Positions 1-33,520 of a stretch of DNA of 33,520 nucleotides are shown here, one piece after another. The notes under the pieces are model-generated. The model saw only the letters and a list, made by a program, of their open reading frames with translations. It was not told where the DNA came from and made no database searches. The translations under genes and the position numbers were made by a program. The DNA lies in IMG/VR virus record IMGVR_UViG_3300017991_000270, positions 1 to 33,520 of that record; one strand, written 5' to 3'. This stretch comes from a virus. Numbering within the stretch: position 1 is the stretch's first letter; each line of letters begins with the position of its first letter.

Positions 1-272
1 TCATCTCCGTCGATGAGATCACCGAGCCGGGCGTGCTCGGCAGTCAGGGTGTCCCAGCGCTGAGTGGCCCAGCTGAGCAGCTCAGTGGCGTACTGGTGGG
101 CATCCTGTGGGGTACTGAACCGGGTAACAGAGGTGGTCCAGGGACGGGCACGGTCCTGCTGGGTGCCACGGGTGGCATGGAAGAGGCTAGTCTCAACCGA
201 GAACCGGCCATTCTTCTCACGGTGAACACGGTAGGCATGGTCACCAACAAACACGGGTAAAGGGGTATTCAT
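1..272 (-). CDS. hypothetical protein, partial (runs off left edge)
   Basis: An open frame runs from an ATG at 272-270 to the left edge with no stop, giving 90 visible residues that begin MNTPLPVFVGDHAYRVHREK. A strong Shine-Dalgarno, AAGGAG, lies six bases before the ATG. The visible part is polar and soluble-looking, with a Trp-containing stretch (SWATQRWDTL) and a helical, acidic tail; I see no known domain. The gene follows a hairpin-rich leader with a 54-bp tandem repeat, so it may have its own regulation. It uses codons such as CGT, GTT and TTA more than the late genes do. It is the last visible member of the small-gene group and may be an early gene, but that is inferred from position only. 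Confidence 0.75.
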   Translation of the reverse strand, partial: MNTPLPVFVGDHAYRVHREKNGRFSVETSLFHATRGTQQDRARPWTTSVTRFSTPQDAHQYATELLSWATQRWDTLTAEHARLGDLIDGD

Positions 273-340
273 TCCCGACTCCTTGAAGAAAGTTGAGGGG
301 CACGGTGCCCCCAAGGGGCCCCACATGGGGCCATGAGGGA

Positions 341-448
341 CCATGAGGGGTTGTATCAGGGGCCATATGGTCCCCTTGTACCCCCCTTAGGGGGCCATGA
401 GGGGTTGTATCAGGGGCCATATGGTCCCCTTGTACCCCCCTTAGGGGG
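341..448. repeat. two tandem 54-bp repeats, hairpin-rich
   Basis: Copies at 341-394 and 395-448 look identical, with a period of exactly 54 bases. Each copy holds CCATATGG flanked by GGGG and CCCC, and a CCCCC-TAA-GGGGG type hairpin in the minus-strand sense. Positions 302-340 add further GC hairpins, for example GGCCCC-ATGT-GGGGCC on the minus strand. The block sits in the 221-base gap between the gene ending at 494 and the gene starting at 272. It could serve as an RNA processing, termination or promoter element for the downstream gene; which one cannot be told from sequence alone. Confidence 0.9.
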
Positions 449-493
449 CCATACTCCCCCTACCAGCACGCATTATCTGTCACTCTTCCTATC

Positions 494-754
494 TTACCAT
501 CCCCGAAGGTCCCTGAGCTGCCGTTCAAGGGCCGCCTTCTCCCTCCGGGTGGCCTCCAGGTCATGGACCAGGGCCTTGACCGACACCCTCAGGTAGTCGA
601 TGCTGTCCCTCATCTCACCCAGAGCCCGTTGCTGGGCCTCAGAGGCCCGCTGACGGGCCGCAGCAATCTCCCCGGCCCGGAGGGTACCCGGAGACTGCTG
701 GCCCTCAGAGGGGCCCTGAGGGGCGGCATGAGGGTCGTTGCGTTCAGGCATCAT
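494..754 (-). CDS. hypothetical coiled-coil protein
   Basis: This 86-residue protein has a Pro/Gln-rich N terminus (residues 1-25) followed by a long charged helix (about 28-84) with heptad-like Leu/Ala spacing, so a coiled coil is likely. I chose the ATG at 754 because GGAG lies eight bases upstream. An in-frame ATG at 775 would add seven residues but has no visible ribosome site. It stands in a run of short minus-strand genes, downstream of two very small hydrophobic frames. It has no signal peptide or membrane segment. Its function is unknown; it may be an oligomeric early protein, which is inference. Confidence 0.65.
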   Translation of the reverse strand: MMPERNDPHAAPQGPSEGQQSPGTLRAGEIAAARQRASEAQQRALGEMRDSIDYLRVSVKALVHDLEATRREKAALERQLRDLRGW

Positions 755-787
755 GGTGTTGTCTCCACGCATCATCAGGGTCAGGGG

Positions 788-841
788 TCAGCACAGGCAC
801 ACGAAGGCCAGTACCACCAGTCGGATAAGTCTCAGGTCCAT
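788..841 (-). CDS. possible 17-residue hydrophobic peptide
   Basis: A 17-codon frame, MDLRLIRLVVLAFVCLC, starts at an ATG that overlaps the stop of the preceding 36-residue peptide gene as TGATG. It is basic then strongly hydrophobic, like a minimal membrane peptide. There is no independent ribosome site, so any translation would be by coupling. The frame is short enough to arise by chance. Confidence 0.3.
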   Translation of the reverse strand: MDLRLIRLVVLAFVCLC

Positions 842-951
842 CACTCCGCCATCCTCCCCCCAAGCCACAGGCCCACCAACAGGAGGGCCAGGGCAATCAG
901 GGACAGCATGGCAGCCCCGGTAATCAGCACGGTGTAGTCAAAGTCCATCAT
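841..951 (-). CDS. small membrane protein, 36 aa
   Basis: This short frame runs from an ATG at 951 (a second ATG at 948) to a TGA at 841-843 and encodes 36 residues. Residues 6-30 are a continuous hydrophobic segment rich in Leu, Ile and Ala, followed by a short basic tail (GGRMAE), so it is a single-pass membrane peptide. GGAGGG lies about seven bases upstream, and the start overlaps the previous stop as ATGA. The Shine-Dalgarno site and coupling make it more credible than its size suggests. The role is unknown. Small membrane peptides of lytic phages often alter the host membrane or help lysis, but nothing here shows which. Confidence 0.6.
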   Translation of the reverse strand: MMDFDYTVLITGAAMLSLIALALLLVGLWLGGRMAE

Positions 952-1196
952 CGTCGTCCCTCCGCCTCATCCCGGTCACGCTCGGCCAGCACCAGCCCCC
1001 CGTGGTACAGCATCTGCAGTGCCCGGGCATGCCGAAGGGCATCCTCGATGGCCTCGACCAGCACGGTCGCCGCACTCATGCGACCCCACGGATCATAGGT
1101 AGTGGACAGATCGTCCATCAGCGAGGGCAGTCGTTCAACGATCCACTTCGCCTCGGACTCATGGTGGAACCTCATGCGGGCTCGGTACTCGTTCAT
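948..1196 (-). CDS. hypothetical protein, 82 aa
   Basis: The protein begins MNEYRARMRFHHESEAKWIV and is predominantly helical and charged, with no membrane segment and no motif I recognise. The start at 1196 is well supported: AAGGAGG lies four bases upstream and the ATG overlaps the stop of the upstream gene as ATGA. A longer frame reaches 1292 but lacks a ribosome site and would overlap the neighbour fully. It belongs to the compact 1393-841 cluster of small, translationally coupled genes, which is probably one transcription unit. Function unknown. Confidence 0.75.
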   Translation of the reverse strand: MNEYRARMRFHHESEAKWIVERLPSLMDDLSTTYDPWGRMSAATVLVEAIEDALRHARALQMLYHGGLVLAERDRDEAEGRR

Positions 1197-1393
1197 CGTC
1201 CCTCCTTGGTGGCAAGGTATCGCCGAATCTCCGCATCGACCTGTCGCTTGAGCGTAGCAGGCTCGGGCAGCCTCGCATTCATGCCGGTCCACGCATCCCC
1301 ATGGGTGTCACGGGCAGCCTCACGCCGCTCCTGCTTCCACGCTTCATACTGGACCCGACGGTCCGACATCCTCAGAATCTTACCACGCATCAT
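1193..1393 (-). CDS. hypothetical basic protein, 66 aa
   Basis: This Arg-rich protein of 66 residues starts at tandem ATGs (1393, 1390) with GGAG eight bases upstream. The sequence is charged and helical (QYEAWKQERREAARDTHGDA) and has no membrane segment or cysteine pattern. Its stop overlaps the next start as ATGA. The start region resembles that of the gene beginning at 754: both have GGAGAC before ATGATG. That could be a shared translation signal or a small duplication. Function unknown. Confidence 0.65.
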   Translation of the reverse strand: MMRGKILRMSDRRVQYEAWKQERREAARDTHGDAWTGMNARLPEPATLKRQVDAEIRRYLATKEGR

Positions 1394-1422
1394 GGCATCG
1401 TCTCCGTTGAAGGAATGGAAAG

Positions 1423-1452
1423 GGGGCCACCGCCCTTGCAGGCGGCAGCCCC
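1423..1452 (-). terminator. 12-bp hairpin, possible terminator or processing site
   Basis: On the minus-strand transcript GGGGCUGCCGCC pairs with GGCGGUGGCCCC around the loop UGCAAG. Two of the pairs are G-U wobbles, so the stem is complete only in minus-strand RNA. A weak CUUUCC follows rather than a real U tract. It fills the 81-base gap between the genes ending at 1475 and starting at 1393, so a partial terminator or an RNase III type processing stem would fit. Confidence 0.5.
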
Positions 1453-1474
1453 GTCGTTCCTCTATCGTCAGGCC

Positions 1475-1855
1475 TCAGGCGAAGGAACGCTTGTTGATGT
1501 TGCGGGCCTCGGTCGCCGTCAGGCGGGCGTTCAGACTCCGGTTCAGGTTGCGGTTGAAAAACTGCAGGGCCACGGTCTGGGGCGTGGCCCCACCGGGGGC
1601 CACGGTCCCCGCGGGGAGGCCACGAAGGACCTCCCACGCCTCATCGAGGGCGGCATCGAACGCAGCGACGGCGGCATCACGGGAGGCACGAAGGTCGGCA
1701 AGGTCACCCTTGATCCAACCATCGGTCACCTTCCGCGTGGCCGCCTTCATCTCCCGCTCACGCTTGGCGAGACGAGCATAGACGACACCGAGCACCGCCG
1801 CATCATCAGCGGTGGCGTCACGGGTCACGGTCACGGTAGCGTTGGTGTTGGTCAC
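1475..1855 (-). CDS. hypothetical protein, 126 aa
   Basis: The protein starts at a GTG (1855) with GGAGAG eight bases upstream; no ATG gives a better start. It has an Ala-rich helical body (residues about 15-75) and a C-terminal part with Asn/Arg-rich text (FFNRNLNRSLNARLTATEARN). It has no membrane segment, no cysteines and no motif I recognise. It is the first gene after the long repeat-bearing non-coding stretch, so in the direction of transcription it heads the small-gene cluster. That place is where T7-like phages carry early genes, but an early role is inference. Confidence 0.7.
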   Translation of the reverse strand: MTNTNATVTVTRDATADDAAVLGVVYARLAKREREMKAATRKVTDGWIKGDLADLRASRDAAVAAFDAALDEAWEVLRGLPAGTVAPGGATPQTVALQFFNRNLNRSLNARLTATEARNINKRSFA

Positions 1856-2645
1856 GATTTACTCTCCGGCATGCGGACGGAATCGTCGCATCCACTGCGG
1901 ACGCGACAAAAGCCACCGACGCCCGTGAAGGCACCGATGGCGTTGTCACGCCGGAGTCTGTCATGCCGGTGGTCGCATCGCCCCCGCTCGCCCCATAAGG
2001 GGGTCATGGCAGGGGAGTCCCCGCAGGGACACCGGCAAGGTCCGATTCGAGCCGATGCGGTTGCAACGGATGCCCGGACAGAGCATGCCCACTATTATCA
2101 TCCCTCCCGGTGGGCCCGGGATCCTCCGCTCGTGCGGATGGCTGTACCTTCCCGATGGTTATTAACCCAACGGGTCCTTACACTCGAGGCGTGGTCGATA
2201 CAGCCCGCCCGGGATCGGCCCGAGACCTTCCGCGTTGGGTGCAGCACACTACCACGAGCATAGCGAGCACACCGTCGGCATCCGGCCCCGGGGATCGCGG
2301 AACCTTCCCGGACTCGCGGCGTTCCATTAACCGCGAGCGAGAGTAGGTCCGATCCCGGTATGTCGTCCGCCGGTTCCCGTCGGCCCGGACCCGGGCCCGC
2401 GGGGGACGCTCCCCCGCCGAAGGACAAGTACAGTCTGCAGTGTGCCGCGTCGAATCCAAACCGTCGGACCCGACGATTTGCCGTCCGATAAACCACAACC
2501 CCGATGACCCGCAGACTCCGCCCAAACCCCCACGAGGTCCGATAACCCCCGCCGGGCCTGGGTAGCGGAACGCGCGCGCGATACCATACACTCCGCCCCA
2601 GTCAAGGACCGATAACGAGAATCTGTGCTCCGATAATCGGAAGAG

Positions 2646-2759
2646 GTCCGATAACCTCCCCGTGGTGCGGCATGCCAATCGGCTGGCACACCACACCACA
2701 GCGTCCGATAACTCCCCCGTGGTGCGGCATGCCAATCGGCTGGCACACCCCACCACAGC
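2646..2759. repeat. two tandem 57-bp repeats
   Basis: Copies at 2646-2702 and 2703-2759 differ at only a few positions. Each begins with GTCCGATAAC and contains GTGGTGCGGCATGCCA followed by a GC-rich imperfect palindrome and CACCAC. A third copy begins at 2760 but turns at once into the 15-bp array, as if the array grew out of the edge of this repeat. Confidence 0.9.
2669..2689. repeat. GC-rich imperfect palindrome, copy 1 of 4
   Basis: The core TGCCAATCGGCTGGCA lies here and again at 2726-2746. Its reverse complement, TGCCAGCCGATTGGCA, lies at 3686-3706, with a one-base-changed form at 3632-3652. The GCCA/TGGC arms are self-complementary, as in a dimeric protein-binding site. The left pair is 57 bases apart and the right pair 54 bases apart. 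The two pairs point in opposite directions around the segment 2750-3630. Confidence 0.85.
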
Positions 2760-2925
2760 GTCCCATAACCCACGGTCCGAGAACCCACGGTCCGGTAACT
2801 CACGGTCCGAGAACCCATGGTCCGAGAACCCATGGTCCGGTAACCGAGAGTCCGAGAACCCATGGTCCGGTAATAGGGGGGTCCGAGAACCCATGGTCCG
2901 AAAAAGGCAGGTCCGATAGCCCCAC
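2759..2925. repeat. 15-bp tandem array, about 11 units
   Basis: Units of the form GGTCCGAGAACCCAT start at 2774, 2789, 2804, 2819, 2834, 2849, 2864, 2880, 2895 and 2910, preceded by a variant at 2759. One extra base lies in the unit at 2864. Two main types alternate irregularly, GAGAAC and GGTAAC. There are no spacers of unique sequence, so it is not a CRISPR array. T7 carries arrays of short 7-bp repeats next to its terminal repeat; this array may be a functional counterpart, which is inference. Confidence 0.9.
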
Positions 2926-3157
2926 CCTCCCCCCACGCCGTTATGGGACCGTCCGATAACCCCACGGTCCGGTAACGCACGGTCCCATAACCCATGGTCC
3001 GGTAATGGGGGAGGTCCGATAACGCCCGCTGCGTCCGATAACCCCCGGAGGTCCGATAACTCCCGAGGGGTGGGCGGAATCCCCCGTGGACTCCCCCGCG
3101 CTCGTCGGGCTCCGACACCTACCCTCCCCGTGGTCCGGGAGACTTTCGGATTGTCGG

Positions 3158-3188
3158 GGGAGCCCCTACCGCCTGCAGGGGCTCCCCT
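3158..3188. terminator. perfect 11-bp hairpin downstream of the Cys-rich gene
   Basis: GGGGAGCCCCT pairs perfectly with AGGGGCTCCCC around a nine-base loop. It begins 15 bases after the stop of the gene at 3203-3481. No U tract follows on either strand, so it is not a classical intrinsic terminator. It could be an RNA-processing stem, a barrier to transcription, or a DNA structure at the genome ends. Confidence 0.5.
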
Positions 3189-3202
3189 GAACCGCTACAC
3201 TA

Positions 3203-3481
3203 TCACCGCCCGATGCAATCCCGATAGGTGATAGTCTCGGCATCCCGCTTGCGGGCTCGCTTGCCGACCCACCTCAGACTCTTGCTGAAGGCTTCCCAGA
3301 TTGCGATACGGTTCGCAACCTTGTAGTCCGGATGAACCGCACGAACCGCATAAACCGTTTGCCCACAACACGATTCACAAGTGGCGTCGCCCGAACGGAG
3401 CGTATCCTCGATCCGCCGCATGCAAGCCACGCACCCCGGGCCCGCGGAACAACGAGTGACGAAAGGGTAACCAGAAACCAT
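3203..3481 (-). CDS. small Cys-rich protein, possible zinc ribbon
   Basis: This 92-residue protein starts at an ATG at 3481 with GGAG about eight bases upstream. Its N-terminal half holds cysteines at about 11, 17 and 20 (CX5CX2C) and at about 35, 38 and 39 (CESCC), a spacing that suggests metal binding. The C-terminal half is basic (KSLRWVGKRARKRD), which suits nucleic-acid binding. The metal and DNA-binding ideas are inferred from composition. It stands alone between two repeat clusters, with a hairpin after it. A weak promoter-like pair lies upstream at 3513-3541. By position it may be the first gene at the entering genome end, or lie within or beside a terminal repeat. Confidence 0.65.
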   Translation of the reverse strand: MVSGYPFVTRCSAGPGCVACMRRIEDTLRSGDATCESCCGQTVYAVRAVHPDYKVANRIAIWEAFSKSLRWVGKRARKRDAETITYRDCIGR

Positions 3482-3988
3482 AACTAGACTCCAGACTAGA
3501 GGGTACCTGTACAGTCTACGCTACGCTCCGGGCCCCTGCAAACCATCGGGCCGGATTCCGTCGGAAGGTAGGGAAACCTTGCGGCCTGTACCGCTTCCGA
3601 TAATCCACAGGGGTTATCGGCCACCCGGTACGGCATGCCAGACGATTGGCACGGCGTACCCTGAGGTCCCATAAGCCCCACAAACGGCATGCCAGCCGAT
3701 TGGCACGGCCTACCGTCGCGCCATTATGGGACGGTCCGGGAAGGTCCCGCCGGCGACAGGGGGGCACGGGGGGATTATGGGACGGTCCGATAACTAGACC
3801 CCACACGCCCCTACAGTACCCCCAATACCCCTCATCGGGGGAGACGCCCAGGGCCCGGCACCCCCACGTCCCCGCTAGGCGCCCTAGGAGCCCGCTGGAG
3901 CCACGCCAGCAGTTCAGACGGGGGACGAGTCCTCCGGATCTGCTGGGGCTCACAGAGGCTCCTAGGGGCCTTAGCGGGCAAGGGCCCC
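3482..3988. other. non-coding region with second repeat cluster
   Basis: No gene is supported here. The inverted repeat CCGATAA (3597-3603) / TTATCGG (3614-3620) has a ten-base loop. GTCCCATAAG lies at 3666-3675. The direct repeat ATTATGGGACGGTCCG occurs at 3723-3738 and 3774-3789, and the second copy forms the head-to-head pair TTATGGGAC-G-GTCCGATAA at 3775-3793. Two GC-rich 16-bp palindromes lie within 3632-3652 and 3686-3706. Just after the last late gene (3989), GGGGCCCTT and AAGGCCCC can pair in minus-strand RNA with one bulged base, a possible late terminator without a U tract. Confidence 0.75.
3513..3541 (-). promoter_or_regulatory. weak sigma70-like promoter candidate
   Basis: On the minus strand TTGCAG (3536-3541) and TAGACT (3513-3518) are 17 bases apart, upstream of the gene starting at 3481. 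Matches are only 3/6 and 4/6, so chance is a real possibility. Confidence 0.25.
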
Positions 3989-4564
3989 TCATGGCCCCTC
4001 AGGGGGCCTTTGGGCCTGACGGCGGGCGTCGTCGATGGCCTGCTGGCGGCGGGCGTCGTCGAACTCCTGCTCTTGGGGCAGCAGCTCTCCCCCCTGCTCC
4101 AGCTGGCGGGCGTTCAGCACCCGTCGAGGGACCTCCACCAGGACATCGTCGCGGATGGCCTTCCGCATGGCCAGGTTGGCCGCGTTGGGGTCGGGGGCCG
4201 GGCCGCCCTCCAGCTGGTCCAGGATGCTCAGGAGGAGCTGGGTCATCTGCTGGGAGCCGATGGAGGGGTACTTGCTGTAGACGTTCTCGGCGGCCCAGCG
4301 GGCCTGAGCGAACCGCTCATCGGGGCTGAGTCGCCCCTGCCGAGCATGGAGGTTGGAGAACATGAGGTGCCCGGCCGCGCGGATCTCGCCCTGGGAATCC
4401 AGCCGATCCATCTCGGCGTTCACGCGCTGATCCTGGATGGCCCTGAGAGCGTCCTGCTCCACGCGGGTTCGGGTGGATTGGGCCCACTGCATGGCGCGCT
4501 CGGCCGCGGCATCGACCTCTGCGGGGTCATAGGGGGACGGTGGAAGATTGGGCAGACGGCTCAT
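3989..4564 (-). CDS. hypothetical helical protein, 191 aa (last late gene)
   Basis: The protein of 191 residues begins MSRLPNLPPSPYDPAEVDAA. The ATG at 4564 overlaps the preceding stop as ATGA; a longer open frame reaches 4786 but covers the neighbour. After a Pro-rich start it is largely helical and charged. It ends in a Gln/Arg/Asp-rich tail (residues about 160-191) that looks like a coiled coil or a disordered arm. It has no membrane segment, cysteine pattern or known motif. It closes the late gene run before the repeat-bearing region. A minor virion protein or an assembly factor is possible, but neither is shown by the sequence. Confidence 0.75.
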   Translation of the reverse strand: MSRLPNLPPSPYDPAEVDAAAERAMQWAQSTRTRVEQDALRAIQDQRVNAEMDRLDSQGEIRAAGHLMFSNLHARQGRLSPDERFAQARWAAENVYSKYPSIGSQQMTQLLLSILDQLEGGPAPDPNAANLAMRKAIRDDVLVEVPRRVLNARQLEQGGELLPQEQEFDDARRQQAIDDARRQAQRPPEGP

Positions 4565-5013
4565 GGGGTGGCTCCAAAGGCTTCGGTGAGCTTCGAGTAC
4601 GATTCGGGGGAGATAGGCTGGCACAACAGCGTGACGGCGCAGGTGTACGGGGTCAGGGTCCCCGGTGGGAACCCGATTCCCACCGCTGAGATGCGGACAT
4701 CGCCGCCCCCATTGGGGGCCTTGGGGGCCCCGATGAAGTAGGCCTGGCGGGCAATGGGGTAGGTCTGGGTCCCCTGGTGGGCCCATTGGCCCGTGGCGGC
4801 CACCACGTTGGAGAAGCGGCCGCTCTGCACGGTGGTCGTGGAGGAGTCCGGTCCGGACAGCAACGACACCCCGAACTGGGTCTGGCCGCTGATGATCAGA
4901 CCGTACACGCCCCAGCGGTGCCCCTCCGGGAGCTCGTCACCCAGCGGAATGCCGGACGTGAACCCGGTGAAGCCAGAGGTGAGAAACGTCCCGGTCGAGA
5001 CGAATCGATCCAT
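4561..5013 (-). CDS. hypothetical protein, 150 aa, probably beta-rich
   Basis: The start at 5013 (MDRFVSTGTFLTSGF) overlaps the stop of the upstream gene as TGATG, and the stop overlaps the next start as ATGA. The sequence is rich in Gly, Ser, Thr and Val and in short alternating hydrophobic stretches, which suggests a beta-sandwich. It has no signal peptide and no membrane segment. Together with the similarly beta-rich 129-residue neighbour and the LamG-like protein upstream, it could be part of a fibre, spike or head-decoration set. I do not recognise the family. Confidence 0.75.
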   Translation of the reverse strand: MDRFVSTGTFLTSGFTGFTSGIPLGDELPEGHRWGVYGLIISGQTQFGVSLLSGPDSSTTTVQSGRFSNVVAATGQWAHQGTQTYPIARQAYFIGAPKAPNGGGDVRISAVGIGFPPGTLTPYTCAVTLLCQPISPESYSKLTEAFGATP

Positions 5014-5402
5014 CACAGGGTCTCCTGGTCGCGCAGGGTCCAGTAGTTGGAAGACAGGACCTCGACCCCGACCTGCCATTGCACTGTGACGTTGGTGGCC
5101 CCTGAGGCCAGGCTAAGAAAGTAGAGCTCGACTCCATCGTCCACGGGACTGAGGAACCAGAAATCGTGGGTGATGGGCAGGAACAGCTCCCCAGCCCGGT
5201 TGGGATGAGGCCCAAGATACATTGTGGCGCTCATTGGAACATCGTTGTCCCGCGATCGCACCTGAACCGAGCACGGCTGATTGGTCGTGATCTGAAGCCA
5301 CCGGATGCCTGCCTGATAAGACGTTCCGGGATAATCCGATTCGTCGATGACAAGCTGGGTGGTCGGGTTTCTAAACGTCGCAGAACCAACGATTCTGAGC
5401 AT
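5013..5402 (-). CDS. hypothetical protein, 129 aa, probably beta-rich
   Basis: The protein begins MLRIVGSATFRNPTTQLVID and is rich in aromatic and beta-branched residues, with segments such as VQWQVGVEVL that look like beta strands. The ATG at 5402 lies three bases after the stop of the upstream gene, and its stop overlaps the next start as TGATG. It has no membrane or signal segment. Its order in a late block downstream of the terminase and a lectin-like protein suggests a virion accessory protein. This is inference; I know no family for it. Confidence 0.75.
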   Translation of the reverse strand: MLRIVGSATFRNPTTQLVIDESDYPGTSYQAGIRWLQITTNQPCSVQVRSRDNDVPMSATMYLGPHPNRAGELFLPITHDFWFLSPVDDGVELYFLSLASGATNVTVQWQVGVEVLSSNYWTLRDQETL

Positions 5403-5405
5403 GGG

Positions 5406-5681
5406 TCACCACTTCACCTTGTCCGCCCAGTAGGCCGCGCTCATCTTGCCGCGCTTGATGTTCTGGGCGTGCCTCGCCTTGAAGGACTCTCGACGCTTCC
5501 GGTAGGACTCCGACTCCCCCTTCTTCTTGGGGGAGCCGGAGACGCCCTGAGCACCGAAGCGGATCAGCTTGGTCTTGTCGCCTTCCTTGGCGAGGACCGC
5601 GTGAGACTTCTTGGGGTGATTGGGGGTCCGCTTGGGCTTGTTGTACCCCGCGAACTTTTCGCCTCGGTATTCGACGCTCAT
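5406..5681 (-). CDS. small very basic phage protein, 91 aa
   Basis: The protein is Lys/Arg-rich throughout (for example KPKRTPNHPKKSH and SPKKKGESESYRKRRESF) and ends in SAAYWADKVKW. Proteins with this basic text and an AAYWA(D/N)KVKW-like end are common in marine T7-like and other phages, as I recall. Their function is not established. The high charge suggests nucleic-acid or capsid-interior binding. The start overlaps the upstream stop as TGATG. It has no membrane segment and no cysteine. Confidence 0.85.
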   Translation of the reverse strand: MSVEYRGEKFAGYNKPKRTPNHPKKSHAVLAKEGDKTKLIRFGAQGVSGSPKKKGESESYRKRRESFKARHAQNIKRGKMSAAYWADKVKW

Positions 5682-6880
5682 CAGGTGTATGCCTCCCGAC
5701 GCTGAAGGTCCGCGTGAACCAGAACCGATGCCTGTTCCACACCACCGCCATCGTCAATCTGGAAGTAAAGGGGATAGGCCCCAGACACCGGGAAGTTGAT
5801 GTTGATGTGGCTTGCACACCTATCGGCGGAGCTCGAACTCTTGAACCGCCAGATGTCTTCCCCAGAATCGTAGTCGCCGTCCTCGTTGAAGTCCTGGAAG
5901 ATCCGAACAGGCACCGAGTGGTTTGACTGCTCCATGAAGATGCTCTTGATGATGATCACGTCACCCGAAGTCGGAGTGATAACGTTGTTGTTGAGGTCGC
6001 GCCAGGTAAAGGCGCCCTCACTACCGTCCTGACTGGACGCGGTTCCTCGAATAAACAAGTCTGTCTCCTTTGGTCCTGTAGGCGGCAACACGGGTGGTGC
6101 GGCCTTGTATGGGTGATTGGCGGGCAGGTTGGCCTGAAGATCCCACTTGTGGGCGAGATAGCCTTCGAGCTTTTGGCGGTCTTCAGTCGAAAGCGGGCCT
6201 TCGATGGCAATGGCTTCCGCGATTTCAGTATCGGCGGGTGCGGGAATATTGGAGGTAGCAAACACATTGATGTTTAGAGGATCGGTGTCGTCGCTGTTTC
6301 CGGCAGACAAGAACGATGCCCCCGTCAGGTCTTGCGCCCCGTCCGTCCAATGGTTTGCTTCAGCGTTGGCGTAATCAAGCTGGCCCACTTCAATGAACCA
6401 AGTCCCGACAATACGCGCTGTGCTACTTGTAGCTGTGGTATAGCTGTCACTGTCCAACCTGCGACCCGCAACGCCCATGAACGCCCCGCCGGGGTTAGGG
6501 TTCGACGTCAACACAAACCGAGTCGAGTTGGCGGCATCACCGCGTGAACACATCAACAGGCCTGCGTTTCCAGGCCCTGTTGCTGCTGGATATTTCGCCA
6601 CCGCAACCCATGTGGCCGTCCCGATATTTCGGAACAGCGACGATGAGGTGTTCTCCAGTCTGTCCCCGCCGTCTGTGCGGATCACAGGCTTGCCGTTCAG
6701 GGCGTTTGCGACATAGGTGGGCTGGTCTGCTGCCGTTGCTTGAGACAGGTCGTAGTTGTTACCGCTCTTGTCATCCCACTGCGATACGGTCGTGCCGTTG
6801 AGCGTGATGGTGCCGCTGTCGTCCGCGTCAAGCCACAGGGCCAAAGCCGAGCCGAGCTGGTCCGGAGTCCAAAGCGCCAT
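5681..6880 (-). CDS. LamG/concanavalin-like virion or adhesion protein
   Basis: Residues 1-255 form a LamG-like (concanavalin A type) fold: LALWLDADDSGTI near the start, SQWDDKSGN, then NGKPVIRTDGGDRLE, and finally EGYLAHKWDLQANLPANHPYK, the usual closing signature of this family. After a Pro-rich linker (260-271) comes a second domain of about 125 residues. It holds a loop, D330-N332-D334-G335 to E341, that fits a 12-residue EF-hand/dockerin calcium loop. LamG-type domains commonly bind glycans; here it could contact the host surface as part of the tail or as a head decoration. The start has an almost ideal ribosome site (GGAGGTGAT) and overlaps the upstream stop as TAATG, which suggests high expression, as for a structural protein. 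Confidence 0.8.
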   Translation of the reverse strand: MALWTPDQLGSALALWLDADDSGTITLNGTTVSQWDDKSGNNYDLSQATAADQPTYVANALNGKPVIRTDGGDRLENTSSSLFRNIGTATWVAVAKYPAATGPGNAGLLMCSRGDAANSTRFVLTSNPNPGGAFMGVAGRRLDSDSYTTATSSTARIVGTWFIEVGQLDYANAEANHWTDGAQDLTGASFLSAGNSDDTDPLNINVFATSNIPAPADTEIAEAIAIEGPLSTEDRQKLEGYLAHKWDLQANLPANHPYKAAPPVLPPTGPKETDLFIRGTASSQDGSEGAFTWRDLNNNVITPTSGDVIIIKSIFMEQSNHSVPVRIFQDFNEDGDYDSGEDIWRFKSSSSADRCASHININFPVSGAYPLYFQIDDGGGVEQASVLVHADLQRREAYT

Positions 6881-7233
6881 TAGATATCACCTCCGTCAAA
6901 CTCGTTGAGGGCCGGCGGCCACTCTGGGTCTTCCACCGTGGGGGCCGAGATTCCGGCCAGCACCTCGGACAGCAGCATGGGCCAGACATCCTCGGCGGTC
7001 GGTACGGGAATCACCCACGCACCCGCCGCCGTCATCGAGGGCACGGCCCATCGGGTCGTCAGCCCACGATTAGTTACGACAGAGGCGTCCGAGGCCCGCA
7101 CGCCGCGCAAGGCGGGGCCGCGGGGATCAAAGCGAGATGGAGCATTCAGCTGAGTCCACGCAGCCACATTAGCGACGATGGCGGCTTCCGCTGTTAGAGC
7201 TGCATTTTCGGTGTCGAACTGATAGTATAGCAC
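6880..7233 (-). CDS. hypothetical protein, about 117 aa
   Basis: No ATG gives this frame a sensible start. I chose the GTG at 7233 because GGGGAG lies four bases before it; a GTG at 7245 or a TTG at 7251 would add four or six residues. The protein begins VLYYQFDTENAALTAEAAI (Met at the start) and contains TTRWAVPS and GAWVIPVP. Short proteins with a LYY(R/Q)FDTEA-like start and a W(V/I)xPxP motif occur near phage tail genes, as I recall; their role is unclear. The stop overlaps the next start as TAATG, so it is coupled to the LamG-like gene. Confidence 0.65.
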   Translation of the reverse strand: MLYYQFDTENAALTAEAAIVANVAAWTQLNAPSRFDPRGPALRGVRASDASVVTNRGLTTRWAVPSMTAAGAWVIPVPTAEDVWPMLLSEVLAGISAPTVEDPEWPPALNEFDGGDI

Positions 7234-7247
7234 TACACTCCCCACAA

Positions 7248-7463
7248 TCAACGCCTGCCGCGTTCTTCCCTGCGCCGCTGGGCCTCGGTACGCACGCCGC
7301 GCTTGACCTGGGTGTTGGGGCGGTTGGCGTCCACGCGCTCGCCCCTCATGGACGCCATGACGTTGCGAGTGATCCCTGTCAGGGTCTCGCGGTTCATGGA
7401 GGGGTACTTGGCCTGCAATCGTCCGATTACCTTGGCGACGGTTTCCGATGTAGTTCGTGGCAT
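7248..7463 (-). CDS. hypothetical basic protein, 71 aa
   Basis: This 71-residue protein starts at an ATG (7463) overlapping the large terminase stop as TAATG. The N-terminal half looks helical (ETVAKVIGRLQAKYPSMNRETL) and the C-terminal third is very Arg-rich and probably disordered (TEAQRRREERGRR). Such a tail suggests nucleic-acid contact. Its place just after the terminase would suit a packaging or genome-end accessory, but this is inference and I recognise no family. Confidence 0.7.
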   Translation of the reverse strand: MPRTTSETVAKVIGRLQAKYPSMNRETLTGITRNVMASMRGERVDANRPNTQVKRGVRTEAQRRREERGRR

Positions 7464-9253
7464 TACATTCTCCAGCGCCGGGCTCGGCGCATGTGCCGCG
7501 CGGGGTCGCGCTGGCGGGCTTGTTTGATCGGTACCAGATCCTGAGCGGCCTTAAAGCCGTGCTTGGAGGACCACTGGTCCCACTCGTGAGCCTGCAAGAC
7601 CGCCTCGTTGTGGCGGCGCTGCTGCTCGCGGACCTCGGGGTCGAGGTTGATGTGTGCCGTGAACTGGGCCACGGCGCCGTGCAGGGCATCGATCACGTCG
7701 TCGTGACCGAGCGCGCCTGCGTCAGGGGTGATGTGGGTGAGCTGGTAGGTCAGCTCCCCGCACTTGGCGGCTCGCTCTGAGAACACCAGGCGGTGGTTCT
7801 CCATGATGGGCCGCAGCGTGTCGATGATGCGGGTCTCCTTGCGGCCCGTGACGTAGTACGGCTGGACCTCGCAGGCACCGACCCACTTGGCCAGATGCGG
7901 CTGGAGGAGCTTCCCGTACGGCGATAGCTCCTTGCCGCCGCCATAGTTGGACTCGACCACCACGCGGCGCACGTCGTACGTCGAGGCGGTCTTGGCCAGC
8001 TTGGTCATCACGGCGTCGGACGTGCCGTCAGCACCCGCCGCCAGTCCGCCCGCGTCGAGGACGTAGATGACGCCGTTGAGGAAGGCAGCCACGCACCACC
8101 CCACGGAGTCGGCGCCGCCGCCCGAGGGGTCGATGAACATCAGCTTGTCCTGGAACGGCAGCCACGTCTCTTCGACCATGGCAGGCCGGTGCAGGTAGTC
8201 GCCGGTGAATCCGGCGGCTTCGATGTGGAGGATCCGCTCCGCGGTGCCCCACACGATGTTCGAGGGGCCCATGTCGGCGGGCGTGTCGAACACGATCAGG
8301 TTCTTGAGCTTGAGGGGGTAGCGCTCCTCGTCCGACAGCGTCGTGTCGAGAAGCATCTGGAGATTGTAGTAGGCGAGTCCGATCGCCTTCTTCTCCAGCA
8401 GGCGCTCCATGGGGAAGCGCTCGGGGTAGCTGGGCCTGCCAGAGCCTTCTTCCTTTGCCCGGCGCACAAGCCACTCGTCCACGTTGCGGCAACGCACCTC
8501 GTCGTCCGGGGGCGGTAGCTCGGCGGGCCAGCGACAGATGCGGTAGCCCGCATCGTCCAGCTTGTTGTAGATCGACTCCTCGGTCTGCGGGGTCCCCATG
8601 TACATGATGTAGCCATGCTCCATGATCAGCGACTCGCACTCGCGCAGCTTGCCGAACAGGCGGCCACGCTTGAGGACGGTGAGGCTGTTCTCGGGGATCT
8701 CCACGTCGTCAGGGATGATGATGTCGGGGTGGGAGCCGGTCCATCCGCCGAACACCGGGTACGCCGCAAAGGACGGGTCCTTGCCTGGGCCCGCCCCTCG
8801 GACATCGAATGCGTCCTCGGTGTTCTTGGCCTTCTTCATGGTCGGGGCCTTCTTGCCCCGGTACATCAGCACGTCCCGCTCCGGGTCGGGGCGGAGGTGC
8901 TGGAGCAGGGGAGAGCTGTCGAGCAGCTGCTTGACCAGCCCCGCCAGCTCGTTGGCCTTCTTGGCCACGCTGGACAGGACCAGCACCCGGACCGTGGGGT
9001 TGCAGTACCACAGCCACGCGATGAAGCAGCACGCGATCACGGACTTGCCGCAACCGCGCATGGCCTGCACCTGTTTCCGGGTGATTCCGTCAGGCGACTC
9101 CGACAAGGTCTGCATCCAGTCCGCGATGCGGTACTGGATCGGATCCGGCTCTCCGTACCCCAGCACTTCGGTGAAGTGGTAGTACAGGAAGTTTCGGAAG
9201 TCGTGCATCGGGTCCTTGGTCGGGTCCAGATGCTCCAGCTTGATCCGCAGCAT
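7463..9253 (-). CDS. terL: terminase large subunit (DNA maturase B, T7 gp19-like)
   Basis: The ATPase-nuclease packages concatemeric DNA into the prohead through the portal and cuts it to length. The N-terminal ATPase domain holds Walker A, MRGCGKS, at about 65-71, and Walker B, DIIIPDDVE, at about 177-185, both close to T7 gp19. A coupling motif, GTPQTE, follows. The C-terminal RNase H-like nuclease domain shows MFIDPSGGG, VVESNYGGGKE and HDDVIDALHG, each carrying a metal-binding acidic residue. Its 596 residues are near the T7 length. The start overlaps the small terminase stop as TGATG. T7-type terminases produce direct terminal repeats, so this phage probably has them. Confidence 0.97.
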   Translation of the reverse strand: MLRIKLEHLDPTKDPMHDFRNFLYYHFTEVLGYGEPDPIQYRIADWMQTLSESPDGITRKQVQAMRGCGKSVIACCFIAWLWYCNPTVRVLVLSSVAKKANELAGLVKQLLDSSPLLQHLRPDPERDVLMYRGKKAPTMKKAKNTEDAFDVRGAGPGKDPSFAAYPVFGGWTGSHPDIIIPDDVEIPENSLTVLKRGRLFGKLRECESLIMEHGYIMYMGTPQTEESIYNKLDDAGYRICRWPAELPPPDDEVRCRNVDEWLVRRAKEEGSGRPSYPERFPMERLLEKKAIGLAYYNLQMLLDTTLSDEERYPLKLKNLIVFDTPADMGPSNIVWGTAERILHIEAAGFTGDYLHRPAMVEETWLPFQDKLMFIDPSGGGADSVGWCVAAFLNGVIYVLDAGGLAAGADGTSDAVMTKLAKTASTYDVRRVVVESNYGGGKELSPYGKLLQPHLAKWVGACEVQPYYVTGRKETRIIDTLRPIMENHRLVFSERAAKCGELTYQLTHITPDAGALGHDDVIDALHGAVAQFTAHINLDPEVREQQRRHNEAVLQAHEWDQWSSKHGFKAAQDLVPIKQARQRDPARHMRRARRWRM

Positions 9254-9492
9254 CAGCCGGTCCCCGATGCCGGGAAGGGCAGCTTGGCCAGGCTGCCGCT
9301 GATTTCGTCAAGAGCGCCCCCCGGGACCGGGAACGCGGCGATGCTGTTGTCCTTGCAGAAGCGCAGCGCTGCGTTGATTGCCGCGGCGTCGAACTCGCCG
9401 GTCTCGACCATCTCGGCCAGCTTGGCCTTCAGCACGATGGCCGTCAGCTTGTGGATGTCGGCTTCGGTCTTGGACTGTTCGTCGGGAGTCAT
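9253..9492 (-). CDS. terS: terminase small subunit (DNA maturase A, T7 gp18-like)
   Basis: The protein has 79 residues, close to T7 gp18 (89). Its N-terminal helix (MTPDEQSKTEADIHKLTAIV) and the segment NAALRFCKDNSIAAFP match the helix-turn text common to small terminases of T7-like phages. The subunit recognises the phage DNA end region and stimulates the large subunit. It lies directly upstream of the large subunit with a TGATG overlap, and its own start overlaps the preceding small membrane gene as ATGA. Its DNA target may be the repeats at 2483-3794, which is inference. Confidence 0.85.
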   Translation of the reverse strand: MTPDEQSKTEADIHKLTAIVLKAKLAEMVETGEFDAAAINAALRFCKDNSIAAFPVPGGALDEISGSLAKLPFPASGTG

Positions 9493-9641
9493 TCGTCCTC
9501 CAGCTTGCGAAGGCGGTGCTCATGGTCGTCAAGGACCGTGCGAAACTGGCGCACCTCGTTAGTCAAGGCCCCGAGCTGGTTCGACATGCGGATCAGCACG
9601 CCAAACACCCCGATGCCGACGAGGATACCGAACATTTCCAT
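9489..9641 (-). CDS. small membrane/coiled-coil protein, 50 aa (holin or spanin candidate)
   Basis: A frame of 50 codons begins MEMFGILVGIGVFGVLIRMS at 9641 and ends with TGA at 9489-9491. Residues 3-17 form a hydrophobic membrane anchor. Residues 20-49 are a charged helix with heptad-like spacing (QLGALTNEVRQFRTVLDDHEHRLRKLE), so a coiled coil follows. Both ends are translationally coupled: TGATG with the upstream gene and ATGA with the small terminase. T7 carries its holin (gene 17.5) between the tail fibre gene and gene 18, which is exactly this place, so holin or inner-membrane spanin is a reasonable guess. No sequence similarity proves it. Confidence 0.7.
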   Translation of the reverse strand: MEMFGILVGIGVFGVLIRMSNQLGALTNEVRQFRTVLDDHEHRLRKLEDE

Positions 9642-10114
9642 CACGAGCCTCCCCCAATCTCACCGGCGCGCTTGAGGCCAGCATTGAAGGAGTCTTCCTT
9701 TTCCTGACGCAGTCGGGAAGCAGCCCCGGGCTGCGGAGCAAACACACCCGCGAGCGTCCCAAGCAGACCCAGCAGCGCGACACCGCCGGGAAAGGGGGAC
9801 TCACTGACCTGGTCCAAGCCCAGGTTGACGGCGCTGGCAATGATGTCGCGAAGAATCGCGGCCTCCTCGGCCGCCACGTCGTAGCGCAGGAGCTCGCGCT
9901 CCACGTCGTCCACGAAGGCGTCCCGGACGTAGGGCGAGTCACGGAGCGAGACCTTGGCCTGGCCGCCGTTGGCGTCCCGCATGCCCGGGGGCACGTCGTG
10001 CTTGATGAGCGAGTCCACGCTGCACCCCTGCATCGCGCCGAGCGAAAGGCCGGCAACGGGGATGAGGGCCGCCAGGACGGAAGTGGTTCGATTCTCACGA
10101 ATCCAGTTGATCAT
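9641..10114 (-). CDS. membrane-associated protein, 157 aa, possible lysis protein
   Basis: The start has AAGGAA eight bases upstream. Residues 12-29 are hydrophobic and lead to GAMQGC (Cys31), a poor but possible lipobox, so the product may be a lipoprotein or a single-pass membrane protein. A second hydrophobic stretch lies at about 109-126 (FPGGVALLGLLGTLAGVFA). The region between them contains VPPGMRDANGGQAKVSLRDS. Similar text occurs in unassigned proteins of marine phages, as far as I can recall. It sits between the tail fibre gene and the 50-residue membrane protein, where T7-like phages carry lysis genes. A holin, or a partner of one, is possible but unproven. Confidence 0.75.
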   Translation of the reverse strand: MINWIRENRTTSVLAALIPVAGLSLGAMQGCSVDSLIKHDVPPGMRDANGGQAKVSLRDSPYVRDAFVDDVERELLRYDVAAEEAAILRDIIASAVNLGLDQVSESPFPGGVALLGLLGTLAGVFAPQPGAASRLRQEKEDSFNAGLKRAGEIGGGS

Positions 10115-10125
10115 GGTGTGGTTCC

Positions 10126-12552
10126 TTACGGAGGGACGGGGATGTCGAACTCGTCGAAGTCAACGTCCGGGTCAACATAGTCTTCAAACTGTTGACCAGT
10201 AAACCCGGACGAAAGAACAACCCCGGCAGCCGCAGCTTCTACGGACTGGGTCGTGAGTTCTTCCCACGCATTGATGAGAGGAATGTTGTTGATGTTGTTT
10301 GCGACCGTCGGACCGTCCATGGCCGACGTAGCCGCAATGGCCATGTTCAGTATGGGGCTTTGGGCTGACCCGATGTTGACGGTAGCCATAGCCGCCGCCA
10401 CCAGACCCAGGCCAGCGTTAGCGCCGAGCCCGAATCCACTGTCCGAGCAACCCAGCGCAGCAGAGCCCACGTCGGAAGAATAGCTGCCTCCTCCGGTAGA
10501 GTCCCACGCCGCCGCTACGGCACGCAGACGGCCAACCCCGCAGTACTTGTTCAGGTACACGATCTCGGTGGCGCCCTCGCTGAAAGAGTTCAGCGAGACA
10601 TCCCCCGCCGTGGTCCTGGTGACTTGGACGCGCATACAGTGGTCAGTAAACGGGTCAGACCCGAGGTTGCCCTGAGTGAACGACGCCCCGCTGCTGCCTT
10701 CCCAGGTGTTGGGGTCGGTAAGCGCCGCATTGGGAGTAGAGCCAACACTGACGGTGAACCCAAGATCCGGGGGCAAGATTAGGCCAAACTCGATTTCGAT
10801 GGGGGCGGTGTCTCCAGACGGAGTCACGGGGACATCGTCTGGCTCGGTGTCGCCGCCGGGCAGATTGACTCCGCCCCAGCCGCCTCCTCCGCCGCCACCA
10901 ATGACCAGCTCGTCGGTCGCCCCCTGCGGCGTGTTCAGCACGATGCCGGGCCACACGATCTCGTAGTCGGTCCCTTCGACCAATGGGAGGTCGTTCTGGT
11001 AAACCACAATGGCACCGTCTCCACCCCATGAGGGGCCCCCGAATCGGAACGTGGCTCCGGCCCCGACGAACGTGAGGTAGTTCCACGCCCGGGGGAAGAT
11101 GGAGTTGGTGAGGACATGGCCTTCGTAGAACCGCGGCAGCAGACACGCCTCCTCGCGGAGGAACCGCATCTGCTTTTGCAGCAGCGTTACGACGGCACTG
11201 TTCCAGCCGATGGGGCCGGTGGTCTCGATGTCCGCCCACAGCGCGTCGATCTTGGTGGAACGCCGAACCCGCACGTCACTGCTAGTGGGATTGGCGCCAC
11301 CGCCCGATTGCAGCTGGAGGGTCTTGGCCGATGCGTCCAGGATCACGAAGGTGGTTGGCGTCCAGATCGTGGATGAACCATCCGTCTGGTTTCCAATCTC
11401 TACGATGAGCTGGTCAATGGGGTCGATGGGCGCCCCCGGGATCCCCTCAAGCAGCTCAAGCTCCGCGTACGAAATCGTGGAGCGAGAGGTGCCGCCGGCA
11501 TCGACGATCGAAGCGCCGACGAACGGGTTCGTGACCGGCTCTGCAATCGGTAGCCCCGTCAGGGCCGCCAGATCGGAGAGCTCACACATCTCCTGATAGA
11601 TGTACAGGAGCTGCGTCCAGAAGAAGTGCAGCGACTTGCCGCTGGCGCGTGCCCCGCCGTAGGGGCGGACCCAGGGGCGGTCCTGCCGCGTCTCCCGGAA
11701 CAGCGTCACGCGGGTGGAAAGGTTGTCAGGGGCGGGGTCGATGGTGATCGTGGGGAACGTGGTCGCCCCAAGCAGCGCATCGGGGATGTCAACCTTCCGC
11801 ATCATGGTGTCCGGATCGATCGGGGTGCTGGTGTTCGGATAGCTGCTTTGCGTAAGCCCGGTTTCATCCACCACCTTGACCCACTCGGGGCTGCCGGTTG
11901 CCCCGATGTCGATCCAGATCTCGATATCTCTTGTACCGCCGCTACTTCCTCCGCCGTCCTGTCCGTTGAACCCGATGGCAGAGACCAGCTTGGGCACAGT
12001 AAACACCACATAGTGGTGCCTGTTTGTCCCACTAGTGCTGAAGTTGCCGTCCGTGGTATCGTCAAGATCGTACAGGTTCTGGAAGTTCCAGCCCCCGGCG
12101 GGATCTCCAATCGGGTTTTCCGGCTCATCTGCCGGGGCCGTACCGGCAAAGGGTCCGCCTTCGTTTGTCGAGGCACCGTAGACTTCGTTGGACTGAACGG
12201 GAATGCGGTTCCCGTTCTCGTCGTAGTACACTACCTCCTTGAGCGAAGGCGAGTCGGTAAAGCCCGACGTGTTGAGCTTCGTGATGGAATGCACGAAGAC
12301 GCGGGTGACTCGAACTGCGTTGTCGGCAAAGACGCCCTCCGAGAACGTCCACTTGTTGGTCGCGGGCCGTACAAGGAGGGTCGGGTCATCGTAGGTATAC
12401 TCGGTGTCCCCGACCACAACGCGGACCTGCTTCTCAAGCGGAGCGTACCGGGTCGGGAGCAGAGAGAGCGGCAATGTCCACTTGGTCGGATCGGCGGGAT
12501 CCAGATCCCCGCGAGTGGCGGAAAAGTAGGACCGCCCAAACTCGATCGACAT
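10126..12552 (-). CDS. tail fibre/tail protein (T7 gp17 position)
   Basis: This 808-residue protein stands where gene 17 stands in T7. Its N-terminal part contains RFEDLAD-like text typical of fibre attachment regions only weakly (FGRSYFSATRGD at residues 5-16). The middle holds the pattern SGKSLHFFWTQLLYIYQEM. A repeated-strand section with GGPSWGGDGAIVVYQNDLPL follows, then a poly-Gly segment (GGGGGGGWGG) that looks like a flexible hinge. The C terminus is Gly/Ser/Ala-rich, as in fibre tips. The start has GGAG seven bases upstream, overlapping the preceding stop. Fibre function rests on position and composition; receptor specificity cannot be read. Confidence 0.75.
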   Translation of the reverse strand: MSIEFGRSYFSATRGDLDPADPTKWTLPLSLLPTRYAPLEKQVRVVVGDTEYTYDDPTLLVRPATNKWTFSEGVFADNAVRVTRVFVHSITKLNTSGFTDSPSLKEVVYYDENGNRIPVQSNEVYGASTNEGGPFAGTAPADEPENPIGDPAGGWNFQNLYDLDDTTDGNFSTSGTNRHHYVVFTVPKLVSAIGFNGQDGGGSSGGTRDIEIWIDIGATGSPEWVKVVDETGLTQSSYPNTSTPIDPDTMMRKVDIPDALLGATTFPTITIDPAPDNLSTRVTLFRETRQDRPWVRPYGGARASGKSLHFFWTQLLYIYQEMCELSDLAALTGLPIAEPVTNPFVGASIVDAGGTSRSTISYAELELLEGIPGAPIDPIDQLIVEIGNQTDGSSTIWTPTTFVILDASAKTLQLQSGGGANPTSSDVRVRRSTKIDALWADIETTGPIGWNSAVVTLLQKQMRFLREEACLLPRFYEGHVLTNSIFPRAWNYLTFVGAGATFRFGGPSWGGDGAIVVYQNDLPLVEGTDYEIVWPGIVLNTPQGATDELVIGGGGGGGWGGVNLPGGDTEPDDVPVTPSGDTAPIEIEFGLILPPDLGFTVSVGSTPNAALTDPNTWEGSSGASFTQGNLGSDPFTDHCMRVQVTRTTAGDVSLNSFSEGATEIVYLNKYCGVGRLRAVAAAWDSTGGGSYSSDVGSAALGCSDSGFGLGANAGLGLVAAAMATVNIGSAQSPILNMAIAATSAMDGPTVANNINNIPLINAWEELTTQSVEAAAAGVVLSSGFTGQQFEDYVDPDVDFDEFDIPVPP

Positions 12553-12555
12553 GGG

Positions 12556-15500
12556 TTACTCCGGGTAGAGGAACTCAAGGTCCTCGGGGAAATAGTCGGT
12601 GACGAAGTCGCCCGCAACGGGCTCGGGCAGCGGCTCGATCTCCGCCTTGCGCGCACGCACGCGGCGGTACCGTCCGTCGCCCTCGATGGCGGCCCCGATG
12701 TCGGGACCACCGGCGGCCTTGATGCCCTGCGTGATTCCGGAGGCCCACCAGGAGCGGTAGCCCGGCATGAGCCGCGCGGCCGTCCGCCAGGTCCGAGTCT
12801 GCACCTCGGAGTCCTCCGCGAGCGGAGAGACCCCATGGACGGTGTCGAACATCATGTCCGTGATGGAGGCCATGGCCCCCTCGGCCGCCGACTCGCCCGT
12901 GTCCACCTTCTGACGCCGACCGTTCAGGGTAAGCGCATCCACCGCAGGGCGGATCATGGTGGACCACTGGCCCAGCAGCGGCACGTTGGTCAGAGTCCGG
13001 AGCACGAAGTTGTCCGGGTCCTCCTCGATGTCGGCCATGATGTCCTCGAAATCCCGGCCCTTCCAAAGGTCTCGGACCATGCGGTTCATGGTTTCACCGG
13101 CGAGATAGACCATCATCATTCCGGCAAACGCCCGAGCGGGCATCTGCGCCCCATCAAGGATGTTGTTGTCGTACCACGACCGGGCAAAGCTGGTCATGGC
13201 AAGCTGGGTGCGGCCAAGCCAGGTTCGGTTGGCCTGAGAGGTCGGGGCCTGCATGATGCTCTGCTCCGACACTCGCTTGTGGATCGTGTTGACCATCATG
13301 TTCCGCAGCCGAGCAAAGGCATCGTCATACAGCGCCTGCGCATCGGCGGTCGGGGCGGAGTAGGTCATCAGTTCGTTGAAGTCGAGAGTCTTGAACAGAC
13401 CCTTGTCCTGCAACGCGCCCGTGGCTTCACCGGCGGCACGGAGAACCGCCAACCGCTCGGGGTCCAGAAGACCCGCTCGTTGCATCTTTTCTGCCACCTG
13501 CCAGTTGCCCCCGAAGCCCGCTTCGCGGACGATTCCACGCCACACCTTGAACCGGGCTTTGATACCCCCGCGAGCCTCTGCGGCGTCCAGCTCGGCAGCC
13601 CTGTTTCGCAGAGCCACGGAGGCCTTTTCGGCGGCCCGGAAGAACCGGCCCGTTTCATCCAGCATCGACTGGACGTGGAGCATACGGGAAAACTGGGTGA
13701 AGTAGTCCATGCCACCGACCGTCATGGCCGTGGCCGCATGGGCCCTCAGGACCGCCGCGGTACGGTTGCCGGATCCCGGCCGGGCCTTGGAGGCCTTGTC
13801 GAACACGTCCATCCACGGGGCCAGCAGCTTCGGCACGAGTCCGAACTGGAACCCCTCGGAGTGGATCGCGCCGCCGGTCATCCGCTCCAGAGTGTGGAGG
13901 CGGTACTGGCGGAGCGTAAGGCCGAGGGCTTGAATCTGCGCGCGCATCTCTTCGCGGTTGCGCAAAGCCACCTTGAAGATGTCGCCTACCCGCCGGACGA
14001 TGTCGGTCGGACCGTAGATGCGGGAAAGAAGGGCTTGAGTCACTTCGGTGGAGAGCACGGCCTGGCCGATGCCGGAGCCGTACAGCGCCCCTGCGCTGGC
14101 CGTGCCGACTTCGCCCAGCCACTCGCCCAGCGCGTTGGTCTGGTCCCGCAGGGTGGGCATCCTACCCTCTGCATAGTGCAGCTTCTCGCGCAGGGTCTTG
14201 ATTCCATCGTCCCACAGGCGCTGCTCCTCCAGAGAGAGGCCGGCGGGACGGCGCTGCGAGATCCAGTCCAAGGTCTGCTGCATGGTAAGACCATTGATGC
14301 CCCAACGCTCCGAGTGCCGCGAGTTGTTCATCACGCGGAAGCCGGTGTGCTGGATGTACTGGGTAGCACCGTGAAGGAAGCGGTAGTCGATGAAGCGGTC
14401 AAGCTCGGGGTTGGACCACATGGTCTCCTCGATGGCCCGCTCTTCGGGGGTACGGCGACCGCCGGGGCGCTTGATGAACACCCGTCCCTCACCGGCTTCG
14501 GTAAAGGCGTCGTCGCCGGTCAGCTCGGAGATGATGCGATCCGTCTCACGCTGGAGGGGCGTCTTGCCGTCCGGCCCCGCCTTCTCCAGCGCGGTGAGGT
14601 ACTCCTCCTCCGACACCTTGAGGGCGGCCAGATCGGAGCGCTTGAGCCCCTTGACCGTGGTCTTGCCGTTGAGCTTGCGGTCCTTGGCGAGACGGAACAC
14701 CACCTCGCCCTTGCTGACGCCGCGCTTCTCCACGACGCCCATGGCCATCAGCACGTCCATGTTCAGGTTGTCGGACTTCTGCCACGCACCGGCCAGGTGC
14801 CGCATGATCGCCAGACGAAACTCCGCCTGATCCTGCATGACCGCGCCGACGTTCCAAAGTCGGGGGAAGAACCCATCGGCCTTGTCGAACATGCCGATGC
14901 GCTCGGCGGTCTCACCAATCTCGTCGGAGTGCTTGCGCCACAGGGCCGCCATGGCCCGCACGTCGGCGTCGGAGGACTCCTCCACACCGACGATGTGACG
15001 GATCACGGCTCGGTCGAAGTCTCGTCGAGCACGCCCGTACTTGACCACCCTCCACCCAGAACCAAACTTGCCCTTGTCGTGGAGGCGCTTGTATTCGTCC
15101 ACCAGCTCGGAGGCGCGGACGCTCATGTCGATGCGAACGTCCTCCATGGTCCGATGGACCTTGGTCGAGTCGGGGCGCAGGTCCCCAACGCGCAGCTTCT
15201 GGTGGTCGAACTCGTGCGAAATCTCCCGCAGGATGGCCATCGGATTCCGCACGGTCTGGTCGAGGCCGGTTCCGGACTGGGCAATGCGCCGCAGGAAGCG
15301 GCCGAGCCCCCACCCGTTCAGCAGCTTGCCGACCATGTTGCCGTCCTCAAGCAGCGCATTGCCGCTAAGGTCGAGCGCATCGGCCATCGCATCCAGCGCC
15401 TCAAACGCCTCCTTGCGGGTCGTCACCACCTTGGTGGCGTTGGCCTGCATGACCTGGGCCACGGTGGGACCCGTCGGCGCTTGGGCCTTGGGGGCCAGCT

Positions 15501-17538
15501 TGGCGATCGAGGCTCGAGCGGCCCGCAGGCGGGTCTGGAGGTCGTCCAGCGCCCGGCCCGAGAACTTCCCGGAGGCGATGTCGCGCTGCAACACGGCGGC
15601 GGCCTGGATGGCCTTGGACAGCGGGGAGCCCTTGAAGCCCCTCGTGGCGTCGAAGGCCACCTTGGGGTCGGCGTAGGCACCGGCCCGGCGGGCGGCGATG
15701 CCGTCGAAGATCGGGTCCCAGCCGAACTTGAGGTTCGGGTCCTGCGCCAGCTGCTCCAGCTTGCCCTCCACGCGGGCCGCGTAGCGCAGCTCGGAGGGGG
15801 TCAGGGGCCGGGCCTCCACGGTCCGGCGAAGCTCCACGGCCTCGTCGAGCCAGTACTGGAGGTCCTTGGCCGTAGTCGGGCCCACCCCTTGCTTGATGCG
15901 GGCGGCCTGGCGCTCGATGCGTCGGAGGACGAGCGGCATGATCTTGCGCGCCTCGTCAACCAGCTGGTCCACGGTAGCCCCTGAGGGCAGCGCCCGGCCC
16001 GCGAGACCAAGAGCCTCGGCCCAGCCGGTGCGCTCGATCGCGGAGCCCATGGCGTCCTCGATCTCTTCGCCGATGCCGCGGATGCGGCGGCCCTCCTCGA
16101 CGGCGTCGGAGATCACGCGGAGGACCGCGGACTTCGGGATGGGAGTATCGCCCACCGCCTCGGCCACCGTCTCGATGACCTGCGCCACGTCGAAGCGGGT
16201 CATGCCCGCCTGGCGCAGCATCTCGTCGTCGAGGTAGGGAGCCAGAGCGTCGAGGTCGTCGCCCATGACGCGCTCGGCGGCGCGCTGGATACGGATCCCG
16301 GCGTCGTCCACCAGCGCCTGAGCCCGCCAGTTGTCCAGCGAGTGGGCGATGGGGGACGACTCGGCGGAGCCTCCGGCGGCCTCGGTCACGGCCCGTCGGG
16401 TCTCGTCGAGGTTGCGCCCGGCCGAGCCAGCGAGGATAAAGCCGAGGGTGGCACCGAGGCCGACGCTGAGGCCCAGCTCCGCCCACGAGAACTCATGTTG
16501 AAACTCGGGGGAGTCGAACAGGATCTCGCTTTCGGCCATGCGCTGCTGCTGGGACACGAGGTTCCACGCGCCGCCGTAGGCCCCCAGCTCCACCGCGATC
16601 GCGCCCCGGCGGCTCAGGGCCGTCGTGAGGCCCGCGTGAGCGACCGCAGGGGCCCGCAGAGCCGTCCGGACCGCCGAGGCGGCCCCGGAGGCCACCGCGC
16701 CCGTGCGGATGGCAGGAGCCACCTCAGGGGCGTGGAGGATCAGGCTCTGGGCCGCCCCCTTGATCCCGGCCGAGGCCCGCAGCACCGCCCGGCCAGCGGG
16801 CTGGGCAAGGGTTGCGGCACCACGGACGGCCCCCGAGGGGGTCACGATGGAGGGGAGGAAGGTGGGGTCGGTCAGCAGGTAGTTGGTGACGGCGCTGTTG
16901 ACCCGGCTGGACCACTTGAGCGCCAGCCCGGCCTCGGCCTCCCAGTTGCGGAAGTTCTGGACCGCCTGGGCGTGCATGAGCACGCGGTTCTGGATGTAGA
17001 CGAAGTGGTCCCGGTTCCGGGCATCGCGCAGCATCTCCGGCAGGTCGAAGCCCTCGCGGGCCGCGATGGCTGCCAGCGAGCGGTTGCCGTCGGTATCGAG
17101 CCACTCGCGGACGGCGTTCTCGGAGTTGAAGTCCTCGTCCTCGAACTTGAGCTGCTGGTCGAACCCCGCCACGTTCTGCGCGGGAGAGACCCGGTTGCTC
17201 AGCGCCTTCCAGCCGGACACAGCCTCGCCGGTGTCGCCCAGCTGGCGGCGCATGAGGTTGCCCGCCCCCAGCGACACGAAGCGCTGCTCGCCGGGGATCA
17301 GAGGATCCACGACATAGTTCATCAGCCAAGTGGCGACGTTGCCGCTTTCGATCGTGGCGGCGTTGATCTGCTTGTCCCGGAACGTGGCACCCCAGTAGCT
17401 GATTCGCGGGGGAGCCGCGGTCGGCTGGAAGCCGGTCTCGGGAGAGCCGCCGATGTACAGGCGGGGCTCGTAGTCCTCCGGCTGCAACAGGTTGTAGCGG
17501 ATCTCTGAGGGGCCGGTGGGAGAGAAACGTCCGGGCAT
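12556..17538 (-). CDS. internal virion protein D (T7 gp16-like ejection protein)
   Basis: At 1660 residues this is the largest gene and is longer than T7 gp16 (1318). In T7, gp16 is ejected first and forms part of the channel that takes DNA through the cell envelope. The N terminus here lacks the lytic transglycosylase domain of T7 gp16. A hydrophobic stretch at about residue 350 (ELGLSVGLGATLGFILAGS) could be membrane-active. The C-terminal part has AMTSFARSWYDNNIL and a Trp-rich end region that fit the gp16 C-terminal domain. It is preceded by the two other core proteins in T7 order. Confidence 0.85.
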   Translation of the reverse strand: MPGRFSPTGPSEIRYNLLQPEDYEPRLYIGGSPETGFQPTAAPPRISYWGATFRDKQINAATIESGNVATWLMNYVVDPLIPGEQRFVSLGAGNLMRRQLGDTGEAVSGWKALSNRVSPAQNVAGFDQQLKFEDEDFNSENAVREWLDTDGNRSLAAIAAREGFDLPEMLRDARNRDHFVYIQNRVLMHAQAVQNFRNWEAEAGLALKWSSRVNSAVTNYLLTDPTFLPSIVTPSGAVRGAATLAQPAGRAVLRASAGIKGAAQSLILHAPEVAPAIRTGAVASGAASAVRTALRAPAVAHAGLTTALSRRGAIAVELGAYGGAWNLVSQQQRMAESEILFDSPEFQHEFSWAELGLSVGLGATLGFILAGSAGRNLDETRRAVTEAAGGSAESSPIAHSLDNWRAQALVDDAGIRIQRAAERVMGDDLDALAPYLDDEMLRQAGMTRFDVAQVIETVAEAVGDTPIPKSAVLRVISDAVEEGRRIRGIGEEIEDAMGSAIERTGWAEALGLAGRALPSGATVDQLVDEARKIMPLVLRRIERQAARIKQGVGPTTAKDLQYWLDEAVELRRTVEARPLTPSELRYAARVEGKLEQLAQDPNLKFGWDPIFDGIAARRAGAYADPKVAFDATRGFKGSPLSKAIQAAAVLQRDIASGKFSGRALDDLQTRLRAARASIAKLAPKAQAPTGPTVAQVMQANATKVVTTRKEAFEALDAMADALDLSGNALLEDGNMVGKLLNGWGLGRFLRRIAQSGTGLDQTVRNPMAILREISHEFDHQKLRVGDLRPDSTKVHRTMEDVRIDMSVRASELVDEYKRLHDKGKFGSGWRVVKYGRARRDFDRAVIRHIVGVEESSDADVRAMAALWRKHSDEIGETAERIGMFDKADGFFPRLWNVGAVMQDQAEFRLAIMRHLAGAWQKSDNLNMDVLMAMGVVEKRGVSKGEVVFRLAKDRKLNGKTTVKGLKRSDLAALKVSEEEYLTALEKAGPDGKTPLQRETDRIISELTGDDAFTEAGEGRVFIKRPGGRRTPEERAIEETMWSNPELDRFIDYRFLHGATQYIQHTGFRVMNNSRHSERWGINGLTMQQTLDWISQRRPAGLSLEEQRLWDDGIKTLREKLHYAEGRMPTLRDQTNALGEWLGEVGTASAGALYGSGIGQAVLSTEVTQALLSRIYGPTDIVRRVGDIFKVALRNREEMRAQIQALGLTLRQYRLHTLERMTGGAIHSEGFQFGLVPKLLAPWMDVFDKASKARPGSGNRTAAVLRAHAATAMTVGGMDYFTQFSRMLHVQSMLDETGRFFRAAEKASVALRNRAAELDAAEARGGIKARFKVWRGIVREAGFGGNWQVAEKMQRAGLLDPERLAVLRAAGEATGALQDKGLFKTLDFNELMTYSAPTADAQALYDDAFARLRNMMVNTIHKRVSEQSIMQAPTSQANRTWLGRTQLAMTSFARSWYDNNILDGAQMPARAFAGMMMVYLAGETMNRMVRDLWKGRDFEDIMADIEEDPDNFVLRTLTNVPLLGQWSTMIRPAVDALTLNGRRQKVDTGESAAEGAMASITDMMFDTVHGVSPLAEDSEVQTRTWRTAARLMPGYRSWWASGITQGIKAAGGPDIGAAIEGDGRYRRVRARKAEIEPLPEPVAGDFVTDYFPEDLEFLYPE

Positions 17539-17545
17539 GGTAGAC

Positions 17546-20431
17546 TCACTGGAAGGGGGTGTTGACGCGGGTGCCCTGGCCCGGCACGAATCCGGGTCCG
17601 GATCCCATGGGGCCGCTGGGCGGGGCGATGCCGGAGCCCGTGAAGGGCGTGCCGGGTCGGACGAAGACGCCTCGGCGCTGGGGCACGAACAGGTCCGGGT
17701 TGATGACGTTCAGCACGGTCCCCTTGGGGATCACGACGCTGGTGCCGTCGGGCCAACGGAGAGTTGCGTCCCGCACGGAGGTGATGTGGGGCAGACGCTG
17801 GCCGCTGGGGTCCTGAGCGCTGACCACGAACCCGCCGTAGTTGGCGCGGGAGTCGAGGAGGCGGTCGGTGATCTGATCCCCGAAGGACCAGCGGGGCGTC
17901 AGCACGCCCTCTCCGAACGGATCCTCCTGCGTGAATCCGGGCATCGTCCGATACCACAGGTCTTGCAGGGTATGGGGGGTCTCGGTGGGGCCCAGGTCGA
18001 GCGCCTCCGCAAGGAAGGCACGGTACTCGGGAATGAACGGGCGGGCCATCTGCGCGGAGACATGCTCCCCCACGTCCTGCCCCGCCTCCCCGGTGTACCC
18101 CTGGGGGTCCACCACGAGGCTCATGCGCTCACCGACTTGTCGGAAACGCCAGCCGTCGCGCTGGAGCCAGCCCCAGAGCATGGAGCCGATCTGCGCGTCG
18201 TCGAGGTCCGGGTTCACGGTCCTGCCCGCAAACCACAGCTGCCGCATCATCTGCCCAGTGCCGCCCTGGGAAAGGAACATGGCCTGGAGCTGGGATTGCA
18301 CGGCTCGGTTGTAGCGGTCGCGCTTGTTGGGATCGAACTTGACTCCCTTCTGCGCGTCGGTCAGGATGTCGGCCATGACCTGCGCCATGTTGCCGGCATT
18401 GCTGGTCTCAAGGTTCATGTCCGCGGCCTCGCCCCTCAGCCACCCGGCGACCGGAGGAGCCGCCAGGATGTCCTGGACTTCGGCCATGAGCTGGAGCGGG
18501 TCTGCGGCCACGGGCTGAGGGCCGGGCGCTCCCAGACGGGAGTGGATGCGCACCCACTGGGCTGCGGCGGCCTCGTTGGCCGACACGCCCTTGGCGGTCA
18601 GGAAGTTGTCCCACGCCTCGTTGCTGCCCGCCTCAAGCGAGAGCGCGAAGTGCGCAAACGACTCCACGCGGTTCGGGTCGCCGCTGGACAGCAGCGCCAG
18701 CTTGTCGCGGACAAGCTCGGTCGGCATGCCGTACTGGGCCTGCGTGTCCGAGTTGCTCCACTTGCGGGCCTCGCTGACGGCGATGACGCGGTTGAGGTCG
18801 CGGTTCTCGTCCGAGTAGTCGAGGGGACTACCGTCCCACTGCTCGATGACCGAGCGGGGGACCTGGGCCTGCTCGGCCACGGACAGTAGCTGGGCCTTGA
18901 AGGCGTCCAGCTCTTCGCCCGACAGGGGCGACTGGCCCGAGGCATTGAGGGCCGAGGGGCTCATGTGCGCTCGGCGCTCGAAGGAGAAGCGGTGGGCTTT
19001 GTCCGCGTCACCGCCGGGCTCCCCGCCGTACACCGTGTTGGCGTTGGCGGCTTCCTCCACCCGTTGCAGGGCGGCGCGGGAGATCTGAGGTCGGATGCTG
19101 GCGACTTGGGCGCGGACGGCGCCTACGATGCGGATCCCTTCGGGACTCAGCTCGGCCGGGTCCCGCAGGAGCCCCATCTGCCCCAGCAGCTCGTTGGCCC
19201 GCATGTCGAGGGGCGTCATGCCGGTGACGGGGTCGGGGGACACGAGCGCCGCGTCGGGGTTCAGGGCCGGGCGGTGCATGACGCGCCCATCGGGCAGCGT
19301 GACCACCTCGGTCTGAAGCTCCCGCAGTCGCGTGATCTCGGCGTCCATGGCCCGCCCCGCCGTGCGCTCGGCCCGCGTCAGCAGGTCCGCAGCGATCTGC
19401 GCCCGCTCACCGGGCGAGAACACGGACTCGCCGCCGATCCGGAGGTTCAGGACCTCCGAGGCCGCCCCGAGGCGGTCCATGGCGTCGAGGCCATAGCCGC
19501 CGTCGGCCATGGTCTGGAGCTGCTTGAGTGCGGTCGTGCGCGCGTAGGTCAGCTGCTGGTCGGGCGTCAGGTGGTTGAGGCGGTCCCGAAGGGTCACCTC
19601 GACCTGATTGCGGAGGCGCGAGGGGCTCTGCTCCCCGGTGAGGGTGGAGTAGAGGTCCGACTCCAGCTGCTGCGTGCCGAGCAGCTCGTTGCTGTCCTGC
19701 ACGCGCTTGGTGTGGACGCCGATGAGGTCGTCGCTGATTCGGAAGGACTGCTTGATCGCCTGATGGATCAGGAGGTCGGCGTCCTCCTTGGACATCTTGT
19801 CGAGGTCCACGGCCTGGGACAGCTCGGTGAGCATCCAGTCCTGGACCCGAGCGCCGATATTGGTGCCGTCCCCGATGAGGGACGCCTCCAGACCAGCGTC
19901 CTCGGACAGCAGCTGCCGAAGCTGGAGCGAGGTCTGCTCCATGGTGCGGGCCGCGGCGTTGAAGGACTGCTGGCGGGCCTCGGCGTTCTCGCGCGAGACC
20001 TCCTGCGCAGCGCCCTTCCACGCCTGCTCCCACAGCCGAGCCTCCTCGGCGGAGCCCGCGTTGACCATGCGGGTGCGGAACTGGCGCTCCGCCCACTCAA
20101 TGCCCTTCTCACCGGACTCCAGGAGGATGGTGCGGCGGGCCTCGTCGGCGTTGCGGAGGCGGCGCTCCTGCATGCCGCGGGCGGCTCGGGACAGATCGCG
20201 CTCCACGCGGGTCGCGGCCTGCTCCTTGAGGGTCTTGAGGCGGTTGTTGATGGCGGCCCGAGCGTTGACGGCGGATGCCACGCCTCCCGCAGCCGTCAGT
20301 ACGGCGTCACGGAACTGCTCGTACTCGGACTCTTCGGGGGTGTACTGAGGCGTCACTTGCGTCACGGAGACGCTGGGGGCCGTAAACGTGGGTCCCACGC
20401 TGCCCGGCCCGCGCTCGACGGGGGTTGCCAT
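17546..20431 (-). CDS. internal virion protein C (T7 gp15-like)
   Basis: The 961-residue product follows the gp14-like gene in T7 order and is longer than T7 gp15 (747). It is overwhelmingly helical and charged with long Ala/Arg/Glu stretches (residues 55-400), as expected for a core protein that forms a periplasmic tunnel segment during DNA ejection. The C-terminal region is Gly/Pro-rich (GSGPGFVPGQGTRVNTPFQ). I see no enzymatic motif. The start at 20431 has a weak ribosome site, GAGAG, that overlaps the stop of the previous gene. Confidence 0.8.
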   Translation of the reverse strand: MATPVERGPGSVGPTFTAPSVSVTQVTPQYTPEESEYEQFRDAVLTAAGGVASAVNARAAINNRLKTLKEQAATRVERDLSRAARGMQERRLRNADEARRTILLESGEKGIEWAERQFRTRMVNAGSAEEARLWEQAWKGAAQEVSRENAEARQQSFNAAARTMEQTSLQLRQLLSEDAGLEASLIGDGTNIGARVQDWMLTELSQAVDLDKMSKEDADLLIHQAIKQSFRISDDLIGVHTKRVQDSNELLGTQQLESDLYSTLTGEQSPSRLRNQVEVTLRDRLNHLTPDQQLTYARTTALKQLQTMADGGYGLDAMDRLGAASEVLNLRIGGESVFSPGERAQIAADLLTRAERTAGRAMDAEITRLRELQTEVVTLPDGRVMHRPALNPDAALVSPDPVTGMTPLDMRANELLGQMGLLRDPAELSPEGIRIVGAVRAQVASIRPQISRAALQRVEEAANANTVYGGEPGGDADKAHRFSFERRAHMSPSALNASGQSPLSGEELDAFKAQLLSVAEQAQVPRSVIEQWDGSPLDYSDENRDLNRVIAVSEARKWSNSDTQAQYGMPTELVRDKLALLSSGDPNRVESFAHFALSLEAGSNEAWDNFLTAKGVSANEAAAAQWVRIHSRLGAPGPQPVAADPLQLMAEVQDILAAPPVAGWLRGEAADMNLETSNAGNMAQVMADILTDAQKGVKFDPNKRDRYNRAVQSQLQAMFLSQGGTGQMMRQLWFAGRTVNPDLDDAQIGSMLWGWLQRDGWRFRQVGERMSLVVDPQGYTGEAGQDVGEHVSAQMARPFIPEYRAFLAEALDLGPTETPHTLQDLWYRTMPGFTQEDPFGEGVLTPRWSFGDQITDRLLDSRANYGGFVVSAQDPSGQRLPHITSVRDATLRWPDGTSVVIPKGTVLNVINPDLFVPQRRGVFVRPGTPFTGSGIAPPSGPMGSGPGFVPGQGTRVNTPFQ

Positions 20432-20440
20432 GTGTTACTC

Positions 20441-21034
20441 TCAGTCGAACAAGCCCGACCCGCCGAACAGCTCGGTGAGGTCAAGGCCGGGAATGTTGAG
20501 GTTGTAGCCGATGTTGTTGCTGAACACCTGAATACCGCCGGGGCCGTAGCCCGCCCCGTATGACTGCATGGTGGTGGCCAGCTCCGCCTCGTCCAAAAGC
20601 GCCTGAGCGATCTGCGTACCGAAGTTGATGCCCTGCACACCACCCTGAATGGCCGCCATCACCGGGTCTTCCAGCTGTGGCTGGTTGGCGACGATCAGTG
20701 CGACCTCCTTGGCGGCGGCATTGGCCTCCACGATGGCGGCCTGATCGGCGGACTGGGCCGTAGCGGCGTCGGAGACGGCTGCGCCGGTGCCCACGTCGCC
20801 GCCCCCGGTGCCCCGGAAGGCGCGCGCGGCGGCTTGCTGCCCCTGGAACTGGGCCAGGTTGCGCGCAATCTCCCGGCGCTGGGTCGAACGCTCCATGTCG
20901 ATCTGCGTTTGCCCGGCCGTGATGCTCCGCTCAGCCGCCCGGAGGCGGTTGACATTGGCCGCAGCCGCGGCACGAGAGCTGATCTCCGCAAAGGCGGTGG
21001 CGGATCCGGCGATCTCGTCCTGTAGCTCTGCCAT
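20441..21034 (-). CDS. internal virion protein B (T7 gp14-like)
   Basis: The 197-residue protein is almost exactly the length of T7 gp14 (196). Its order after the tail tube B gene is also as in T7. It is Ala/Gln-rich and helical in the first 130 residues (EIARNLAQFQGQQAAARAF). The C terminus is Gly/Asn-rich with IPGLDLTELFGGSGLFD. gp14 forms the outermost core layer and, after ejection, a pore in the host outer membrane. The start is the ATG at 21034 with a weak AAGAAG upstream. Confidence 0.8.
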   Translation of the reverse strand: MAELQDEIAGSATAFAEISSRAAAAANVNRLRAAERSITAGQTQIDMERSTQRREIARNLAQFQGQQAAARAFRGTGGGDVGTGAAVSDAATAQSADQAAIVEANAAAKEVALIVANQPQLEDPVMAAIQGGVQGINFGTQIAQALLDEAELATTMQSYGAGYGPGGIQVFSNNIGYNLNIPGLDLTELFGGSGLFD

Positions 21035-21037
21035 GGG

Positions 21038-21076
21038 TTACTTCTTTCGCTTGTTCATGTTGCGGTACAAGGACAT
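21038..21076 (-). CDS. possible 12-residue basic peptide
   Basis: A minimal frame, MSLYRNMNKRKK, lies in the 44-base gap between the tail tube B and gp14-like genes. AAGGTGA lies five bases before its ATG, and the tube stop overlaps that signal. It may simply carry ribosomes across the gap to the next start, or mark where T7 has gene 13. Chance is possible. Confidence 0.3.
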   Translation of the reverse strand: MSLYRNMNKRKK

Positions 21077-21078
21077 GG

Positions 21079-23370
21079 TCACCTTACGGGGGAGTAGGAC
21101 TGGGGGAAGAAGTTGGCCGTGAACTCCGCATCCACCCATGCGGCCGGAAACGGCCCGGAGTTGCGAAGCTTGATGGTCAGGTTCCGAGTGTCGGACATGA
21201 CCTTGAACTGAAACTCCCCGAAGTCGTCCAGCTGGTCGCTATCGATCGGCGTATTGCCGAACTGGTTCACGGTGTAGGTCTTGACGATCTCTGACCGCCC
21301 CTCGGGGGTTACGAGGACCTCGTAGTTGGCGGCGTCCCGGTGGCGGATCTTGCCGCGCAGGACCTTGGTAGTGCCATGCACGGCGGCCCCGTTGCCGTCG
21401 CGGACGAACAGCTCCGAAAGCTCCACCTCGGCAACGTACGCCCGGCCGATGAAGGCGGGGACATCGGTGCCGTCGGCGTTGTTCTCGTAGTCGCCGTCCA
21501 CCGTGACGGTGGTGCTGCCGCTCGACGCGGCGACGACGAAGCCCAGTACCGGGGTTCCGCCGGCCTTTACGGTCGCGGTGTCCCAAGTAGGGGCCAGCAC
21601 GACCGTATCGATGTCCGCGTCCTCGTAGGGAAGAGTCCAGGTGGTCTTGTTGGTGCCGGTGTTGTAGACCCCTTGCACCTTGACCTTGCGGTCGCAGCGC
21701 ACGGAGTACCCCAGCGTCTGTGCGGGGGTGCCGTCGGTGTCCTGTTCAGGCTCCCCGAGGGCCATGCGCTCCAGATACCAGAGCGAGCCGCGCTTCATGA
21801 CGAGGTACAGGTAGTCGTCGAAAACGTAGCACGAGATGATCTCGCCCACGCCGGGGAAAGTCCAGCGATACCACCCGGAAAGGACGCGACGGCCGTCGTT
21901 ACCCATGACGGACTTGTTGACGTAGATCGCGTCGGTGTCCGCAAGGGTCAGCACGAACAGCTGATCGTGGGCCTGCGAGGCGGTCATGTAGTGGGCCTCG
22001 GCGGGGATGTACCCGCGGACCCGCTGAGTGATGTCGGAGGCTACGTTGGTGACCTGAGAGGGCGAGTAGTCGTACTCGTAGATCAGCATCGAGAAGTCGC
22101 GCTGGCCTGCGAAGTAGAGCTGGCTGCCCTTGGTCACCGGCTCGACGTAGTCTACGCCGAAGACCTGCGAGGAGTCGTAGAACTGCACCGACTGGGGCGT
22201 AATGGGCCCGTTGGCCCGCAGCTCTACCTGCCGAGAAGCGTTGGTGAGCAGGATCAGTGACTCGCGGAACGGCTCCGCGAAGATCACGTTGGCCTGCCGG
22301 TTGCCCTGCACTCCCTCGTCGATGGGGTCGCCGTCGGTCAGGAGGGCGGTTGAGTTGATCCAAAGGTTGAACAGGTCGCCCGCGCGGGACGACACCACCC
22401 GCTCGCCCGACACGAACCAGAAACGCCCCTGATGGAACGTGACGTCCGACAGGGCGTTCCCGATGAAGCTCGGGCCGGGGTTGGTGGTGCTGTCCCCGGC
22501 GTACCGGGCGGTCCAGTTGACGAACTGTAGGACGAACTTGGTGCCGTCGTACGCCAGCCGGAGCGGCATGGTGTCCCGCTTGAGGAAGCTGTTGGCCCCT
22601 TCGGTGGGCAGGCGCTGGAACCACGGCGGCTGGGTGCTGCTGACGGCCCACCAGAACCCCTGAGGGAGTCCGATGTCATCGTCACGGGCGTACCAGATGG
22701 CGTCGTTGTCGATGAAGCCGCCGGTTACGAGGGTGGCACGGGCAGGGTAGGCGACGACCGTGGACGGCGGCTGGTCGAAGTCCGACCATGCCTCCACGTT
22801 CTGGTCGTAGGTCTGGGATCGCACGGTCGCTGACTGTGCCGTGTTGCGGTAGGTGATGGCCGTGCCCTCAAGGGCCGTGACCACCTCGCGGTTCAGGATG
22901 AACGAGGAGTCCTCGATCTGCACCGCGCGGAACCGCTGGCGGGCCGTCTGGCTTCCGGCGGTCAGGTAGCCGATCATGGCCACCACGTCGGTGTCGGAGT
23001 CGTCGAGGGCCACCTCGGATCCGGAGGAGTCGAGCGCCTCCACCGTGACCTTGTTCCCGGTAGTTACGTTGAACGCCTGGATCACGTCGAGCTCGTCGGC
23101 GGCGTCCGGGTCGATGAAGACCACGAACCGCTCATTCTCGTCCCGGTCGATCCAGTAGGTGTAGACCGTGTTTGCGGGCTCTGCAACATCCAGCTCCTCG
23201 GCGGCCCCCTCTCCGGCGATATGCTCGGTGGCGTTGCGCTTGTCGGCCCCTCGGTGGGGCAGCATGTCCACGTTGTCGCACTCTTCCAGCTCGAACGGAA
23301 GGCGCTGGGACTGCGAGATGCGACTCACACCGCCGAGAAATGACGGCACGGAGATGGGCGCGAAAGGCAT
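21079..23370 (-). CDS. tail tubular protein B (T7 gp12-like nozzle)
   Basis: This 763-residue protein is close to T7 gp12 (794) and begins with PSFLGGVSRISQSQRLPFELEECDNVDMLP. That is the family's start, in which a GG(I/V)S motif and an aspartate/Asn-rich strand lead into the propeller. Repeated beta segments (TYWIDRDENERFVVFID, RFRAVQIEDSSFILNREV) fit the gp12 nozzle, which hexamerises below the gatekeeper gp11 and closes the tail tube. The start overlaps the stop of the gp11-like gene as TGATG, which suits equal expression of the two tail-tube parts. Confidence 0.93.
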   Translation of the reverse strand: MPFAPISVPSFLGGVSRISQSQRLPFELEECDNVDMLPHRGADKRNATEHIAGEGAAEELDVAEPANTVYTYWIDRDENERFVVFIDPDAADELDVIQAFNVTTGNKVTVEALDSSGSEVALDDSDTDVVAMIGYLTAGSQTARQRFRAVQIEDSSFILNREVVTALEGTAITYRNTAQSATVRSQTYDQNVEAWSDFDQPPSTVVAYPARATLVTGGFIDNDAIWYARDDDIGLPQGFWWAVSSTQPPWFQRLPTEGANSFLKRDTMPLRLAYDGTKFVLQFVNWTARYAGDSTTNPGPSFIGNALSDVTFHQGRFWFVSGERVVSSRAGDLFNLWINSTALLTDGDPIDEGVQGNRQANVIFAEPFRESLILLTNASRQVELRANGPITPQSVQFYDSSQVFGVDYVEPVTKGSQLYFAGQRDFSMLIYEYDYSPSQVTNVASDITQRVRGYIPAEAHYMTASQAHDQLFVLTLADTDAIYVNKSVMGNDGRRVLSGWYRWTFPGVGEIISCYVFDDYLYLVMKRGSLWYLERMALGEPEQDTDGTPAQTLGYSVRCDRKVKVQGVYNTGTNKTTWTLPYEDADIDTVVLAPTWDTATVKAGGTPVLGFVVAASSGSTTVTVDGDYENNADGTDVPAFIGRAYVAEVELSELFVRDGNGAAVHGTTKVLRGKIRHRDAANYEVLVTPEGRSEIVKTYTVNQFGNTPIDSDQLDDFGEFQFKVMSDTRNLTIKLRNSGPFPAAWVDAEFTANFFPQSYSPVR

Positions 23371-24023
23371 CAGTCATTACTCCGCAGGTCGTTGTAGGGC
23401 CAGTGCCTCGGAGTCCATGCCCGCCCCACGCGGGGGCCTTGGGCGCGTCCGTCGAAGAACTGGTTGTGGGGAGTGGATCGCATGTTGTACTGGCGGCCCT
23501 CTGCGCGGGATCGGGCGGCCCGTTGGGCGAGGAGGCCCAGAGCCGAGTTGCTCGGGAGGACGGCTTGTGCGTACTCGAAGGCCGCTTCGTCCGCGATCCA
23601 AAACTGGATGGGGAAGGGGAGGTCCTCGAAGTCCAGCACCTGCGTGATCTGAACATAGACCACGTTGTCGTCGTCGAACTGATCCGTGGCGGGGTCCTTG
23701 TCCCCATCATACAGCCGGAAGTCGCCGTTCACTTCCCGAAAGAAGTAGTTGCGGTACGCATGTTCGTTCCACCCCCGCACCGAAGCGGTGTTGATCGGGA
23801 GGACGACTCGGTTGTTGTTGCCGGTGTCCGGGGTAAACGAGGTTTCGGTGGTGTTGCAGTGAAGTCCGTGCATCTGCACTCGGCGGTTCACCTCGTCGAG
23901 GACCTGCTCCGCAATGAGCGAGTCCGTTTCTCCGCCCAGTCCGAGGGTGGAGACGGGGTGTTCATGGGCGGCACGCAGAATGCGGTTGACGGCCTCCAGG
24001 CGTGTCAGGTTGGAAAGGCTCAT
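23370..24023 (-). CDS. tail tubular protein A (T7 gp11-like gatekeeper)
   Basis: The 217-residue product begins LTRLEAVNRILRAAHEHPVSTL, the family's N-terminal signature. It continues with DSLIAEQVLDEVNRRVQMHGLHCNTT, with the paired acidic helices and Trp/His-Gly element of gp11 proteins. gp11 forms the dodecameric ring between portal and nozzle. The C-terminal region is Arg-rich (RAARSRAEGRQYNM) and carries an insertion relative to T7 (196 residues). The ATG overlaps the previous stop as ATGA. Confidence 0.93.
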   Translation of the reverse strand: MSLSNLTRLEAVNRILRAAHEHPVSTLGLGGETDSLIAEQVLDEVNRRVQMHGLHCNTTETSFTPDTGNNNRVVLPINTASVRGWNEHAYRNYFFREVNGDFRLYDGDKDPATDQFDDDNVVYVQITQVLDFEDLPFPIQFWIADEAAFEYAQAVLPSNSALGLLAQRAARSRAEGRQYNMRSTPHNQFFDGRAQGPRVGRAWTPRHWPYNDLRSND

Positions 24024-24247
24024 AGGAGGGTAAACTGCCTGCGCCGAAGCTCGTCGATGTCCGCATCGTTGGCGGAGATGGCGTTGCTGTTGGCGCTGAT
24101 GTTTGAGGTGTTCGTGGCCACGTCAGCCGCCAAGGTCACGTTGACATCGCTGAGGCGGCGCACTTCCTGCTTGAGCAGGGCGCGGATGACTTGGCGGATT
24201 CTGGACTCGGTGGGGGCGTCGGTCTGTTCGCGGGGCCGTAGGGGCAT
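24020..24247 (-). CDS. small coiled-coil protein, 75 aa
   Basis: The protein is helical and charged at first (ESRIRQVIRALLKQEVRRLSDV). An Asn/Ser/Asp-rich heptad-like section follows (NTSNISANSNAISANDADID), similar to trimeric coiled coils in phage tail parts. The start overlaps the previous stop as TGATG and the stop overlaps the gp11-like start as ATGA. The location just ahead of the gatekeeper gene suggests a head-tail or fibre accessory; this is inference. Confidence 0.7.
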   Translation of the reverse strand: MPLRPREQTDAPTESRIRQVIRALLKQEVRRLSDVNVTLAADVATNTSNISANSNAISANDADIDELRRRQFTLL

Positions 24248-24579
24248 CAGGTGACCTCCACGCCGCCGAATGTGAATGTAAGGGCGCTGGCCACGCTGGT
24301 GCGGACCGCGAGGTTGCCGGCCGAGTCCACGGGCCAGTAGACCTTCTCGTAGACGGTCGTGTTGGCAGCGATGCTGAGGTCCCAGATCAGCGCCGTGGAC
24401 TCGTCGTAGGTCGTGCCGTCATCGTCGTGAAAGACACGGGCCAGTGCGGGGGACGCCGTGGTGTTGGCGATCGTCATGAACACGACAACGCCCGTGGTGG
24501 AGGCGGGAGGGCTGTAGACCTGCGTGTTGCTGGTGTTGGCAGGCCGGGCCTGCGCCAGCTGCTTTTCGGTAAGAGCCAT
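24247..24579 (-). CDS. hypothetical beta-rich protein, 110 aa
   Basis: GGAGG lies four bases before the ATG at 24579. The protein is rich in Ala, Thr, Val and Asn and in alternating hydrophobic strands (TTGVVVFMTIANTTASPALARVF, FTFGGVEVT). It looks like a compact beta-sandwich of the type found in small virion proteins. It is the first gene after the terminator at 24596-24623, so its expression depends on readthrough. Function unknown; a head or tail accessory is possible. Confidence 0.75.
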   Translation of the reverse strand: MALTEKQLAQARPANTSNTQVYSPPASTTGVVVFMTIANTTASPALARVFHDDDGTTYDESTALIWDLSIAANTTVYEKVYWPVDSAGNLAVRTSVASALTFTFGGVEVT

Positions 24580-24595
24580 GAAGCCTCCAGAAATA

Positions 24596-24623
24596 CCCCA
24601 GGACCCCCGAAGGGGCCCCAGGG
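24596..24623 (-). terminator. intrinsic terminator after the head genes, UUCG loop
   Basis: Minus-strand RNA forms a 12-bp stem, CCCUGGGGCCCC / GGGGUCCUGGGG, closed by the stable C(UUCG)G tetraloop and followed by UAUUUC. Several pairs are G-U wobbles and would be C-A mismatches on the other strand, so the structure is complete only in the sense of the genes. It lies between the late head block and the tail block, close to where T7 has its late terminator after gene 10. Partial termination would raise capsid mRNA over tail mRNA. Confidence 0.8.
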
Positions 24624-24645
24624 CGCTGTGAGAGGAGAGTCTGAA

Positions 24646-25236
24646 TCAGGCGAGGCGGGTGATCGAGGCCACGCGGGTGACCGCCCCCTCGGCACAGAGC
24701 AGGTACACGTTGCCCTGCACCAGAGTCTGGGCGTTGGAGGCCCACGCCGCCGCATCGGTCACGTCGTCGGCGGTCGCCACGAACATGGTAAGGTGCGAGT
24801 CGGAACCGGCGCCGCTCAGGTCGGCGTCGGCAAGGCCCTGCACGGCGGTCGAGGCGTTCACGGCGGTGCCGGACGACGGGTCCAGAATGGCAGTGACGGC
24901 CGTAAAGACTCCGGCCGTGTTCTCGATGATGTCGATCACCGCATAGTCGAAGTCACCGAGCGGCTCGGCGGTGGCCGACGCGGCGGCCTGTCGAGCCACG
25001 AGGTAACGACCGACCGACAGGAGGTCGGCGGGGCCAAGATCGTACACGGGAGAGCCTTCGCCAGCCGACACGTCGGTGCCGGTGCTGGTGAGGCGGATGT
25101 CTTCGGTGCGCCAGCCGACCTGACGGAGGACGGGATCACGCTCCTTGGCGGAGGGGCGCTCGGAAGAGCCACCGACGCCGTCCGACAGCGTCGGGCCGCG
25201 GCGCTTCGGGGTGAATCGGGTGTTGTAGATAGCCAT
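24646..25236 (-). CDS. hypothetical structural protein, 196 aa
   Basis: The gene follows the capsid gene by 16 bases and ends 22 bases before the terminator, so it shares the most highly expressed transcript. The sequence starts basic (MAIYNTRFTPKRRGPTLSDG) and continues with Ala/Thr/Val-rich, strand-like text (GNVYLLCAEGAVTRVASITRLA). It has no cysteine pattern or membrane segment. Head decoration or a capsid-stabilising role would suit its place beside the capsid gene; I do not recognise the family, and T7 has no gene here. Confidence 0.75.
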   Translation of the reverse strand: MAIYNTRFTPKRRGPTLSDGVGGSSERPSAKERDPVLRQVGWRTEDIRLTSTGTDVSAGEGSPVYDLGPADLLSVGRYLVARQAAASATAEPLGDFDYAVIDIIENTAGVFTAVTAILDPSSGTAVNASTAVQGLADADLSGAGSDSHLTMFVATADDVTDAAAWASNAQTLVQGNVYLLCAEGAVTRVASITRLA

Positions 25237-25252
25237 GTATCAGTTATCCGGA

Positions 25253-26338
25253 TTAGGTGTTGTCGTCAACGAGCTCGATGGCGCACTCGGGGCGGAGGGT
25301 TCCACCACCGGAGAGCATCTTGGCCACGAACAGGAAGTCCTGGCGGCTGATGTCTCGCTCCATCTCGGTCATGATGTCCATCTTCATGACGAGCGCAACT
25401 GCGTCGGTCTGCCAGCAGATGCCGCGAGTCAGGGTGAAGTCACCCTGGTACTTCGCCTCGTCGTCCGACGACAGATCCTGACCGTTCGGAAGCAGGTTGG
25501 TGCGCGAAATGTTGATCCCGTTGTACGAGATCGTGGACGGGAACATCGGCACCGCACCGGGGCCGAACTGCTCCTGGCCGCCCGACGGGCCGTACTTGCC
25601 CTCATTCTCCATGAAGAGGGGGGTCCGGCCGTTGTTCAGATCCGAGGCCGATCGGGGCGAGCCGTACTGTCGGATGCCGTGCCACGCCGGAACGTCCACG
25701 ACGCAGTTTCGTCCCTGGAAGGGCACTCGGAGCTGGTCCCACCGTACGATGTTCAGGTCCAGACCTTCCAGGAACTTACCAATCTGGTCATCGGTGGGGG
25801 CGGTGCCAGCGGTGGGCTGGAAATCGATGGATCGGGCAGTGCCCGCGCCGTCGGTGCCACCACCGGGGAAGTTGGAGTTGGTGCCACCGAAGAGCGAGGT
25901 CGGGGTCGCGCGCGAGGCGTTGATCAGGAGCCGCAGGGTGTAGCGGTCCTGGGCCTCCGCGAGGGCCTGAGCGGCCTGAGCGGCCATCTCGGAGCGAGTC
26001 TCGAAGTGGCTCATCATCTGGTCGATGTCGTCGAGCCGGAAGTGGCTCACGAGAGGACGCTCGTCCAGCGTGATGGTCAGCTCGGTCTGCTCGCTGTCCA
26101 GGCCGAGGAGCTTGGTGCCGACACCGTGCCGCTCAGCGCCGATACCGCCGAGTCGCGGGAAGCGCGCAGTGTTGCCGCTGGCAATGTTGGCCCGCTTCAC
26201 CATCTGGCTGATGTAGACGTACTCGTTGAAGCGAGTAAGAACTTCCCCGCCGAAGACAGGAAGGTAAAGATCGTCGAAAGCGGGAACGCCAAGGGCGCTG
26301 TTCGATCCAAAACGGATCGGGTTGGAGTTAGCCGACAT
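25253..26338 (-). CDS. major capsid protein (T7 gp10A-like)
   Basis: The 361-residue product has the T7 capsid N-terminal features: VFGGEVLTRFNEYVYISQMVKRANI and FPRLGG, then ITLDERPLVSHFRLDDIDQMMSHFETRSEMAAQAAQALAEAQD, matching the gp10A sequence near residues 30-130. The C terminus holds LRPECAIELV, as in T7 (LRPEAAGAVV). The HK97-fold protein builds the shell around the scaffold. A strong ribosome site, AAGGAG, lies six bases before the ATG. The gene is preceded by a non-coding island with hairpins and a tRNA-like element, and only one further gene precedes the terminator. Confidence 0.96.
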   Translation of the reverse strand: MSANSNPIRFGSNSALGVPAFDDLYLPVFGGEVLTRFNEYVYISQMVKRANIASGNTARFPRLGGIGAERHGVGTKLLGLDSEQTELTITLDERPLVSHFRLDDIDQMMSHFETRSEMAAQAAQALAEAQDRYTLRLLINASRATPTSLFGGTNSNFPGGGTDGAGTARSIDFQPTAGTAPTDDQIGKFLEGLDLNIVRWDQLRVPFQGRNCVVDVPAWHGIRQYGSPRSASDLNNGRTPLFMENEGKYGPSGGQEQFGPGAVPMFPSTISYNGINISRTNLLPNGQDLSSDDEAKYQGDFTLTRGICWQTDAVALVMKMDIMTEMERDISRQDFLFVAKMLSGGGTLRPECAIELVDDNT

Positions 26339-26396
26339 TGGCTTCTCCTTGTACTAAGTGTCCTTGCCTTGCAGGTTGTCCTTGTGATGAGGTTGT

Positions 26397-26438
26397 CCGC
26401 ACCATGCGGGCCTCGATGGGGCCTACTCTCCACGAGGC
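26397..26438 (-). promoter_or_regulatory. two hairpins in the capsid gene leader
   Basis: CCGCA-CCA-TGCGG (26397-26409, plus sense) is a perfect five-bp hairpin. GCCTCG and CGAGGC (26410-26438) form a second, with TGG/CCA continuing the stem past a bulged base. Both lie 60-100 bases upstream of the capsid start, where T7 has its strongest late promoter. They may be RNA-processing or stabilising stems; no phage promoter consensus is identified. Confidence 0.4.
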
Positions 26439-26489
26439 TCCGGGCTGGGGCGCTGTGCGGCGATGCTCCGGTTCGTGGGGGCTGTATAA

Positions 26490-26559
26490 TAGCGCGGGCG
26501 GGAGTCGAACCCGCATCCCCAGACTAGCATCCGGGCGCTCTACATTGAGCTACCGCGCA
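26490..26559 (-). tRNA. degenerate tRNA-like element (anticodon uncertain)
   Basis: On the minus strand an acceptor stem (GCGCGG/CCGCGC), a D arm (GCTC-AATGTA-GAGC) and a perfect T arm (GCGGG-TTCGACT-CCCGC) are clear. The anticodon arm is poor: taking a seven-base loop gives GCT (Ser codons AGC/AGU) with one C-U mismatch; taking a fully paired stem leaves a six-base loop. The variable loop is only about four bases, which is wrong for tRNA-Ser, and the D loop lacks the GG pair. The CCA end is not encoded. It may be a decayed or unusual tRNA, or a tRNA-like processing site between the scaffold and capsid genes. Confidence 0.65.
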
Positions 26560-26564
26560 AACCA

Positions 26565-27410
26565 TCAAGTGATGATGCCCTGATCGTACACGGACGGATC
26601 GAGGCCGGTGTTCATGCCGAGCCGCTTGTACACCAGCGCCCGATAGTCGGGATCGGTGCGGTAGCGGGGGTCGGACATCCACGCCTGGCGCTCGGCCGCA
26701 TCGCGGAAGGGCTTGATCTGGCTGTTGGCCGACGGCATTGCGCCGCCATTGACCTCGACCAGCGTTCCGGACTCTCCGAGGGCACCCGCGGTGCGAGCGC
26801 GCTCCTTGAGGCCGATGAGAATCATCTCTCCATTGGGGCCTTGGAGGTCCCTGAGGAGGCTCTTGCGCTGCTCGGCGCTCATGTTCTGCTTGGCCCAGCT
26901 CAGGGTGGCGTCAAGAGTCTCCTTGCCGCCGACCAGCTCGGCCGCGCGGGCCATGTCGGCCTGCTGCTTGGCCCTAAGACCGGCGGCAGTGTTCTCCACT
27001 ACCTCGGTCGGGACGCCCAGCTGGCGCAGCTGCTCCCGAGTCTGGTCGCTGATCGAGCCCGTGGTGGCGATCTCGTTCCTCAGCGCGTCCCAGGCCTGAT
27101 TGGGCTCGACGCGAGGGGCGTCGTTCAGCGCATCGGCAAAGGTACCTTGCTCGGGGGCGGGCGCAGGAGCGGGCGCAGGGGCGGGCTCGGGAGCTCGCGG
27201 CGCTTCACGGACCACGTTGACGGGCTCACCGCTCTGGCGGCGCTCCAGCTCAAGGTACGAGCCGAGAAGGGCGTCCACGTTGATGGTGCCGTCCTCTCCC
27301 CGGAACTTGGCCGGGACCTGCGAGGGGTTGTTGAGCGCCAATCGGACCGACGCCTCGGCGCGGCCCTCAGGGGTCCCCAGATCGGGGGCCGGATTCTGTT
27401 CGTCGGTCAT
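26565..27410 (-). CDS. scaffolding/capsid assembly protein (T7 gp9-like)
   Basis: The 281-residue protein lies between portal and capsid genes as in T7. It carries the usual N-terminal text PAKFRGEDGTINVDALLGSYLELERR and the C-terminal MSDPRYRTDPDYRALVYKRLG. The middle is acidic and helical with an Ala-Pro repeat (residues about 70-90), typical of elongated scaffolds. Scaffold molecules line the inside of the prohead and leave before packaging. The start overlaps the portal stop as ATGA. Confidence 0.92.
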   Translation of the reverse strand: MTDEQNPAPDLGTPEGRAEASVRLALNNPSQVPAKFRGEDGTINVDALLGSYLELERRQSGEPVNVVREAPRAPEPAPAPAPAPAPEQGTFADALNDAPRVEPNQAWDALRNEIATTGSISDQTREQLRQLGVPTEVVENTAAGLRAKQQADMARAAELVGGKETLDATLSWAKQNMSAEQRKSLLRDLQGPNGEMILIGLKERARTAGALGESGTLVEVNGGAMPSANSQIKPFRDAAERQAWMSDPRYRTDPDYRALVYKRLGMNTGLDPSVYDQGIIT

Positions 27411-28960
27411 GCGTTCTCCTCAGGGGGTTGGTTCATGCCGGCCTGCATGCCCATCATGGCGGCCTGTTGGGCCATGGCCTGTTGCTGGGCGGCCTGCTGC
27501 TCCTGCTGGAGCTGTTCCTCGGTCTTGACGCGGCCTTCCGTCTCAAGACCCATCGACTGCCACCAGTCGCGCGCGATGGCGGTCCAGTTGAGGACCGCCA
27601 GCGCCTCGGGCGGCAGGTTGCGCATCCGCTCGATGGCGGCGTCCAGCTTCTCTCGCTCGGCCTCGCGGTTCAGGATCTCCAAACCGGCTCGGATCCGCAT
27701 CTTGACGAACCCGCCCGCCTTGTTGATCTGATCCACGATCTCCCGCGGCAGCTTCGGCTGGCCATTGTCCGCCAGCTGGCGGCTCATGACGTACAGCACC
27801 CGCCGAAGGACGGGCTCTTGCAGCTCGCGTGCGATCATGGACAGCACACCACCCAGCTGGCCCTCCAGCTCCTGCGCGAGGAGGGAGACCTGCCTGGCGG
27901 TCACGCGCTCGCCCTGGGGCTGCACGGCGCTGTTCATCAGGAACCGGCGGCCGACCACCTGCTCGCGGTGGGCGAGGGCTTGGAAGGTCGCCTGCACCTG
28001 CGCGGCGTTCTGGAACTGGAGGGGGAACACGTCGCCGGGTGTCGCCGGGACGAAGTCGCCGTTGATGGACCGCTTGAGGTCCTCGATGTCGGTGATGCCT
28101 GCCGGGTTCACGCCCCACCGATACTCGGCGTTGAGCATGACCCCGTCGAGCAGGGCGGCGGCGAGGGCGTCGAGGGCCCGGATGTCGCCCATGGTGTCCT
28201 CCACGAGGGAGACGCCGTATGGCTCACCGGCCACGCCACCCCAGCGAACCGGGAAGTAAGGCGACACGTCGTGGACCTTGCGTCCAATCTCTTCGTCGCG
28301 GAACTCCTGCACCACCTCGACCTTGCCGTTGGGCAGCTTGGTGACCTTGGTGTACAGGGCCTCCCAGTCCTCCCCATGAGCCGATCGATAGACGTACGGC
28401 GGGGATGAGGGGTTGGGTGTGCCGCCCTTGGGGAGGTTGGGCTCCTCGTCGGGGATCACGGCTTCGCACAGAATCAGCTCGAACCAGTCCCCCTCGTGCT
28501 TGCGGCGGACCACGAACTGATCGAAGCGGAACACCCGGAAGTTGAGGTTGTCGTCCATGTGAACGACGCAGTCTCCGACCACGATGGCGTGCTTGATGGC
28601 CAGGTGTACGGCAGACCGGAGGTTCGTGGGAGCCAGCTCGTCCATGACCCGCGTCTCTAGGCGGGCAAGGCTGGCGGCCAGCTCCGTGTCGTCGCGGCCC
28701 TGAGGGGCCACGGGGGAGTCGATGAGCAGCTCAAAGATCGATTGGCCGTTGAGCGGGAATACGACGCTGGTGATCCGGGATGCGAGGGCGTTCGTGCCCT
28801 CGGCCGGCAGCATGCTGAACGGTACGGGCAGATCCGTGTGGATCGACTTGCCCTCGTACGGCAGCAGGGACGGGATCGTGAACGAGCTGCACTCGCGCTT
28901 TCGGTAGAGGGCGTAGCTTCGGTCCTGATCCAGCCGGTAGAACTCTTCGCGAATGGTCAT
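27407..28960 (-). CDS. portal/head-tail connector protein (T7 gp8-like)
   Basis: The 517-residue protein matches T7 gp8 (536) in order and text: FTIPSLLPYEG near the start, VNPAGITDIEDL, FLMNSAVQPQGERVTARQVSLLAQELEGQLGGVLSMIARELQEPVL, and a Gln/Met-rich C terminus (EEQLQQEQQAAQQQAMAQQ). Twelve copies form the ring at one capsid vertex through which DNA enters and leaves; the terminase motor docks here and gp11 binds below. The start overlaps the upstream stop as TGATG. Confidence 0.97.
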   Translation of the reverse strand: MTIREEFYRLDQDRSYALYRKRECSSFTIPSLLPYEGKSIHTDLPVPFSMLPAEGTNALASRITSVVFPLNGQSIFELLIDSPVAPQGRDDTELAASLARLETRVMDELAPTNLRSAVHLAIKHAIVVGDCVVHMDDNLNFRVFRFDQFVVRRKHEGDWFELILCEAVIPDEEPNLPKGGTPNPSSPPYVYRSAHGEDWEALYTKVTKLPNGKVEVVQEFRDEEIGRKVHDVSPYFPVRWGGVAGEPYGVSLVEDTMGDIRALDALAAALLDGVMLNAEYRWGVNPAGITDIEDLKRSINGDFVPATPGDVFPLQFQNAAQVQATFQALAHREQVVGRRFLMNSAVQPQGERVTARQVSLLAQELEGQLGGVLSMIARELQEPVLRRVLYVMSRQLADNGQPKLPREIVDQINKAGGFVKMRIRAGLEILNREAEREKLDAAIERMRNLPPEALAVLNWTAIARDWWQSMGLETEGRVKTEEQLQQEQQAAQQQAMAQQAAMMGMQAGMNQPPEENA

Positions 28961-29325
28961 CAGGTCAGCCCCAGCACGCCGGGTCCGAACGAAGTAAAGA
29001 ACTGCGACGAGCCCAGATTGATGGTTTCGGGGTCGAACGAGAGCTGCTGGAAGAACCCGGCGAGGTCCTCCATGCTGATCTGCTCGAACGGCGCGGCCTG
29101 CCTCTCGGGCACGGCCTGCAAAGACTCGAAGGTACCGCCGACCTGTCGGCGCTCACCGAAGCGGCTCAGGTCCTCGGCGCTGGTCTGCTGCACCTGGAGG
29201 GCCAGAGCGGCGGCCTGCCTACGGCGCGCGAGGCGTCGGGCGTTCTGTGCGCGGATCAGCGCTTCCTGCTCGTGAGGGAGGGGGAGGCCAGTGACGGTTT
29301 CTCCGCCCGACTGAATCTCCGCCAT
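28960..29325 (-). CDS. hypothetical protein, 121 aa (T7 gene 7.3 position)
   Basis: AAGGAG lies about eight bases before the ATG at 29325; a longer frame to 29445 lacks such a site. The first half is a basic helix (HEQEALIRAQNARRLARRRQAAALALQ). The second half has FEQISMEDLAGFFQQLSF and ends SFGPGVLGLT, overlapping the portal start as TGATG. T7 gene 7.3, a tail-assembly protein, sits in the same place, but the two sequences do not resemble each other by eye. A virion accessory role is therefore only inferred. Confidence 0.75.
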   Translation of the reverse strand: MAEIQSGGETVTGLPLPHEQEALIRAQNARRLARRRQAAALALQVQQTSAEDLSRFGERRQVGGTFESLQAVPERQAAPFEQISMEDLAGFFQQLSFDPETINLGSSQFFTSFGPGVLGLT

Positions 29326-29545
29326 TGGAAGACTCCTTGGGGTTCTGGATTCGATATGCGGTGCGCAGGGCTCCGACGGTTGCGTCGATTCCCGCCTGAG
29401 TGTACAGAGCCATGAGGGCGCCGTCGCTGTTTCGTGCCCGGGCACGCCCGGCGTTCGTGGCCTGTCGGTCAGCCCAGTCTTCCAGCCACTCCATCAAAGC
29501 AGTCGGAATCGGCGGACAGGGCTTCGATCTCTCGGATGAGGTCAT
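29219..29545 (-). CDS. hypothetical protein, 108 aa, overlapping both neighbours
   Basis: A good ribosome site, AAAGGAG, lies nine bases before the ATG at 29545. The central part (MEWLEDWADRQATNAGRARARNSDGALMALYTQAGIDATV) has a sensible helical composition. The gene overlaps the upstream gene by 77 bases and the downstream gene by 107 bases. Its last 35 residues, encoded within that second overlap, are Pro/Arg-rich and look unconstrained. An internal ATG at 29494 would shorten the first overlap. Function unknown. Confidence 0.55.
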   Translation of the reverse strand: MTSSERSKPCPPIPTALMEWLEDWADRQATNAGRARARNSDGALMALYTQAGIDATVGALRTAYRIQNPKESSNGGDSVGRRNRHWPPPPSRAGSADPRTERPTPRAP

Positions 29546-29993
29546 CAGGCGTCTCTCCTTTCAGCGTGTGCCCCAGGGCACCAAACAGTACCCTCACGGG
29601 CGAAGTGCAGTTCCAGGCCGGGGCAGGCCACAGCCCGAGGTACCGCAGGACGGTCCTCAGCGGCTGGCTCTTCCGCTTGGCGATGTCTTGGGCCGCCTGC
29701 TGGAAGGCCTGCATCTGCTGGGACGTGGCCGTAAACTCCACGGCCACGGCCTTGAAGGCCCGACGGGTGGAGAAAGCGCTGCGCGCCCAGTCCCCGGCGC
29801 GCAAGGCCCGGCCTCGGACCCCTCTGATCTGCCCCATTCCCTGCTCCCACACCACATCCTCCAGCGAGAGGCAGATGTGAGAATAGGTAAGCTTGGCCTT
29901 GCGTGCCCACCAAGGGGTCTTGCTGGGTACAGGGGCTAGGGCGTAGACACAAAGCGTGATTTCTGGATTCAGTACTCTTTTTGTGTCACTCAT
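29469..29993 (-). CDS. possible permuted papain-like (NlpC/P60-type) protein, 174 aa
   Basis: The sequence has YSHICLSL with His39 early and WNCTSPVRVLFGALG with Cys129 late. In permuted NlpC/P60 and YiiX-like proteins the catalytic His precedes an NC(x) cysteine motif in just this order. EFTAT near 87-91 could be a strand between them. If the assignment is right, the fold would be a cysteine hydrolase or acyltransferase; the substrate is unknown. The start at 29993 overlaps the exonuclease stop by eight bases and has GGAAGG upstream. It could help lysis, entry or host modification. The assignment rests on two motifs only. Confidence 0.75.
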   Translation of the reverse strand: MSDTKRVLNPEITLCVYALAPVPSKTPWWARKAKLTYSHICLSLEDVVWEQGMGQIRGVRGRALRAGDWARSAFSTRRAFKAVAVEFTATSQQMQAFQQAAQDIAKRKSQPLRTVLRYLGLWPAPAWNCTSPVRVLFGALGHTLKGETPDDLIREIEALSADSDCFDGVAGRLG

Positions 29994-30762
29994 TCCAGTC
30001 GCCTTCCTGCTCCAGGGAGCGCTCCGGGGTCCACGGCACCGCCACACGGGCGTCAGGGTCCCAGTCGCAGGCCCGGAGGATGCGGGCGCAGCGGGCCTGG
30101 GCCAGGCACTGGTCCCGGCTCTTGCCTGATTCCTCGTACGCCTCGGTGCAGCGCTGGTAGGCGATCCGCAGGGAGTCGGGGTCCCCGATAATCTTGCGGG
30201 CCCGCTTGGGACCTACGCCCTTGATGCCCGGGAACCCGTCCACGGCGTCCCCTTGCAGCCACTGGGCGCAGAAGTTGAGGTCGGCCTCCCGGCGGGAGAC
30301 GTAGACAGGGAAGTCCTCGGCGTACGGGTTGAGGTGCCAGCCCGGAATCTGCCGGAGGTCCTTGTCACGAGTCACCAGCACCGGGTTTTCGATGCGGCCG
30401 TTGGTCCCCATGATGCCCATGAGGTCGTCAGCCTCCAGCCGTGGCGCGGTGTAGGTCCGGGCGCTCATGTCCCGGATGCACTGTCGCGCAATCTCCAGCA
30501 TGGCCGGAGGGTCGCCGGTGCGGTGCGCCTTGTACAGGGGGTAGTGGTCGCGCCGGAAGTTGTTCTCTCGGCTGTCGGAGTACAGGACGACCCAGAAGCG
30601 GCAGCACGCCTGCGCCGCCCACCCCTTGACCGTGGCCTGTACCCGCTCCATCAGGTCGAAGGCGTCGGCCTGCGTGGCGTGAGCCCATGCCGCCGCCTCG
30701 TGGGCGAGGTAGTCTGCGTCGATGAGGGCCGTGCGGATAACATGATACTCACTCACGGGCAC
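29986..30762 (-). CDS. 5'-3' exonuclease (T7 gp6-like, flap nuclease family)
   Basis: The 258-residue protein shows the family metal sites ALIDADYLAH, LEADDLMG and LVTRDKDLRQIPG, the arch text FRRDHYPLYKAHR, and a helix-three-turn-helix motif, GFPGIKGVGPKRARKI, for DNA binding. In T7 gp6 removes primers, degrades host DNA and helps recombination and concatemer processing. No ATG gives the start: GTG at 30762 is used here, with GTG at 30756 as alternative; both overlap the dNMP kinase end. It belongs to the replication block. Confidence 0.93.
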   Translation of the reverse strand: MPVSEYHVIRTALIDADYLAHEAAAWAHATQADAFDLMERVQATVKGWAAQACCRFWVVLYSDSRENNFRRDHYPLYKAHRTGDPPAMLEIARQCIRDMSARTYTAPRLEADDLMGIMGTNGRIENPVLVTRDKDLRQIPGWHLNPYAEDFPVYVSRREADLNFCAQWLQGDAVDGFPGIKGVGPKRARKIIGDPDSLRIAYQRCTEAYEESGKSRDQCLAQARCARILRACDWDPDARVAVPWTPERSLEQEGDWNE

Positions 30763-31390
30763 GATCCGCGGCGATCTCCCCGCACCACTGAGCGCGCATG
30801 GTCTGCACGATCTCTTCCAGCTCCGCGGCGGAACCGTTGTTGGTCACGATGAAGTCGAACGTCTGGTCCGGTTCCTTGAGCAGCGAGTAGTTGATGGCCA
30901 GATCCTCGGAGGGATCGCGCCGCCACTTGTCCCACTGCTCAGGGTCGGTCGGGAGACCGAGCCGACGCCACCCGTCGATGAACACGAGAGTGCCGCCCCA
31001 CTTGCGGATCAGGTCGATCTCGTTCTGGTAGCGCACGTCGTCCACGATCACGAGCGTCTCGTGCCAGTTGTCGTGGCCTCGGTCTTCCAGCTCTGCCGCC
31101 TCCAGCTTTCGGAAACGGGTATCGGTCAGCTCGACCCAGTAGTCCGGGCCGGTGTGGGGCGGGGAGAACTCGGGATCCCGGAAGTTGCCGCCGACGTACT
31201 GGCAGAACTTCCGGTACAGGTCGGGGCGTGCATCCTTGTCCGCACCAAGGGCGGCACAGGCATCCTTGAGGGGCCCGGCGAAACGCTCCATCCTGGGAGT
31301 GTAGCCGTTCTCGAACGCCGTGCGAGCAAGCATGTTGGCTGCGGTGGACTTGCCCGCCTGAGCGAGTCCGCCAAAGGCAACGATACGCAT
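30749..31390 (-). CDS. deoxynucleoside monophosphate kinase
   Basis: The 213-residue protein begins MRIVAFGGLAQAGKSTAANML, a P-loop (GLAQAGKST, about residues 7-15) with the layout of the T4-type dNMP kinase. RFAGPLKDACAALG and DVRYQNEIDLIRKWGGTLVFIDG are also typical. It phosphorylates dNMPs from host DNA breakdown to feed phage DNA synthesis. The start at 31390 is chosen because AAAGGACA precedes it; upstream in-frame codons to 31450 lack a site. The stop overlaps the exonuclease start. Confidence 0.9.
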   Translation of the reverse strand: MRIVAFGGLAQAGKSTAANMLARTAFENGYTPRMERFAGPLKDACAALGADKDARPDLYRKFCQYVGGNFRDPEFSPPHTGPDYWVELTDTRFRKLEAAELEDRGHDNWHETLVIVDDVRYQNEIDLIRKWGGTLVFIDGWRRLGLPTDPEQWDKWRRDPSEDLAINYSLLKEPDQTFDFIVTNNGSAAELEEIVQTMRAQWCGEIAADRARE

Positions 31391-31410
31391 GAGTGTCTGT
31401 CCTTTCAGTA

Positions 31411-31659
31411 TCAGGCCGAGCGCCACCAGAGGATGACATTGTCCCACCATGATCGATGGAACTTGATGTTCGCCTCAAGGCGTGTGAGGCGTCTGTCTAC
31501 TTCTGCGGCGTCAACAGAACGCAGGGCGCGCTCTCTGTCCCGCTCTTCGGTGATGGCGTCTAGCCGCCCTTCGAGATCCGATATTCTTTGCAGGGCATTC
31601 ACATGCTCCTGCCACGATACGGGGTCCTTGGTAGGTAGCATCAGTGAGTGTCCGCCCAT
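31411..31659 (-). CDS. hypothetical coiled-coil protein with Trp-rich end
   Basis: Two starts are possible: ATG at 31659 (82 residues, GGGGG upstream) or ATG at 31641 (76 residues), which overlaps the polymerase stop as TGATG. A charged helix (ISDLEGRLDAITEERDRERALR and EVDRRLTRLEANIKF) suggests a coiled coil. The C terminus SWWDNVILWWRSA is short, Trp-rich and amphipathic, so it may touch a membrane. Its place between polymerase and dNMP kinase gives no clear role. Confidence 0.7.
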   Translation of the reverse strand: MGGHSLMLPTKDPVSWQEHVNALQRISDLEGRLDAITEERDRERALRSVDAAEVDRRLTRLEANIKFHRSWWDNVILWWRSA

Positions 31660-33520
31660 GAGGCCCCCACGGCATACTCGCCGTCAAGAGGGCACAGGAT
31701 GTTGAGGCGCTTGCCCGCCTCCTTGATTGACCATGGGATCAATCTTCCCACCTCCTCGGCAATCTCGGGGCGGGTCTCAAGCTGGAACTCGTCGTGGGCG
31801 TTCAGCATGTAGGCGAAGTCCTTGCCCCACTTCCAGCCCCGCTCACGCAGGGCGTGCTCATGCAGGACCAGCGCCAGCTTCATGACGATGGCCCCGGAGC
31901 CCTGCAGCAGGGTGTTAAGCGCGGCGTGTTGAGAGCGCACCGGGGCATAGCGCCCGTCGGGCAGGGGCAGCCGCTTCTGGCTGCTGGCCTGCTCCTGACA
32001 CCACTCGATCAGCTTGCCAAGGGCCGGAATGTTGCGCTTGACCCGGGCCTTGAAGGTCGCGCCGATGTTGGCACGGTTGCGAGAACCGTACGTCGCGCGC
32101 TGTTCCTTGCTGAGCGACTGGTGGTCAGCGATCGTCTCGCCCAGCTTGTAGTCTCCGGCACCGTAGACCCAGGCGTAGAACGTCTCCTTGCACTGGGGGC
32201 GTGTCAGGAGACCACCGGCCTGCATGTTCATGGTGTGGACATCTCCGTCCACCACCTGTCGGGCGTACTCGCCGCCGTCCCACCGGGCCAGCGCGTGGCC
32301 CAGCATGCGCAGCTCCAGGCCGCTGGCGTCACCGCCGACCATGAGCCACCCCGGGCGAGGCTTCCACAGTGAACGGCACTCCCAGCCATACCGGCCAGCG
32401 TAGCCCATGAGGGGCCCGTCGGGCCCATTCTGGACCTTGGGACAGGCGGTCTGGTTGGGCTGCGAGTGGGTCATGCGACCCGTCGCAGCGCCGCAGGTGT
32501 TGATGTACGGGTGGATGCGGCCCGGGGTGCGGCTGTGCCGAGCTCGGGTCACCCAGTCCTCCAAGTGCTGGAGGCGCTTGCCTGCCAGCTGGTAACGCAG
32601 GAGCAGCGCCGCCTCGGGGAAGTCGAGACTCATCAGCACGTCCTCGGTCACGGAGGCGTTGCCCGCATCGGTGCGAGGCGCCACCCACCCGTACTTCTGG
32701 TGCAGGCGGTCCGCAATCTGATTGGACGATCCGGGATTGAACGGATGCTCCTTGGTGCGGTGCGGGCCCTTGACGAGGAAGGGGGCAAGGTCCTTGTCCA
32801 CCTCCTTCTTGGTCTCATACAACGCACCATCCGGTCCTTGCCACCACCGGGCGCGCATGGTCTCCACACGGGGTGGGAAGACGGCTTGCAGCTGGTCGTA
32901 ACACTCGGCCTGCTCCAGCACCAGCTGCTCGATCAGGCGCTCCCCGGCATCGACATCGATCGAAACCCCATTGTCCATCTGCTGGGCGAGGATGCGGGAG
33001 ACCCGATGCTCCAGCTTGAGGGCGGGGAGAAACTCGGCCGCCTTGGGCTGGACGAACTCGTACACGGCCGTGCTGGCCGCCACGTCCCGAACGCAGTAGT
33101 CCTCCATCTCCTGCGTCCACTCGTCCCACGTCCCGGTGTACTCACCCTTGGTGGTTCGGCCCGCCGCCTTGGCCAGCGCATCGAGGGAGTTGCCACCGTG
33201 CGGGTGGTTCTTGCGGTCGGGCCAGAGCAGGCGAGCGGCCACGAGGGTGTCGTACACCGTGCCGGTGATGTCGCCACCATACAGGCGGCGCAACACGGTG
33301 AGGTCGTACTGGATGATGTTGTGTCCGATGATGAGGTCGGCGGCGCACAAGCGCTTCCACCCCTCGGCAATAGTGTCCTCGGAGTCGTTGCGCCGGTAGA
33401 CCGTCGTCTCTCCATCGGGGTAGGATCGGACCACCAAGAGGTGGACCTTGCGGCACTCGGGGAGCGGCCGACCCTTGCGGTCAAGGGTCAGCTCGCTCAG
33501 GCCGTCGGCCTCGATGTCGA
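31641..33520 (-). CDS. DNA polymerase, family A (T7 gp5-like), partial at right edge
   Basis: The frame is open to the right edge (first whole codon at 33518) and shows 625 residues; T7 has 704, and its start lies only a few residues before the exonuclease I motif. DIEADGL at the edge is Exo I, IGHNIIQYD is Exo II and YCVRDVAAS is Exo III, so proofreading seems intact. The polymerase domain has motif A (GGDASGLELRMLGH), motif B (KETFYAWVYGAGDYKLG) and motif C (AHDEFQLE). The C terminus ends in His, as in T7. The residue aligned with E. coli Pol I Phe762 is Tyr (codon 32175-32177), as in T7. It copies the genome, in T7 with host thioredoxin. Confidence 0.97.
   Translation of the reverse strand, partial: DIEADGLSELTLDRKGRPLPECRKVHLLVVRSYPDGETTVYRRNDSEDTIAEGWKRLCAADLIIGHNIIQYDLTVLRRLYGGDITGTVYDTLVAARLLWPDRKNHPHGGNSLDALAKAAGRTTKGEYTGTWDEWTQEMEDYCVRDVAASTAVYEFVQPKAAEFLPALKLEHRVSRILAQQMDNGVSIDVDAGERLIEQLVLEQAECYDQLQAVFPPRVETMRARWWQGPDGALYETKKEVDKDLAPFLVKGPHRTKEHPFNPGSSNQIADRLHQKYGWVAPRTDAGNASVTEDVLMSLDFPEAALLLRYQLAGKRLQHLEDWVTRARHSRTPGRIHPYINTCGAATGRMTHSQPNQTACPKVQNGPDGPLMGYAGRYGWECRSLWKPRPGWLMVGGDASGLELRMLGHALARWDGGEYARQVVDGDVHTMNMQAGGLLTRPQCKETFYAWVYGAGDYKLGETIADHQSLSKEQRATYGSRNRANIGATFKARVKRNIPALGKLIEWCQEQASSQKRLPLPDGRYAPVRSQHAALNTLLQGSGAIVMKLALVLHEHALRERGWKWGKDFAYMLNAHDEFQLETRPEIAEEVGRLIPWSIKEAGKRLNILCPLDGEYAVGASWADTH

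What the first reader, a model, noticed from the sequence alone, without database searches (positions are those of the whole stretch)
2483..3794. About 30 copies of a GTCC(G/C)ATAAC motif, partly as a 15-bp tandem array
Twenty-four same-direction copies lie between 2483 and 3060, and further copies, mostly in inverted arrangements, lie at 3597-3794. Some are head-to-head pairs (TTATGGGAC-N-GTCCGATAA at 2941-2959 and 3775-3793), as expected for a dimeric protein site. Ten to eleven copies are at a strict 15-base period, about 1.4 helical turns. Variants differ at the same two positions (GATAAC, GAGAAC, GGTAAC, CATAAC). T7 has arrays of short 7-bp repeats beside its terminal repeat; I know of no report of this motif.
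Basis: partly seen in the sequence, partly recalled or inferred. Interest (0 to 1): 0.8.

Follow-up and report, generated by a model that had tools for sequence, protein, structure and literature searches.

The report
Repeat array at T7-like genome end
A T7-like virus of bacteria carries about 30 copies of one 9-letter DNA word next to the predicted left end of its genome, where T7 carries its own short repeats; the same word recurs in many other uncultured phages, some unrelated, and what reads it is unknown.

Summary
24 same-direction copies lie at 2483-3060, plus one inverted, and 6 more at 3595-3794. A strict form occurs 27 times here against 0.2 expected, and twice in the other 32 kb. On the coding (minus) strand the word is TTAT[C/G]GGAC.

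The array lies in the right-end/left-end junction of a T7-like genome. A C-run element, CCCCC[A/G]T[A/G]-like, begins 14-42 nt from the left end in all 13 cultured T7-like phages checked whose records start at a terminus. The window has it at 3773-3759, so its left genome end is predicted near 3798. The first TTATCGGAC would then be nt 6-14 of the genome and the main array 0.74-1.3 kb inside. T7 has the same layout with another word, CCTAAAG.

All five relatives with both capsid and terL (window included) have the array. The word recurs at the junction of further T7-like lineages (at least 6 label changes on the terL tree) and in unrelated large contigs, but not in 14 cultured relatives or most T7-like contigs. 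It is a new variant of a known kind of terminal repeat. Its role in end processing and its reader are inferred. The Cys-rich ORF at 3203-3481 is not conserved.

The parts
2483..3060 (-). Main array: 24 copies reading TTAT[C/G]GGAC (and variants) on the coding minus strand plus one inverted copy; 10-11 of them at a 15-bp period (2760-2920)
3595..3794 (.). Second cluster: six copies, three in each direction, including the head-to-head pair 3775-3793
3759..3774 (-). C-run end element, coding strand TCCCCCCGTGCCCCCC, directly after the head-to-head pair; marks the left genome end in cultured T7-like phages
3786..3814 (-). Predicted left physical genome end (start of the terminal repeat); best guess 3798, where the coding strand begins TCTAGTTATCGGAC
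   Evidence: inferred from the distance of the C-run to the left end in 13 cultured phages; not mapped
2941..2959 (.). Head-to-head pair TTATGGGAC-C-GTCCGATAA inside the main array
3061..3594 (.). Word-free gap holding the Cys-rich ORF 3203-3481(-); most of it missing from relative G001, so not part of the conserved system
7463..9253 (-). terL, terminase large subunit (T7-like); genome context, candidate reader
9253..9492 (-). terS, terminase small subunit (DNA_Packaging_2); genome context, candidate reader

Best explanation
The array is the left-genome-end (concatemer-junction) repeat system of a T7-like phage, laid out like T7's CCTAAAG repeats but with the word TTAT[C/G]GGAC. Shown: the array's place in the junction, the shared C-run end element, and conservation in relatives. 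Inferred: the copies are binding sites for a protein, most likely the terminase complex or a helper bound to it, that marks the left end so that concatemers are cut and the terminal repeat completed at the C-run element. Many weak sites would raise local occupancy, which would explain why copy number, spacing and direction vary while the 9-mer stays fixed.
For: The array lies between terL and the early region in G035, G030, G008, G038 and the window. All capsid relatives that include terL carry it. The C-run element beside it starts 14-42 nt from the left end in 13 of 13 cultured records that start at a terminus, and is absent at base 1 of four records that do not. A blind scan for the element finds it 258-2639 bp downstream of terL in 36 loci, always on the same strand. 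T7 has its own short word before, after and beyond its C-run. The word stays fixed while the array turns over between window and G001.
Against: No end was mapped for this phage and no binding was tested. Most T7-like ends show the C-run element without this array, so the array is not needed for packaging in general. The same word occurs in phages unrelated to T7, and in one T7-like group the array lies about 17 kb from terL.
Confidence: 0.5

Rival explanations
1. The word is read by a host DNA-binding protein that several unrelated phages of related hosts exploit or titrate at or near their genome ends, for example for end protection, replication or takeover.
For: Patchy recurrence on the terL tree, at least six changes, and presence in siphovirus-like and large phages.
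Against: Hosts are unknown; TTATCGGAC is not a hyper-abundant (Chi-like) word in any of 398 Pseudomonadota genomes; no matching arrays were recognised in cellular genomes apart from one stretch in a Heimdallarchaeota-labelled MAG.
Confidence: 0.2
2. The array is a replication-initiation cluster: iteron-like or DnaA-box-like sites near the left end, bound by a host or phage initiator.
For: Clustered 9-mers of the form TTATN-GGAC with loose spacing and both orientations; in some non-T7 carriers a DnaB-type helicase or primase-like gene lies near the array.
Against: The right half differs from the DnaA box TTATNCACA (from general knowledge); GC skew shows no consistent switch at the array; no initiator-like gene recognised in the window.
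Confidence: 0.15
3. The array is a set of operator sites controlling the early region that starts just beyond it.
For: It lies upstream of the early genes; in large contigs dense copies begin at a divergent gene junction and run into small early-type genes, sometimes overlapping start codons.
Against: Orientation relative to transcription differs between lineages; the C-run neighbour is an end mark, not a promoter part.
Confidence: 0.1
4. The array is neutral tandem-repeat expansion in a gene-poor stretch.
For: The 15-bp period and 57-bp duplications (2646-2771) show recent repeat growth; the array differs between window and G001.
Against: The same 9-mer, and not its surroundings, recurs in independent lineages: 89 stretches against 11 for the reversed word. 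It forms mostly one cluster per genome, at the same place in the T7-like ones examined.
Confidence: 0.03

Closest known systems
CCTAAAG short repeats at the T7 genome ends
   Same: Short direct repeats with a 13-15 bp period, in and beyond the left end, immediately beside a C-run element about 26 nt from the end
   Different: Different, longer word (TTAT[C/G]GGAC); more copies; head-to-head pairs; the same word recurs in other lineages and unrelated phages
DnaA boxes (TTATNCACA, from general knowledge)
   Same: Clustered 9-mers starting TTATN with loose spacing
   Different: Right half GGAC instead of CACA; no initiator gene recognised in the window
Mycobacteriophage L5 stoperators (from general knowledge)
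   Same: Many copies of one short asymmetric site in a phage genome
   Different: Here clustered at one end rather than spread over the genome; no repressor recognised
Chi sites (from general knowledge)
   Same: Short asymmetric word that would make sense near linear DNA ends
   Different: Not an over-abundant word in the 398 Pseudomonadota genomes sampled

Membership tests
T7-type terminal short-repeat system | Array of short repeats at the right-end/left-end junction of a T7-like genome | tested here: met
   gene order and array position
T7-type terminal short-repeat system | C-run end element with repeat copies beside it | tested here: met
   window 3773-3759, copies at nt 6 and 16 before it
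T7-type terminal short-repeat system | Word CCTAAAG | tested here: not met
   The window word is TTAT[C/G]GGAC: a variant by layout, not the same repeat
T7-type terminal short-repeat system | Direct terminal repeat flanked by the arrays | not testable with these tools
   No reads; the assembly runs through the junction, so the terminal repeat length is unknown
DnaA-box cluster | Consensus TTATNCACA | tested here: not met
   Copies read TTATSGGAC; the right half differs
Chi-like site | Strongly over-represented in host genomes | tested here: inconclusive
   Not seen in 398 Pseudomonadota genomes, but the host is unknown
Transposon end (IS21/Tn7 type) | Transposase gene beside the repeats | tested here: inconclusive
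   The ORFs scanned gave no transposase match, but not every window ORF was scanned

The most novel reading that the evidence does not exclude
TTAT[C/G]GGAC is a recognition word read by one widespread factor, of the host or spread between phages, at or near genome ends of unrelated phages: several T7-like lineages, siphovirus-like phages, and 70-180 kb phages with dozens of copies. It would be a shared, previously undescribed genome-end code.
Probability: 0.3. Interest if true: 0.8.

Novelty: new variant of a known kind. Interest (0 to 1): 0.58.

Why it matters
[quoted passage not shown] Two testable handles come out of this work. One is a C-run element that predicts left genome ends of T7-like phages from sequence alone, including metagenomic contigs assembled through the junction. 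The other is a natural set of phages in which the same word was gained or lost several times at that junction. If a common reader exists, it would link genome-end biology across unrelated phages.

Tried and rejected
(1) Host-abundant (Chi-like) word: no strong excess in 398 Pseudomonadota genomes. (2) Bacterial arrays: the genome-collection hits with more than three copies that were inspected are largely in-frame or tandem repeats, not such arrays, apart from one MAG stretch. (3) Universal T7-like feature: 80 loci found by terL profile show no excess downstream of terL (5 vs 15 for the control). (4) Cys-rich ORF as partner: segment missing from G001. (5) Shared carrier protein: all-against-all comparison found no family common to the carriers beyond T7-like core genes (most loci are partial). 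(6) Structured RNA: only a below-threshold Rfam match at 316-398, taken as chance. (7) Direct hits in cultured phages: blastn of the junction and of a synthetic array gave none. (8) Literature: text searches for the word or its complement listed only papers that look unrelated (only the top of each list was shown). (9) The 127-bp end overlap of G035 and of the BB8 record may be an assembly k-mer overlap and is not used as proof of a terminal repeat. (10) Arrays lie within 1.5 kb of contig ends more often than expected (13 of 65 vs 3.8), but repeats also break assemblies, so this is only weak support. (11) The C-run pair alone is not rare in the collection: 103 stretches is about what I estimate for chance; the informative part is that in about half of the loci read it sits beside T7-like terL in a fixed direction.

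Full report
1. The observation. Scanning GTCCSATAAC with up to two mismatches gives 24 plus-strand copies at 2483-3060, one inverted copy at 2940 and six at 3595-3794. A stricter form, GTCC[GC][AG][TGA]AA, occurs 27 times in 2400-3800, twice elsewhere, and 4 times when reversed; a Markov model of the same segment gives 0.22 on average, maximum 3. The 15-bp period and the head-to-head pairs with a 1-nt spacer are as described. The recognisable genes are on the minus strand, so the word is best read as TTAT[C/G]GGAC.

2. Where it lies. The window is a T7-like phage with terS and terL (9492-7463) followed by late genes ending at 3989, then about 2.1 kb without clear genes, then early small genes from 1855 down. 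This is the order expected when an assembly runs through the joined right and left ends. The near-identical relative G001 (terL 98%) has the same order: outer flanks mostly 75-99% alike in 75-bp steps, the array itself (2625-3740) rearranged, and the stretch with the Cys-rich ORF missing.

3. Conservation. A scan of 2.9 million viral contigs for two exact words within 30 bp gave 89 stretches, against 11 for the reversed word. In 42 carriers searched whole, the word forms mostly a single cluster per genome. A terL profile finds full-length T7-like terL in 21 of 80 carrier records. In most of the twelve best-scoring ones terL lies within about 2-2.5 kb of the array; nine others score lower and belong to a group in which terL lies far from the array (G018 and G042 examined in detail: roughly 17-19 kb; the array follows a very large ORF at the end of the late module). 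In G035, G030, G008 and G038 the array is between terL and the early region before the phage RNA polymerase. Relatives found by capsid, not by the word, agree: the four besides the window that include terL all have the array; the others in that set lack terL, and those of them scanned for the word lack it too. Fourteen cultured T7-like phages have at most one copy, and 80 loci found by terL alone show no excess. On a 76-row terL tree the label needs at least six changes (the 'none' rows include fragments, so some may be misjudged).

4. The end element. Beside the array the density of runs of five or more G or C is ten times that of the rest in T7-like carriers. In the window this is GGGGGGCACGGGGGGA (3759-3774), i.e. 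CCCCCCGTGCCCCCC on the coding strand. A scan for GGGGGGCAYGGGGGGW, blind to the word, returned 103 stretches; of the 80 loci read here, 41 encode T7-like terL and in 36 the element lies 258-2639 bp downstream of terL, always with the C-runs on the coding strand. In cultured phages the element marks the end: a C-run of 4-8 followed by [A/G]T[A/G] or close variants begins at nt 26 (T7, T3, phiKMV), 27 (gh-1, K1F, P-SSP7, Pasto), 29 (SP6), 33 (Lo5R7ANS), 42 (S2B), 20 (BB8), 17 (ProddE) and 14 (LUZ100); four T7-like records that do not start that way (HTVC168P, CRP-804, CRP-114, RHEph01) lack it there. K1F and SP6 have runs of only four C. P-SSP7 ends were sequenced directly (PMC3350473), T3 ends were confirmed by read counts (PMC3896407), and LUZ100 is reported with 244-bp repeats (PMC10134795; the record gives exactly 244). 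About 0.3% of random 50-nt stretches of such phages carry an element of this form. Caveats: for ProddE, Pasto and Lo5R7ANS no exact end repeat is in the record, BB8's 127 bp may be an assembly overlap, and I chose the 13 by hand.

5. Consequence. In the window the C-run starts at 3773, so the left end is predicted at 3786-3814, best guess 3798, where the coding strand begins TCTAGTTATCGGACCGTCCCATAATCCCCCC with the C-run at nt 26. The first copies lie at nt 6, 57 and 125 (with inverted partners at 16 and 67) and the main array at nt 740-1308. In T7, CCTAAAG lies at 17, 41 and 60 around the C-run, and again at 175-332 with a 13-bp period. The layout is the same; the word is not.

6. How it most likely works. 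Shown: position, conservation and the shared end element. Inferred: the copies are sites for a DNA-binding protein that marks the left end for concatemer cutting and completion of the terminal repeat; the terminase complex is the first candidate. Variable number, spacing and direction fit many weak sites raising local occupancy. The weak point is the recurrence of one word in unrelated phages, including 70-180 kb contigs where dozens of TTATNGGAC copies cover several kb and even small ORFs. That points to a shared reader, perhaps of the host; a Chi-like host word is not supported. Initiator-box, host-factor and regulatory readings stay open.

7. Known or new. Short repeats at T7 ends are known; this is a variant with a new word and wider recurrence. 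I found no report of the word in the library held. Whether the C-run element has been described as a general end mark of T7-like phages I cannot say from that library.

Noticed in passing
L031/L034, L089, L036, L081, L100, L023, L068, L092 (70-180 kb contigs and two of about 40 kb): Dense TTATNGGAC copies over 2-6 kb starting near a divergent gene junction, also inside small ORFs; some copies read TTATGGGAC with the ATG after a ribosome-binding-like GGAGG.
   Followed up: partly
L165 (CP070695.1, MAG labelled Candidatus Heimdallarchaeota), genome position 92091-93604: 14 exact TTATCGGAC copies in one 1.5-kb stretch resembling the large-contig regions; possibly viral sequence in the assembly.
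   Followed up: partly
window 2673-2688, 2730-2745, 3636-3651, 3690-3705: A second repeated element, TGCCA-N6-TGGCA, in four copies within the junction; the exact form is absent from G001.
   Followed up: partly
L055, L080, L070, L021, L058, L086: Podovirus-like contigs with ORFs of 2000-3500 aa ending about 0.4-0.5 kb before their arrays; weak similarity to the internal virion protein.
   Followed up: partly
window 26489-26560 (-): ARAGORN reports a tRNA-like gene with an unusual 4-base anticodon (gcta) between capsid and scaffold genes.
   Followed up: no
window 337-452: A 54-bp unit repeated 2.1 times (98% alike) beside the first early gene; similar sequence is found in G001.
   Followed up: no
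L408, L361, L383, L402, L451, L453, L449: Other T7-like ends carry their own short repeated words (e.g. CGGTGCCC x12, CCACCAGGC x7, AACCGTGGC x5), suggesting lineage-specific terminal repeat words in general.
   Followed up: partly
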